The position numbers and the translations under genes are program-made. The notes below the pieces were generated by a model that was not told the DNA's origin, made no database searches, and worked only from the letters and a program-made list of their open reading frames with translations. Source: Actinomycetota bacterium (GTDB taxonomy: Bacteria > Actinomycetota > Thermoleophilia > Solirubrobacterales > Solirubrobacteraceae). From it: a stretch of 49,905 bases of DNA. Below are positions 1 to 49,905 of the stretch, in pieces; within the stretch, counting starts at the first letter, position 1; each line of letters begins with the position of its first letter. Where the stretch lies: NCBI GenBank assembly GCA_005888335.1, contig VAWY01000132.1, forward strand, positions 1-49,905, written 5' to 3'.

Positions 1-5
1 TCCTC

Positions 6-989
6 CTAACCCCCGATCGCGCTCATCGTCCGCGCCGGCTGCACGAACCCGGGCTCGTTGACCCGGTGCTTGAGCTCCTTGCGCCAGACCGCCTCGCGCA
101 CCACGCGCTCGAGCTCCGCGTCGTCCGCCCCCGCCCGCATCGGCCCGCGCAGATCCGTCTCGCGCAGCGAGAACAGGCACGTGCGCAGCTTGCCGTCGGC
201 CGTCAGCCGCACGCGGTCGCAGTCGCCGCAGAATGGCTCGGAGACCGGGTTGATGAAGCCGATCCGGCCCCGCCCGTCGGCGAAGCGGTAGACGCGGGCG
301 GTGGCGCTCGGCTCGCGCGGCTCGGGCTCGAGCGGGTAGACCGCGTCGATCGCCGCGCGGATCTCCTCGCCATTCAGGACGCGGTCGAGCGACCACGCGT
401 GGTCGGCGTCGAGCGGCATGAACTCGATGAAGCGCACCTCGTAGGGATGCGACCGGGCGAAGCGCGCGAAGGGGAGCACCTCGTCCTCGGTGAAGCCGCG
501 CAGCGCGACGGCGTTGACCTTGATCGGGTGCGCCTCGGGGAACTGCGCGAGGACCTCGAGGCCGCGCAGGACGCGCGGCAGGGAGTCGCGGCGCGTCATC
601 TCGAAGAAGCGGTCGCGCTGGAGTGAGTCGATCGAGACGTTGAAGCGGTCGATCCCCGCCCGGACCAGCGCCTCGGCGTCGCGCTCGAGCAGGAAGCCGT
701 TCGTGGTGACGCTCAGGTCGTCGACCAGCGGCGCGAGCATCGAAGCCAGCCGCGGGAACTCGCGGCGCACGAGGGGCTCGCCACCGGTCAGCCGCAGGTC
801 GCGCACGCCCATCGCGGCGAACAGCGCGACCAACCGCTCGATCTCCTCGAACGTGAGCACCTCGGCTCGCTCGAGCCACGGCAGCCCCTCGGCCGGCATG
901 CAGTACTGGCAACGGAAGTTGCAGCGGTCGGTGACCGAGACGCGGAGGTCGCGGATGAGCCGGCCGTGGCCGTCGCGCAACGGCTCCAT
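6..989 (-). CDS. moaA: GTP 3',8-cyclase MoaA
   Basis: Radical-SAM enzyme for the first step of molybdenum cofactor synthesis, converting GTP to 3',8-cyclo-GTP in the cytoplasm. The N-terminal cluster motif is CNFRCQYC (CxxxCxxC). The second 4Fe-4S site near the C-terminus is FCGDCDRVRL followed by a third Cys in RTCLF, and the chain ends in the family's Gly-Gly. The length of 327 residues is normal. I start at the ATG at 989 rather than at 1016: a TAGCCT box lies exactly 7 nt upstream of it, which fits a leaderless transcript, and the longer version would overlap the divergent gene. No other Moco gene is visible in the window. Confidence 0.95.
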   Translation of the reverse strand: MEPLRDGHGRLIRDLRVSVTDRCNFRCQYCMPAEGLPWLERAEVLTFEEIERLVALFAAMGVRDLRLTGGEPLVRREFPRLASMLAPLVDDLSVTTNGFLLERDAEALVRAGIDRFNVSIDSLQRDRFFEMTRRDSLPRVLRGLEVLAQFPEAHPIKVNAVALRGFTEDEVLPFARFARSHPYEVRFIEFMPLDADHAWSLDRVLNGEEIRAAIDAVYPLEPEPREPSATARVYRFADGRGRIGFINPVSEPFCGDCDRVRLTADGKLRTCLFSLRETDLRGPMRAGADDAELERVVREAVWRKELKHRVNEPGFVQPARTMSAIGG

Positions 990-996
990 GTAGGTC

Positions 997-1002
997 AGGC
1001 TA
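997..1002 (-). promoter_or_regulatory. Probable -10 box for leaderless moaA
   Basis: Read on the minus strand this is TAGCCT, followed by 7 nt and then the moaA ATG at 989. An 18-nt spacer upstream gives GTGAAG, a weak -35 (3/6). The placement would start the transcript at or next to the start codon. Inferred from spacing only. Confidence 0.45.
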
Positions 1003-1008
1003 CAGGTC

Positions 1009-1350
1009 ATGATCACCGGGCTTCACGCTGTCATCTTCAGCCGTGACGCCGAAGGGCTCCGGACGATGCTCGGCGACGTGCTCGGCTTCGAGTCGGTGGA
1101 CGCCGGCGGCGGCTGGCTGATCTTCGCGATGCCGCCGGCCGAGCTGGCCGCGCATCCCGACGAGCGGGGCGGACGTACCGAGCTCTACCTCATGTGCGAC
1201 GACATCAATGCCACGATCTCGGAGCTGGCGACCAAGGGCGTGCAGACCACGCGACCGGTCACCGACGAAGGCTGGGGGCTCGTGACGGCGATCGCGCTCC
1301 CCGGCGGCGACGAGCTCGGCCTCTACGAGCCCCGCCACCCGAGCCCTTGA
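1009..1350 (+). CDS. VOC-family (glyoxalase-like) protein
   Basis: Single-module vicinal oxygen chelate protein of 113 residues. It shows the typical pattern: an N-terminal His in a beta strand (GLHAVIFS), the 'LGFE' helix end, and a C-terminal metal-position Glu/Tyr strand ending in GLYEP. Small VOC proteins can be glyoxalases, isomerases or resistance proteins, and nothing here identifies the substrate. Its stop overlaps the TTG start of the helicase downstream (TTGA), so the two are translationally coupled. The start is 20 nt from the divergent moaA start. Confidence 0.8.
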   Translation: MITGLHAVIFSRDAEGLRTMLGDVLGFESVDAGGGWLIFAMPPAELAAHPDERGGRTELYLMCDDINATISELATKGVQTTRPVTDEGWGLVTAIALPGGDELGLYEPRHPSP

Positions 1351-4300
1351 GCGCGCCGGCGATCGCGTACCCGCCGCAGCTCCCGGTCAGCGCGCGCAAG
1401 GACGAGCTGCTCGAGGTCATCGGCGCCCACCAGGTCACGGTCGTCGCCGGCGAGACGGGGTCGGGCAAGACGACGCAGCTGCCCAAGATCTGCCTCGAGC
1501 TCGGCCGCGAGACGATCGCCCACACCCAGCCACGTCGGCTCGCGGCGCGCACGGTCGCGGAGCGGATCGCCGACGAGCTGGAGGTGCCGCTCGGCGGGCC
1601 GGTCGGCTACGCGGTGCGCTTCAGCGACCGGTCGTCGCCGGACACCCGGATCCGCCTGATGACCGACGGCCTGCTGCTCGCCGAGATCCGCCGCGACCGT
1701 CTGCTGCGCCGCTACGACACGGTCATCGTCGACGAGGCGCACGAGCGCAGCCTCAACGTCGACTTCCTGCTCGGCTACCTCAAGCGCATCCTGCCGCGCC
1801 GGCCCGACCTCAAGGTCGTCATCACCTCGGCGACGATCGACCCCGACCAGTTCAGCCGCCACTTCGACGGTGCGCCGGTCGTCGAGGTGTCGGGGCGCAC
1901 CTACCCCGTGGAGGTCCGCTACCGCTCGCAGGACGACCCCGAACGCGACCAGGAGGACGCGATCGCCGACGCCGTCGACGAGCTCCAGCGCGCGGGGGCC
2001 GGCGACGTCCTCGTCTTCCTCAGCGGCGAGCGCGAGATCCGCGACACCGCCGACGCCCTGCGCGGGCGGCTGGGCCCCGACGTCGAGCTGCTCCCGCTCT
2101 ACGCGCGATTGTCGAGCGCCGAGCAGCGCCGCGCCTTCCGCCCGCACGCCGGCCGGCGCATCGTGCTGGCCACGAACGTCGCCGAGACCTCGCTGACCGT
2201 CCCCGGCATCCGGTACGTCGTCGACCCCGGGACCGCCCGCATCAGCCGCTACAGCGCGCGGCTGAAGGTGCAGCGGCTGCCGATCGAGCCCATCTCGCAG
2301 GCCTCCGCCGACCAGCGCAAGGGCCGCTGCGGACGCACGTCGGACGGCATCTGCATCCGCCTCTACGGCGAGGACGACTTCGCGCAGCGCCCGCGCTTCA
2401 CCGACCCCGAGATCCTCCGCACGAGCCTCGCCGCGGTGATCCTGCAGATGGCGGCGCTGGGCCTCGGCGGGATCGAGGACTTCCCGTTCATGGACCCGCC
2501 CGACCGGCGGCAGGTGCGCGACGGCGTCCTGCTGTTGCAGGAGCTCGGCGCGCTGGACGGCGAGCAGCGGCTGACCAAGCTCGGGCGCCGCCTCGCCCGG
2601 CTGCCGGTCGACCCGCGGCTGGGCCGGATGGTCCTCGAGGCCGACCGGCTCGGCTGCGCCGACGAGGTGATCGTCATCGCCGCCGGGCTGTCGATCCAGG
2701 ACCCGCGCGAGCGCCCGGCGGAGCGCCGCGAGGCGGCCGACCAGCAGCACGCGCGCTTCGCCGACCCGCGTTCGGACTTCCTCGCCTATCTCAACCTCTG
2801 GCGCCACCTGGAGGCCGAGCAGCGCCGCCTGTCGGGCAACCAGTTCCGCAAGCGCTGCCACGCCGAGTTCCTGCACCACCTGCGCGTGCGCGAGTGGCAG
2901 GACCTCGTCGGACAGCTGCGCGAGGCGGCCAAGGAGGTCGGCATCCGCCGCAACCGGACGGCGGCCGAGCCAGACCACGTCCACACCGCGCTCCTGTCCG
3001 GCCTGCTGTCGCACATCGGCCTCAAGGATCCGCGCGGCCGCGAGTACCAGGGCGCTCGCAACGCGCGCTTCGCGATCTTCCCCGCCTCGTCGCTGGCGGC
3101 CAAGCCGCCGGCCTGGGTGATGGTCGCCGAGCTGGTCGAGACGACGCGGCTGTGGGGCCGCATCTCCGCGCGCATCCAGCCGCAGTGGATCGAGCCGCTC
3201 GCCGAGCACCTCGTCAAGCGCACGTACAGCGAGCCGCGCTGGGAGCCCAAGCGCGCGTCGGTCGTCGCGACCGAGCGCGTCACGCTGTACGGGCTGCCGA
3301 TCGCCACCCGCACGGTCGCCTACGGGGCGATCGACCCCGCCCTGTCGCGCGAGCTGTTCATCCGCCGCGCGCTCGTCGAGCGCGACTGGGAGACGCGCCA
3401 TCGCTTCTTCGCCGACAACGGCCGGCTGCTCGAGGAGGTCGAGGCGCTCGAGCGGCGCACGCGCCGGCGCGACATCCTCGCCGACGACCAGACGCTGTTC
3501 GCCTTCTTCGACGAGCGCATCCCCGCCGACGTGGTGTCCGGCGCGCACTTCGACCGCTGGTGGCGCGACGAGCGCCGCTCGCACCCTGACCTGCTCACCT
3601 TCACGCGCGAGCTGCTCGTCCGCGGCGACGTCGACGAGCGCGGCCGGCCCGACGCCTGGCGCCAGGGCGACCTCGAGCTCGCGCTGAGCTACCGCTTCGA
3701 GCCGGGCGCCGAGCACGACGGGGTGACCGTCCACGTCCCGCTCAAGGCGCTGCCGCGGCTGCGCGCCGACGGCTTCGAGTGGCTCGTGCCCGCCTTCCGG
3801 CTCGAGCTCGTCACCGCGCTGATCCGCTCATTGCCCAAGGACGCGCGCCGGCGGCTGGTGCCGGTGCCCGACGTGGCCGCCCAGGTCGTCGAGGGCCTCG
3901 AACCGCGCCGCGAGGCGCTGCTCGACGCGCTCGGCCGCGAGCTCGAGCGGCTGCGCGGCGTGCGCGTCGCGCGCGAGGACTGGGATGTCGGGCGCCTGCC
4001 GGCTCACCTGCGCATGACCTTCCGCGTCGAGAACGAGGACGGAGCCGCGCTGGCCGAGGGCGCCGACCTCGACGCGCTGCGCGAGGAGCTGCGACCCCGC
4101 CTGCGGGCCGAGCTCGCCGCGGCCGCCGCAAGCGTTGAGCGCGAGGGCCTCCGCGCCTGGACGATCGGCGCGCTGCCGCGGGCGGTCGCGCTGCCCGGCA
4201 CGGGCCAGGCCGTGCGGGCCTACCCAGCCCTCGTCGACGAGGGCGACAGCGTCGCGGTCCGCGCGCTCGAGACGCCCGAGGCCCAGCGCGCGGCGATGCA

Positions 4301-4985
4301 GGCGGGCACCCGCCGCCTGCTGTTGCTCGCCGTGCCGTCGCCCGTCCGCTACGTCCAACAGCGCCTGGGCGCCCACGCGCAGCTGGCGCTCGCGACGGCC
4401 CCGCACGGCAGCCTGGCGGCGGTCCTCGACGACGCGACGACGGCCGCGGTCGACGCGTTGATGGCGCAGGCCGGCGGGCCGGCCTGGGACGAGGCGGGCT
4501 TCGCGCGGCTGCGCGACCACGTCGCGGGCCACCTCGCCGAGACGACGGAGCGGGTCGTCGAGCAGGTGGTCGCCATCCTCGACGCCGCGCGCGACGTCCA
4601 GGCCAGGCTCGAGCGCCTGACCGCCGCCCCGTTCCAGGACGCTCGCGCCGACGTCGAGCGCCAGCTGCGCCGGCTCGTCCACCCGGCCTTCATTACCGTG
4701 ACCGGCGTGGCCCGCCTGCCCGACGTAGAGCGCTACCTGCGCGCCGCGGCGCGCCGCCTCGAGCGCCTGCCCGACGCGCTGGCCACCGATCGCGACCGCA
4801 TGCGCGCGATCCACGAGCTCGAGGAGGCCTACGAGCGCCGCCGCCAGGAGCGCCCGCACGGCGACGCGCTGCGCGAGGTCCCGTGGCTGCTCGAGGAGCT
4901 GCGCGTCAGCCACTTCGCGCAGGGGCTCGGCGTTCGCGGCCCCGTCTCGAGCAAGCGGATCCGGCGGGTCCTGGAAGAGGCCTAG
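1347..4985 (+). CDS. hrpA: HrpA-type DEAH-box RNA helicase
   Basis: ATP-dependent RNA helicase of 1212 residues, close to the size of E. coli HrpA. Walker A GETGSGKTT is at residues 35-43, DEAH near 130, motif III SATI follows, and motif VI (QRKGRCGR) is near residue 322. The helicase core is followed by the HA2/OB region and a long DUF3418-type C-terminal half. An in-frame ATG exists at 1194, but the extension lies inside the upstream VOC gene and is low-complexity Arg/Ala. The TTG at 1347 overlapping the VOC stop gives the expected N-terminus. HrpA rescues stalled ribosomes in E. coli; the same role here is inference. The stop shares a CTAG with the convergent gene. Confidence 0.93.
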   Translation: MSAPAIAYPPQLPVSARKDELLEVIGAHQVTVVAGETGSGKTTQLPKICLELGRETIAHTQPRRLAARTVAERIADELEVPLGGPVGYAVRFSDRSSPDTRIRLMTDGLLLAEIRRDRLLRRYDTVIVDEAHERSLNVDFLLGYLKRILPRRPDLKVVITSATIDPDQFSRHFDGAPVVEVSGRTYPVEVRYRSQDDPERDQEDAIADAVDELQRAGAGDVLVFLSGEREIRDTADALRGRLGPDVELLPLYARLSSAEQRRAFRPHAGRRIVLATNVAETSLTVPGIRYVVDPGTARISRYSARLKVQRLPIEPISQASADQRKGRCGRTSDGICIRLYGEDDFAQRPRFTDPEILRTSLAAVILQMAALGLGGIEDFPFMDPPDRRQVRDGVLLLQELGALDGEQRLTKLGRRLARLPVDPRLGRMVLEADRLGCADEVIVIAAGLSIQDPRERPAERREAADQQHARFADPRSDFLAYLNLWRHLEAEQRRLSGNQFRKRCHAEFLHHLRVREWQDLVGQLREAAKEVGIRRNRTAAEPDHVHTALLSGLLSHIGLKDPRGREYQGARNARFAIFPASSLAAKPPAWVMVAELVETTRLWGRISARIQPQWIEPLAEHLVKRTYSEPRWEPKRASVVATERVTLYGLPIATRTVAYGAIDPALSRELFIRRALVERDWETRHRFFADNGRLLEEVEALERRTRRRDILADDQTLFAFFDERIPADVVSGAHFDRWWRDERRSHPDLLTFTRELLVRGDVDERGRPDAWRQGDLELALSYRFEPGAEHDGVTVHVPLKALPRLRADGFEWLVPAFRLELVTALIRSLPKDARRRLVPVPDVAAQVVEGLEPRREALLDALGRELERLRGVRVAREDWDVGRLPAHLRMTFRVENEDGAALAEGADLDALREELRPRLRAELAAAAASVEREGLRAWTIGALPRAVALPGTGQAVRAYPALVDEGDSVAVRALETPEAQRAAMQAGTRRLLLLAVPSPVRYVQQRLGAHAQLALATAPHGSLAAVLDDATTAAVDALMAQAGGPAWDEAGFARLRDHVAGHLAETTERVVEQVVAILDAARDVQARLERLTAAPFQDARADVERQLRRLVHPAFITVTGVARLPDVERYLRAAARRLERLPDALATDRDRMRAIHELEEAYERRRQERPHGDALREVPWLLEELRVSHFAQGLGVRGPVSSKRIRRVLEEA

Positions 4986-6145
4986 GACAGCGGGCGCACG
5001 TTGAGGCGGTAGTCGAAGCGCCCGTTCTGGACGTCGGTCACGCGACCGGCCACGCTGAGGCGCGGCAGCGGCTTGTGGGCGGCGGCGAGCTTCTGGAGCG
5101 CCTTGCTGCTGCGCACGGCCCCCGACCGGATCGTGCCGCTGATCGTCGAGCTGCCGCCCGCCGGCGCCTGCACCGTCAGCGCGCCGGCGCCCGACAGCGT
5201 TGCCTTCGCGCCGCTGCTGAGCTTGATGCCGCGCTGGAGCGCGGCCCGGACGAACGACACCTTCGACGACGGGAGGGTCAGGCGGACGCTGCGCAGCTTG
5301 GCGGCGCCGGAGGCGCTGCGCGCCTGGAACACGACGACCGGCTTGGTGGCCAGGCCACGCACGTTCACCACGAGCGAGGGCTTGGCCTTGCTCGGGGCCT
5401 GCGTCGTCGGCGCGGCCGGGGGAGCCGGGGTCGGCGCGGCAGCGGGCGGCGCGGCGGCGGTAGGCAGCGGGGCCGGGACGCACGTGCCGACGATGTTGAG
5501 CGGGGCGCTGCCCGTCACCGTCTGGCCGGTGAACGAGGTAAACGTCGAGTCGACGGTCGGGTTGTCGCACATGGGGTTGCCGACGGTCAACAGGCCGGTG
5601 GGGCCGCCGTTGATGGTCAGCTCGAACGACGACACCGGGGCGTTCGGCAGGTTGTCGAGCGTGTTGACGAGACGGATGCCGTTCAGCGAGGTCGTCGCCG
5701 AGAGCGGCGAGACCACCGGCCCGGTCGCTCCCAGCCCGATGAACAGCCCGGGAAGGCCGCCGGTCGGGTTCTCCGCGATGAACACCCCGCCGGTCAGCGG
5801 TGTCGGCAACCACGGCGAGACCGCCTTCGCGGTGCCGACCTGCGAGGCCGTCGGGCAGGCGAACACGCTGGCCTGGTCGGGCGTGCAGAGCGTGCTGAGC
5901 GCGTTCACGTTGGCGAACAGCCCGGCTGGGAGCGTGACGACCGCCTTCTTGATCCGCTCCTGGTTGTCGGGTTGCGTGACCACCGTCGTGAACTGCGGGT
6001 GGCCGCCGACGTGGGCGGGCTGGTCAGCCGTGCCGAGCGTGGCGGTGAGCTGTGGCGTGAACGGCAGGGCCGCGGCGGCGGCCGGGATGACGAGCGATGC
6101 GGCGGCCACGAGGACCGCTGAAGCGATGCGTTGATGGCGGCCCAT
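4982..6145 (-). CDS. Secreted protein with Pro/Ala linker
   Basis: A 387-residue exported protein of unknown function. Residues 1-27 form a Sec signal peptide: positive MGRHQR, a hydrophobic core, then Ala-rich processing around PAAAAALP. The exported part has a first beta-rich domain with paired Cys (STLCTPDQ, FACPTA, NPMCDN, GTCVP), a Pro/Ala/Thr linker near residues 230-255, and a second beta-rich domain rich in Ser/Gly/Lys. No catalytic motif is recognised; a cell-envelope or surface role is a guess. The stop overlaps that of the hrpA-like gene. A strong promoter with leaderless geometry lies directly upstream. Confidence 0.85.
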   Translation of the reverse strand: MGRHQRIASAVLVAAASLVIPAAAAALPFTPQLTATLGTADQPAHVGGHPQFTTVVTQPDNQERIKKAVVTLPAGLFANVNALSTLCTPDQASVFACPTASQVGTAKAVSPWLPTPLTGGVFIAENPTGGLPGLFIGLGATGPVVSPLSATTSLNGIRLVNTLDNLPNAPVSSFELTINGGPTGLLTVGNPMCDNPTVDSTFTSFTGQTVTGSAPLNIVGTCVPAPLPTAAAPPAAAPTPAPPAAPTTQAPSKAKPSLVVNVRGLATKPVVVFQARSASGAAKLRSVRLTLPSSKVSFVRAALQRGIKLSSGAKATLSGAGALTVQAPAGGSSTISGTIRSGAVRSSKALQKLAAAHKPLPRLSVAGRVTDVQNGRFDYRLNVRPLS

Positions 6146-6152
6146 GCCGCCG

Positions 6153-6182
6153 ACGCTAGAGCGCTTGTAAGTATCGTGTCAA
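6153..6182 (-). promoter_or_regulatory. Sigma-70 type promoter of the secreted protein gene, leaderless
   Basis: On the minus strand a perfect -35 TTGACA (6182-6177), an 18-nt spacer and a -10 TAGCGT (6158-6153) are followed by 7 nt and the ATG at 6145. The predicted transcription start coincides with the start codon, and there is no Shine-Dalgarno. Confidence 0.7.
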
Positions 6183-6246
6183 CGCTGCGCGGATCAATAT
6201 CGGCACTCTCCACGCGTGACAAACAAAGGGCCGCCCGGTTCCCGCG

Positions 6247-7221
6247 TCACCGAGACGGCGCGGCGGCGCGCAGCGTCGCCTCGAAGTCCGTCCTGGGGAT
6301 CGGCCCGACGCAGGGCGAGGTCGCCCCGGCGGCGCGGTAGCGCTCGACGCCCTCGCGCACCGTCGCCTCGTCGCCGACCGCGGTCAGCGCGCGCAGGAAG
6401 CGCTCGGAGATCGCCGCTTTCATGGCTTCCGTGTCGCCGGCGGCGACCGCCTCGTCGAACGCCGCGATGTCGTCCTCATAGCCCGAGCGCTCGAGCATGG
6501 CGCGGTAGAACGGCAGCCCGAAGTAGGGCAGCAGGTCGTTGCGCATCGCCGCGTACGCCGACTGCGGGTCGTCCGTCGCCGCGGCGGGCACCGCGGCGAC
6601 GATGTCGAAGCCGTCGAGCGGCTTGTGCGCGCGCTCGCGCCCGCGCGTGGCCTCGGGCACGACGACCCGCTCGACGTACTCGGGATTGCACAGCCACAGC
6701 ACGGCGCCGTCGGCGATCTCGCCCGCCGCGCGCAGCATCGCCGGCGAGAGGGCGGCGACGTAGATCGGCAGCTCGGGGCGCGGGTCGAGCCCGGCCAGGC
6801 GAAAGCCGGTGCGCCACTTCTCGCCGGCCGGCGGGTCCTCGCCGCGCAGGATCGCCCGCACGATCGCGACGTACTCGCGCATCTCGCGCACCGGGGCGTC
6901 GATCTCCTGGCCGTACCACCCCTCGACCACCGGGCGATGCGACACGCCGATGCCCAGGTTGAGCCGGCCGCCGCTGAGCTCGTCGAGCGTCGCCGCCGTC
7001 TGCGCGAGGTTGGCCGGCGTCCGCGCGTAGATCGGCGTCACCCCCGTGCCGAGGCGGATGCGCTGGGTGGCGAGCGCGTACGCGGTCAGCGCGATGAACG
7101 GCTCGCGGCCGGCGATGTGGGTCAGGTAGGCGGCCTCGTAGCCGAGCTCCTCGGCGAGCTTGACGCGCTCGACGGCGGCGTCGAGCGAGCGGCCCACCGA
7201 CACGAAGCAGCCCACCGCCAC
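6247..7221 (-). CDS. Luciferase-like (LLM) F420-type oxidoreductase
   Basis: A 324-residue TIM-barrel flavin/F420-dependent oxidoreductase of the bacterial luciferase-like superfamily. Family features are the N-terminal strand (VGCFVSVGRS), 'RIRLGTGVTPIYARTP', 'LDELSGGRLNLGIGVSH' and the later 'LPIYVAALSPAML'. Many actinobacterial members use F420H2; the complete F420 pathway at 43.8-49.3 kb makes that likely but does not prove it. The substrate is unknown. It starts with GTG, 11 nt after the stop of a small membrane-protein gene, so it is probably co-transcribed with meaB. Confidence 0.88.
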   Translation of the reverse strand: MAVGCFVSVGRSLDAAVERVKLAEELGYEAAYLTHIAGREPFIALTAYALATQRIRLGTGVTPIYARTPANLAQTAATLDELSGGRLNLGIGVSHRPVVEGWYGQEIDAPVREMREYVAIVRAILRGEDPPAGEKWRTGFRLAGLDPRPELPIYVAALSPAMLRAAGEIADGAVLWLCNPEYVERVVVPEATRGRERAHKPLDGFDIVAAVPAAATDDPQSAYAAMRNDLLPYFGLPFYRAMLERSGYEDDIAAFDEAVAAGDTEAMKAAISERFLRALTAVGDEATVREGVERYRAAGATSPCVGPIPRTDFEATLRAAAPSR

Positions 7222-7232
7222 GCGCTCGAACC

Positions 7233-7388
7233 CTACTTGGTCAGCAGCAGCCAGACGAGCACGGCCGCGAAGGCGATCTGGCCGAAGGCGAGCGCCGTGC
7301 CGAGGTTGGTCGCGCCGAGCGCGAGCGCGATCAACGTGACGGCCGCGACGGTCACGACGAGCACCGCGAGCTGCGCGAGACGGCTCAC
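7233..7388 (-). CDS. Small two-helix membrane protein (51 aa)
   Basis: A short gene of 51 residues between meaB and the LLM gene. Its GTG start overlaps the meaB stop as GTGA, the usual sign of translational coupling. The sequence is two hydrophobic segments (about residues 5-27 and 34-49) separated by a short GATNLG turn, ending LLLTK. Third positions are almost all G/C, as in neighbouring genes. I recognise no family; the position suggests a gene of the meaB transcript. Confidence 0.7.
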   Translation of the reverse strand: MSRLAQLAVLVVTVAAVTLIALALGATNLGTALAFGQIAFAAVLVWLLLTK

Positions 7389-8350
7389 GACGCCGCCTCC
7401 GCCGCGCGCGCCTCGAGCGCCTCGACGAGCGACGCGACGTCGGCGCCCGGGTCCTGCTCGGCGAGCACGCGCTCGGCCGCGCGCCGGCCGCCGAGCGCGC
7501 GCAGGCCGCGATCGCCGTGCTCGGCGGCGAAGTCGGCCAGCGCGCCCGCCCGGCGCGCCGCGAGCCGCCGCGCGGCCAGGTCGAGCCCGGCGCGATGGGC
7601 GTCGAGCGCTTCGACGAGCTCGTCGATCCCCTGCACGGGCGGGATCGACGACACGGCGACGACCGCGGTGTCGCGGCGGCCCAGCGCGCGCAGCGCCGCG
7701 ACGAGGTCGCGGCGGGCGCTCAGCGCGACCTGGCCGAGGTCGGCCTTGGTGACGACCAGGACGTCGGGCACCTCCATGATCCCGCTCTTGAGGAACTGCA
7801 GGACGTCGCCCGAGCCGGGCTGGACGATCACCACCACGGTGTCGGCGACCTCGGCGACCTCGGTCTCCGACTGGCCGACGCCGACGGTCTCGATGACGAC
7901 GACGTCGAAGGCGGCGGCCAGCGCCTGCGCCGCCGCGCGCGTCGACGGCGCCAGCCCGCCGAGGCGCCCGCCGGCCGCGGTCGAGCGGATGAACACGCCC
8001 CGGTCCCCGGGGTCGTAGGCGATCCGCGCGCGGTCGCCCAGCAGGGCCCCGCCCGAGACCTTCGACGACGGGTCGACCGCGAGAACGGCGACCGAGCGCC
8101 CGCAGCGCCGCCACGCCGCGACGAGCTCGCTGAGCAGCGTCGACTTGCCCGCCCCCGGCGGCCCGGTGACGCCCACCACGTGCCCGCGCGCCTCGCCGCC
8201 CAGGGCGGCGGGCGAGACGCCGCGCAGCAGCTCGCCGACCGCCTCGCGCGCCGCCGGCGTGCGGTTCTCGACGAGGTTGAGCACAGCCGGCGCCGCGGAC
8301 AGGTCCCCTTCGCGCAGGCGCCTGGCCAGCTCTGCCCCCTGGTTGCTCAT
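7385..8350 (-). CDS. meaB: MeaB/ArgK-type G-protein chaperone of B12 mutase
   Basis: A 321-residue P-loop GTPase that in characterised systems loads and protects adenosylcobalamin in acyl-CoA mutases. The Walker A is GPPGAGKST, preceded by HVVGVT. The signature LAVDPSSKVSGGALLGDR and the switch segment VVIETVGVGQSE follow, then TKAD for guanine specificity. The N-terminal helix (ELARRLREGD) and C-terminal dimerisation arm are present. Its natural client in this window is the B12 mutase at 15.6-17.6 kb. It is divergent from the ABC exporter, with 40 nt between starts. Confidence 0.93.
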   Translation of the reverse strand: MSNQGAELARRLREGDLSAAPAVLNLVENRTPAAREAVGELLRGVSPAALGGEARGHVVGVTGPPGAGKSTLLSELVAAWRRCGRSVAVLAVDPSSKVSGGALLGDRARIAYDPGDRGVFIRSTAAGGRLGGLAPSTRAAAQALAAAFDVVVIETVGVGQSETEVAEVADTVVVIVQPGSGDVLQFLKSGIMEVPDVLVVTKADLGQVALSARRDLVAALRALGRRDTAVVAVSSIPPVQGIDELVEALDAHRAGLDLAARRLAARRAGALADFAAEHGDRGLRALGGRRAAERVLAEQDPGADVASLVEALEARAAEAAS

Positions 8351-8390
8351 TGCGGCGGGACCCTAGTCGGCGGCCGACATACTGTTCCCC

Positions 8391-9365
8391 GTGCAGGCGG
8401 CGGTGCAAGTGCGGGACCTGGCCAAGCGCTACGGCGAGGTCGAGGCCGTGCGCGGGATCGACTTCGAGGTCGCCGCCGGCGAGACGTTCGGTTTCCTGGG
8501 CCCCAACGGCGCGGGCAAGACGACGACGATCAACATGCTCTGCACGCTCGTGCGGCCCACTGCCGGCTCGGCGCGCGTGGCGGGCCACGACGTCGTCACC
8601 GAGCGCGACGACGTGCGGCGCAACATCGGCCTCGTCTTCCAGGACACGACGCTCGACGGCTACCTCAGCGCCGAGCAGAACCTGCGCCTGCACGCCGAGC
8701 TCTACGGCGTCCCGCGCGAGGTGGTCGGTCCGCGGATGCGCCAGGTCCTCGACATGGTCGGTCTCTGGGAGCGGCGCTCGAGCCGCGTCAACACGTTCTC
8801 CGGCGGCATGAAGCGCCGGCTCGAGATCGCCCGCGGCTTCCTGCACTCACCGCGCGTGCTGTTCCTCGACGAGCCGACGATCGGCCTGGACCCGCAGACC
8901 CGCCGCCACATCTGGACCTACATCCGCGAGCTCAAGCGCCGCGAGGACATCACGATCTTCCTCACCACGCACTACATGGACGAGGCCGAGTACTGCGACC
9001 GGATCGCGATCATGGACCACGGGCGCATCATCGTGATCGACACGCCGGCCGCCCTGAAGGCGAGCGTCGGCACCGACCGCGTGCAGATCCAGACCGCCGA
9101 CGACACCGCGGCCATAGCCGCCCTGCGCGAGCGCTTCTCGCTCGACGCGACGGTCGCCGAGGGCCAGGTCACCTTCGGGGTCGCCGAGGGCGAGCAGTTC
9201 GTGCCGCGGCTGTTCGCGCAGCTGGGTGTCCCGATCCGCGCGGTGCGCGTCGCCCGGCCCTCGCTCGACGACGTCTTCATGTCCTACACGGGCACGACGA
9301 TCCGCGACGCCGAGGCGACCGCCACCGACCGGACGCGCACGATGGTGCGCGCCTTGAGGCTGTAG
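8391..9365 (+). CDS. ABC exporter ATPase, DrrA-like
   Basis: ATP-binding subunit (324 residues) of an ABC-2 type exporter, in the daunorubicin-resistance DrrA group. It has Walker A GPNGAGKTTT, Q-loop VFQD, the signature FSGGMKRRLE, Walker B VLFLDEPTIGLDP and the H-loop TTHYMDEAE. A C-terminal extension of about 85 residues ends in the DrrA-style 'PSLDDVFMSYTG' motif. It is followed 3 nt later by its permease. A CATACT box 7 nt before the GTG start could be a leaderless -10, but no -35 is visible. The exported substrate is unknown. Confidence 0.92.
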   Translation: MQAAVQVRDLAKRYGEVEAVRGIDFEVAAGETFGFLGPNGAGKTTTINMLCTLVRPTAGSARVAGHDVVTERDDVRRNIGLVFQDTTLDGYLSAEQNLRLHAELYGVPREVVGPRMRQVLDMVGLWERRSSRVNTFSGGMKRRLEIARGFLHSPRVLFLDEPTIGLDPQTRRHIWTYIRELKRREDITIFLTTHYMDEAEYCDRIAIMDHGRIIVIDTPAALKASVGTDRVQIQTADDTAAIAALRERFSLDATVAEGQVTFGVAEGEQFVPRLFAQLGVPIRAVRVARPSLDDVFMSYTGTTIRDAEATATDRTRTMVRALRL

Positions 9366-9368
9366 GCG

Positions 9369-10247
9369 ATGGCGGGCGAGGCCACGGCCACGGGCAGGGC
9401 GCCGGTCGCGCGCGTGCGCCTTCCGGCGCGCAGCTGGCGCGGCGACGCGCGCGCGGTCAAGATCGTCTGGCAGCGCGAGCTGATCCGCTTCGGCCAGGAC
9501 CGCCTGCGAATCGTCACCTCGCTCGTGCAGCCGTTCCTGTTCCTCTTCGTCCTGGGCACCGGGCTCTCGCGGATCGCCTCGGCCGGCACGCACGGCGTCG
9601 ACCTGCGGACGTTCGTCTACCCGGGCGTCCTGTGCATGGCGGTGATGTTCACCGCGATGTTCTCGGCGGCGTCGCTGGTCTGGGACCGCGAGTTCGGCTT
9701 CCTGCGCGAGATGATGGTCGCGCCGGTGCGGCGCAGCTCGCTCGTCGTCGGCAAGTGCCTGGGCGGCGCGACCGTGGCCTCGGCCCAGGGCGTGATCGTC
9801 ATCGCCCTGGCCGGGCTGGTCGGCGTGCCCTACGCGCCGGCGCTGATCCTCGAGGTCTTCGCGCTCCAGTTGCTGCTGGCCTTCGCGATCACCGCGTTCG
9901 GCGTCATGGCGGCCGCGCGCATCACGCAGATGCAGTCGTTCATGGCGCTGATGCAGATGGTGATGATGCCGATGTTCTTCCTGGCCGGCGCGCTGTTCCC
10001 CGTCTCGGGGCTGCCGCGCTGGCTGGAGGTCCTCAACCGGCTCGACCCGCTCACCTACGCGGTCGACCCGATGCGGCGGATCGTCTTCGCGCACCTCGAG
10101 CTCAGCCCCGCCGCCCGGCACGCCCTGGACCCGGGCGTCACCTGGTTCGGCTGGCGCGTGCCGGGAGCGCTCGAGGCCGCGGTCGTCGCCCTGCTCGGCG
10201 CGGTGATGCTGGCGATCGCGATCGTCGAGTTCAGCCGCGCGGAATAG
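9369..10247 (+). CDS. ABC-2 type permease, DrrB-like
   Basis: Membrane subunit (292 residues) partnering the preceding ATPase. After a hydrophilic N-terminus of about 40 residues there are six predicted membrane segments: PFLFLFVLGTGL, VLCMAVMFTAMF, the TVASAQGVIVIALAGLVG stretch, LLLAFAITAFGVMAA, MMPMFFLAGALFPVSGLP and a C-terminal AAVVALLGAVMLAIAIV. The 'LFPVSGLPRWLEVLNRLDPLTYAVD' region (cut here to its key residues FPVSGLP and DPLTY) is characteristic of DrrB/ABC-2 permeases. It is immediately downstream of its ATPase and convergent with the VWA gene. Confidence 0.9.
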   Translation: MAGEATATGRAPVARVRLPARSWRGDARAVKIVWQRELIRFGQDRLRIVTSLVQPFLFLFVLGTGLSRIASAGTHGVDLRTFVYPGVLCMAVMFTAMFSAASLVWDREFGFLREMMVAPVRRSSLVVGKCLGGATVASAQGVIVIALAGLVGVPYAPALILEVFALQLLLAFAITAFGVMAAARITQMQSFMALMQMVMMPMFFLAGALFPVSGLPRWLEVLNRLDPLTYAVDPMRRIVFAHLELSPAARHALDPGVTWFGWRVPGALEAAVVALLGAVMLAIAIVEFSRAE

Positions 10248-10250
10248 GCG

Positions 10251-11234
10251 TCACGGCAACCGCCCGGCCCAGCGCAGCGACATCGCGAGCGCGGCGGCGA
10301 GCAGGAGCGCCCCGGCGCCGGCGAAGCCCGCGGTGACCTGCCGGTGCTCGCGCTTGGAGCCCAGCCGCGAGCCCAGGTGGCGGTAGACGTCGGCGAGCTG
10401 GCCGCCCTCGTCGACCGTGTACGCCTGGCCGCGGGTCACGCGGGCGATCTGGCGCAGCGTCTCCGGGTCCGGCGGCACCGGGATGCGGCCGAAGCCGCTC
10501 GGGCTCGGGATCGACGCGCCCTCCGCGCCGAGCGCGACGGTGTAGATGGGGATGCGCAGCTTGCGCGCCCGGGCAGCGGCCTCGAGCGGGTCCGTGCCCT
10601 CGGTCGTGCGCCCGTCGGAGAGCAGCACGATGACGGCCGGCGCGCGGCGCCCGTTGCGGCCCTTGACCTTCTCGAGCTGGCCCAGCGCGGCGATCAGGGC
10701 GTCGCCGGTCGCCGTGCCGCCCTCGGCCACGAGCCCGTCGAGCACGCGGCGCACCTGGTCGCGGTCCTCGGTCGGCTTCTGCACGGTGTCGACGACGGCG
10801 CGGTAGGCGACGACGCCCACCTGCAGGCGGTCGGGCACCTTGTCGACGAAGGCCTTGGCCGCGTCGCGCGCGGCGTCCAGCCGGCTCGGCTGCACGTCGG
10901 TCGCCTGCATCGAGCCCGAGACGTCGAGCACGAGCATGACCGAGGCCTTGTCGACCGCCACCGCGACCGTGCGCTGGGGCCGCGCGAGGCCGACGATCAG
11001 CGCGGCCAGCGCGACGAGGAAGAGGACTGCGGGCACGTGGCGGCGCCAGGCGGGCGTGCTCCCGAGGACGGCGCGCACCGTGCCGGTGGCCGGGAAGCGC
11101 ACCACGTAGCGCCGCCGCCGGCGCCGCTCGAGGACCAGCGCGGCGGCCAGCAGCGGCACGGCGAGCAGCCCCAGCAGGAAGAGCGGCGCCTGGAACGAGA
11201 TGGCGCCGAACACCGGCGACAGGGTCGCGCTCAC
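10251..11234 (-). CDS. VWA-domain membrane protein, BatA-like (second copy)
   Basis: A 327-residue protein with two N-terminal membrane helices (APLFLLGLLAVPLLAAALVL and VPAVLFLVALAALIVGLA), a von Willebrand A domain, and a C-terminal helix near residues 300-322. The MIDAS metal site is intact as DVSGSM, with later Thr (GGTATGD) and Asp (LLSDGRTT). The GTG start overlaps the DUF58 stop (GTGA). The architecture matches BatA/BatB proteins of MoxR-linked operons, thought to act as chaperone/insertion platforms. It is a paralogue of the VWA gene at 13.2-14.1 kb: both share DVSGSMQATDV and IPIYTVALG. Confidence 0.88.
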   Translation of the reverse strand: MSATLSPVFGAISFQAPLFLLGLLAVPLLAAALVLERRRRRRYVVRFPATGTVRAVLGSTPAWRRHVPAVLFLVALAALIVGLARPQRTVAVAVDKASVMLVLDVSGSMQATDVQPSRLDAARDAAKAFVDKVPDRLQVGVVAYRAVVDTVQKPTEDRDQVRRVLDGLVAEGGTATGDALIAALGQLEKVKGRNGRRAPAVIVLLSDGRTTEGTDPLEAAARARKLRIPIYTVALGAEGASIPSPSGFGRIPVPPDPETLRQIARVTRGQAYTVDEGGQLADVYRHLGSRLGSKREHRQVTAGFAGAGALLLAAALAMSLRWAGRLP

Positions 11235-12139
11235 TTCAGCCGGCCCCCCAGCGAGCGCAGCCAGTCGCCCTGCGTGGTCAGCACGATCTGCTCGGCGAGC
11301 GCGCGGCGCAGGTCGCCGGCCACGGCCGCGCGCTCCTCGCGCTCGGCCTCGGCGAAGCGCTCGCGCACGCGCGCGGAGTGCGTGTCGACCTCGACGCGCT
11401 CGCCGGTCTCCGGGTCGACGAGCGCGAGATGGCCGACCTCGGGCAGCTCGCCCTCGCGCGGGTCGCGGATCTCGACGGCGAGCGTCGCGTGCCGGGCGCG
11501 CAGCGCGGCGAGCGCGCGGCGCCACGTGCGCGGCCCGCGGAAGTCCGAGACGACCACGACGAGCCCCGGGTGGCGCGCGAGCTGGGCGACCCGCCGCAGC
11601 GTGCGGGTGAGCGCGTCGGGATCGTGGTGGCCGTCGGGGGCGACGCCCTCGGCGAGCGCGCGGCGCAGCGGCCCCAGCGCGCCGCGCCCGCTGCGGGGCG
11701 GGAGGAAGCGCTGGTCGCGCGCGCCGCTGGTCAGCAGCGCGACGCGCCCTCCGCGGCGCGCCGCAAGCCGCCCGAGCACGATGATCACGCCCTCGGCGAC
11801 GTCGGCCTTCAGGCGGTCGGTCGTGCCGAAGGCCATCGACGGCGAGACGTCGAGGACCAGCCACGTCGTCAGCGCCCGCTCGGGGACGTGCAGGCGCACG
11901 TGCGGGATGCCCGTCCGCGCGCTGGCCGCCGCGTCGAGCTGGCGAACGTCGTCGCCGGGCTCGTATGGGCGCAGCTGGAAGAGCTCGGTCCCCGCACCGA
12001 CCCCCGGCGCGCGCCGCTCGCCGGGCAGGACGCCCGATGCCCGCCGCGCCATCGCCAGGTCGAGCGCGTCGACCAGCCCCGCGGGCAGCGGACCGGGGCC
12101 CTGGCGGCCGGCGGGAGGGGCGAACGCGGGGCGCGGCAT
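11231..12139 (-). CDS. DUF58 protein (VWA-like, MoxR-associated)
   Basis: A 302-residue DUF58 protein. The family core is seen in 'FQLRPYEPGDDVRQLDA', followed by AAASARTG and the VWA-like metal motif VLDVSPSM. It lacks membrane helices, unlike the two VWA neighbours. It lies 4 nt after moxR and overlaps the next VWA gene by 4 nt. DUF58 proteins nearly always travel with MoxR ATPases; the biochemical role is not settled. Confidence 0.9.
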   Translation of the reverse strand: MPRPAFAPPAGRQGPGPLPAGLVDALDLAMARRASGVLPGERRAPGVGAGTELFQLRPYEPGDDVRQLDAAASARTGIPHVRLHVPERALTTWLVLDVSPSMAFGTTDRLKADVAEGVIIVLGRLAARRGGRVALLTSGARDQRFLPPRSGRGALGPLRRALAEGVAPDGHHDPDALTRTLRRVAQLARHPGLVVVVSDFRGPRTWRRALAALRARHATLAVEIRDPREGELPEVGHLALVDPETGERVEVDTHSARVRERFAEAEREERAAVAGDLRRALAEQIVLTTQGDWLRSLGGRLK

Positions 12140-12143
12140 GGGG

Positions 12144-13142
12144 CTAGGCCGCGTCCTCCGCGATCCGCCGGCGCACGACCGGCGGGCGCACCGCGCCGAG
12201 CACCCGCGCGAGCAGGTCGTCGGCCGTGACGCCCTCGGCGAGCGCCTCGTAGGAGAGCACGAGGCGGTGGCGCAGCACGTCGAAGACGAGCGCGCGCACG
12301 TCGTCGACGATCGCGTGGCGCCGGCCGCGCAGCAGCGCGAGCGCCCGGGCCGACTGCACGAGCCCGATCGGCCCGCGCGGGCTCGCCCCGTAGTCGATGA
12401 ACGGCTTGAGCTCCTCGAGGCCGTACTTGTCGGGGTGGCGCGTCGCGTCGGCCAGCGAGACGGCGTAGCCGATCACCTCGCGCTCGACGAACACCGCCTC
12501 GGCGGCCTCGCGGTAGCGGGCCAGCTCGTGCAGCGACAGCCGCTCGTTGGGGACCGGGAAGCCGGCGAGCGAGCGCCCGACGATCCCGGCCTCCTCGCCG
12601 GTGTCGGGGTAGTCGATGACGAGCTTCATGAGGAAGCGGTCGGTCTGCGCCTCGGGCAGGGGATAGGTGCCCTCGGACTCGATCGGGTTCTGCGTGGCGA
12701 GGACCAGGAACGGGTCGGGCACCGGATACGTGCGCCCGCCGATCGTCACCTGGCGCTCCTGCATGACCTCGAGCAGCGCCGACTGCACCTTGGCGGGGGC
12801 GCGGTTGATCTCGTCGGCGAGCAGGAAGTTGGTGAACACCGGGCCGAGCTCGACGTCGAACCCGCCGCCGCCGGCCTTGAGCACGCGCGTGCCGACGATG
12901 TCCGACGGCACCAGATCGGGCGTGAACTGGATGCGGCTGAACGTCCCCCCGAGCACCTGGGCGAGCGTCTTGATCGTCAGCGTCTTGGCCAGGCCGGGGA
13001 CGCCCTCGAGCAGCACGTGGCCGCCCGCGAGCAGGGCGACGAGCAGCCGCTCGAGCATCGCGTCCTGGCCGACGATGACGCGCTTGATCTCGTAGAGCGC
13101 CTCGTCGAGGGCGCCGCGGGCCTGTTCTGGGTTCTCGGTCAT
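12144..13142 (-). CDS. moxR: MoxR-family AAA+ ATPase
   Basis: AAA+ ATPase of 332 residues with Walker A GVPGLAKT, Walker B LLADEINRAP, sensor-1 region LATQNP(IESEGTYPLPEAQ) and the C-terminal lid starting RYREAAEAV. MoxR ATPases act with VWA proteins in maturation or assembly of envelope or enzyme complexes. Here the partners are the flanking DUF58 and two VWA membrane proteins. It is 25 nt downstream of the first VWA gene and 4 nt upstream of the DUF58 gene, so all are presumably in one transcript. Confidence 0.94.
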   Translation of the reverse strand: MTENPEQARGALDEALYEIKRVIVGQDAMLERLLVALLAGGHVLLEGVPGLAKTLTIKTLAQVLGGTFSRIQFTPDLVPSDIVGTRVLKAGGGGFDVELGPVFTNFLLADEINRAPAKVQSALLEVMQERQVTIGGRTYPVPDPFLVLATQNPIESEGTYPLPEAQTDRFLMKLVIDYPDTGEEAGIVGRSLAGFPVPNERLSLHELARYREAAEAVFVEREVIGYAVSLADATRHPDKYGLEELKPFIDYGASPRGPIGLVQSARALALLRGRRHAIVDDVRALVFDVLRHRLVLSYEALAEGVTADDLLARVLGAVRPPVVRRRIAEDAA

Positions 13143-13167
13143 GGCTCCTTGGTGGCTGGGGGTGGGG

Positions 13168-14136
13168 TCAGGGCAGCCGCCCGAACCAGCGCAGCGAGAG
13201 CGCGCCGGCGGCGGCCAGCAGGAGGACGGCGCCGCCGACGAACGCCGCGGTGATCTCGCGGCGCGCGGGACGGGTGCCGAGCTGCGAGCCCAGGCGGTGG
13301 TAGACGGTGTCGAGCGAGCCGGCGTCCTCGGCGGTGTATGCCTGCCCGTCCGAGGCGCGGGCGACGGCTTGCAGCGTCAGCGGGTCGGGGGGGACCTGGC
13401 GGGTCTCCAGGCCCCCTCGGCCGCCGGGGCGCGGGACGCGGATCGTGCCGGTGGGCGTGCCGAGCGCGACCGTGTAGATCGGGATGCGCAGCTTGCCGGC
13501 CTGGGCGGCGACGTCGCGGGGGTCCTTGCTGCCGCCGGTCGACTTGCCGTCCGAGAGCAGGACGATCGCCGCGGGCGGCCGCTTGCCGCCGACGCCCGGC
13601 TGGCGCTCGAGCGTGCTCAGCGCGCGGTCGAGGGCGTCGCCGGTCGCGGTGCCGCCGCTGGAGGCGAGCTGGGCGAGCGCGGTGCGGACGGCGACGCGGT
13701 CGCTCGTCGGCGGCTGCAGGATGCGCGGTGCCTGGTTGAAGGCCATCACGCCGAGGCGCACGCCGCGCGGGACGCCGCGGGTGAAGGTGACCGCGGCGGC
13801 GCGCGCCGCCGCCAGCCGTGAGGGCCGCACGTCGGTCGCCTGCATCGAGCCCGAGACGTCGGTGACGAGCATGATCGTCGCGTTCTCGACAGGCACCGCG
13901 ATCGTGGTCCGCGGGCGCGCCGCGGCGACGACGAGGATCGCCAGCGCGAGCGCGTAGAGCACGAGCGGCGCGTGGCGGCGCCACCCCGGCCGGACGGGCG
14001 CGACCGACGCGAGCAGCCGCGGATCGGCGAACGCCCGCGCGCGGCGGCGCCGCGCGCGCTCGCCGCGGACGTAGCGCACGACGGCGACCGGCAGCGCGAG
14101 CAGGACCAGCAGGACGAAGGGCGAGCCGAACGACAT
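13168..14136 (-). CDS. VWA-domain membrane protein, BatA-like (first copy)
   Basis: A 322-residue protein with two N-terminal membrane helices (FVLLVLLALPVAVV and LVLYALALAILVVAAA), a VWA domain with intact MIDAS DVSGSM, GGTATGD and LLSDGKST, and a C-terminal helix. The ATG at 14136 gives the expected start just before the first helix; the open frame continues far upstream only because stops are rare in this GC-rich DNA. It carries a Gly/Arg-rich insertion (RPGGRGG) absent from the second copy. It is first gene of the MoxR set, separated from htrA by a 191-nt inverted-repeat element. Confidence 0.88.
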   Translation of the reverse strand: MSFGSPFVLLVLLALPVAVVRYVRGERARRRRARAFADPRLLASVAPVRPGWRRHAPLVLYALALAILVVAAARPRTTIAVPVENATIMLVTDVSGSMQATDVRPSRLAAARAAAVTFTRGVPRGVRLGVMAFNQAPRILQPPTSDRVAVRTALAQLASSGGTATGDALDRALSTLERQPGVGGKRPPAAIVLLSDGKSTGGSKDPRDVAAQAGKLRIPIYTVALGTPTGTIRVPRPGGRGGLETRQVPPDPLTLQAVARASDGQAYTAEDAGSLDTVYHRLGSQLGTRPARREITAAFVGGAVLLLAAAGALSLRWFGRLP

Positions 14137-14137
14137 C

Positions 14138-14325
14138 AGTGGTTCTTCCCGTCTCGCGACGGCCGAGCTGGCCAGTCGACGGCGCCGCCAGGCAAGGACG
14201 CAGGGAGGGCACGGTGGCGGAGAGGGCACCGCCGGCGAAGCCGGTGGTCTTGGCCTGACCGAGGACGCCGCATGGCGGTGATCGGCGGCGGCCAGGTCGG
14301 GCGGGGCGGGACGGGGAGGACCACT
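14138..14325. repeat. 188-bp intergenic element with 36-bp imperfect terminal inverted repeats
   Basis: The left end (14138-14173) begins AGTGGTTCTTCCCGTC and the right end (14290-14325) finishes GACGGGGAGGACCACT. As inverted repeats the 36-nt arms match at 29 positions. A hairpin (ACCGCCGGC-gaa-GCCGGTGGT, 14228-14248) sits near the centre. The element fills the whole gap between the htrA stop (14328) and the VWA start (14136). It resembles the element at 41431-41600, which also starts AGTGG and ends CCACT. It could be a miniature mobile element, a structured RNA or a processing site. Confidence 0.65.
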
Positions 14326-14327
14326 TC

Positions 14328-15524
14328 CTATGGCGTCTTGCGGGGCCGCGCGCCGAGCGTCACGAGTACGGACTCGCGCGTGCCGTCGGCGCGGACGATC
14401 TCGACCTCGACGTCGTCGCCCGGATGCCGGCCGGCGACCGCGTCCCCGACGTCGGCCGGACCGGCGACGCGACGGCCGCCGACGCGGGTGACAACGTCGC
14501 CGTAGCGGATGCCCGCGCGGTCGGCCGGGCCGCCGGCGGAGGACTCCTCGACGAACGCGCCCTCGCCCACCCGCAGGCCGCGCTGGGTCGCGACGCGCTG
14601 CGATACGGGGCTCGTGGTCAGGCCGAGGAACGGCCGGACGATCGGCTTGCCCTGCTCGAGGCGCGGCACGACGTCGCGCACGGTGTTCGACGGCACCGCG
14701 AAGCCGATGCCCACGTTGCCACCGCCGCGCCCACCGGTCTCGATCTGCGAGTTGACGCCGATGACCCGCCCGCGCGCGTCGAGCAGCGGGCCGCCGGAGT
14801 TGCCGGGGTTGATCGGGGCGTCGGTCTGGATGACCTCGTCGATGTCGAAGCCGTTGGGCGCCTGGATGTGGCGGCCCAGGCCCGAGACGATCCCCGCGGT
14901 CGCGGTGCGGTCCAAGCCGAACGGGTTGCCGATCGCCACCGCAAGGTCGCCGATGCGCACCTTGCTCGAGTCGGCCAGCGAGAGCGGGTGGAGCACGCCG
15001 GTGAGCGACGGGTCGACGCGCAGCACGGCGAGATCGGACGACTGGTCGCGGCCGAGCACCGGCGCGTCGAGCGTGCGGCCCTGGTCGCCGAAGCGCACCT
15101 GGACCACGCCCGCCTGGCCGACGACGTGGGCGTTGGTGACGATCGTGCCGGCGCGGTCGATCAGGAAGCCCGTGCCGGTCGACTGGCCGGGACCCTCGCG
15201 CGCGGCGACCGAGACGACGCCGGCGCTCGCGCGGGCGTAGATCTGCCCGACCTGCGTGCTGCCGAGCTTCCCGCCGACCGCGCGCAGCGGCGCCGGGTCG
15301 TGCGAGCGGCCGACGCCGAGCACGAGGAACAGGCCGATGACCACCGCCGCGCCGGCCAGCGCGCTGATGAGGACCGCGAGCCGGGTCCGCGAGCGCCGCG
15401 GCGGCTCCTCTTCGGAGGGCGGCTCGGGGGTCGAGAGGCGGGGGAGCGGCCGCAGCGCGGGCTGGACGGGAGGCGGCTCCTCGGGGGCTGGTCCTCCTGA
15501 CCACAGCCGCTCGCGGTGACTCAT
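14328..15524 (-). CDS. HtrA/DegP-type membrane-anchored serine protease
   Basis: A 398-residue trypsin-like protease with one PDZ domain. A Pro-rich cytoplasmic N-terminus (residues 1-47) precedes a single membrane helix (about 49-71), placing the protease outside the membrane. The catalytic triad is His133 (TNAHVV), Asp164 (SDLAVL) and Ser243 (GNSGGP). The PDZ domain follows from about residue 300 (GLTTSPVS...AGIRYGDVVTRVGG). HtrA proteases degrade misfolded envelope proteins. A TAGCCT box 6 nt upstream of the ATG could be a leaderless -10. It stands just upstream of the MoxR/VWA set, so envelope quality control is a reasonable shared theme. Confidence 0.93.
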   Translation of the reverse strand: MSHRERLWSGGPAPEEPPPVQPALRPLPRLSTPEPPSEEEPPRRSRTRLAVLISALAGAAVVIGLFLVLGVGRSHDPAPLRAVGGKLGSTQVGQIYARASAGVVSVAAREGPGQSTGTGFLIDRAGTIVTNAHVVGQAGVVQVRFGDQGRTLDAPVLGRDQSSDLAVLRVDPSLTGVLHPLSLADSSKVRIGDLAVAIGNPFGLDRTATAGIVSGLGRHIQAPNGFDIDEVIQTDAPINPGNSGGPLLDARGRVIGVNSQIETGGRGGGNVGIGFAVPSNTVRDVVPRLEQGKPIVRPFLGLTTSPVSQRVATQRGLRVGEGAFVEESSAGGPADRAGIRYGDVVTRVGGRRVAGPADVGDAVAGRHPGDDVEVEIVRADGTRESVLVTLGARPRKTP

Positions 15525-15530
15525 GGCGAC

Positions 15531-15536
15531 AGGCTA
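15531..15536 (-). promoter_or_regulatory. Possible -10 box of the htrA-type gene
   Basis: The minus strand reads TAGCCT, then 6 nt, then the ATG at 15524. No convincing -35 is present. This is the same geometry as upstream of moaA and fbiC. Confidence 0.3.
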
Positions 15537-15635
15537 GGCGCCCGCTCCTAAGAAAGCCATGAAATCCCCTTGCCGGCATCCGGCTGGCGCTTTTGACACC
15601 GCTGGGCTCATCCGGTCGCCCTTGACCGCGATCGG

Positions 15636-17630
15636 CTACGCCGATGCTTCTGCGCCAACACCATGGCGCTCGGCCACGAGCCCCACGATGTCGCGCATGA
15701 TCCGCGTCAGATCGAAGTCCTTCGGGGTGTAGACCGCCGCCACGCCGGCCGCCTTGAGCGGCTCGATGTCGGCCTCGGGGATGATCCCGCCCACCACGAC
15801 CGGGGCGTCGACGCCCGCTTCGCGCAGCGCCTCCAACACGCTCGGGATCAGCTCGCGGTGCGAGCCGCTCAGGATCGACAGGCCGATGACGTGGACGCCC
15901 TCGTCGAGCGCGGACTTGGCGATCTGCGACGGCGTCAGGCGGATCCCGTCGTAGACGACGTCCATGCCGGCGTCGCGCGCCCGCACGGCGATCTGCTCGG
16001 CGCCGTTGGAGTGGCCGTCCAGGCCGGGCTTGCCGACGAGGATCTTCAGCGTGCGCCCGAGCGCCTCCGACACGCGGGTGACCTCCTCGCGGACGTCCTC
16101 GAGCTCGGCGTTGACGGGCGCGGCGGTCGCCTCGCCGACGCCGGTCGGCGCGCGGTAGGAGCCGAAGACGTCGCGCAGCGTCTGCGCCCATTCGCCGGTC
16201 GTCGCGCCCGCGCGGGCGGCGGCGATCGTGGCGGGCATGATGTTCTCGTCCTCGGCGGCGGCGACGCGGGCGAGCTCGGCCAGCGCGTCGTCGACCGCGG
16301 ACTGGGCGCGCTGCGCGCGCCAGCGCTCGAGCTCGGCGATCTGCTCGGCCTCGACGCCGGGATCGACGACGAGGATCCCGCCGTCCTCGCCGGCGGCCAG
16401 CGGCGAGGGCTCGGTCTCGGTGAACTTGTTGATCCCGACGACGACCTGCTCGCCGGCCTCGATGCGCCGGATGCGCTCGCGGTGCGAGTCGACGAGCGCG
16501 GCCTTCATGTACGGCACCGCCTCGACCGCGCCGCCGTGCTCGGCGACGACCGCCATCTCCGCGCGCGCCCCGGCGACGAGCTCCTCGACGAGCGCGTCCA
16601 TGACCTTCGAGCCCTCGAAGATGTCGGCGTACTCGAGCAGGTCGGTCTCGTAGGCGAGGACCTGCTGGATGCGCAGCGACCACTGCTGGTCCCACGGCCG
16701 CGGCAGGCCGAGCGCCTCGTTCCACGCCGGCAGCTGGATCGCGCGCGCCCGCGCGCTGCGCCCGAGCGTCACGGCCAGCGCCTCGAGCACGATGCGCTGC
16801 ACGTTGTTCTCGGGTTGGGACTCGGTGAGCCCGAGCGAGTTGACCTGCACGCCGTAGCGGAAGCGCAGGTGGCGCTCGTCCTGCACGCCGTAGCGCTCGC
16901 GCCCGATCTGCTCCCACAGCAGCCCCATCGCGCGCAGCTTCGCGTGCTCCTCGACGAAGCGCACGCCCGCGTTGACGAAGAACGAGATGCGGCTGAACAC
17001 CTTGCCCATCAGCTGCTGGTCGACGCGCTTGTGGACCGCGTCGAGGACGGCGATCGCGTTCGAGAGCGCGTAGGCGATCTCCTGGACGGGCGTCGCGCCC
17101 GCCTCCTGCAGGTGATACGAGCAGATGTTGATCGGGTTCCACTTCGGGACCTCGGTGACCGTGAAGGCGATCATGTCGGCGATCAGCCGCATCGAGGGCC
17201 CGGGCGGGAAGGCGTACGTCCCGCGGGCGAGGAACTCCTTGATGATGTCGTTCTGCGTGGTGCCCTGGAGGTGCGAGGCCTCGACGCCCTGCTCGTCGGC
17301 GGTGACGATGTAGAGCGCCAGCAGCCACGCCGCCGTCGCGTTGATCGTCATCGACGTGTTCATCTCGCCGAGCGGGATGCCGTCGAGCAGCGTGTGCATG
17401 TCGCCCATGTGGGCGACCGGCACGCCGACCTTGCCGACCTCGCCACGGGCGAGCTCGTGGTCGGGGTCGTAGCCCGTCTGCGTGGGCAGGTCGAACGCGA
17501 TCGAGAGGCCGGTCTGGCCCTTGGCCAGGTTCTTGCGGTACAGCTCGTTGGACTTGCGCGCGTTCGAGTGCCCGGAGTAGGTGCGCATCATCCAGGGCTT
17601 GTCGCGCTCGGGCAGGCGGTGCTCGCTCAT
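15636..17630 (-). CDS. ecm: B12-dependent acyl-CoA mutase, ethylmalonyl-CoA mutase (MeaA/Ecm) type
   Basis: A single 664-residue chain with a substrate-binding TIM barrel (about 1-510) fused to a C-terminal cobalamin domain (about 525-655). The B12 ligand motif DxHxxG is GLDGHSNG, followed by the GLSILSGSH loop. Stretches such as MMRTYSGHSNARKSNELYR, KGQTGLSIAFDLPTQTGYD and HMGDMHTLLDGIPL closely follow MeaA/Ecm rather than classic methylmalonyl-CoA mutase large subunits, so (2R)-ethylmalonyl-CoA to methylsuccinyl-CoA is the favoured reaction. A crotonyl-CoA carboxylase/reductase at 29-30.3 kb would make the substrate. MeaB is at 7.4 kb. It starts 20 nt from a divergent methyltransferase. Confidence 0.88.
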   Translation of the reverse strand: MSEHRLPERDKPWMMRTYSGHSNARKSNELYRKNLAKGQTGLSIAFDLPTQTGYDPDHELARGEVGKVGVPVAHMGDMHTLLDGIPLGEMNTSMTINATAAWLLALYIVTADEQGVEASHLQGTTQNDIIKEFLARGTYAFPPGPSMRLIADMIAFTVTEVPKWNPINICSYHLQEAGATPVQEIAYALSNAIAVLDAVHKRVDQQLMGKVFSRISFFVNAGVRFVEEHAKLRAMGLLWEQIGRERYGVQDERHLRFRYGVQVNSLGLTESQPENNVQRIVLEALAVTLGRSARARAIQLPAWNEALGLPRPWDQQWSLRIQQVLAYETDLLEYADIFEGSKVMDALVEELVAGARAEMAVVAEHGGAVEAVPYMKAALVDSHRERIRRIEAGEQVVVGINKFTETEPSPLAAGEDGGILVVDPGVEAEQIAELERWRAQRAQSAVDDALAELARVAAAEDENIMPATIAAARAGATTGEWAQTLRDVFGSYRAPTGVGEATAAPVNAELEDVREEVTRVSEALGRTLKILVGKPGLDGHSNGAEQIAVRARDAGMDVVYDGIRLTPSQIAKSALDEGVHVIGLSILSGSHRELIPSVLEALREAGVDAPVVVGGIIPEADIEPLKAAGVAAVYTPKDFDLTRIMRDIVGLVAERHGVGAEASA

Positions 17631-17650
17631 CGGTCCATAGGGTACGGGGC

Positions 17651-18400
17651 GTGCGTCCGCTGACGTCGATCAAGCTCCGCGTGCACGACCTCCTCGAGCG
17701 CGATCCGCTCATCCCGCCGCGCCGCCTGCAGTTCGTCGGCGACGGCGACTTCGCGGCCACCGGCGACGAGTTCCTCGGCCATCTCGTCGAGCTCGCCGGG
17801 CTCGAGCCCGACCACGCCGTGCTCGACGTCGGCTGCGGGATCGGGCGCATCGCCCGGCCGCTCGCGAGCTTCCTCGACGAGCGCGGCTCCTACGCCGGCT
17901 TCGACGTCAACCCGATCGGCACCGGGTGGTGCCAGCTGCACTACGACCGCGAGCGCTTCCGCTTCACGCGCGCCGACCTGTTCAACGCGCGCTATCACCC
18001 CACGGGCCGCCATCGGGCGAGCGAGTACCGCTTCCCCTACGAGGACGACGCGTTCGACGTCGCCGTGATGGCCAGCGTGCTCACCCACCTGCTCGAGGGC
18101 GAGGCCGCGCACTACCTGGCCGAGACGACGCGGGTCGTGCGCCCCGGCGGGCGCGTGCTGGCGACGTTCTTCCTGCTCGACGCCGAGTCGCGCGCGGCCA
18201 TCGCCGCGGATCGCGCGGCGCTGTCGTTCCTCGATCCCCACGAGCACGTCGCCGTCCTGCGTGAGGACCTCCCCGAGGAGGCGGTCGCCTACGACGAGGC
18301 CTGGGTGCGCGCGCGGGCGAACGTGCGCGAGGTCCATCCCGGGGCGTGGCGCGGGCGCCCCGGCCGCTCGTTCCAGGACCTGGTCGTGCTGTGCGCCTGA
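17651..18400 (+). CDS. Class I SAM-dependent methyltransferase
   Basis: A 249-residue Rossmann-fold methyltransferase. Motif I is VLDVGCGIGR; motif II acidic residue is in YAGFDVNP; the post-I region FDVAVMASVLTHL and motif 'VVRPGGRVLATFFLLD' follow. The acceptor substrate cannot be read from sequence. It starts with GTG at 17651, with only 20 nt between it and the divergent mutase start, so its promoter must lie in that short gap or inside the mutase gene. It overlaps the next gene by 10 nt. Confidence 0.88.
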   Translation: MRPLTSIKLRVHDLLERDPLIPPRRLQFVGDGDFAATGDEFLGHLVELAGLEPDHAVLDVGCGIGRIARPLASFLDERGSYAGFDVNPIGTGWCQLHYDRERFRFTRADLFNARYHPTGRHRASEYRFPYEDDAFDVAVMASVLTHLLEGEAAHYLAETTRVVRPGGRVLATFFLLDAESRAAIAADRAALSFLDPHEHVAVLREDLPEEAVAYDEAWVRARANVREVHPGAWRGRPGRSFQDLVVLCA

Positions 18401-19203
18401 TCGACGTCCGCCATCTCGGGCGCGAGCACGTCATCGGCGCGTGGCTCGTCGACGGCGTGCTGGTCGACCCCGGCCCGGCCTCGACGGTCGACACGCTCCT
18501 GGCCGAGCTCGGCGACGAGCGCCCGCGCGCGCTCGCACTCACCCACATCCACCTCGACCACGGCGGCGCCGCCGGCACGCTCGTGCGCCGCTGGCCCGAC
18601 CTCGAGGTCTGGGTGCACGAGCGCGGCGCGCCGCACCTCGCCGACCCGTCGCGGCTGCTGCGCAGCGCCGCGCGGCTGTACGGCGACGACATGGACCGCC
18701 TGTGGGGCGAGACGCTGCCGGTCCCGCGCGAGCGCATCCGCGTCCTCGGCGACAGCGACCGCCTCGGCGACTTCCGCTCGGCCTACACGCCCGGGCACGC
18801 GTCGCACCACGTCAGCTACCTGCACGAGCCGAGCGGCATGGCGTTCACCGGCGACGCGGCCGGCGTGCGCGTCGGCGACGGCCCCGTCATGGCGCCGACC
18901 CCGCCGCCGGACGTCGACCTCGAGGCGTGGCGTTCGTCGCTCGACCTGATCGAGAGCTGGGCGCCGGCCGCGGTCGCGCCCACGCACTTCGGCCGCCACG
19001 AGGACGTGCGCGCGCACCTCGACGGCGTGCGCGCCTACCTCGACGAGTGGGCGCCGCGCGCCCGCGAGCTGGACCGTGACGCGTGGATCGCCGCGTGGCG
19101 CGAGCACATCGCGCCGGCCGGCGAGGTGCCGGCGATCGAGCAGGCGATGCCGCCAGACCAGCAGTGGATGGGTCTGGACCGTTACTGGTCGGGGCGCGAA
19201 TGA
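18391..19203 (+). CDS. MBL-fold metallo-hydrolase
   Basis: A 270-residue metallo-beta-lactamase-fold hydrolase. The metal-binding signature is THIHLDHGG, followed by GHASHH, the bridging Asp in FTGDAAG and a final His in PTHFGRHED. A C-terminal helical tail of about 60 residues follows. Glyoxalase II-like or lactonase-like activities are typical; the substrate is unknown. The GTG start at 18391 overlaps the end of the methyltransferase gene. Confidence 0.88.
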   Translation: MRLIDVRHLGREHVIGAWLVDGVLVDPGPASTVDTLLAELGDERPRALALTHIHLDHGGAAGTLVRRWPDLEVWVHERGAPHLADPSRLLRSAARLYGDDMDRLWGETLPVPRERIRVLGDSDRLGDFRSAYTPGHASHHVSYLHEPSGMAFTGDAAGVRVGDGPVMAPTPPPDVDLEAWRSSLDLIESWAPAAVAPTHFGRHEDVRAHLDGVRAYLDEWAPRARELDRDAWIAAWREHIAPAGEVPAIEQAMPPDQQWMGLDRYWSGRE

Positions 19204-19227
19204 CTCGCCGCAGACCGCGCAAGGCGC

Positions 19228-19233
19228 TACAAC
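19228..19233 (+). promoter_or_regulatory. Possible -10 box for leaderless clpS
   Basis: TACAAC (4/6 to consensus) is followed by 7 nt and the clpS ATG at 19241. No clear -35 is seen. Weak on its own; listed because the spacing repeats that found at several other genes here. Confidence 0.35.
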
Positions 19234-19240
19234 TGTGTCT

Positions 19241-19528
19241 ATGCCGCAGACCATCGAGCGTCCGCGGGTCGCCGGCCCCGACAGCGGAGTGGGCGGCGCG
19301 TGGCGCGTGATCGTCCGCAACGACGACCACAACACGTTCGATCACGTCGCCAACAGCCTTGCGCGCACCATTCCCGGCGTCTCTGTCAGCCGGGGCTACG
19401 CCTACGCCAACCGCATCCACAACACCGGCCAGGCCGTCGTCTGGAGCGGCCACCGCGAGCCGGCGGAGCTCTACTGGGAGCAGTTGCGCGACGCGGGACT
19501 AACAATGGCGCCATTGGAGCGTGGCTAG
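19241..19528 (+). CDS. clpS: ClpS adaptor for the ClpAP/ClpCP protease
   Basis: A 95-residue ClpS protein. After a variable N-terminal arm of about 24 residues comes the folded core with the N-degron-binding motif region RVIVRNDDHNTFDHV and the end GLTMAPLE. ClpS delivers N-end-rule substrates (bulky hydrophobic N-termini) to a ClpA/ClpC unfoldase. I chose the ATG at 19241 because the upstream in-frame stretch lies within the previous gene. It is 12 nt upstream of the sigma-factor gene. Confidence 0.9.
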   Translation: MPQTIERPRVAGPDSGVGGAWRVIVRNDDHNTFDHVANSLARTIPGVSVSRGYAYANRIHNTGQAVVWSGHREPAELYWEQLRDAGLTMAPLERG

Positions 19529-19540
19529 CCGGCGCGCATC

Positions 19541-20353
19541 ATGCGGACATCGGACATCATCAGCGACGCGGGTGCGGCCGGGGCCAGGGCCGGCGAGACA
19601 CGTGCCGCGCGTGAACGCGTGCTGCTGCGCCGCTACCACCAGGACGGCGACGCCGGGGCGCGCGACCAGCTGGCCGAGGAGATGCTGCCGCTCGCCCGCG
19701 CGCTCGCCGGTCGCTACGTGGGGCGGGGCGAGCCGCTCGACGACCTCGTCCAGGTCGCGTGCATCGGGATCATGAAGGCCATCGACGGCTTCGACCTGTC
19801 GCGCGACGTGCGCTTCTCCTCGTACGCGACACCCACCGTCCTCGGCGAGATCAAGCGCCACTTCCGCGATCGCACGTGGGCGCTCCACGTCCCGCGCGGG
19901 ACGCAGGAGCTCCAGCTCAAGGTGGCCAAGGCGCGCGACGACCTCACCAACGAGCTCGGCCGCTCGCCGACGGTCGACGAGCTGTGCCACGCGGTCGAGT
20001 CCTCGCTGGAGGACGTGCTCGACGCGCTGCAGAGCGCGCAGGCGCACCGCACCCGCTCGTTCGACGAGCCGGCGGGCGAGGACTCGACGCTCGCCGAGTC
20101 GCTCGGCGCGTCGGACCCCGAGCTCGGCCGCGCCGAGATCCGCGTGCTGCTCGACGAGGCCTTCGACGTCCTCTCCGAGCGCGACCGCGAGATCCTGCGC
20201 CTGCGCTTCGAGGAGGACATGACGCAGACCGAGATCTCCGAGCGCATCGGCGTCTCGCAGATGCAGGTCTCGCGGCTGATCCGCCAGGCGCTGGCGCGGC
20301 TGCGGATGGACATCGAGTCCAGCAACCGCCACCGGAACATCAGCGCGGCGTAG
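19541..20353 (+). CDS. Group-3 sigma factor (SigB/SigF family)
   Basis: A 270-residue alternative sigma factor. Region 2 includes the RYVGRGEPLDDLVQVA and RFSSYATPTVLGEIKRHFRD core. Region 3 is 'ELGRSPTVDELCHAV', and region 4 ends with SERDREILRLRF, TQTEISERIGVSQMQVSRLI. The pattern matches SigB/SigF, which control general stress or sporulation regulons. No anti-sigma or anti-anti-sigma gene adjoins it, so regulation of activity is not visible here. It is directly downstream of clpS. Confidence 0.92.
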   Translation: MRTSDIISDAGAAGARAGETRAARERVLLRRYHQDGDAGARDQLAEEMLPLARALAGRYVGRGEPLDDLVQVACIGIMKAIDGFDLSRDVRFSSYATPTVLGEIKRHFRDRTWALHVPRGTQELQLKVAKARDDLTNELGRSPTVDELCHAVESSLEDVLDALQSAQAHRTRSFDEPAGEDSTLAESLGASDPELGRAEIRVLLDEAFDVLSERDREILRLRFEEDMTQTEISERIGVSQMQVSRLIRQALARLRMDIESSNRHRNISAA

Positions 20354-20354
20354 C

Positions 20355-20366
20355 GAGCGCGCGCTC
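20355..20366. terminator. 12-bp palindrome just after the sigma gene
   Basis: GAGCGCGCGCTC is a perfect palindrome beginning 2 nt after the sigma factor stop. No T-run follows, so it is at best a weak or Rho-assisted terminator. The rest of 20354-20527 contains a small inverted repeat GAAACG-CCGC-CGTTTC (20472-20487) ahead of the next gene. Confidence 0.3.
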
Positions 20367-20471
20367 TCGACGCAGGACCGCACGGCGGCAGGTCGAAGCA
20401 GGCCTTGGACCGCCGGTGGAACGCGCCTCGACCGGAGGGCGCTACCGCACGGCATCGCACGCGGCTTGAAT

Positions 20472-20487
20472 GAAACGCCGCCGTTTC
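20472..20487. promoter_or_regulatory. Small inverted repeat upstream of a 56-aa gene
   Basis: GAAACG-CCGC-CGTTTC lies in a less GC-rich pocket, between a TTGAAT (20466-20471) that could be a -35 and a TGATAC 18 nt further on that could be a -10. It may be an operator within a promoter spacer. Speculative. Confidence 0.3.
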
Positions 20488-20527
20488 GGTGATACCCCGC
20501 GCTCAACCCGACCCTGAGGATGATCAC

Positions 20528-20698
20528 GTGACCACGGACCTGCGACGCCTCCAGGAGGAGCTCAACGCGCTGCTCGGCTCCTGGGAGTACGCCTTCGCGA
20601 TGGGGCACGGGTGCTCCATCGGCGACCATCCGCGCTACCAGGCCGTCCGCCAGCGCGCCGCCGACCTGCGCGCCCGCATCGCCGAGCTGAAGGAGTAG
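20528..20698 (+). CDS. Small helical protein (56 aa)
   Basis: A 56-residue protein that is predominantly helical, with leucine-spaced segments at both ends (DLRRLQEELNALL and QRAADLRARIAELKE) around a central WEYAFAMGHGCS. The GTG at 20528 is preferred over an upstream GTG at 20489 because GAGGA sits 7-8 nt before it. The family is not recognised. It may form a coiled-coil dimer. Confidence 0.6.
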   Translation: MTTDLRRLQEELNALLGSWEYAFAMGHGCSIGDHPRYQAVRQRAADLRARIAELKE

Positions 20699-20734
20699 TG
20701 GTAGAGGGCGAGCGATGCGGTCGCCCTCCCCGCG

Positions 20735-20968
20735 ATGTTCCGGCTGACCGGCCTGCCGGCGGCCGCGCGCTGTCCGAACGCGACAGTGCGCCGCGCGCCC
20801 GGCCGTCTCGAGTTGCGGTTCTTCGGGCCGGAGTGCGACGAGGGACTCGACGTCGACCTGCGCCTGGTGGGCCGCGGCGCCGACCCGGAGGCCGTCGAGC
20901 TGCGCTTGCTGGCCGATCTGCGCGACCGCGGCTACGCGGTCGAGCGGCTGGCGCCGCTCGACCGCTGA
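20735..20968 (+). CDS. Hypothetical protein (77 aa)
   Basis: A 77-residue frame with strongly G/C third positions and a plausible alternating pattern (RLELRFFGPECDEG, VELRLLADLRDRGYAVERL). No family is recognised. It starts with ATG 36 nt after the preceding small gene and ends 10 nt before the convergent formaldehyde dehydrogenase gene. No clear Shine-Dalgarno is seen, so it is less certain than its neighbours. Confidence 0.5.
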   Translation: MFRLTGLPAAARCPNATVRRAPGRLELRFFGPECDEGLDVDLRLVGRGADPEAVELRLLADLRDRGYAVERLAPLDR

Positions 20969-20978
20969 AGGCCGCGTC

Positions 20979-22196
20979 CTAGGCCTTGACGAGCCCGTGC
21001 GGGTTCAGGACGAACTTCTTGGCCGCGCCCTTGTCGAAGTCCTCGTAGCCCTGGGGCGCCTCGTCGAGCGAGATGACCGTCGCGTTGACCGCCTTCGCGA
21101 TCTGCGCGCGGTCGTTGAGGATCATCTGCATGAGGTCGTAGTGGTAGCGCATCACCGGGCACTGGCCGGTGGTGAAGCTGTGGGACTTCGCCCACCCGAG
21201 CCCGATCCGCAGCGACAGCGAGCCGTGCTTCGCTGCGTCGTCGACCCCGCCGGGGTCGGCCGTGACGTAGAGGCCCGGGATGCCGAGCTTGCCGGCCGCG
21301 CGGGTGACGTCCATGATCGAGTTCAGCACCGTCGCGGGCGCCTCGTGGTCGGCGTCCGACCCATGCCCGCGCGCCTCGAAGCCGACCGCGTCGACCGCCG
21401 CGTCGACCTCCGGCACGCCGAGGATCTGCTCGATCTGGTCCTTCGGGTCGCCCTTGGAGATGTCGATGGCCTCGGCGCCGAAGCTGCGCGCCTGCTCCAG
21501 GCGCTCCGGGATGAGGTCACCGACGATGACCACCGCCGCGCCGAGGAGGACCGCCGAGTACGCCGCAGCCAGGCCGACCGGCCCGGCGCCGGCGACGTAC
21601 ACCGTCGAGCCCGGCCCGACCCCCGCCGTGACGGCGCCGTGGAACCCGGTCGGGAAGATGTCCGACAGCATGGTCAGGTCGAGGATCTTCTCCATCGCCT
21701 GGTCCTTGTCGGGGAACTTGAGCAGGTTCCAGTCGGCGTACGGCACGAGCACGTACTCGGCCTGGCCGCCGACCCAGCCGCCCATGTCGACGTAGCCGTA
21801 CGCCGAGCCCGGGCGGTCCGGGTTGACGTTCAGGCAGACGCCGGTGTTGCCCGTCTTGCACATGCGGCACCGGCCGCAGGCGATGTTGAAGGGGACGGAT
21901 ACGAGGTCGCCCTCCTTGATGAACTCCACGCCGGGACCGGTCTCGATGACCTCGCCGGTGATCTCATGCCCGAGAATCAGGCCCTCGGGGGCCGTCGTGC
22001 GGCCGCGGACCATGTGCTGATCCGAGCCGCAGATGTTCGTCGAGACGCATCTCAGAATCGCCGCGTGGGGCAGCTTGCGCCCCACGTTCGCCGGGTTGAC
22101 GCCCGGCCCGTCCTTCAGCTCGAAGGTCGGGAAGTCGATGTCGTGGATCTCGACATGGCGCGGGCCCATGTAGGCCACGCCTCTGTTGTCTGCCAT
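20979..22196 (-). CDS. fdhA: Glutathione-independent formaldehyde dehydrogenase (Zn-dependent)
   Basis: A 405-residue zinc alcohol-dehydrogenase family protein of the Pseudomonas FdhA type, which carries tightly bound NAD and oxidises or dismutates formaldehyde. Catalytic zinc ligands are in NICGSDQHMV and GHEITGEV; the structural zinc loop is ACGRCRMCKTGNTGVC; the NAD site is VAGAGPVGLAA. The FdhA-specific insertion 'FEARGHGSDADHE' is present. GAGAGGG about 8 nt upstream is a reasonable ribosome-binding site. It lies 39 nt after the aquaporin gene on the same strand, so the two are probably co-transcribed. Confidence 0.9.
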   Translation of the reverse strand: MADNRGVAYMGPRHVEIHDIDFPTFELKDGPGVNPANVGRKLPHAAILRCVSTNICGSDQHMVRGRTTAPEGLILGHEITGEVIETGPGVEFIKEGDLVSVPFNIACGRCRMCKTGNTGVCLNVNPDRPGSAYGYVDMGGWVGGQAEYVLVPYADWNLLKFPDKDQAMEKILDLTMLSDIFPTGFHGAVTAGVGPGSTVYVAGAGPVGLAAAYSAVLLGAAVVIVGDLIPERLEQARSFGAEAIDISKGDPKDQIEQILGVPEVDAAVDAVGFEARGHGSDADHEAPATVLNSIMDVTRAAGKLGIPGLYVTADPGGVDDAAKHGSLSLRIGLGWAKSHSFTTGQCPVMRYHYDLMQMILNDRAQIAKAVNATVISLDEAPQGYEDFDKGAAKKFVLNPHGLVKA

Positions 22197-22235
22197 CTCA
22201 CCCTCTCTTCAGGTCGCTGGCTCCATTCCTCCGCC

Positions 22236-23063
22236 TCACAGCCGCCGGCCGGCGACGTCGCCCTCGGTGCCCTGGCGGCCCGTCGCCGCGCCCGCGGGCT
22301 CCGGCGTGACCCGCCGCCCGCGGACGTCTCCCTCGGTGCCCTGCGGCGGCTCCTCCTCGACCACACGCGGGCGCGCGATCGCGTCGTAGGCGAACGCCGC
22401 GAGGACGCCGCCGATCAGCGGCCCGAGGACGTAGACGGGGTAGTCCGCCCACTGCGGGTCGCCGCCGCCGATGGCCGTCGCCAGCACCGGCCCGAGCGAG
22501 CGCGCCGGGTTGAGCGAGGCGCCCGTCACGGGGCCGAAGACGATGATCGCGCACGTGACGGAGAGGCCGATCATGAGCCCCGCCCAGCCGCCGGGGGCCC
22601 GGCGGTCGACGGCGAGGGCCATGATCGCGGTCACCAGCAGGAACGTCCCGGCCGCCTCCGTCACGACGCCGCGACCGAACGAGACGCCGTCGGCCAGCGC
22701 GTTCTGCCCGGTGCCCATGTCCGCCGCGCCCGAGAACGTCGCGAGGAGCAGGAGAGCGCCGCCGAACGCGCCCACGAGCTGGGCCGCGATGTACGCGGGC
22801 ACCTCCGCCCACGGGAAGCGCCCCGTCGCGGCCAGCGAGACGGTGACCGCCGGGTTGATGTGCGCGCCCGACGTCGTGCCGAAGGCGTAGATCGCCACGG
22901 CGATCACGAGGCCGAACGCAAGGGCGATCATCCCGAGCCCCGCGAAGTCGAGCTTCCCGTTGCCCAGCGTCAGCGCCGCGAGGACCGATCCGGCGCCGAA
23001 GAGCACGAGCAAACCCGTGCCCAGCGCCTCGGCCAGCAGTCGCCGCGGGAGGTCCCCGGTCAT
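22236..23063 (-). CDS. MIP-family channel (aquaporin/glycerol facilitator), first copy
   Basis: A 275-residue six-helix channel with both NPA motifs: HINPAV and SLNPARS. The arginine after the second NPA is part of the selectivity filter. The last 37 residues are an unusual hydrophilic tail containing the motif QGTEGDVxGRR twice. A water or small-solute channel next to formaldehyde dehydrogenase is suggestive of uptake of a C1 or polyol compound, but substrate choice cannot be read. No Shine-Dalgarno is evident before the ATG. Confidence 0.92.
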   Translation of the reverse strand: MTGDLPRRLLAEALGTGLLVLFGAGSVLAALTLGNGKLDFAGLGMIALAFGLVIAVAIYAFGTTSGAHINPAVTVSLAATGRFPWAEVPAYIAAQLVGAFGGALLLLATFSGAADMGTGQNALADGVSFGRGVVTEAAGTFLLVTAIMALAVDRRAPGGWAGLMIGLSVTCAIIVFGPVTGASLNPARSLGPVLATAIGGGDPQWADYPVYVLGPLIGGVLAAFAYDAIARPRVVEEEPPQGTEGDVRGRRVTPEPAGAATGRQGTEGDVAGRRL

Positions 23064-23260
23064 CGGCGCACCACCGTCCGGAGCCCGGAGGACGTCCGTC
23101 CCTCTCGTGGCCGGCCTGCGGCCGGCGTAGCCGCCTTGGGGGTGCTCACAGCGCTCTGCTCCTTGCCCGGCGAGCGACGCAGAGACGCCTCGAAGGTAGC
23201 GCGGCTCGGGGCGGCGCTCAAGCCCGCGCGACGGCCAATTTCGAGCCGCTCAGGGAAGCG
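23064..23260. other. 197-nt gap upstream of the aquaporin gene, with one hairpin
   Basis: It holds a short perfect hairpin GCCGGCC-TGC-GGCCGGC at 23110-23126 and no convincing promoter or ORF. It is the likely leader/promoter region of the aquaporin-fdhA transcript and 3' region of queA. Confidence 0.4.
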
Positions 23261-24292
23261 TCAAGGCAGGATGAGGTGGCTGTCGCCGAACTCGTGCCAG
23301 AGGTAGCCGCGCTCGAGCGCGGCGGCGTAGCAGCGCTCGAGCAGCTCGCCGCCGGCCACCGCCTCGAGCAGCTGCAGGTGCGACGCGGCGGGCTCGTGCC
23401 AGCCCGTGAGCAGGGCGTCGACGGCGCGCAGGCCGCGCTCCGGGGTGATCACGAGGCCCGTCCAGCCGGCGCCCGGCTCGACCGTCCCGTCGGTGGCGGC
23501 GACCGTCTCGAGCGCGCGCACGACGGTCGTGCCGACGGCGACGACGCGGCCGCCCCAGCCGCGCACGGCGTTGACGAGTCGCGCGGTCGTGTCGGGGACC
23601 TCGTAGCGCTCGGGGTAGGGCGGCTCGTGGCGCTCGGGCGAGGAGACGCCGGCGTGCAGCGTCAGCGGCGCGACGAGCACGCCGCCGGCGACGATGCGCG
23701 TGATGAGCTCGGGCGTGAACGGGCGGCCGGCGCTCGGCATCTCGGCGCTGCCCGGCTCCAGCGCGTAGGCCGTCTGGTAGGCGGCCAGCGGCCAGCCGCG
23801 GCCGACGTAGCCGTAGCGGATCGGGCGGCCGTGCGCGGCGAGGTGCGCGAGCAGACCGCGCGCGCGGGCGAGCCACAGCCGCCGGCCGGCGGCGTACGGG
23901 GCGAAGAGCGCGACACGCGCGCCGCCGTCGAGCGTCAGCTGCTCGCCGGCCCGCCCGCCGCGGAACGGCGCGGCGCCCAGGGCGGTGCGCAGCTCGACGA
24001 CCCACCACTCGTCGCCACCGAGGTGCGGCGCCGCCGTCGACAGGTGGAGCTCGAGCTCGGTGCCGTCCTCCCGGCGCGCGCCGATCGCCGCCGGCAGCGT
24101 CGCCGACGTGTTGAGCACCAGGAGGTCGCCGCGCGCGAGGAACTGCGGCAGGTCGCGGAAGCGCGCGTGCGCAATGCCACCGTCGCCGCGCGAGGCGACC
24201 ATCAGCCGGACCTCGTCGCGGGCGAGCCCGCGCGCCTCGGGCGGCTCGGTGGCCTCCAGGCGCGCGGGCAGCTCGAACGCGGGCGCCGTCAA
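23261..24292 (-). CDS. queA: QueA-family S-adenosylmethionine:tRNA ribosyltransferase-isomerase
   Basis: A 343-residue QueA-family protein. In queuosine synthesis QueA transfers and isomerises the ribosyl part of SAM onto preQ1-modified tRNA. Recognisable blocks are LLVLNTSATLPA, YQTAYALEPGSAEMPSAG, HAGVSSPERHEPPYPERYEVP (family block around HAGVSS and PPYPERYEVP), VVAVGTTVVRALE and the end HEFGDSHLIL. It begins with TTG overlapping the SDR stop as TTGA, so it is translationally coupled. No other queuosine gene is nearby, so function beyond the family is uncertain. Confidence 0.85.
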   Translation of the reverse strand: MTAPAFELPARLEATEPPEARGLARDEVRLMVASRGDGGIAHARFRDLPQFLARGDLLVLNTSATLPAAIGARREDGTELELHLSTAAPHLGGDEWWVVELRTALGAAPFRGGRAGEQLTLDGGARVALFAPYAAGRRLWLARARGLLAHLAAHGRPIRYGYVGRGWPLAAYQTAYALEPGSAEMPSAGRPFTPELITRIVAGGVLVAPLTLHAGVSSPERHEPPYPERYEVPDTTARLVNAVRGWGGRVVAVGTTVVRALETVAATDGTVEPGAGWTGLVITPERGLRAVDALLTGWHEPAASHLQLLEAVAGGELLERCYAAALERGYLWHEFGDSHLILP

Positions 24293-24966
24293 GCGGTCAC
24301 CGCCACGTCGGCGGTCCGGTAGCGCCCGCTCGGCTCGTCGCCGGCGATCAGCGCGAGCAGCCCCGGGACGCTGTCCTCCGGCGGCGGGCGGTCCGAGATG
24401 TCCTGGCCGGGGAAGGCGTCCTGGTGCATCTGCGTGCGCATGTCGCCCGGGTCGACGGCGTAGACGCGCAGCGCCGGGTGCTCCTGGCCCAGCACCGCCG
24501 ACAGCTGGTCGAGCGCCGCCTTCGCCGAGCCATAGCCGCCCCAGCCCTCGTACGGGAACACGGCCGCGTCGGACGTCACGTTGACGATGCGGCCCCCCGG
24601 CGGCATCCGCGGGATGACGACCTGGGTGAGCGCGAGTTGGGCGAGAACGTTGATGCGGTAGACGCGCTCGAGCTCGTCGATCGGGTAGTCGGCGAGGAAG
24701 GGCTGGGGGCTGGGGCCCAGCACGCCGGCGTTGTTGACGAGCAGGTCGATGCGCGGGCCGGCGGCGTCGACGAGCGCGCGCCGGTGAGCGGCGTCGGCGA
24801 CGTCGCCCGCAACGGCGACGACCTCGCCCTCGAGCTCGCGGGTCGCGCGCCGCAACGCCTGCGCGCCGCGGGCGTCGACGACGACCTTCCAGCCTTCATT
24901 GGCGAGCGCGCGCGTCAGGGCGAGGCCCAGGCCGCGCGATGCTCCGGTGACGATGGCCACTGACAT
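24289..24966 (-). CDS. Short-chain dehydrogenase/reductase
   Basis: A 225-residue classical SDR. The cofactor motif TGASRGLG is at the N-terminus, NNAG in the middle, the catalytic Ser in VNVTSDA and YxxxK as YGSAK. The strand-end Asp/Arg (VVVDARG) leaves NAD versus NADP preference open. The start at 24966 (MSVAIVTG) gives the canonical N-terminus; the frame extends upstream into a structured intergenic element. It is coupled to the queA gene. Confidence 0.9.
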   Translation of the reverse strand: MSVAIVTGASRGLGLALTRALANEGWKVVVDARGAQALRRATRELEGEVVAVAGDVADAAHRRALVDAAGPRIDLLVNNAGVLGPSPQPFLADYPIDELERVYRINVLAQLALTQVVIPRMPPGGRIVNVTSDAAVFPYEGWGGYGSAKAALDQLSAVLGQEHPALRVYAVDPGDMRTQMHQDAFPGQDISDRPPPEDSVPGLLALIAGDEPSGRYRTADVAVTA

Positions 24967-25013
24967 GCCCGGCAGCGTTCCACCGCGCCGGTCCCGCTTT
25001 CCATCGGCAATTG

Positions 25014-25184
25014 GACCTAAGCCCCGATCCACCGATTCTCGCGGCGCGAGGCGCCCGGATGCCTTCGCCATACGGCTTCGGCCGCGAACCGAAGGGGTCA
25101 CCCTGCGAATGCGCGGCCGAAGCCGTCTGACTCGGCCTCCGGACCCCTCGCATCCACGATCTATCGGTGGATCGGACCTAGGTC
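25014..25184. repeat. 171-bp nested inverted-repeat element (candidate structured RNA)
   Basis: Three nested stems: outer CCGATCCACCGAT (25024-25036) with ATCGGTGGATCGG (25163-25175), 13/13, extended by GACCTA/TAGGTC at the edges; GGATGC (25057-25062) with GCATCC (25150-25155); and inner ACGGCTTCGGCCGCG (25072-25086) with CGCGGCCGAAGCCGT (25112-25126), 15/15. Smaller hairpins (CTCGC-ggc-GCGAG, GGG-gtca-CCC) fill the gaps. It begins in the response-regulator stop region and ends 47 nt before the SDR start. It could be a terminator, a leader RNA or a mobile-element relic. Confidence 0.6.
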
Positions 25185-25828
25185 GACCGACCGACGAGCC
25201 CGGCGCGGACCGCGTAGACCGCGGCCTCGGTGCGGTCGGCCGCGCCGAGCTTGGCGAGCAGGTGGCTGACGTGGGTCTTGACCGTCTTCTCTGCGACGCC
25301 GAGCTCGCGCGCGATGCGCTTGTTGGACAGGCCGCGGCCCAGCAGCGCGAGCACCTCGCGCTCGCGCGGGGTCAGGCGCTCGGGTGGCCCCTCGCCGGGC
25401 GGCGTGGCGATCGCCTCGACCAGGCGCGCCGCGACCGCCGTGTCGAGCAGCGCCTCGCCGGCGTGCGCGGCGCGCACCGCCCGCGCGAGCTCCTGCGGCG
25501 CGACGTTCTTGAGCAGGTAGCCCGCCGCGCCCGCCTTGATCGCCGGCAGCAGCCGTTCGTCGTCGGCGAAGCTCGTGAGCACGATCACGCGGCTGGCCGG
25601 CAGCCGCCGGCGCAGCTCGCGCATCGCCCCGACGCCGTCGAGTCGCGGCATCACGAGGTCCATGAGGATCACGTCGGGGCGCAGGCGCTCGGCCTCGCGG
25701 ACCGCCTGCTCGCCGTCGGCTGCCTCGCCCGCGACCTCGAGGCCGTCCTGCAGCGACAGGAACGAGCGCAGGCCCTCGCGGACGACCTCGTGGTCGTCGA
25801 CCAGCAGGACGCGGATGGTCTCAGCCAC
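25178..25828 (-). CDS. NarL/LuxR-type response regulator
   Basis: A 216-residue response regulator. The receiver domain has the acidic pair in LLVDDHEVV, the phospho-acceptor Asp in VILMDLVMP, the Thr in VLTSFAD and the Lys in GYLLKNV. The C-terminal LuxR helix-turn-helix contains LTPREREVLALLGRG, SNKRIARELGVAEKTVKTHV. It starts with GTG and overlaps the end of the kinase gene by 8 nt. The gene order kinase then regulator marks them as a cognate pair; the signal is unknown. Confidence 0.93.
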   Translation of the reverse strand: MAETIRVLLVDDHEVVREGLRSFLSLQDGLEVAGEAADGEQAVREAERLRPDVILMDLVMPRLDGVGAMRELRRRLPASRVIVLTSFADDERLLPAIKAGAAGYLLKNVAPQELARAVRAAHAGEALLDTAVAARLVEAIATPPGEGPPERLTPREREVLALLGRGLSNKRIARELGVAEKTVKTHVSHLLAKLGAADRTEAAVYAVRAGLVGRST

Positions 25829-26942
25829 CGCCGACCTCCAGCCGGACGGTGGTGCCCGCGCCGGGCGCCGAGCGGATCTCCAGCCGCCCGCCGAGCCGCC
25901 GCGCGCGCTCCTCCATCGAGGTCAGCCCCAGGCGCCGCGAGCGCAGCTCGGGATCGGCCGGGTCGAAGCCGACGCCGTCGTCGGCGACCTCGAGCACCAG
26001 GCCGCCGTCGCGGCGGCCGACCCGCACCGCGACCCGCTGCGCGGCCGCGTGGCGCAGCGCATTGTGCAGCGCCTCCTGGGCGATGCGCAGCACCTCGTCG
26101 TCGCCCTCGGCGCCCTCGTCGATCTCGAGCTCGATCCGCACGGCGTTGAGCGCGCGCAGCACTTCGACGTGCTTGCGCAGCGCGCCGCGCAGCCCGTCGC
26201 GCTCGAGGTCGGGCGGGCGCAGTTCGAGGATCAGCGCGCGCAGCTCCTCGAGCGCCTCGCGGGCGAGCTGCTGCAAGCGCGCGACGTGCGAGCGCGCCGC
26301 CGCCTCGTCGCGGTCGAGCAGCGTGCCCGCCGCCTCGGCGGTCAGCACGAGGCTGAACAGCTTCTGGCTGACGACGTCGTGCAGCTCGAGCGCCAGCCGG
26401 TTGCGCTCCGAGAGGATCGACAGCTCGCGGCTGCGCTCGTAGAGCCGAGCGTTGGTGATCGCGATCGCCGCGTGGGTGGCGAGCAGCTCGATGAGCTCCT
26501 GGTCGGCGGCGCCGAACTCGGCCGCGCCCTCCTTGTCGGTCAGGTAGAAGGCGCCGATCACGCCGTCGGGGCCGACGATGGGCACGCCGAGGAACGAGCG
26601 CATGTCGGGGTGCTCGGCCGGCCACCAGCCGCGAAAGCGCGGGTGGCCGTGGATGTCGTCGGTGCGGAAGGGGGAGGGGCGCTCGAGCATCGCGCCGAGC
26701 AGCCCGTGCGTGCGCGGCAGCGGCCCCATCGCGGCGACGAGCTCGTCGCTCATCCCCGAGACGAGGAAGCGGGCGAACCCGCCGGCGCCGTCGGGGATCC
26801 CCAGGGCGGCGTAGCGCGCGCCGGCGAGCTCTCGCGCCCGGTGCACCAGCTCCTGGAGCACGTCTTCCACCGAGCGCTGCGAGGCGACGGCGAGGACCGC
26901 GTCGCTCACCGCCTTCAGCGCTGGGCTCAAGGGCTCGGGCAT
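25821..26942 (-). CDS. GAF-domain sensor histidine kinase, NarX/DegS type
   Basis: A 373-residue cytoplasmic kinase. An N-terminal GAF domain (about 25-170; FLGVPIVG, GVIGAFYLTDKEG) precedes a HisKA_3 dimerisation helix with the phospho-accepting His in ELHDVVSQKL, then an HATPase with the N-box EALHNALRHA and G-box DDGVGFDP, ending GAGTTVRLEV. No membrane helix is present, so it senses an internal cue such as redox, ligand or light. The start at 26942 (MPEPLSP) was chosen because the frame further upstream is out of character. A TATCGT box lies 9 nt before it. It is divergent from the flippase-like gene. Confidence 0.92.
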   Translation of the reverse strand: MPEPLSPALKAVSDAVLAVASQRSVEDVLQELVHRARELAGARYAALGIPDGAGGFARFLVSGMSDELVAAMGPLPRTHGLLGAMLERPSPFRTDDIHGHPRFRGWWPAEHPDMRSFLGVPIVGPDGVIGAFYLTDKEGAAEFGAADQELIELLATHAAIAITNARLYERSRELSILSERNRLALELHDVVSQKLFSLVLTAEAAGTLLDRDEAAARSHVARLQQLAREALEELRALILELRPPDLERDGLRGALRKHVEVLRALNAVRIELEIDEGAEGDDEVLRIAQEALHNALRHAAAQRVAVRVGRRDGGLVLEVADDGVGFDPADPELRSRRLGLTSMEERARRLGGRLEIRSAPGAGTTVRLEVGGG

Positions 26943-27081
26943 CTGCTGAAGACGATAAGCCGATGAGTTCCGCGGCCTGTGCCGGTCGAAGTCGATGCAC
27001 CACGCATCCGCCGCGCGCCGTCGCAAGTAGTGACGCGTGTCACGCAACGGGGGCGTCGTGAGACAGGAGGCTCTGATCAGC

Positions 27082-28116
27082 ATGCACGACGACCACGCCG
27101 CCGCCGCCGAGCTCCCCATTCCGCAGCTCGATGTGCGCGCGCTCGCCAGGCGCGCGGCGCTCCCCGCTGCGCTGGTCGCCGTCGCGGCGGGCGCCGTGGT
27201 CGTCGCGGGCGGGCCGCTGCGCACGTTCGCCGACGCGCTGGACCGCGCGCTGGCCGCCGACTCGCGCTGGGTCGCCGCCGGGGCGGCGTTCGAGCTGCTG
27301 TCGTTCGCCGGCTACGTCGCGCTGCTGTGGGTGGTGGCCGGGGGCGTGACCCGGCGCATCGACGCGCGCCGGGCCGTCGAGGTCACGCTCGGCGGCGCGG
27401 CCGCGACGCGCCTGCTGCCGACCGCGGGTGCCGGCGGCGCGGCGCTGACGCTGTGGGCGCTGCGGCGCACCGGGATGGGGGCGCGCAAGGCCGCGCGCAC
27501 GCTGCTGACGTTCCTCGTGCTGCTCTACGCGGTCTTCCTCGCCGCGATCCTCGTCTCCGGCGCTCTGATCGCGCTCGGCGCCACGCGGGCGCATGGCCCG
27601 CTGACGCTCAGCGCGCTCCCCGCCGTGGCCGCGGCGATCGGCATCTTCATCCCGCTGGCGCTCGGCTTGTACCGGCGCCGCGCCACCGGCGAGCCCGCCC
27701 AGGGCGGCGGTCGCGCGCGCCGCGGTGCGCGCCTGCTCGGCGACGCGACGGCCGACGCGCTCGCCCTGCTGCGCACGGGCGACCCGCGGCTGCTGGGCGC
27801 CGTCGCCTGGTGGCTGTTCGACGCCGCCGTCCTGTGGGCGATGCTCAGCGCCTTCGGCGCGCCGCCCGCGATCGCCGTCGTCGTGCTCGCCTACTTCGTC
27901 GGCCAGGTCGGCAACACCCTGCCGATCCCCGGCGCCGTGAGCGGCGGCATCGTCGGCGTGCTGCTCGCCTTCGGCGTCGCGCCCGACCTCGCCGTCGTCG
28001 CCGTCCTGGCCTACCGCGCCGTGGCGATCTGGCTGCCCGCGCCGGTCGGGCTCGTGGCGCTGACGAGCCTGCGCCGGACGCTGGCCCGCTGGGCGGACGA
28101 GGTCGCCGCGGGCTAG
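27082..28116 (+). CDS. Lysylphosphatidylglycerol synthase-type / flippase-like membrane protein
   Basis: A 344-residue polytopic membrane protein of the UPF0104/LPG-synthase transmembrane family, with about eight hydrophobic segments. The family signature region is seen in GAAATRLLPTAGAGG and in the late loop VGNTLPIPGAVSGG. There is no C-terminal aminoacyl-transferase (GNAT) domain, so lipid or isoprenoid-glycolipid transport is likelier than lysinylation. Start candidates are GTG 27037, GTG 27058 and ATG 27082; I prefer the ATG because AGGAGG lies 11 nt upstream. The stop shares CTAG with the convergent gene. Confidence 0.82.
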   Translation: MHDDHAAAAELPIPQLDVRALARRAALPAALVAVAAGAVVVAGGPLRTFADALDRALAADSRWVAAGAAFELLSFAGYVALLWVVAGGVTRRIDARRAVEVTLGGAAATRLLPTAGAGGAALTLWALRRTGMGARKAARTLLTFLVLLYAVFLAAILVSGALIALGATRAHGPLTLSALPAVAAAIGIFIPLALGLYRRRATGEPAQGGGRARRGARLLGDATADALALLRTGDPRLLGAVAWWLFDAAVLWAMLSAFGAPPAIAVVVLAYFVGQVGNTLPIPGAVSGGIVGVLLAFGVAPDLAVVAVLAYRAVAIWLPAPVGLVALTSLRRTLARWADEVAAG

Positions 28117-28655
28117 CGACGCATCCGCGCGTCGACGAGCTCGCCGAGGGAGCCGACCGCGAACGCGACGCCGTGCGCCGCGCGGCCCAGCGGCGAGCGG
28201 TCCAGCGGGGCGATCGCGCTGCTCGGGTCGGCGGCCAGCGCGGTGACCGCGTCGCGCGCGGTGCGCTCGTGGTCGCGGAAGCGCGCCGCCCAGCGCTTGC
28301 AGAACGCCGACAGGTGCTCGTCGGTCGTCAGCGCGGCGACGTAGTCGAGCAGCGTGACGAGATGCGACGCGTCGAGCACGGCCAGCCGCAGCGCCTGGTT
28401 GCGCTCGAGGAAGCGGTCGGCGACGCCGGTGCGCGCCCCGGCGAGCGTCCCGCCCGCGGTGCGCGCCGCCGGTCCGACGGCCAGGCCCCGCTCGCCGGCC
28501 TGCGCGCGCACCTCCTCGGCGAGGCGGCGGCCGTCGGCGACGCCTGCGCTGAGCACGCTGGCGTCGACGCGGCGCGACAGCGCCTCCCAGTGCTTGCTCT
28601 GCTGGCGCGCCAGCGCGTAGAGCTCGCGCAGCGCGCGGTGCTCCGCTGCGTGCAC
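28113..28655 (-). CDS. Hypothetical helical protein (180 aa)
   Basis: A 180-residue, mostly helical soluble protein of no recognised family. It has Ala/Arg/Leu-rich helices, a single Cys (LSAFCKRWAARF) and no signal peptide. It is the last gene of the marR-MFS-corA-ccr run, 7 nt after the preceding gene. It starts with GTG and has no strong Shine-Dalgarno. Its stop overlaps that of the convergent flippase-like gene through a shared CTAG. Confidence 0.7.
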   Translation of the reverse strand: MHAAEHRALRELYALARQQSKHWEALSRRVDASVLSAGVADGRRLAEEVRAQAGERGLAVGPAARTAGGTLAGARTGVADRFLERNQALRLAVLDASHLVTLLDYVAALTTDEHLSAFCKRWAARFRDHERTARDAVTALAADPSSAIAPLDRSPLGRAAHGVAFAVGSLGELVDARMRR

Positions 28656-28662
28656 AGGGAGG

Positions 28663-29022
28663 CTAGCCCTGCGTGCCGCCGGCCTCGGGATGGAACTCCG
28701 CGCCCGGCGTCACCGGCTCGGGCGCGAGCTCGCCGTGGCCGACCTGGTCGGCCCACGAGTAGAGCACCGGGACCTGGTAGTGGCCCGAGTGGCGCACCCG
28801 GAAGTCGATGAAGTCATCGCTGTCCCAGAAGCGCTCGAAGTCCAGCTTGTCCTCGAAGGCGAGGACCTGCAGGAACTTGTAGCGGTCGTCGCGGTAGCGG
28901 TAGACGTGGTAGCTCGTCGCGCCGTAGCGCAGCGACAGCCGCGAGATCTCCTCGAGCGCCTGCTCCAGCGTGTCGCCGCGGAAGCCCGTCGCGTACCAGG
29001 GGATGTGGACGACGCCGGCCAT
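28663..29022 (-). CDS. Conserved-looking small protein coupled to ccr (119 aa)
   Basis: A 119-residue protein whose ATG overlaps the ccr stop (TGATG), so it is translated with Ccr. The pattern of strands and helices (VVHIPWYATGF, YHVYRYRDDRYKFLQVLAFED, FERFWDSDDFIDFRV) suggests a ferredoxin-like alpha/beta barrel of the Dabb/antibiotic-monooxygenase kind, which is inference from secondary-structure pattern. It is aromatic-rich, with many Tyr, Phe and Trp. A role accessory to crotonyl-CoA carboxylation/reduction is possible but unsupported beyond the coupling. Confidence 0.75.
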   Translation of the reverse strand: MAGVVHIPWYATGFRGDTLEQALEEISRLSLRYGATSYHVYRYRDDRYKFLQVLAFEDKLDFERFWDSDDFIDFRVRHSGHYQVPVLYSWADQVGHGELAPEPVTPGAEFHPEAGGTQG

Positions 29023-30278
29023 CAGGCCCCGACTTCCGCGCGGATCGCGCCCGGGCCGTCGGCCGTCTTGCCCTGGCCCTCCTCGGTCGCGCCCACGAGG
29101 ATGGCGATCTTGCCGCAGTGCTTGTTCTCGTGCATGAGCTGGTGGGCGCGCGCGACGTCCTCGAACGGCATCGTCTGCCACAGCACCGGCCGGATCTGGG
29201 CCGTCTCGATCAGGTGGTTGGCCTTGTTGCACTCCCAGGCGTTGGCGAAGTGCGAGCCGAGGATCTCCTTCTGGCGCATCCACAGGTAGCGCACGTCGAA
29301 GTCCAGCGTGTAGCCCGACGTCGCGCCGCAGATGACGACCTTGCCGAACGTCTTGACGGTCAGCACGCTCGTCGGGAAGGTCGCCTGCCCGACGTGCTCG
29401 AAGACGACGTCCGGCGCGTCGCCGAGCAGCTCCTTGACGCGCTTGGCGAACTCGCGCGAGACCTTGAAGCGCGCCTTCTCCTCCTCGGGCGACTCGCCGC
29501 CGCGGCGCATCATCCCGGCGAACTCGTTGCGGTCGATGAAGTCCTTGGCCCCGAGGCGCTTGACGAGCTCACCCTTCTCGGCGGAGCTGACGACGCCGAG
29601 GGACTCCGCGCCCGCCGCCTTGACGAGCTGGGTGGCGAAGACGCCGAGGCCGCCGGCCGCGCCCCAGATGAGGACCCGCTGGCCCGCCTGCAGGTTCACG
29701 CGGTCGAACAGCATGCGGTAGGCGGTGAAGTACGTCAGGCCGTAGGCCGCGGACTCGTCCCAGGCCAGGTTCTTCGGCTTGGGCAGCAGCTGCTGGGCCT
29801 GGACCTTGGTGAACTGCGCGAACGAGCCCCAGGTCGTCTCGTAGCCCCAGATCTTCTGCGAGGGCGCGGCCATCGGATCCAGGCCGTGGACCTCGGGGTC
29901 CTCGTAGGAGGTCTGGTTGCAGTGGATGACGACCTCGTCGCCCGGTTTCCACCGCGTCACGCCCGCGCCGACCTTCCAGACGATCCCGGAGGCGTCCGAG
30001 CCGCCGATGTGGTGGCCGTACTGCGGATGGTCGCCGTACGAGAACACGCTGACCGGCTTGCCGAGCGCCGCCCAGACGTTGTTGAAGTTCACCCCGGCCG
30101 CCATCACGCGGACGATGACCTCGAAGGCGCCGGGCTCGGGGACCTCGATCTCCTCGATCTGGAAGGCCTGCTCGGGCTCGCCCTCGCGCTCGGGGCGGAT
30201 GACCCACGCGGCCATCGTCGCCGGCAGCTCGCCGGGCTCGGTGTCGATCTGGGAGATCCTCTTGAGATCGGTGGCCAT
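29022..30278 (-). CDS. ccr: Crotonyl-CoA carboxylase/reductase
   Basis: A 418-residue medium-chain reductase that carries out NADPH-dependent reductive carboxylation of crotonyl-CoA to ethylmalonyl-CoA. Ccr hallmarks are GVNFNNVWAALGKP, GGSDASGIVWKVG, WGYETTWGSFAQF, the nucleotide motif WGAAGGLGVFATQ, VFEHVGQATFP and GSHFANAWE. In structurally studied Ccr the Asn of the first block, an aromatic-Glu pair and the His of GSHFAN hold CO2; those positions are conserved here, with Tyr in place of Phe as also seen in alphaproteobacterial enzymes. The ATG overlaps the corA stop (TGATG). Confidence 0.94.
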   Translation of the reverse strand: MATDLKRISQIDTEPGELPATMAAWVIRPEREGEPEQAFQIEEIEVPEPGAFEVIVRVMAAGVNFNNVWAALGKPVSVFSYGDHPQYGHHIGGSDASGIVWKVGAGVTRWKPGDEVVIHCNQTSYEDPEVHGLDPMAAPSQKIWGYETTWGSFAQFTKVQAQQLLPKPKNLAWDESAAYGLTYFTAYRMLFDRVNLQAGQRVLIWGAAGGLGVFATQLVKAAGAESLGVVSSAEKGELVKRLGAKDFIDRNEFAGMMRRGGESPEEEKARFKVSREFAKRVKELLGDAPDVVFEHVGQATFPTSVLTVKTFGKVVICGATSGYTLDFDVRYLWMRQKEILGSHFANAWECNKANHLIETAQIRPVLWQTMPFEDVARAHQLMHENKHCGKIAILVGATEEGQGKTADGPGAIRAEVGA

Positions 30279-31258
30279 CAGTCCTCTTCAACTCGCTTGC
30301 GAAGGGGGGCTGAGACTACCGGCCCCCTGACCCAGCCCGCCCGTCGGAACACCAGATAGAGCAACACGAGCGGCAGCACCTCGCCGATTCCTATGCCCCA
30401 GATGAGGAACGAGCCCAGCCCCCCGACGTGGTTGACCAGCCAGCCGAAGTTCTGCCCGAAGAACCCGACGGTGAAGGTCAGCGGGAGGAACACCGTGGCG
30501 ACGAGCGTGAGCCGCTCGGTGACCTTGTTGAGGCGGTTGTCGCTCATCGACGAGTAGATCTGGAGCGCGCCGGAGAGACGGTCGCGCTGACTCTCGAGCA
30601 CGTCCGCGGTGCGGTGCAGGTGATCGGACACGTCGCGGAACTGGTCGCGAGCGTCGTCGCGCTCGAGGCCCGGGAGGTGGTCGATGACGTCCCCGACCGA
30701 GGTGAACATGTCGCGCTGGACGACGGCGACCTTGCGCACCGGCCCGACCCGGCGCCGCAGGCGCAGGATCTCGCCGACCTGGCGGTCGTTGGGCTCCCGC
30801 ACGATGTCGTCCTCGAGGCTCTCGATCTCGGCGTCGAATTCCTCGAGGCAGGGCGCGAAGGAGTCCGTCAGAGCGTCGAGGATCGCGTAGACCACGTCCT
30901 CCTCCGTCGCCGGGGGCCGGTCGGAGACGATCCGGCGCTGCTCCAGGAGGTGTTCGCACGGGGCGCGGCGCACCGTGACCACCCAGTCGCCGCTGACGAA
31001 GATGTGCACCTCGACGAGCCGCCCGTCGGGGGCGTGGACGCCGTAGAAGACGAGCAGCGCGTGGTCGCGGTAGTCGTCCAGCTTGGGCCGCTGGCCGAAC
31101 TCCTTGCTGTCCTCGACCGCGAGCGGATGCCAGCCGAGCAGCCCGGCCATCTCGTCGATCACGTCGGGGCCGGGGGAGTCGAGGTCCAGCCAGAAGAACT
31201 CCCCGCGGGCCAGCAGCTCCTTGATCTCGGACGCGTCGATGCGCTCGAGCGTTCGCAC
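30278..31258 (-). CDS. corA: CorA-family divalent-cation transporter with GQN in place of GMN
   Basis: A 326-residue CorA/MIT-family transporter with a large acidic cytoplasmic N-terminal domain and two C-terminal membrane helices (VATVFLPLTFTVGFFGQNF; SFLIWGIGIGEVLPLVLLYLVF). The pore signature normally GMN reads GQN (GFFGQNFGW), a variant that may alter ion selectivity. The usual substrate is Mg2+, also Co2+ or Ni2+; ZntB relatives move Zn2+. It starts with GTG 12 nt after the MFS gene and overlaps ccr, an unusual neighbour. Confidence 0.9.
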   Translation of the reverse strand: MRTLERIDASEIKELLARGEFFWLDLDSPGPDVIDEMAGLLGWHPLAVEDSKEFGQRPKLDDYRDHALLVFYGVHAPDGRLVEVHIFVSGDWVVTVRRAPCEHLLEQRRIVSDRPPATEEDVVYAILDALTDSFAPCLEEFDAEIESLEDDIVREPNDRQVGEILRLRRRVGPVRKVAVVQRDMFTSVGDVIDHLPGLERDDARDQFRDVSDHLHRTADVLESQRDRLSGALQIYSSMSDNRLNKVTERLTLVATVFLPLTFTVGFFGQNFGWLVNHVGGLGSFLIWGIGIGEVLPLVLLYLVFRRAGWVRGPVVSAPLRKRVEED

Positions 31259-31270
31259 CGACGCAGGAGA

Positions 31271-32845
31271 CTAGGCGGCTTCGGCCTCCGCAGCCGCCAG
31301 CTCGCCGCCCGGCGCGCCGGCGATCGCCGGCTCCGGCGCCGCCGCCCGCATGGGCGTGATGAGCGTCCAGGCGAGCAGCGCGCCGAGCACCGCGACCGCG
31401 GCGCCCAGGCGCAGGCCGTTCTGGAGCGCGTAGACGAACGCCTCGCGCGCCGCGTCGGCTCCGCGCGCGCCGGCGTCCGCGCCGGCGCCGCCCGCGCCGA
31501 GCGACTCGGCAATCCGGTCGCGCACCGGCTGCGCGGCGTTCGGAAGCAGGTCGGCGAGCTTGGACTTGCCCAACACGGCGACGAGCGCGCCGAGCACGGC
31601 GACGCCGAACGTGCCGCCGACCATGCGGCTCATCGAGAGGATCCCCGACGCGACGCCGGCCTTGGAGTGCTCGACGGCGTTCATCGCCGCCGTGCTCATC
31701 GGCGACATGACCAGGCCCATCCCGAGGCCCATCAGCGCGAAGGCGCCGATCAGGAACGAGTAGCTGGTGTCGACGTCGAGGAAGCTCTGCCAGAGCAGCG
31801 AGCCGGCGACGAGCGTGAGACCGGTCGTCATCAGCGGGCGCGGCCCGATGCGGTCGGTCCACCGCCCCGCGATGGGGCCGACGACGATGATCACCAGCGT
31901 CGAGGGCAGGAAGCGCACGCCGGCCTGCAGCGGGCTGTAGCCCTTGATGTTCTGCATGTAGAGCGCGATGAAGAAGAACATCGCGAGCATCGCGAAGCTG
32001 ACGATGAACGCGACGACGTTCGCGCCGAGGAAGCCGCGCGAGCGGAAGAACGAGAAGTCGACCATGGGCACGCGGGCCCGGCGCTCGACGACCGGGAAGG
32101 CGGCCAGCGCCCCGGCGGCGACGGCGAGCAGGCCGATGAGCCCGGGTGATCCCCAGCCCCAGCTGTTGCCCTCGACGAGCGCGAGCACGAGCGCCGCGAG
32201 GCCGATCGACAGCGTGGCCACGCCGGGCACATCCACGAAGCGCTCGACGGACTCGTCGCGCGACTCGGGAGCGGCGGCCAGCGTGACCACCACGGCCAGC
32301 GCGGCGACCGGCAGGTTCAGGAAGAAGATCGACTGCCAGGAGACGTTCTCGACGAGGAAGCCGCCGACGACCGGCCCGATGGCCAGCGCCAGCGCGCTGA
32401 CGCCGGCCCACGTCCCGATCGCCTTGCCGCGCTCCTCGGGCGGGAACGTGTTGGAGATGATCGAGAGGGTCCCGGGCATCATGAACGCCGCGCCGACGCC
32501 CTGGACGGTGCGGCCGGTCACGAGCCAGGCGTCGCTGGGCGACAGCCCGATGAAGGCCGAGCTGGCGGCGAAGAGCACGACGCCGAAGAGGAACATCCGC
32601 CGGCGGCCGAACAGGTCGCCGAGGCGCCCGCCGGTGACCAGCAGCACCGCGAAGCTCAGCGTGTAGGCGTTGACCGTCCACTCCAGGCCCGAGATCGACG
32701 CGTGCAGGTCGCGCTGGATCGACGGCAGCGCGACGTTCACCACCGTGTTGTCCAGCATGATCATGAACAGCGCGAAGCACATGGCTCCGAGCGTCCACCA
32801 GCGGCGGTTGTCGTCGTTGATGCGGCGCTGGATGCGTCCGGTCAT
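31271..32845 (-). CDS. DHA2-family (EmrB/QacA) MFS drug exporter
   Basis: A 524-residue proton-driven exporter with about 14 membrane helices. Motif A is GGRLGDLFGRRR, helix-1 motif LDNTVVNVALPSI is typical of DHA2, and motif C appears in helix 5 as ALALAIGPVVGG. A loop of Gly/Ala/Asp (about residues 455-480) precedes the last helix. The start at 32845 (MTGRIQRR) overlaps the marR stop as ATGA, so the repressor and pump are coupled. Exported compounds are unknown. Confidence 0.93.
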   Translation of the reverse strand: MTGRIQRRINDDNRRWWTLGAMCFALFMIMLDNTVVNVALPSIQRDLHASISGLEWTVNAYTLSFAVLLVTGGRLGDLFGRRRMFLFGVVLFAASSAFIGLSPSDAWLVTGRTVQGVGAAFMMPGTLSIISNTFPPEERGKAIGTWAGVSALALAIGPVVGGFLVENVSWQSIFFLNLPVAALAVVVTLAAAPESRDESVERFVDVPGVATLSIGLAALVLALVEGNSWGWGSPGLIGLLAVAAGALAAFPVVERRARVPMVDFSFFRSRGFLGANVVAFIVSFAMLAMFFFIALYMQNIKGYSPLQAGVRFLPSTLVIIVVGPIAGRWTDRIGPRPLMTTGLTLVAGSLLWQSFLDVDTSYSFLIGAFALMGLGMGLVMSPMSTAAMNAVEHSKAGVASGILSMSRMVGGTFGVAVLGALVAVLGKSKLADLLPNAAQPVRDRIAESLGAGGAGADAGARGADAAREAFVYALQNGLRLGAAVAVLGALLAWTLITPMRAAAPEPAIAGAPGGELAAAEAEAA

Positions 32846-33291
32846 CGCGGCAGTCCTTCCGTCAGCGGGGCGAGCGCGGCGACGAGCGCCTCGCGCTGCG
32901 CGTCGGTCAGGTTGGCGGCCCAGGTCTCCAGGCCCTGCAGGCGGGCGGTGTTGACAGCGGTCAGGACCTCGCGCCCGGCATCGGTCAGGCGCAGGCGCTT
33001 CATCCGGCGGTCGGCGGAGTCCTCGCGCCGCTCGAGGTAGCCGCGGCGCAGGAGGCCCTCGACGTTGCGGCTCGTGCCGGGGACGGAGAGTCCGAGGCGC
33101 TCGGCGAGCTCCTTGACGGTGGGCTCGCAGCCGCACGCCTGAAGCGTGTCGAGGGTCTTGATCTGGGTCAGCCCGAGGTCGAGCCGCTCGAGCAGCTGAA
33201 AGAGCGACGAGCCGGAGTCACGCGTCAGGTGGAGCCACAGCGTGAGCAGCTCCTCGGCGACGACCTTCGGCGTGGTGGCAGTTGTTTGCAC
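32842..33291 (-). CDS. MarR-family transcriptional regulator
   Basis: A 149-residue winged helix-turn-helix regulator. The recognition region is CEPTVKELAERLGLSVPGTSRNVEGLLRRG (core ELAERLGLS and TSRNVEGLL) and the wing REDSADRRMKRLRLTDAG. MarR proteins are usually ligand-released repressors of their own operon, which here includes the MFS pump and, by tight spacing, corA and ccr. It starts with GTG. An imperfect inverted repeat immediately upstream is a candidate operator. Confidence 0.93.
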   Translation of the reverse strand: MQTTATTPKVVAEELLTLWLHLTRDSGSSLFQLLERLDLGLTQIKTLDTLQACGCEPTVKELAERLGLSVPGTSRNVEGLLRRGYLERREDSADRRMKRLRLTDAGREVLTAVNTARLQGLETWAANLTDAQREALVAALAPLTEGLPR

Positions 33292-33293
33292 AC

Positions 33294-33323
33294 CTCAAGT
33301 ATTGCACGCGCGCAGCAGTTGAG
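33294..33323. promoter_or_regulatory. Candidate MarR operator upstream of the marR-MFS-corA-ccr operon
   Basis: An imperfect inverted repeat with arms CTCAAGTATTG (33294-33304) and CAGCAGTTGAG (33313-33323) matches at 7 of 11 positions around a GC-rich centre, starting 2 nt from the marR start codon. It lies in an AT-richer pocket that also contains AATACT, a possible -10 on the minus strand. Confidence 0.4.
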
Positions 33324-33339
33324 CTGAATGTGCTTTTTG

Positions 33340-33840
33340 TCACGTGGCGGCGACGACGCGCGTCGAGCGCACGACGAGCCGCCCGGCGCGGTCGCTCCAC
33401 GTCAGCGTGCGCTCGAGCAGGTCGGGCGGGCAGCAGAGCTCGTCGCCGGCCTGGTAGCGCGGGGTGCTGAGCAGGAGCGTCGCGCCGTTGAGCGCGACCA
33501 GCGCGCGGAACAGGTGCTGGTTGCGGTAGATCGCGTGGAGGTCCTTGCCGCCGTGCGAGGAGAAGACGTAGACCGCGATCGCGCCGCCGGCGCCGCCCGA
33601 GTCAACGCGCACGACCGCGTCTTGGCGCCCGTCACCGGTGAGGTCGGTGAAGGCGATGTCCTCGTCGACGAAGACGCGGCGTGCCTTGAGCGCCGCGCGG
33701 ACGTCGGGTGCGGTGCCCGGGTCCGTGGCGAGCTCGTGCGTGAACAGCGACTGCGGCGTGCCGGTGATCGCCGTCTGGGCGGAGGCGATCGCCGGCGCCG
33801 CGAGCGCGCCGCAGCAGGCCGCCACGGCGGCGCGGCGCAT
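33340..33840 (-). CDS. Exported protein with VCBS/FG-GAP-like segment (166 aa)
   Basis: A 166-residue protein with a Sec signal peptide (MRRAAVAACCGALAAPAIASA, about 21 residues). The mature part contains FTDLTGDGRQDAVVRVDSGG (core DLTGDGRQDAV), a calcium-binding DxDG-like strand seen in FG-GAP/VCBS proteins, and one CC pair (ELCCPPD). Function is unknown. The ATG overlaps the stop of the upstream lipoprotein gene as TGATG, so the two are coupled. Confidence 0.78.
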   Translation of the reverse strand: MRRAAVAACCGALAAPAIASAQTAITGTPQSLFTHELATDPGTAPDVRAALKARRVFVDEDIAFTDLTGDGRQDAVVRVDSGGAGGAIAVYVFSSHGGKDLHAIYRNQHLFRALVALNGATLLLSTPRYQAGDELCCPPDLLERTLTWSDRAGRLVVRSTRVVAAT

Positions 33841-34283
33841 CAGGGCTGCAGCAGCTGGTTCTGCGCGCTCGTTCGCGGGTGGCCGACGACGAGGCGCGCC
33901 GGGCGGATGTCGCGGGTGCGCACCCGGACCGTGTAGTTGCCCTCGCGCAGGTCCGCCTTCAGCGAGGCGGTGCCCTGCGGGTTGATGGGGCCGGTGTGCT
34001 GCGGCGCGAGGCCTGCGCGGTTCGAGCCCGGGGTCGACTCGCTCTCGAGGATGAGGTCGCGCAGCTTCGCCGTCTGGTTGCTGACGACGAGCGTCACGGG
34101 GCCCGCGCCGAAGCGTTGCGGCGAGACCTCCACGCGATGCTTGGAGATCGCCGCGGTGATCGTGATGGGGGCGGCGGGGCGGGGGTTGTTCTTGTAGCCG
34201 GTCTCGGCTCCGCAGCCGATGAGCAGGAGCGCCGTCGCGGTGACGGCGAGCACCGTGCGCTGGTTCAACCATCCTCCCCTCAT
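33840..34283 (-). CDS. Predicted lipoprotein (147 aa)
   Basis: A 147-residue protein with a lipoprotein signal: RT..LAVTATALLLIGC, lipobox LIGC with Cys24. The mature domain is beta-rich, with 'VEVSPQRFGAGPVTLVVSNQT' (core FGAGPVTLVVSN) resembling cupredoxin-like/sulfocyanin-type beta sandwiches, without visible copper ligands. Function unknown. Coupled to the exported protein downstream. Confidence 0.75.
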   Translation of the reverse strand: MRGGWLNQRTVLAVTATALLLIGCGAETGYKNNPRPAAPITITAAISKHRVEVSPQRFGAGPVTLVVSNQTAKLRDLILESESTPGSNRAGLAPQHTGPINPQGTASLKADLREGNYTVRVRTRDIRPARLVVGHPRTSAQNQLLQP

Positions 34284-34294
34284 GTCGACCCCTC

Positions 34295-34314
34295 GGGCCG
34301 CGCCGGCGCGGCCC
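34295..34314. terminator. 20-bp perfect palindrome
   Basis: GGGCCGCGCCGGCGCGGCCC is perfectly self-complementary and lies between the 61-aa gene and the lipoprotein gene. It could be a terminator stem without a T-run, or a protein-binding site. Confidence 0.4.
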
Positions 34315-34325
34315 GCGGGAGAAGG

Positions 34326-34511
34326 CTAACCGAACGGGCGCTGCAGTTCCGCCAGTCGTCGCTGCAGGCGCTCCCAGGCCTGCGCCTCCGCCTCCTCGTA
34401 CTCCTGACCCTCGAGGTCGCGCAGGGTCGCGCTGTAGGACGCCCACGCGTGACGCACGCGCCGTTCGAGCTCTTCGCGGGTGGGCCTCTCGTGTACGGGC
34501 AACGTGGCCAT
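34326..34511 (-). CDS. Small charged helical protein (61 aa)
   Basis: A 61-residue Glu/Arg-rich helical protein (EELERRVRHAWASYSATL, AEAQAWERLQRRLAEL). GGAGG 7 nt before the ATG is a good ribosome-binding site, and TAGGAT (34545-34540 on the minus strand) is a plausible -10. Third-position composition supports coding. It is divergent from the nuclease gene. Family not recognised. Confidence 0.72.
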   Translation of the reverse strand: MATLPVHERPTREELERRVRHAWASYSATLRDLEGQEYEEAEAQAWERLQRRLAELQRPFG

Positions 34512-34619
34512 GTCACGCCTCCGTCATGGGTCTTGGCCGATCCTACCCCCGCCCGCGCGGCGGGGAAACCGCAACCGCACCTGCATTCCGTCCTGGCGGC
34601 GTCGGATGCTTGGGGGTCC

Positions 34620-36308
34620 GTGCCATCCGACCTCCTCGATCAGCCCCTCGCGCACGCGGAGTTCCTCGTCGTCGACACCGAGACGAACGGGCTCGCCGGC
34701 GAGGCGTGCGAGCTGACCGAGATCGGCGCCGTGCTCGTCGGCGGCGGCGAGCTGCACGACCGCTTCGAGTCGCTCGTCGGCGTCCGTGCGCCGCTCGGGC
34801 GCGGCATCCAGCGGTTCACCGGGATCACGCAGGCGATGGTCGACGAGGCACCGGCGGCCGACGCGGTGCTGCCCGAGCTCGTCGCCCACCTCGACGGCCG
34901 CGTGCTCGTCGGCCACAACGTTGCCTTCGACCGGCGCGTGCTGCGGCAGGCGTGCGAGCGCTCGGGCGTGGCCTGGCCGGATCCGCCCGCGCTGTGCACC
35001 GTCGCGCTCGCGCGCCGCTTCGCGCCGCTCGCCCGCCAGCGCCGGCTGGCCGCGCTCGCCGACGCCCTCGGCGTGGAGGTCACGACGACGCACCGGGCGC
35101 TCGCCGACGCCGAGACGTGCGCGCGCGTCTTCTGCGCCCTGTTCCCGCGGCTGTGCGCGCACGCGGCGTCGATCCGCGACGCGCTCGGGGCGCTGCGGCC
35201 GGCGCGACCGGCGCGCCGGCGCGCGGGGGCGACCGACGGCGGGCGCTTCGCGCCGCGGCGCGCGCGGGGCACGCCGCGCCCCGACGTCGGGGACCTGCCT
35301 GACGAGCCGGGCGTGTACCTGTTCCGCAACGCCGGGGGCCAGGTGCTCTATGTGGGCAAGTCGGTCGCGCTGCGCACACGGGCGCGCGCCCACTTCGCGC
35401 CGTCGGCCGAGCGCGCGCCGTGGACGGGGCAGGCCGAGTCCGTGGACTTCCAGGCGACCGAGTCCGAGCTCGGCGCGCTCGTGCTGGAGAACCGGCTCGT
35501 CAAGCGGCTCGCCCCGCCGGGGAACGTGCGGCTCAAGCACCAGGACCGCTACGTCTACCTGCGCTGCCGGCTGGACATCGCCTACCCGGTGCTCGAGGTC
35601 GCGCCCGCGCCCGCCGCGGGCCTCGCGGTCAGCGTCGGGCCGCTGCGCGGCCGCGCCGCCGCCGTCGAGCTGCTCGAGCAGCTCAACTCGCTGTTCCGCC
35701 TGCGCCATTGCGGGCGGGCGCTGAAGCTGCGGCCGTGGGCGTCGGCGTACGGGCAGATGGGGCGGTGCATGTCGCCGTGCCTGGGCGACCTCGACCCCAA
35801 CGCGTATCGCCGGCGGCTCGACGAGGCGCTGGCGCTGTTCACCGGCCGCGGCGACGGCGCGGCCGCGCTGCTGGCGCACCTCGACGCCGAGATGCACGCG
35901 GCGGCCGCGGCCCAGCGCTACGAGCGCGCGGCCTGGCTGCGCCGCCGCCGGGCGCGGCTGGAGGTCCTGCTCGAGCGCCTCGGCGGCGTCCTGCGCGCCA
36001 CGCACACCGCGCCCGTGCTCGTGCGCGCGCCGCACCCGTCCGAGCGCGCGCGGGCGGATCTCTTCTGGCTCGTCGGCGGGCGCCTGGCCGACTGGGGGCC
36101 GGCTGGGGAGCTCGAGGACGCGCTCGAGCGCACCGCCCGCGCGCTGCGCGGCCATGACGGCGCGCGCACCGCGCACGTGCCCGCCGTCGAGGTCGACGAG
36201 GTCCGCATCGTGTGGACGTGGCTCGCCGGCCACGGCGCGCCGCAGCTGACGCTGGACCCGCCTCCGGACCGCGCGAGGCTGGCCGCCTTCCTGAGCGCAT
36301 CTCCATAG
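34620..36308 (+). CDS. DEDDh exonuclease - GIY-YIG (UvrC-like) nuclease fusion
   Basis: A 562-residue two-nuclease protein. Residues about 10-175 are a DnaQ-type 3'-5' exonuclease with VVDTETNG, HNVAFDRR and HRALADAE (the DEDDh residues). From about 220 comes a GIY-YIG domain (PGVYLFRNAGG...VLYVGKS), then a UvrC-like segment with RCMSPCLG and a UVR-type helical hairpin. The fusion is typical of actinobacterial Cho/UvrC-like proteins thought to act in DNA repair. I start at GTG 34620: it precedes the exonuclease directly, and the upstream frame overlaps the divergent gene. Confidence 0.88.
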   Translation: MPSDLLDQPLAHAEFLVVDTETNGLAGEACELTEIGAVLVGGGELHDRFESLVGVRAPLGRGIQRFTGITQAMVDEAPAADAVLPELVAHLDGRVLVGHNVAFDRRVLRQACERSGVAWPDPPALCTVALARRFAPLARQRRLAALADALGVEVTTTHRALADAETCARVFCALFPRLCAHAASIRDALGALRPARPARRRAGATDGGRFAPRRARGTPRPDVGDLPDEPGVYLFRNAGGQVLYVGKSVALRTRARAHFAPSAERAPWTGQAESVDFQATESELGALVLENRLVKRLAPPGNVRLKHQDRYVYLRCRLDIAYPVLEVAPAPAAGLAVSVGPLRGRAAAVELLEQLNSLFRLRHCGRALKLRPWASAYGQMGRCMSPCLGDLDPNAYRRRLDEALALFTGRGDGAAALLAHLDAEMHAAAAAQRYERAAWLRRRRARLEVLLERLGGVLRATHTAPVLVRAPHPSERARADLFWLVGGRLADWGPAGELEDALERTARALRGHDGARTAHVPAVEVDEVRIVWTWLAGHGAPQLTLDPPPDRARLAAFLSASP

Positions 36309-36345
36309 CTCTGGACTGATGTCCTATGTCGCCGGAAGGCCCGTC

Positions 36346-36362
36346 CGGCGGACAATCCGCCG
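36346..36362. repeat. Intergenic hairpin with CGGCGGA stem
   Basis: CGGCGGA-CAA-TCCGCCG, a 7-bp perfect stem. The same stem (with a one-base loop) occurs in each 54-bp repeat at 46861-47022. It sits between the nuclease gene and the Arg-rich gene. Confidence 0.4.
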
Positions 36363-36410
36363 TGGCCGGGAGCGGAGGCACGGACGCCCACCTCCCGGCC
36401 TTCGCCTTCC

Positions 36411-36770
36411 ATGGCCACCCCGACCCTTCCGCGCGCCGGCGCACGGCTGCTCCCCGGCGACACGCACCACGACCCTGCCCACGGCGAGCGCCGCCGTGTC
36501 GCCGACCGCCGGCTGGACGGCGACCGCCGCCGCGCGCGGCGCGACCGGCGCCGCGGGCGGCCGGACCGGCGGGCCGTTCCGATCGAGCGCCGCCAGCGCC
36601 CGTCCGACCGCCGGTCGGGCCAGCCCGACCGCCGCCTGGGCGGCGACCGCCGCGGCGTCCTCGCCGCCCCGGCCGGCGCGCCGGCGCTCGATCCCGACGT
36701 CGTCTTCTGGGCGGTCAACGTCGTCTGCTGGACCGCCATCACGGTCGTCGCCCTCGTCTGGGGGGCGTAG
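36411..36770 (+). CDS. Arg/Asp-rich protein with C-terminal membrane anchor (119 aa)
   Basis: A 119-residue protein whose middle (about 25-80) is built from irregular DRR/ERR units such as VADRRLDGDRRR, RRDRRRGRPDRR and PDRRLGGDRRG. It ends in one hydrophobic helix (VVFWAVNVVCWTAITVVALV). Third positions are about 95% G/C in this frame, including the repeat, which supports real coding. The layout predicts a tail-anchored protein with a very basic cytoplasmic part; binding to nucleic acid, phospholipid or polyphosphate is speculation. It is 10 nt upstream of the VOC gene. Confidence 0.65.
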   Translation: MATPTLPRAGARLLPGDTHHDPAHGERRRVADRRLDGDRRRARRDRRRGRPDRRAVPIERRQRPSDRRSGQPDRRLGGDRRGVLAAPAGAPALDPDVVFWAVNVVCWTAITVVALVWGA

Positions 36771-36780
36771 CGTCTCGCGC

Positions 36781-37680
36781 ATGAGCCTGCGCGATCCCGA
36801 AGAGGCGACGGCCACCGGAGCGCCGGCGGTCGCCGAGATCCCGGCCGCGACGAGGATGGGCGCCGTCCACCTGACGGTCGCCGACCTCGACCGCTCGATC
36901 GCCTACTACGAGTGGGCGCTCGGGCTGCGCGCCGGGGAGCGCCAGGACGGGCGCGTCGCGCTGAGCGCCGGCGGCGAGGACCTGCTCGTCCTGTACGAGC
37001 AGCCGGGCGTGCGCTCGGCGCGCGGCTACTGCGGGCTCTACCACTTCGCGCTGCTGCTCCCCGAGCGGGTCGACCTCGCCCGCTGGCTCGCCCACGCGGC
37101 GCGCGAGCGCGTCCCGCTCGTCGGCCTGTCGGACCACTACGTCAGCGAGGCGATCTACCTCAGCGACCCCGACGACCACGGCATCGAGGTCTACTGGGAC
37201 CGCCCCCGCGAGGTCTGGGAGGGCGCCGTCGCCGAGCGCCTGACCACGGTCGCGCTCGACACCCGCAGCCTGCTCGGGGAGCTCGAGGATGGGGCGGGCG
37301 CGGTGTTCGACGGCCTGCCGGCCGGGACGGTCATGGGCCACGTCCACCTGCGCGTGGCCGACATCCCGTCGACGATCGCGTTCTACCGCGACGTGCTGGG
37401 CTTCGCCTTGATGGCGTCGCTCGGGACGTCGGCGGCGTTTCTGAGCGCGGGCGGCTACCACCACCACCTCGGAGCCAACACGTGGGAGAGCGCGGGGGCG
37501 CCGCCGGCGCCGGCCGACGCTGCGACATTGCGGCGGGCGACGGTCGTGCTGCCGGACGCTGCGGCCCGCGACCAGGTGGCGGAGCAGGCGCGCGCGGCAG
37601 GTTTCGAGGTGGTCGCGGTCGACGACGGCGGCGTGCTGGTGCGGGATCCGTCGGGGAATCCGGTGGTGTTGGCGGCTTAG
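36781..37680 (+). CDS. Two-domain VOC protein, CatE-like extradiol dioxygenase family
   Basis: A 299-residue protein with two VOC modules. The first begins GAVHLTVADLDRSIAYYEWALGL (core HLTVADLDRS) and ends GIEVYWDRP; the second begins GHVHLRVADIPSTIAFYRDVLGF (core HLRVADIPST), continues GYHHHLGANTW and ends with GNPVVL. The layout matches Bacillus CatE/YfiE-type catechol 2,3-dioxygenase proteins. In the second module His (GHVH) and His (YHHHLG) are present; the third expected acidic ligand near the C-terminus is not clear, so enzymatic activity is not assured. Confidence 0.85.
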   Translation: MSLRDPEEATATGAPAVAEIPAATRMGAVHLTVADLDRSIAYYEWALGLRAGERQDGRVALSAGGEDLLVLYEQPGVRSARGYCGLYHFALLLPERVDLARWLAHAARERVPLVGLSDHYVSEAIYLSDPDDHGIEVYWDRPREVWEGAVAERLTTVALDTRSLLGELEDGAGAVFDGLPAGTVMGHVHLRVADIPSTIAFYRDVLGFALMASLGTSAAFLSAGGYHHHLGANTWESAGAPPAPADAATLRRATVVLPDAAARDQVAEQARAAGFEVVAVDDGGVLVRDPSGNPVVLAA

Positions 37681-37705
37681 GGGTCTGCGCTCCGCGGCCT
37701 CGGCC

Positions 37706-37793
37706 GTGGCGCTCCGCCCGCTTTGGTGTGGCGGGTCGCGGCCGGGTCTGTGGCGCTCCGCCCGCTTGGGTGTGGCGGGTCGCGGCCGGGTCT
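37706..37793. repeat. 44-bp tandem direct repeat, two copies
   Basis: Copies at 37706-37749 and 37750-37793 begin GTGGCGCTCCGCCCGCTT and end GCGGCCGGGTCT. They differ by one base, and a third start (GTGGCACTG) follows. The unit length is not a multiple of three, fitting a non-coding array. Confidence 0.85.
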
Positions 37794-37830
37794 GTGGCAC
37801 TGAGGGGAAGCGGCCTGGTCTGCGCCCGTG

Positions 37831-38001
37831 CCGAGCGGCAACGCGCCAGCCGCGGTGACCCGGACTCACGAGTGATCGATTGACCGCCTATTTCGCGGTC
37901 GATCGCTCTCTCGACTGCGGCCGAGCGGCAACGCGCCCGCCGCGGGACCCGGACTGACGAGTGTCGGATTGAGCCCCGATATGGGGCCCAATCCGACACT
38001 C
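37831..38001. repeat. Two adjacent hairpin units with conserved left flank
   Basis: Units start at 37831 and 37921 with the shared sequence CCGAGCGGCAACGCGCC and continue near-identically to ACGAGTG. Each then forms a different hairpin. Unit 1: arms 37872-37887 and 37895-37910, loop CTATTTC, 13 of 16 pairs including one G-T. Unit 2: arms 37959-37977 and 37983-38001, loop GATAT, 18 of 19 pairs. No T-run follows either. Possible bidirectional terminators or a palindromic repeat family. Confidence 0.8.
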
Positions 38002-38157
38002 GATCTCACCAAGCGCGCCAACCGCCCGCGAGAGAGGCGCGCGGAGCGCGCTCGACAGGTGCGGTCACAAGGTCAAACCGCTCCTTCCCCTCGGTGCCAT
38101 CCGACCGCGCCACCGCCCGCCACGAACGCCCGAGCGGAGCGCAGACAGAAACGCGAC

Positions 38158-39102
38158 CTACGCGAACGGCACCTCAACCACCCGAGCGCTCACCAAGCCG
38201 TCCCCCACAGCCACCACATCCCCCACCGAAGCCTCCCGCCGCACCAACGCCAACGCGATATCCCCGAATCGCGGCGACGCCACGACGGACCCGAGCCGCC
38301 CGACCTCGCGCTCTCCGAGCCGCAAGACATCCCCCGACGACGCCGGCCCCGACAGTCGCAACCCCCGCAGATGTCGATTGGGCTTGCCCTTGTAGTGCAG
38401 CCGCGCGACGGTCTCCTGCCCCACGTAACACCCCTTCGTGAAGCTGACCGCCCGCTCGTTGAGCCCCGCCTCCTGGGGGAGCACGGTCTCGTCCAGATCA
38501 ACCCCGTACCGGGGCCGGCCGCTCTCGACGCGCCGCACCTCGGCGGCCGCCTCGGAGACCTCCACCGCGCCCGCCTCCTCCAAGGCCGCCCGCACCCGAG
38601 CCGCGTCCTCGGCGGCGCACACGACGTCGACCCCGAGGTCGGTCACGACGAGCACCCCGAGCGGCGACCGGGCGTTGTCGTGCTCGCCGAAGCCGAGCCC
38701 GGCCGCGTCGGCCCCCGCGACCTCCCGCGCGCGCGGCCCCAGCAGCGAGAACAGCGCCTGTTGGAGCGTGCGCTTGTGCAGCTCGACGTCGTGGCCGATC
38801 TTGAAGCGCCGGATCGTGTCGAAGAGCGGCTGCAGCGCGACGCGCTCACAGTCCAGCCACAGCTCGTCCCCGAGGTCGAGCACCCGCAGGTCGCCGCGCA
38901 TCTTGCCCTTGGGCGTCAGCAGCGCCGCGTAGCACCCCTGCCCGGAACTCAGCCCCTCGACGTCGTTGCTGACCTGGCCTCCGAGGAACGCCTTCGCGTC
39001 GCCCCCCGCCAGCGCGAGCTTTCCGCGTTCAGAGCGGTCAAGAAGTCCGCATGCCTGGTCGATGATCTGGAATGGGTCAGCTTGAACTCGGATTTCAGTC
39101 AT
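38158..39102 (-). CDS. ygfZ: YgfZ/GcvT-fold folate-binding protein
   Basis: A 314-residue YgfZ-family protein, which binds tetrahydrofolate and helps maintain iron-sulfur enzymes such as radical-SAM proteins. The diagnostic motif KGCYVGQE, with its reactive Cys, is near residue 225. The N-terminal GcvT-like fold is seen in FLGGQVSNDVEGLSSGQGCYAALLTPKGKM (core QVSNDV and LLTPKGKM). Its ATG shares CATG with the upstream ATG of the divergent frame at 39101, which is part of why I place the mntR start at 39119. Confidence 0.92.
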   Translation of the reverse strand: MTEIRVQADPFQIIDQACGLLDRSERGKLALAGGDAKAFLGGQVSNDVEGLSSGQGCYAALLTPKGKMRGDLRVLDLGDELWLDCERVALQPLFDTIRRFKIGHDVELHKRTLQQALFSLLGPRAREVAGADAAGLGFGEHDNARSPLGVLVVTDLGVDVVCAAEDAARVRAALEEAGAVEVSEAAAEVRRVESGRPRYGVDLDETVLPQEAGLNERAVSFTKGCYVGQETVARLHYKGKPNRHLRGLRLSGPASSGDVLRLGEREVGRLGSVVASPRFGDIALALVRREASVGDVVAVGDGLVSARVVEVPFA

Positions 39103-39111
39103 GTCTAAACT
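39082..39111 (+). promoter_or_regulatory. mntR-mntH promoter with overlapping candidate MntR operator
   Basis: -35 TTGAAC (39082-39087), an 18-nt spacer and -10 TAAACT (39106-39111) are followed by 7 nt and the GTG at 39119, so the transcript would be leaderless. Centred on CATG (39100-39103) is an imperfect palindrome 39092-39111 (ATTTCAGT-CATG... to ...TAAACT; 7 of 10 pairs) in an AT-rich pocket covering the spacer and -10, a logical repressor site. Confidence 0.6.
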
Positions 39112-39118
39112 TCATCTC

Positions 39119-39787
39119 GTGGAGACCGTGACCTCTGCCGTCGAAGACTACGCCAAGGCGATTTACGCCCTGGAAACCCGTGGCGGCGCCGCCGTCTCGA
39201 CGACGGCGCTGGCCGAGCGCCTGCGGGTGACGGCCGCGTCGGCGTCGAGCATGGTCAAGAAGCTCGCGGAGATGGGGCTCGTTACGCACGAGCCCTACCG
39301 CGGCGTGCGCCTGACGCCGCGCGGCGTCAAGGTCGCCCTCGAGGTCCTGCGCCACCACCGCCTGCTCGAGCGCTACCTCGCCGAGGAGCTCGGCGTGCCG
39401 TGGGACCGCGTCCACGACGAGGCCGAGGTGCTCGAGCACGTGCTCTCCGAGGAGCTCGAGGAGCTCATCGCCGCCAAGCTCGGCCACCCGACGCGCGACC
39501 CGCACGGCGATCCCATCCCGACGGCCGACGGCCGGATCGACGAGGCGCCCACCGCGGCGCTCCACGACCTCGATGCCGGCGCCTGCGGGCTGTTCGTCCG
39601 CGTCTCGGACTCCGACCCCGAGATGCTGCGCTACCTGGCCGCGCGCGGCATCGCGCCCGGCGACCGCTTCGAGGTCGTCGAGAAGCAGCCCTTCGACGGC
39701 CCGCTGTTCGCCCGCTTCGGCAACGACGTCCACGTCCTCGGCGGAGCGCTGGCCAAGGCCATGCGCGTGGAGGTCGACCCGCGATGA
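39119..39787 (+). CDS. mntR: MntR-like DtxR-family manganese-responsive repressor
   Basis: A 222-residue DtxR/IdeR-family regulator with winged helix, dimerisation domain and C-terminal FeoA/SH3-like domain (FEVVEKQPFDGPLF). From GTG 39119 the N-terminus aligns without gaps to IdeR. The metal positions are Asp10 (IdeR Met10), His80, Glu84, His99, Glu103 (IdeR Cys102), Glu106 and His107. Asp and Glu at the Met10/Cys102 positions are the hallmark of manganese-sensing MntR. An ATG at 39101 is possible, but the promoter -10 lies downstream of it. The stop overlaps mntH as ATGA. Confidence 0.85.
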   Translation: METVTSAVEDYAKAIYALETRGGAAVSTTALAERLRVTAASASSMVKKLAEMGLVTHEPYRGVRLTPRGVKVALEVLRHHRLLERYLAEELGVPWDRVHDEAEVLEHVLSEELEELIAAKLGHPTRDPHGDPIPTADGRIDEAPTAALHDLDAGACGLFVRVSDSDPEMLRYLAARGIAPGDRFEVVEKQPFDGPLFARFGNDVHVLGGALAKAMRVEVDPR

Positions 39788-41052
39788 GCGACGTCAGCGT
39801 TGCCCTTCCCGCACCCAGCGAGCTGCAGCGCATCCGCTCGCGCGGCCGCGTCCGCGGCGTCGTCGCGCTGCTCGGCCCGGCGTTCGTCGCCTCGGTCGCG
39901 TACGTCGATCCGGGCAACTTCGCGACGAACATCTCCGGCGGCGCCCGCTACGGCTACCTGCTGCTGTGGGTCATCCTCGCCGCGAACCTGATGGCGATGC
40001 TCATCCAGGGCCTGTCGGCCAAGGTCGGCACCGCCACGGGCTACAACCTGCCCGAGCTGTGCCGGGCGCACTTCCCGCGGCCGGTCAGCTGGGGGCTGTG
40101 GATCCAGGCCGAGCTCATCGCGATGGCGACCGACCTCGCGGAGTTCATCGGCGCGGCGATCGCGCTGAACCTGCTCTTCGGCATCCCGCTGTTCGCCTCC
40201 GGCGTGATCACCGGCATCGTCGCCTTCGCCATCCTCGCCCTCCAGCAGCGCGGCCACCGGCGCTTCGAGATCGCGATCGCCGGGCTGCTCGGCGTCATCC
40301 TGCTCGGGTTCCTCTACGACACGCTGGCGATCGGCTTCGACGGCGGCGCGGCCGCCGGCGGCTTCGTCCCGAGCTTCGACGGCACGGACTCGGTCCTGCT
40401 GGCGACCGGCATCCTCGGCGCCACGGTCATGCCGCACGTCATCTACCTGCATTCGGCGCTCACCCAGCGGCGCGTCGACGTCCGCAACGCGGCCGAGCGC
40501 CTGCGCGTGTCGAAGATCGGGCGCCTGGACGTCGTGATCGCGCTGGGCGTCGCCGGGCTGGTGAACATGTCGATGCTGATCATCGCCGCGGCGCTGTTCC
40601 ACACCGGCGGCATGACCGGCATCGACGAGATCCAGCAGGCGCACTCGGCGTTCGGCAGCCTCGTCGGCCACGACGCCGCGCTCGCCTTCGCCCTGGCGCT
40701 GCTGGCCAGCGGCTTCGCCTCCTCGAGCGTCGGGACCTACGCGGGCCAGGTCGTGATGCAGGGGTTCATCGCGCGGACGATCCCGCTGCTGCTGCGCCGC
40801 CTGGTCACGATGACGCCGGCCCTGGTGGTGCTCGCGATGGGCCTGGAGCCGACGCGCTCGCTCGTCATCTCGCAGGTCGTGCTGAGCTTCGGCATCCCGT
40901 TCGCGCTGGTGCCGCTCGTGCTGCTCACGCGCCGGCGCGACATCATGGGCGATCTCGTCAACCGCCGCTCGACGACCGCGCTGGCGTCGGTCGTGGCGGC
41001 GCTCATCATCGCGCTCAACGTCTTCCTCCTCTACCGCACGCTCTTCGGGTAG
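39784..41052 (+). CDS. mntH: NRAMP-family Mn2+/H+ symporter MntH
   Basis: A 422-residue transporter with about 11 membrane helices. The metal-site motifs are DPGN in helix 1 (AYVDPGNFATN) and the helix-6 Met in TVMPHVIYLHSAL, identical in key residues to E. coli MntH. The start overlaps the mntR stop, making a coupled sensor-transporter pair. Manganese is the likely substrate given the MntR residues; Fe2+ cannot be excluded. Confidence 0.93.
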   Translation: MSDVSVALPAPSELQRIRSRGRVRGVVALLGPAFVASVAYVDPGNFATNISGGARYGYLLLWVILAANLMAMLIQGLSAKVGTATGYNLPELCRAHFPRPVSWGLWIQAELIAMATDLAEFIGAAIALNLLFGIPLFASGVITGIVAFAILALQQRGHRRFEIAIAGLLGVILLGFLYDTLAIGFDGGAAAGGFVPSFDGTDSVLLATGILGATVMPHVIYLHSALTQRRVDVRNAAERLRVSKIGRLDVVIALGVAGLVNMSMLIIAAALFHTGGMTGIDEIQQAHSAFGSLVGHDAALAFALALLASGFASSSVGTYAGQVVMQGFIARTIPLLLRRLVTMTPALVVLAMGLEPTRSLVISQVVLSFGIPFALVPLVLLTRRRDIMGDLVNRRSTTALASVVAALIIALNVFLLYRTLFG

Positions 41053-41066
41053 CGTCCAGCGCCCTC

Positions 41067-41429
41067 ATGGCGCTTGCGGAGACCTTCCGGCAGATCGTCG
41101 ACTCGCTCCCCGACGACTGGACCGATCTCGAGCTCGACGTGCGCATCCGCGACGCCGAGCGCTACATCGAGGCGGCGACCTACATGGTCACCTGCAACGC
41201 GCAGCCGTACTCGAAGAGCGAGTGGCACTGGCGGATCATGGTCGCCCACCGCTTCGGCCACGCCGCTGCCGCGCCGGCCGTCCACGCGACGCTGACGATG
41301 CTCGACGACGCCGGCATCGACGGCGAGCTGCGACTGCGCGAGACGCGCATCGGACGGGCTCCCGTCGAGCCGCTCTGGGGCCGGCCCGAGTCGATGCGCC
41401 GCGAGCGCCGGCGGCTGCTCTCGCAGTAA
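41067..41429 (+). CDS. Hypothetical protein (120 aa)
   Basis: A 120-residue soluble protein with helical pattern (AETFRQIVDSLPDDW, ELDVRIRDAERYIEAATYMV), two Trp-rich turns (SEWHWRIMVAHRFGH) and a basic C-terminus. No known family recognised. It lies 14 nt after mntH on the same strand and may be part of that transcript. No Shine-Dalgarno is seen, although TAGCGT occurs 11 nt before the ATG. Confidence 0.75.
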   Translation: MALAETFRQIVDSLPDDWTDLELDVRIRDAERYIEAATYMVTCNAQPYSKSEWHWRIMVAHRFGHAAAAPAVHATLTMLDDAGIDGELRLRETRIGRAPVEPLWGRPESMRRERRRLLSQ

Positions 41430-41430
41430 T

Positions 41431-41600
41431 AGTGGGCCCGTCCGCAAGTCCGACGGGTTTCGACCGCCGCTGGCAGCCGCCTGGCACCACCCGTCGGTCC
41501 TCGGACTATTCCCCACCCGCCCACACCTTCGGACGCCGTGCGGCGCCAGTCGACGGCCGGCGACGCCCGACGACCCGCCCGACTTACGGACGGACCCACT
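41431..41600. repeat. 170-bp intergenic element with 28-bp imperfect terminal inverted repeats
   Basis: The left arm 41431-41458 begins AGTGGGCCCGTCCGCAAGTC. The right arm 41573-41600 ends GACTTACGGACGGACCCACT. Arms match at 24 of 28 positions. A second internal pairing, CTGGCAGCCGC (41470-41480) with GCGGCGCCAG (41540-41549), follows. The element fills the gap between two genes, ending 4 nt before the ATG of the receiver-like gene, and would sequester that gene's initiation region if folded as RNA. It shares end bases AGTGG...CCACT with 14138-14325. Confidence 0.7.
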
Positions 41601-41604
41601 GACG

Positions 41605-41958
41605 ATGGCGCGCGTCCTCGCGCTCGTGCCGGACCTGCTCTTCGGCTCGCATGTGCAGTCGATGCTGCGCGACGCCGGCCACGACGTCGAGCTCGTCTCC
41701 GGCGAGACCGAGGTCTGGGACCAGATCGCCGGGACCGACGTGCTCGTGGTGGATCTCACCGACGCCGAGCTCGACGGCATCGGCCTGATCGACACGCTCA
41801 AGACCGGCGGCGAGATGCACGGCGTCCGGACGCTGGGCTTCTACTCGCACGTCGAGGCGCACGTGCGCGAGCGCGCGCTCGCGGCCGGGTTCGACTCGGT
41901 GGTGCCGCGGTCGCGGATGGCACGCGAGGGCGCGGCGCTCGTTGCGGGCCTGGCCTAG
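41605..41958 (+). CDS. Stand-alone receiver-like protein, probably degenerate
   Basis: A 117-residue CheY-like fold: strand VLALVPDLLFG, then DVLVVDLTDAELDGIGLI with an Asp where phosphorylation would occur, strand RTLGFYSHV, and end AGFDSVVPRSRM. The acidic pair after strand 1 is absent (VPDL) and the conserved Lys before the last helix is replaced by Arg/Ser, so phosphorylation is doubtful. It may be a pseudo-receiver acting by protein contact. The stop shares CTAG with the convergent lipoprotein gene. Confidence 0.72.
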   Translation: MARVLALVPDLLFGSHVQSMLRDAGHDVELVSGETEVWDQIAGTDVLVVDLTDAELDGIGLIDTLKTGGEMHGVRTLGFYSHVEAHVRERALAAGFDSVVPRSRMAREGAALVAGLA

Positions 41959-42959
41959 CCCTCCTGCTCGCCGGCGGCCTGCTGCGCGAAGCGCGGCGCG
42001 AACATCCGGGCGACGTCGGGTGGCCGGCGGACGATGCCGAACCGCGCCTCCCAGCGCGCCCACTGGCGCAGCGACCGGACGTCGAGCGTGCCGAAGCGCC
42101 CGGAGGCGCCGACGAAGGCGGAGTCGAGCTCGCCGACCTGCGTGCTCAGCGCGGCGCGGTCGAGGCCCGGCACCTCCGCGATGAGGTCCTCGACGCTGGA
42201 GTCGGGGTCGGCGAGCGTGAAGCGGTAGCCCCGCGCGATGGCGCGCACGGTGGCGCCTACCAGCGCGGGGTTCGTGTCGACGGTCGCCCGCGTCGTCGTC
42301 AGGACGAGCTCGGGGTAGGGCGGGGCGCCGAACTCGTCGACGCGGAACTCGCGCGCGCCGGGCATCCGCTTGCGCAGCTGGATGCCCTCGACGTTCCAGA
42401 ACGCGGTGGCCCCGGCGACGCGGTGGGCGAGGAGGCTCTTGACGGCGTCGAAGCCGATGTTGACCTTGTGCACGCGCGCGGGGTTGCCGCCGGCGCCCTT
42501 GATCGTCGAGCGCAGCACGGCGTCGTCGGAGGGCAGGCCGGTGACCCCGACGCGCCGCCCCTCGAGGTCGCGCGGGGTGCGGACGTCGGGCTCGGCCAGC
42601 ACGGCGGCGAGCGGGCGCTGGACGAGCGCGAGCACGGCAACGAGGTCGCGGCCCTTCGCGCGCGCGATGGCGAGGTCGTGGAGGTCGAGCACGGCGAAGG
42701 TGACGCGCCCGGTGAGCAGGAGCTTGGTGGCATCGGCGCCCGATGCGGGGGCGCGCACGTGCAGGTGCACGCCCTCGGCCTCGTCGTAGCCGCGGCGCAC
42801 CGCCGAGTAGATACCGGCGTGGACGCCGTTGGGGGTGAAGTCGAGCAGAACGGTGGCGTCCTGGTCGGGGCTCTCGGCCCCGCCGGAGCTGCCGCAGCCG
42901 ACGAGCGCCGCGCAGGCGACGACGGCGACCAGCGAGGCGAGGGAGCCAAGCGTCCGCAC
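41955..42959 (-). CDS. NMT1/Thi5-like ABC substrate-binding lipoprotein
   Basis: A 334-residue periplasmic-type binding protein anchored as a lipoprotein (VVACAALVGC, lipobox LVGC). The fold follows NMT1/THI5-like and SsuA-like proteins: LLDFTPNGVHAGIY, LLTGRVTFAVLDLHDLAIARAKG (core VTFAVLDLHD), LEGRRVGVTGLPSDDAV. The N-terminal HAGIY block is typical of pyrimidine precursor or thiamine-related binders. No permease or ATPase gene adjoins it, so it must use a transporter encoded elsewhere. It starts 11 nt from the divergent aquaporin gene. Confidence 0.87.
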   Translation of the reverse strand: MRTLGSLASLVAVVACAALVGCGSSGGAESPDQDATVLLDFTPNGVHAGIYSAVRRGYDEAEGVHLHVRAPASGADATKLLLTGRVTFAVLDLHDLAIARAKGRDLVAVLALVQRPLAAVLAEPDVRTPRDLEGRRVGVTGLPSDDAVLRSTIKGAGGNPARVHKVNIGFDAVKSLLAHRVAGATAFWNVEGIQLRKRMPGAREFRVDEFGAPPYPELVLTTTRATVDTNPALVGATVRAIARGYRFTLADPDSSVEDLIAEVPGLDRAALSTQVGELDSAFVGASGRFGTLDVRSLRQWARWEARFGIVRRPPDVARMFAPRFAQQAAGEQEG

Positions 42960-42970
42960 CGTCGTGCATC

Positions 42971-43819
42971 ATGGCGACTCTCATGACCGCCGACCCCACT
43001 GACATCCCCGACGCGATCGAGCCGCGCGGCGCCGCCGCCTACGTCGCCGAGTTCCTCGGGACGTTCATGCTCGTTCTGTTCGTCGCCGTGATCGTCATCG
43101 TCAACTCGCGCGACGGACTCGGCTTCACCGACTGGGCCGTGATCGGCCTGGTCCACGCCTTCGTCCTGATGCTGCTCGTCAACTCGCTGGGCGGCACCTC
43201 GGGCGCCCACTTCAACCCGGCCGTCACGGCCACGCTGACGGCGCTGCGCAAGATCACCCCCGCCGACGGGCTGATCTACGTCATCGTCCAGCTCGCCGGC
43301 GCCGTCGCGGCGGCGCTCGTGGCCAAGGCGCTGCTCACCGACGAGGGCGACTTCGTCCACTACGGCGCCGTCGCGGTCAGCCCGCACACCACGAAGTTCG
43401 GCGGCTTCATCTGCGAGGTCATCGGGACCTTCACGCTGATGTGGGCGATCATGGCCGCGGCGGTCAACCCACGGGCCCCCCGGGCCTGGGCGGGGTTCAT
43501 GATCGGCGCCGCGCTGGGGCTCGGCGTCATGACGTTCGGCTTCCTGACCGGAGCGGGCTTCAACCCGGCGCGCGCGTTCGGCCCGGCGATCGTCTCGGGC
43601 GAGTTCGGCGGCGTGGGGACGTTCCTGATCGTCTACATCGTCGGGCCGCTCGTCGGCGGGCTGCTCGCCGGGACGGGCTACACGGCGGTCGTCCTGCGCC
43701 CGCAGGCCGCTGAGTACGGGATCACGGACGTCGCCGTCGGCCCAGAGGGCGAGCTGATCGTCGAACGCGACATCGGCCGCGAGCGGCCGGGGACGAGGCC
43801 GATCGACAAGCTCGACTGA
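42971..43819 (+). CDS. MIP-family channel (aquaporin), second copy
   Basis: A 282-residue six-helix MIP channel with NPA motifs HFNPAV and GFNPARA. It differs from the first copy in a hydrophilic N-terminal arm of about 22 residues and a C-terminal tail (YGITDVAVGPEGELIVERDI). Start could be ATG 42971 or ATG 42983; both precede the first helix. It is divergent from the Thi5-like lipoprotein gene and upstream of fbiC. Confidence 0.9.
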   Translation: MATLMTADPTDIPDAIEPRGAAAYVAEFLGTFMLVLFVAVIVIVNSRDGLGFTDWAVIGLVHAFVLMLLVNSLGGTSGAHFNPAVTATLTALRKITPADGLIYVIVQLAGAVAAALVAKALLTDEGDFVHYGAVAVSPHTTKFGGFICEVIGTFTLMWAIMAAAVNPRAPRAWAGFMIGAALGLGVMTFGFLTGAGFNPARAFGPAIVSGEFGGVGTFLIVYIVGPLVGGLLAGTGYTAVVLRPQAAEYGITDVAVGPEGELIVERDIGRERPGTRPIDKLD

Positions 43820-43827
43820 AGCCACCG

Positions 43828-43857
43828 CTGAAGCCGGGCTCCCGGGCCGCGTAGCAT
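43828..43857 (+). promoter_or_regulatory. Probable promoter of fbiC, leaderless
   Basis: -10 TAGCAT (43852-43857) stands 7 nt before the GTG start; 18 nt further upstream is CTGAAG (43828-43833), a weak -35. No Shine-Dalgarno is present. Confidence 0.5.
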
Positions 43858-43864
43858 TCCCGCA

Positions 43865-46072
43865 GTGCCCCGGCGCGTCACGTACTCGCGCAACGTCACG
43901 CTCTCGCTGTCGCGGACGTGCCGCTGCTACTGCAAGTACTGCTCGTTCGCGACCCACCAGGCGCACCTGCACGAGCCCGAGGAGGTCCTGGCGCTGCTCG
44001 ACCGGGCGAAGCGGCGCGGGGTCAAGGAGCTGCTCGTGCTCACAGGCGAGGCTCCCGATGAGCACGCCGGGGTGCGCGAGCGGCTGAAGGCGCTGGGCTT
44101 CGACGACTTTGTCGGCTACGTGGCGTGGTGCTGCGAGCGCGCGCTCGAGCGCGGGCTGCTGCCGCACACCAACCTCGGCGTGCTCGACCGCGCGCAGCTC
44201 GCGAGGCTGCGCGAGGTGACCGCGTCGCAGGGGCTCATGCTCGAGTCGGTCAACCCTGACCTCGTCGTCCATCAGGGCTCGCCGACCAAGCACCCGGCGG
44301 CGCGGCTGGAGTTCCTCAGGGCGGCGGGGGAGCTGCGCATCCCGTTCACGAGCGGGATCCTCGTCGGGATCGGCGAGTCCGAGGACGACCGGATGGCGTC
44401 GCTGGAGGCGCTCGCCGCGGTGCACGCCGAGTTCGGGCACGTGCAGGAGGTGATCCTGCAGAACTACGTGCCGCACCGGCGCTACTACGGCGAGGAGCCG
44501 GCGGAGATCGCCACCGAGGCGGCCGAGGCCTACTGGCGCACCGGGGTCGGCGCCCCGCCCGAGCTCGAGCGGCCGGCGTGGGCGACCGACGTGACCGTCT
44601 CCGACATGGAGCGTCTGATCGCCGAGTGCCGGCGGCTGATGCCCGACGTCGGGGTCCAGGTGCCGCCGAACCTGGCCGACTGGTGGCCGCGGCTGGTGCG
44701 TGCGGGCGCCAGCGACCTCGGTGGGCTGTCGGCGAACGGCGACCACATCTCGCCCGAGCACCCGTTCCCGTCGCCGCACCAGGTGCGCAAGCGGCTGGCG
44801 CCCGAGGGCTTCGCGCTGACCGAGCGCCTGTGTGTCTACCCGCAGTACATCGCGCCGGAGTGGCTTGGCCAGGGCGTGCTCGACGTGATCAAGCGCGAGT
44901 TCTGGTCGTTCATCCCGCGCCGCGGCTCGGGGCGCCGCGAGGAGCGGCCGATCCGCCGCGAGCTGGTGGGCGCGGCGATCGCCAAGGCCCGCGACGGCGC
45001 GTGGCTGGAGCCCGACGAGCTCACGGCGCTGTTCGGCGAGACGCGCCCGGAGGCGATCGAGGACATGCGCCAGGCCGCCGACGAGCTGCGCGCCGAGCTG
45101 GCCGGCGAGAGGGTGACCTACGTCGTCAACCGCAACATCAACGTCTCGAACATCTGCGTTGTCGGGTGCGCGTTCTGCGGCTTCGGCCAGGGCAAGCGCT
45201 CGCCCGACGCCTACGAGCACGACGAGCCCGAGTTCCGCCGCCGCGTGCGCGAGGCGGTCGACTACGGCGCGACCGAGATCTGCATGCAGTCGGGCATCCA
45301 TCCCGACTGGGGGCTGGAGGACTACGAGCGCTGGCTGCGCGTGGCCAAGGACGAGGCGTCGCAGCTGCACCTGCACGCGTACAGCGCGATGGAGGTCGCG
45401 CACATGTGCGACGTCAGCGGCCTGCCGCCGATCGAGGTCTTCCGCCGCCTGGCCGACGCCGGGTTGGGCTCGACGCCGGGGACCGCGGCCGAGGTTCTCC
45501 ACGACGGGGTGCGCGAGCGCATCAGCCCGAACAAGCTGCCGGTCGGGCGCTGGGTCGAGATCATCGAGGCGTCGCACGCGGCGGGGCTGCGCTCGACGGT
45601 GACCGTGATGTTCGGGCACGTCGAGGAGCCGTGGGAGCTGGCCGAGCACATGCGCGTCGTGCGCGCGCTGCAGGAGCGCACCGGCGGCTTCACCGAGTTC
45701 GTGCCGCTGAGCTTCATCCCGTTCCACACGCTGCTGGGGCGCACGCACGGCATCGAGGAGATCTCCCGCGAGGAGAACCTCAAGCACACCGCGGTCTTCC
45801 GCCTCGCGCTGGGCAAGACGGTCCGCAACCTCCAGGCGAGCTGGGTCAAGATGGGCCTCGACGCGGCGACCGAGGCGCTGCGCTGGGGCGTCAACGACCT
45901 CGGCGGCACGCTGATGGAGGAGAACATCTCGCGCCTGGCGGGCTCCTACCACGGCGTCCGCCTCGACCCGCCCGAGCTCATCGCCGCCGCCCATCGCGCG
46001 CAGCGCCCGGCGGCGGAGCGCACGACGCTCTACGAGATCGTGCGCGAGCACCCGCTGCCCGTCGCCGCCTGA
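43865..46072 (+). CDS. fbiC: FO synthase FbiC (CofG-CofH fusion)
   Basis: A 735-residue protein with two radical-SAM domains that makes the deazaflavin FO of coenzyme F420 from tyrosine and a pyrimidine precursor. The N-terminal CofG half has its cluster at Cys19, Cys23, Cys26 (CRCYCKYC). The C-terminal CofH half has CVVGCAFC. The fused arrangement is the actinobacterial form; archaea have separate CofG and CofH. It is convergent with the cofE-cofC-cofD-npdG operon, 20 nt apart, completing the cluster. Confidence 0.96.
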   Translation: MPRRVTYSRNVTLSLSRTCRCYCKYCSFATHQAHLHEPEEVLALLDRAKRRGVKELLVLTGEAPDEHAGVRERLKALGFDDFVGYVAWCCERALERGLLPHTNLGVLDRAQLARLREVTASQGLMLESVNPDLVVHQGSPTKHPAARLEFLRAAGELRIPFTSGILVGIGESEDDRMASLEALAAVHAEFGHVQEVILQNYVPHRRYYGEEPAEIATEAAEAYWRTGVGAPPELERPAWATDVTVSDMERLIAECRRLMPDVGVQVPPNLADWWPRLVRAGASDLGGLSANGDHISPEHPFPSPHQVRKRLAPEGFALTERLCVYPQYIAPEWLGQGVLDVIKREFWSFIPRRGSGRREERPIRRELVGAAIAKARDGAWLEPDELTALFGETRPEAIEDMRQAADELRAELAGERVTYVVNRNINVSNICVVGCAFCGFGQGKRSPDAYEHDEPEFRRRVREAVDYGATEICMQSGIHPDWGLEDYERWLRVAKDEASQLHLHAYSAMEVAHMCDVSGLPPIEVFRRLADAGLGSTPGTAAEVLHDGVRERISPNKLPVGRWVEIIEASHAAGLRSTVTVMFGHVEEPWELAEHMRVVRALQERTGGFTEFVPLSFIPFHTLLGRTHGIEEISREENLKHTAVFRLALGKTVRNLQASWVKMGLDAATEALRWGVNDLGGTLMEENISRLAGSYHGVRLDPPELIAAAHRAQRPAAERTTLYEIVREHPLPVAA

Positions 46073-46092
46073 GCGCGGACGGCCTCCTAGGC

Positions 46093-46836
46093 TTAGGCGA
46101 AGAGGTCCTCGGCCGGGTCGCGCAGCAGCGCGGCCACGCCGGGCCCGTCGTCGCCGGTCACATGACGCTCGAGCCCGCGCAGGACGACGACCGGCTCGCG
46201 CGAGTCCTTGGCCCGCGTGAGATCGGCAGCCGCCGCCGCTTCGTCGGCGATGGCGATCGCCGTCGCGTGCAGCTCGCGGCCGTGGGCGTCGGTGCGCCCG
46301 CGCCAGTCGTCGACGGATACCAGGCCGGCGATGCCGATGGCCACCTCGCACTGGCCGCGCCGCCATGCGCGCCCGAAGGAGTCCGTGATGATCACCGCCG
46401 GCCGCGCCCCGGCGCGCTCGGCCAGCGCGGCGCGCAGCCCGCGCGCCGAGTGGTCGGGGTCGCGGGGGAGGACGACGAGCGCGTCGGGCCGCCCCGCGTT
46501 GGACGCGTCGACGCCGGCGTTGGCGCAGACGAAGCCGTGGCGCGTCCGGCAGATGATCACGCCCGGCCGCGACCGGACGATCTCGGCGGCCTCGTCGAGG
46601 ACGACCTGGATGTGGCGCGGATCCTTGCCGTGCAATGCGGCGAGCTCGAGGGCGCGATCGCCGGGCGCGACGCGGCTCAGAGCGACGACGCGCCCCTCGG
46701 CCTTGGAGACGACCTTGTGGGCGACCGCCAGCACGTCGCCGTCGCGCAGCGGCACGTCGAGGCCGGCGATCAGGGCGGCGAGGTCATCGCCCGGCCGCAC
46801 CTCGGGCAGCCCGCGGAGCGCGAGCGCCGTGATCAC
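46093..46836 (-). CDS. cofE: F420-0:L-glutamate ligase CofE (single-domain)
   Basis: A 247-residue GTP-dependent gamma-glutamyl ligase that adds glutamates to F420-0. Family blocks are HKVVSKAEGRVV, RTRHGFVCANAGVDASN, VIITDSFGRAWRRGQ and IGIAGLVSVDDWRG. It is the single-domain form: the C-terminal nitroreductase-like domain of actinobacterial FbiB, which reduces dehydro-F420-0, is absent. The GTG start overlaps the stop of the repeat ORF as GTGA. Confidence 0.94.
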   Translation of the reverse strand: MITALALRGLPEVRPGDDLAALIAGLDVPLRDGDVLAVAHKVVSKAEGRVVALSRVAPGDRALELAALHGKDPRHIQVVLDEAAEIVRSRPGVIICRTRHGFVCANAGVDASNAGRPDALVVLPRDPDHSARGLRAALAERAGARPAVIITDSFGRAWRRGQCEVAIGIAGLVSVDDWRGRTDAHGRELHATAIAIADEAAAAADLTRAKDSREPVVVLRGLERHVTGDDGPGVAALLRDPAEDLFA

Positions 46837-47084
46837 GAGTTCGCCTGCGAACTCGCAAGCGACCGCGAGCCGTGGCCGGCGGAGTCCGCCGCGGCGCTAC
46901 GCGAGCGGTCGCCCGACCGCGAGCCGTGGCCGGCGGAGTCCGCCGCGGCGCTACGCGAGCGGTCGCCCGACCGCGAGCCGTGGCCGGCGGAGTCCGCCGC
47001 GGCGCTACGCGAGCGGTCGCCCGACCGCGAGCCATCGCCGACAAGGGGCGCGGCGGCGACGCTCCGCGAGCGTCCGCCGATCAC
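46833..47084 (-). CDS. Putative Ser/Arg-repeat protein inside the cof operon (83 aa)
   Basis: An 83-codon frame whose GTG overlaps the cofC stop (GTGA) and whose TGA overlaps the cofE GTG (GTGA), so it fills the gap with perfect coupling geometry. It is built from three identical 18-residue units, GDRSRSAAADSAGHGSRS, with short unique ends (MIGGRSRSVAAAPLVGDG; LASSQANS). Third positions are about 90% G/C in this frame, higher than in the alternative frames. The predicted product is disordered and rich in Ser, Arg, Ala and Gly. Alternatively the DNA is a palindromic repeat array that happens to stay open. Confidence 0.5.
   Translation of the reverse strand: MIGGRSRSVAAAPLVGDGSRSGDRSRSAAADSAGHGSRSGDRSRSAAADSAGHGSRSGDRSRSAAADSAGHGSRSLASSQANS
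46861..47022. repeat. 54-bp tandem repeat, three perfect copies plus partial
   Basis: Copies at 46861-46914, 46915-46968 and 46969-47022 are identical; a diverged partial follows at 47023. Each unit contains two short palindromes, CGGCGGA-G-TCCGCCG and (across the junction) GCGGTCG-CC-CGACCGC. The 54-nt period keeps reading frame. Perfect identity indicates recent expansion. Confidence 0.95.
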
Positions 47085-47719
47085 GACTGGGCGGTCGCGG
47101 CCGCCAGCGCCGCCGCGGTGCGCGGGCCGAGCCGGCCCTCGGCGCGCAGGGCGGCGAGGTCATCGGGCGTGTCGACGTCGAGCGCGAGCGCGGGGACGTC
47201 GACGACCGCGTGCTCGAGCCCGGCGGCCTCGGCCGCGGTCTCGTGGCGGCGCCGGCTGCCCGGCCCGAACGCCGGCGCGATCGCCCCGGGCGGCGTGAGC
47301 AGCAGCGCGTTGGTCCCGGTGCCGTGGCGGTCCGGCACGACGACCACGGGCTCGCCGCGCCCGAGCAGCGCCTCGAGGTCGCCCGCTTGCAGGCAGGGCG
47401 TGTCGCCGGGCACCAGCAGCGCGCGCTGCGCGCCGATCTCGCGCGCCGCCAGGACGCCGACCGCCGCGGCGGCGCTCTGCCCGGCCTCGTCGCGGTCCGC
47501 GACCACGTGCGCGCCGCACGAGACCGCCTGCTCGGCCACGGCGGGCTCGCCGGTGACGACGACGACGCGCGCGAAGGCCTCGAAGCCGCACAGCACCTCG
47601 AGGACGTCGGCGGCCATCGCCGCCGCCAGCTGCTGGCGCGCGCCGTCCGGGAGCGCCCCGCGCAGCCGCTGCTTCGCGCGGGCGAAGCGCTTGACCGGAA
47701 GCACCGCGACCGTGCGCAT
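47081..47719 (-). CDS. cofC: CofC/FbiD guanylyltransferase of F420 synthesis
   Basis: A 212-residue nucleotidyltransferase that activates 2-phospholactate or phosphoenolpyruvate with GTP for F420 assembly. It shows the MobA-like start VAVLPVKRFARAKQRL, 'GQSAAAAVG', the metal/nucleotide motif LLVPGDTPCL and the late DVDTPDDLAAL. In actinobacteria the substrate is thought to be phosphoenolpyruvate, yielding dehydro-F420-0; which one applies here is not readable. It is 6 nt after cofD. Confidence 0.93.
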   Translation of the reverse strand: MRTVAVLPVKRFARAKQRLRGALPDGARQQLAAAMAADVLEVLCGFEAFARVVVVTGEPAVAEQAVSCGAHVVADRDEAGQSAAAAVGVLAAREIGAQRALLVPGDTPCLQAGDLEALLGRGEPVVVVPDRHGTGTNALLLTPPGAIAPAFGPGSRRRHETAAEAAGLEHAVVDVPALALDVDTPDDLAALRAEGRLGPRTAAALAAATAQS

Positions 47720-47725
47720 CGCGCG

Positions 47726-48637
47726 TCAGGCTAGACCCCGGGTGAAGCGCAGCGTCTCGCGGGCCACGCGCGCGCGGGCGTCGGGGTCGTCCATGAGCGT
47801 CGCGGTCACCAGCGCCGGCACCGCCGCCTCGACGCTCTCCTCGTCGCACACGAGCCCGTCGAGCACGTCGCCGTAGTACGCGGCGACGCCCCCGGCGTCG
47901 GCGAGGACGCCCGCCCAGCGCAGGAAGGGCTCGGTCGGGCCCTTGACCACCTCGCCGCCGACGAAGGGCGACACCGCGACGACCGGCGCGCGGGCCTCGC
48001 GCAGGGCGTCGCGCAGCCCCCCGACCGCGAGGATCGGCCCGATCGAGGCGACGGGGTTGGACGGCCCGATGACAATCGCGTCGGCCGCGTCGATGGCCTC
48101 GAGCACCGCCTCCGTCGGCCGCGCCGCCTGCGCGCCGCGGAACTCGACGCCCTCGACGGGCCCGGCGGCGCGCTCGCGGATCATGAACTCCTGGAACGGG
48201 CGCCAGGCGCCGCCGGTCATCACAGCGGTGCGCACGGGCGCGTCGGTCATCGGCAGCACGCGCGCGCGCACGCCGAGCGCGGCCGCACCCTCGGCCAGCG
48301 CCTGCGTCGGCGTTGCGCCCTCGGCCAGCCGGCGCGCCCGGCGCAGGCACCAGGCGAGGTCGCGGTCGCCGAGGTTGAACCAGACGTCGTCGCCGAGCGC
48401 GCGCAGCCCCTCCATCACCGCGAACGTGTCGCCGCGCAGCCCCCAGCCGCGCTCGTCGATCACGTCGGCCAGCCAGAACGTGACGAGGTCGGGGTCGGGC
48501 GAGACGTGCGCGCCGTGGATCTCGACGTCGTCGCCGGTGTTGGCGATCACGGTCAGCGCGTCGCCCGCGATGTCGAGCATCCCGCGGGCGAGCTTGGCGC
48601 CGCCGGTCCCGCCGGCGAGCACGACTATTCCGGCCAC
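47726..48637 (-). CDS. cofD: CofD/FbiA 2-phospho-L-lactate (or enolpyruvyl) transferase
   Basis: A 303-residue transferase that joins the activated three-carbon unit to FO. Hallmarks are LAGGTGGAKLARG, VIANTGDDVEIHG, WFNLGDRDLAWCL and VIGPSNPVASIGPIL. It starts with GTG inside the last codons of npdG (13-nt overlap). The set npdG-cofD-cofC-ORF-cofE reads as one operon. Confidence 0.95.
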   Translation of the reverse strand: MAGIVVLAGGTGGAKLARGMLDIAGDALTVIANTGDDVEIHGAHVSPDPDLVTFWLADVIDERGWGLRGDTFAVMEGLRALGDDVWFNLGDRDLAWCLRRARRLAEGATPTQALAEGAAALGVRARVLPMTDAPVRTAVMTGGAWRPFQEFMIRERAAGPVEGVEFRGAQAARPTEAVLEAIDAADAIVIGPSNPVASIGPILAVGGLRDALREARAPVVAVSPFVGGEVVKGPTEPFLRWAGVLADAGGVAAYYGDVLDGLVCDEESVEAAVPALVTATLMDDPDARARVARETLRFTRGLA

Positions 48638-49293
48638 AGGTCAGCGGGCAGGCCGGTGAGCCTGATCCCCGAGTGCGTCTTGTAGCGCGCGTTGACGCCG
48701 ATCAGCAGCGCGGTGATCGACTCGACGATGCGCGCCTGCTCGAGCCGGCCGGCGTCGACCGGCCGCAGCCCCTCGATGCGCGCGATCAGCGCGGCGACCT
48801 CGCGCTTGTCGGCCTTGCGGTCGCCGCAGATCAGGACGTCCTCGTCGAGCGGCGCGTCGAGGTCGGCGAGCGTGGGGGCGCCCACCGTGTGCAGGGCGGC
48901 GACCACGCGCACGCCGTCGGGCGCCATCTCGGCGGCCTGTTGCGCGGCCGAGCCCTGCCAGACCCCGAGCGTCCGTGTCGCCCGGCCGCTCACCGCGGCG
49001 GCGAGCGGCACCGTGCAGTCGACGAGGATCTGCCCCTCGCGCAGCGCGCCCTTGAGGTTGGTCAGCGTCTCGGACTGCGAGCGAAAGGGGACCGTGAGCA
49101 CGACGATCGGCGCCTCGCGCGCGGCGTCGGCGTTCTCGCGGCCCTCCTGCGCGCCGGTGCGCTGCGCCGCCTCACGCGCCCGGCCGGCGTCGCGCGAGCC
49201 GATGATGACCGGCACGCCGACGCGCGACCAGCGCATCGCCAGGCCAAAGCCGATGTTGCCGGTGCCGCCGATGATCGCCACTGGGTCGGCCAT
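48625..49293 (-). CDS. npdG: F420-dependent NADP+ oxidoreductase (NpdG/Fno)
   Basis: A 222-residue Rossmann protein exchanging hydride between F420H2 and NADP+. The dinucleotide motif is IIGGTGNIGFGLA and the phosphate-binding IIGSRDAGRA supports NADP. Later blocks are LTVPFRSQ, LVDCTVPL and VRVVAALHTVGAPTLADLD. It links the F420 pool to NADPH and is the first gene of the operon. The ATG at 49293 gives the canonical N-terminus. Confidence 0.93.
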   Translation of the reverse strand: MADPVAIIGGTGNIGFGLAMRWSRVGVPVIIGSRDAGRAREAAQRTGAQEGRENADAAREAPIVVLTVPFRSQSETLTNLKGALREGQILVDCTVPLAAAVSGRATRTLGVWQGSAAQQAAEMAPDGVRVVAALHTVGAPTLADLDAPLDEDVLICGDRKADKREVAALIARIEGLRPVDAGRLEQARIVESITALLIGVNARYKTHSGIRLTGLPADLWPE

Positions 49294-49319
49294 GAAGGCG
49301 GGCGAGTCTGTCACAGCCG

Positions 49320-49340
49320 GCCGGACGAAGGCCGTCCGGC
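49320..49340. repeat. Short hairpin between npdG and the thioesterase gene
   Basis: GCCGGAC-GAAGGCC-GTCCGGC, a 7-bp perfect stem in the 96-nt divergent promoter region. It may be an operator or simple GC-rich intergenic palindrome. Confidence 0.35.
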
Positions 49341-49389
49341 GCAAGGGCGCCCGCTGGACGCAGGGCCGCCGTGCTATCCATGACGGTCG

Positions 49390-49740
49390 ATGAGCGACTC
49401 CCGCGAGACCGAGTTCACCGTCGAGGGCGATCTGCTGACCGATGTCGGCGGGACCATCCCGGTCAAGGTGCTCTCGACGCCCGGGATGATCGGCATGATG
49501 GAGCGCACCGCCGCGATGCTCGCGCTCGAGAAGCTCCCCGACGGGAAGGCGACCGTCGGCTTCGAGGTCTGCGTCAAGCACGTGGCGGGCGCCGTCGAGG
49601 GCGCACGGTGCGTCGCGCGCGCGACGCTGCGCGAGGTCGTCGACGGCCGCAAGTACAGGTTCGACGTCGCGGTCCTCGAGGGCGAGCGCACGATCGGCGT
49701 CGGCACCCATGAGCGGCGCGTGGTGCAGCGTGCTGCCTGA
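49390..49740 (+). CDS. FlK-like hot-dog acyl-CoA thioesterase
   Basis: A 116-residue hot-dog thioesterase related to fluoroacetyl-CoA thioesterase FlK. The FlK catalytic Thr42, Glu50 and His76 correspond to Thr30 (VLSTPGMI), Glu38 (MMERTAAM) and His64 (CVKHVAGA), with identical spacing of 8 and 26 residues. Most such proteins outside fluoroacetate producers act on ordinary small acyl-CoAs. It precedes and overlaps an HMG-CoA lyase gene, which suggests acyl-CoA or leucine catabolism. Confidence 0.85.
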   Translation: MSDSRETEFTVEGDLLTDVGGTIPVKVLSTPGMIGMMERTAAMLALEKLPDGKATVGFEVCVKHVAGAVEGARCVARATLREVVDGRKYRFDVAVLEGERTIGVGTHERRVVQRAA

Positions 49741-49905
49741 CCGGGTGCGCATCCGCGAGGTCGGTCCGCGCGACGGCTTCCAGAACGAGCCCGAGGTCAT
49801 CGCGACCGAGGACAAGATCCGGCTCGTCGAGCTGCTCGCGCGCACCGGCCTGAAGCGCCTGGAGGTCACGAGCTTCGTGCGCGCCGACGTCATCCCGCAG
49901 CTCGC
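49730..49905 (+). CDS. Hydroxymethylglutaryl-CoA lyase, N-terminal part (runs off the window)
   Basis: The first 58 codons of an HMG-CoA lyase-like protein. After the start come VRIREVGPRDGFQNE, with the catalytic Arg-Asp pair in PRDG, then GLKRLEVTSFVRADVIPQLA (core LEVTSF), matching the DRE-TIM metallolyase barrel start. The enzyme cleaves HMG-CoA to acetyl-CoA and acetoacetate at the end of leucine breakdown. The start may be GTG 49730, overlapping the thioesterase stop, or ATG 49709 in the same frame. The rest lies beyond the window. Confidence 0.85.
   Translation, partial: MLPDRVRIREVGPRDGFQNEPEVIATEDKIRLVELLARTGLKRLEVTSFVRADVIPQL

Follow-up and report, generated by a model that had tools for sequence, protein, structure and literature searches.

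Repetitive elements at gene junctions

The unit number of mycobacterial interspersed repetitive units (MIRUs) varies between strains, and Rickettsia palindromic elements insert inside genes, keep the frame, and become part of the host protein. According to PMC12548453, which credits the description to Supply et al. 1997, MIRUs are short, repetitive, and apparently mobile elements inserted at start codons, where an internal ORF spaced at −4 nt provides coupling to the target gene, probably with a minimal effect on target expression. REP elements, according to PMC3733652, are palindromes of 20–40 bp that occur in high copy number between co-directional genes, some of them thought to be mobilised; their families are GTAG- or CGTC-tagged at the foot of the stem and have an associated RAYT transposase. 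PARCELs, according to PMC2996958, are tandem coding repeats of variable number with dyad symmetry and are thought to spread between and within genomes; they specify an amphipathic motif of 25 residues, located in ORFs of which many have membrane-targeting sequences. Among the literature titles and openings of abstracts listed, we found no MIRU-like element outside mycobacteria, and PARCELs were the nearest.

In this study, we analyzed an insert of 248 bp between cofC and cofE in a stretch of 49,905 nucleotides (hereafter the window, meaning the whole stretch of DNA analyzed). We consider it probable that the insert is a MIRU-like insertion element that bridges the stop codon of cofC and the start codon of cofE. 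As in MIRUs, the insert lies at an NTGA stop/start overlap, with GTGA at both ends and coupling predicted from sequence, and an internal ORF of 83 codons spans the distance between the left and right GTGA sites. The unit number also differs among the only three forms available, being four in the window, one in the fit to the database relative P0004 (a read-through), and two in the relative P0001. The insert differs from MIRUs in its units, which are 54 and 57 bp long, and in its host, which groups with Solirubrobacterales by CofC. A search with the insert matched 0 of 201 genomes from the family of the Rhodococcus locus G816 (E ≤ 1e-6; three candidates scored per listed genome, MIRU carriers perhaps not being included), an insensitive test of sequence kinship with MIRUs. 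We liken the element to MIRUs by description only and do not file it as one. The comparison with PARCELs is likewise by description: both have tandem repeats in variable number and DNA with dyad symmetry, but the units here encode 18–19 residues rich in Ser, Arg, Gly, and Ala and form a bridging frame. Rickettsia palindromic elements share palindromic repeats that keep reading frames at insertion, whereas the element here lies between genes and has a frame of its own.

Architecture of the cofC-cofE insert

On the minus strand, the genes are arranged in the order cofD, cofC, repeat frame, and cofE, and a cofG-cofH fusion (fbiC-like) on the plus strand converges on cofE. The ends of the fbiC-like gene and cofE are ~20 bp apart (46072-46093). 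NCBIfam equivalog models, all above cut-off, provided the identities of cofE, cofC, and cofD. The features of the locus are as follows.

46093..46836, minus strand: cofE, coenzyme F420-0:L-glutamate ligase, downstream neighbour (TIGR01916)
47081..47719, minus strand: cofC, 2-phospho-L-lactate guanylyltransferase, upstream neighbour (TIGR03552)
47726..48637, minus strand: cofD, 2-phospho-L-lactate transferase, operon context (TIGR01819)
46833..47084, minus strand: element ORF from GTG to TGA, 252 nt (83 codons and TGA), spanning the gap between cofC and cofE
47079..47086, minus strand: direct repeat TCGTGATC (8 bp) at the left end, in which GTGA is the cofC stop and the element ORF start
46831..46838, minus strand: direct repeat TCGTGATC (8 bp) at the right end, in which GTGA is the element ORF stop and the cofE start
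47022..47078, minus strand: first unit, 57 bp (GGRSRSVAAAPLVGDGSRS), of the 19-codon type that also occurs twice in P0001
47058..47074, minus strand: hairpin GACGCTC-GCG-GAGCGTC within the first (57-bp) unit
46860..47021, minus strand: three exact copies of the 54-bp unit (GDRSRSAAADSAGHGSRS), with two palindromes per copy
46833..46859, minus strand: tail module of 27 nt (LASSQANS and stop), identical in P0001
46836-46855: hairpin with a 9-bp stem, CGAGTTCGCAGGCGAACTCG, inside the tail module
36346-36362: hairpin CGGCGGA-CAA-TCCGCCG, whose stem is one palindrome of each 54-bp unit

Read in codon phase, the element frame consists of GTG ATC, one 57-bp unit, three 54-bp units, and the 27-nt tail. 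TRF placed the array at 46860-47040, with a period of 54, 3.4 copies, and 98% matches. The first-pass annotation had described three exact 54-bp units between cofC and cofE in a minus-strand frame (47084..46833) that overlaps the cofC stop and the cofE start as GTGA, and all of this was borne out, as were its two palindromes per unit, which are perfect, and its high G/C third positions (G+C of 0.89 at the third positions of the frame). The shared stem that it had pointed out is also real: CGGCGGA/TCCGCCG occurs in three copies in the units and once elsewhere in the window, at 36346-36362, compared with an average of 0.05 in whole-window shuffles. The element as a whole occurs once in the 49.9-kb window.

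The two perfect palindromes of each unit, the 9-bp-stem hairpin of the tail, and the return of the CGGCGGA stem at 36346-36362 would also suit a noncoding palindromic array of the REP kind, in which hairpins in DNA or RNA are kept and the bridging frame is incidental. The insert resembles REP elements in having small palindromes between co-directional genes. By contrast, the array here is framed exactly by stop/start overlaps at both ends and keeps a reading frame.

Direct repeat at the two junctions

Both GTGA junctions lie within one 8-bp word, TCGTGATC, whose copies are 248 bp apart, a feature absent from the first-pass annotation. With GTGA given at both ends, the chance of four further matching bases is ~0.009 at a G+C of 0.738. 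We also ran a permissive scan for small frames delimited by two successive NTGA sites and flanked by long open frames, which covered 165 sequences (1.30 Mb, some loci overlapping) and returned 94 NTGA-ORF-NTGA arrangements. An 8-bp flanking direct repeat with the same first base was present in two of the 94 (the element here and locus L106), and only the element here had an exact internal repeat of more than 12 nt. Taken alone, the 8-bp repeat, at about 1 to 2 in 100, is suggestive and short of proof for a duplication.

We interpret the direct repeat as a putative target-site duplication, and the 248-bp insert has probably duplicated an ancestral stop/start overlap. If the target site was duplicated, both GTGA overlaps would arise at once, so that only an insert length suiting the frame (one in three) and the open frame would be left to explain. 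Because the same 8 bp occur at both junctions, the double GTGA fit carries less weight than it seems to and can be explained more simply than by an independent gene. An in-frame repeat family, which had been set aside as the rival explanation in the first-pass annotation, now appears to be the better account, with the double fit probably reflecting the duplicated target site.

Coding potential of the bridging frame

Of the six reading frames across the insert, five are open. An open frame is therefore weak evidence for coding, and coding by the open frame alone was rejected; the same count suits the REP-kind array. With the insert length kept in frame, module-wise shuffles stayed open in 83% of cases. 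The codon usage of the element frame scored −0.14 per codon when one 54-bp copy was counted. The four F420 genes, on which the table was also trained, scored +0.57 to +0.72, and their wrong frames scored −0.79 to −1.68. The plus-strand mirror frame scored −0.01, slightly above the element frame.

These values bear on the reading of the frame as a true small gene, in which a repeat protein rich in Ser, Arg, and Gly, with coupling to both neighbours, is kept for its product. The GTGA coupling arrangement at both ends and the codon-usage score, which is the best on the minus strand, speak for this reading, and the 57-bp unit differs from the 54-bp unit at 3, 4, and 7 sites at codon positions 1, 2, and 3, respectively, which points the same way with too few sites to decide. 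Against it, codon usage is under that of the flanking genes and that of the mirror frame, and neither Pfam nor NCBIfam gave a match for the element frame. The earlier argument for translation of an 83-residue protein thus found partial support: the architecture that it described held, but an open frame is expected in most shuffles, the codon usage is gene-like only in part, and no selection on the peptide was evident. From its architecture, translation of the element frame is plausible.

The predicted RNA fold of the insert was no stronger than that of shuffles (z = −0.86; 36 of 200 shuffles as good or better). RNA structure as a selected trait was rejected, and this result counts against a REP-kind array as well. 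At gathering thresholds, Rfam detected no RNA family in the whole window.

Relatives of the insert in sequence databases

A protein search of 5.8 billion sequences found a sole relative of the 83-residue frame, P0001 (E = 9.9e-5), a gene-called protein of 48 amino acids with 72% identity over 53% of the query. P0001 consists of MI, two 19-residue units ending in GDGSRS, and LASSQANS, and it keeps the ORF start, two units of the 57-bp type, and the tail GSRSLASSQANS unchanged. When P0001 and the window frame were used together as an alignment, a further protein search added only P0002 (E = 8.7). The contig of P0001 is 538 bp long, which leaves at least one flank of at least 195 bp; had P0001 been located between cofC and cofE, a CofC or CofE fragment about 65 residues long might therefore be expected. 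A query made of the CofC end fused to the CofE start gave 195 matches, and none of the CofC or CofE fragments with a stated contig size among the best 120 of the 195, which were those considered, belonged to a 538-bp contig (the entries of one source state no size). These results hint that P0001 is located at a gene pair other than cofC/cofE; alternatively, the flanking frame may be uncalled.

P0004 is a wrong-frame gene call that extends from the end of cofC across the junction into cofE in a near relative. It aligned best to the window from which all three 54-bp units were removed (score 495), with a single gap of 1 residue in the cofC end; the scores with one, two, and three 54-bp units were 475, 457, and 439, respectively, and that of the empty site was 282. 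This best fit suggests that the near relative from which P0004 derives carries the element at the same position with a single unit. The final residues of P0004 are unmatched to CofE and its source gives no contig, so that the sequence is not above doubt. The difference between the window and P0004 is 162 bp, or 54 codons, and the element length deduced from P0004 would be 86 bp, compared with 248 bp in the window, both being 2 mod 3. The first-pass annotation had named copy number varying in whole units with the frame kept as support for coding, and in this tiny sample P0004 and P0001 do appear to vary in unit number by whole codons.

Since the tail is identical in P0001 and, in a second reading frame, in P0004, it is conserved at the DNA level, as would suit a REP-kind array. 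Units of 57 and 54 bp and element lengths of 248 and 86 bp, which all keep the frame, do not suit it. Weighing these points with those given above, we consider a REP-kind array unlikely.

The form in the near relative also bears on local slippage or duplication with no mobile element, in which the overlap would have been tandemly duplicated and the spacer would have grown by unit duplication. The 54-bp units are exact tandem copies, and at this junction the near relative appears to carry fewer of them, both in keeping with slippage. However, no exact stretch of the insert longer than ~14 bp recurs elsewhere in the window, the longest in common with cofE being a 12-mer, and P0001 has both ends and the unit type, with no 538-bp contig among the CofC and CofE fragments listed with a stated contig size (best 120 of 195).

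Three further database proteins span the junction. P0012, from a relative, aligned across it without gaps when exactly 248 bp of the window were left out, which supports the putative empty site, and P0006 preferred the empty form (347 versus 330), with one gap. Over the start of CofE, P0003 matches the window no less closely than P0004 does, and it is without the element. It fitted the element-bearing frame of the relative, with the units removed, at a score of 438 with gaps of 4 and 16 residues, compared with 331 for the empty site; from these scores, P0003 may represent a scar left by deletion or a short spacer of independent origin, and would then not be the simple empty site. P0005, P0008, and P0009 are CofC-like database proteins with internal deletions or a foreign N-terminus, possibly assembly chimeras; P0005 matches the CofC of the window outside its deletion.

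cofC-cofE junctions in related genomes

We examined 204 loci, comprising 74 from named contigs (not all of the same order), 30 from the order search, and 100 further regions picked from the order-search matches listed; that search gave a CofC match in 209 of 232 genomes. After loci without cofE on the stretch (18), with nonadjacent genes (19), with genes on opposite strands (2), and duplicates (16) were left out, 149 distinct junctions were obtained. The largest stop-to-start spacing among these was 79 nt, compared with 244 nt at the insert-bearing junction; three rows (L062, L068, and L203) had no sound spacing, with the CofC frame running on. The overlap took the form NTGA in 81 of the 149 junctions, a generous count that includes CTG as a start, and 20 of the 81 read NTGATC. 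The CofC tails were variable, with up to 178 nt between the last aligned CofC residue and cofE (L116). In seven stretches between the aligned CofC and CofE ends, chosen among the longest or most doubtful ones, no internal repeat exceeded 10 nt, and at most 10 bp were in common with the insert. The best CofC identity among the order-search matches listed was 62%; a close sister species therefore seems to be absent from the genomes examined.

None of the 149 related junctions has a frame comparable to that of the element, which weighs against a small gene kept for its product. The gene-called homologue P0001, 72% identical over 53% of the query, favors such a gene, but it is the one significant homologue in 5.8 billion proteins, and the length varies nearly threefold (83, 48, and a deduced 29 codons). 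On balance, we regard a true small gene as quite improbable.

Searches for dispersed copies

When the whole insert was searched against 15 related genomes (at most 40 candidates scored in each), all 15 gave some match at E ≤ 1, the best being 2.5e-5, and in 232 related genomes (3 candidates scored per listed genome), 13 gave a match at E ≤ 1e-5, the best being 1.4e-7 with 72% identity over ~150 bp. These matches were short or diffuse, typical of GC-rich DNA, and chance-like. The tail pattern with up to three mismatches was found in 0 of 232 genomes of the order, the core pattern in 0 of 396 genomes of the phylum, and the exact tail hairpin with any two loop bases in 0 of 264 loci. A two-sequence profile gave 17 matches of 18 to 23 bits in 399 genomes of the class, which were judged to be chance; two of them span most of the profile, each with an internal stop. 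Because only some candidates were scored per genome, the sequence searches are not strong negatives.

The phage records contained no match to the insert, and plasmids gave three weak matches only (E = 0.4, 0.8, and 1). Neither pattern was found in viral contigs, and the peptide pattern was present in 102 viral stretches, none of which encodes a relative. With no convincing match in these data, an origin from a phage, plasmid, or virus was rejected. Growth by local slippage gains from the lack of clear copies in the other genomes searched; with the content of the insert and P0001 set against it, we hold it to be very improbable.

Proposed mechanism and implications

The reading that we favor, a MIRU-like bridging element, can be put as a sequence of steps. 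A small repetitive element, presumably mobile, would have landed in the 4-nt cofC/cofE stop/start overlap, and the insertion would have duplicated the target TCGTGATC, leaving a GTGA overlap at each end. The 57- and 54-bp units, being multiples of three, form together with the fixed tail an open frame that extends between the two GTGA sites, and the 54-bp units may have expanded locally after insertion. Ribosomes ending cofC would reinitiate at the left GTG and read through the repeats to reach the cofE start at the right GTG. Through this coupling, the insertion would have little cost for cofE and would be tolerated, and the peptide would need no function.

Many operon insertions harm downstream genes. 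An element that reproduces the overlap at each of its ends and links them by a frame of its own could go almost unnoticed in an operon. We put forward, tentatively and as somewhat short of an even chance, that elements that target the stop/start overlaps of coupled genes, duplicate them, and bridge them with a frame of their own may occur beyond mycobacteria, here as an unrelated family in Solirubrobacterales whose codon-multiple units expand and shrink in frame, and that such hiding in operons may have arisen more than once. If true, a second, unrelated, nonmycobacterial example would make translational coupling as a target of selfish DNA testable, and it would be a caution for annotators, who could mistake bridging frames for genes.

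Other observations in the window

Two further tandem arrays are present in the window, at 37706-37798 (44-bp unit, 2.1 copies, 97% matches) and at 37830-38003 (89-bp unit, 1.9 copies, 79% matches). A small plus-strand ORF at 49390-49740 matched the Pfam family FlK, a fluoroacetyl-CoA-specific thioesterase (E = 3.1e-24). It is overlapped by a minus-strand ORF at 48625-49893, which contains an F420-dependent NADP oxidoreductase domain at residues 205-296.
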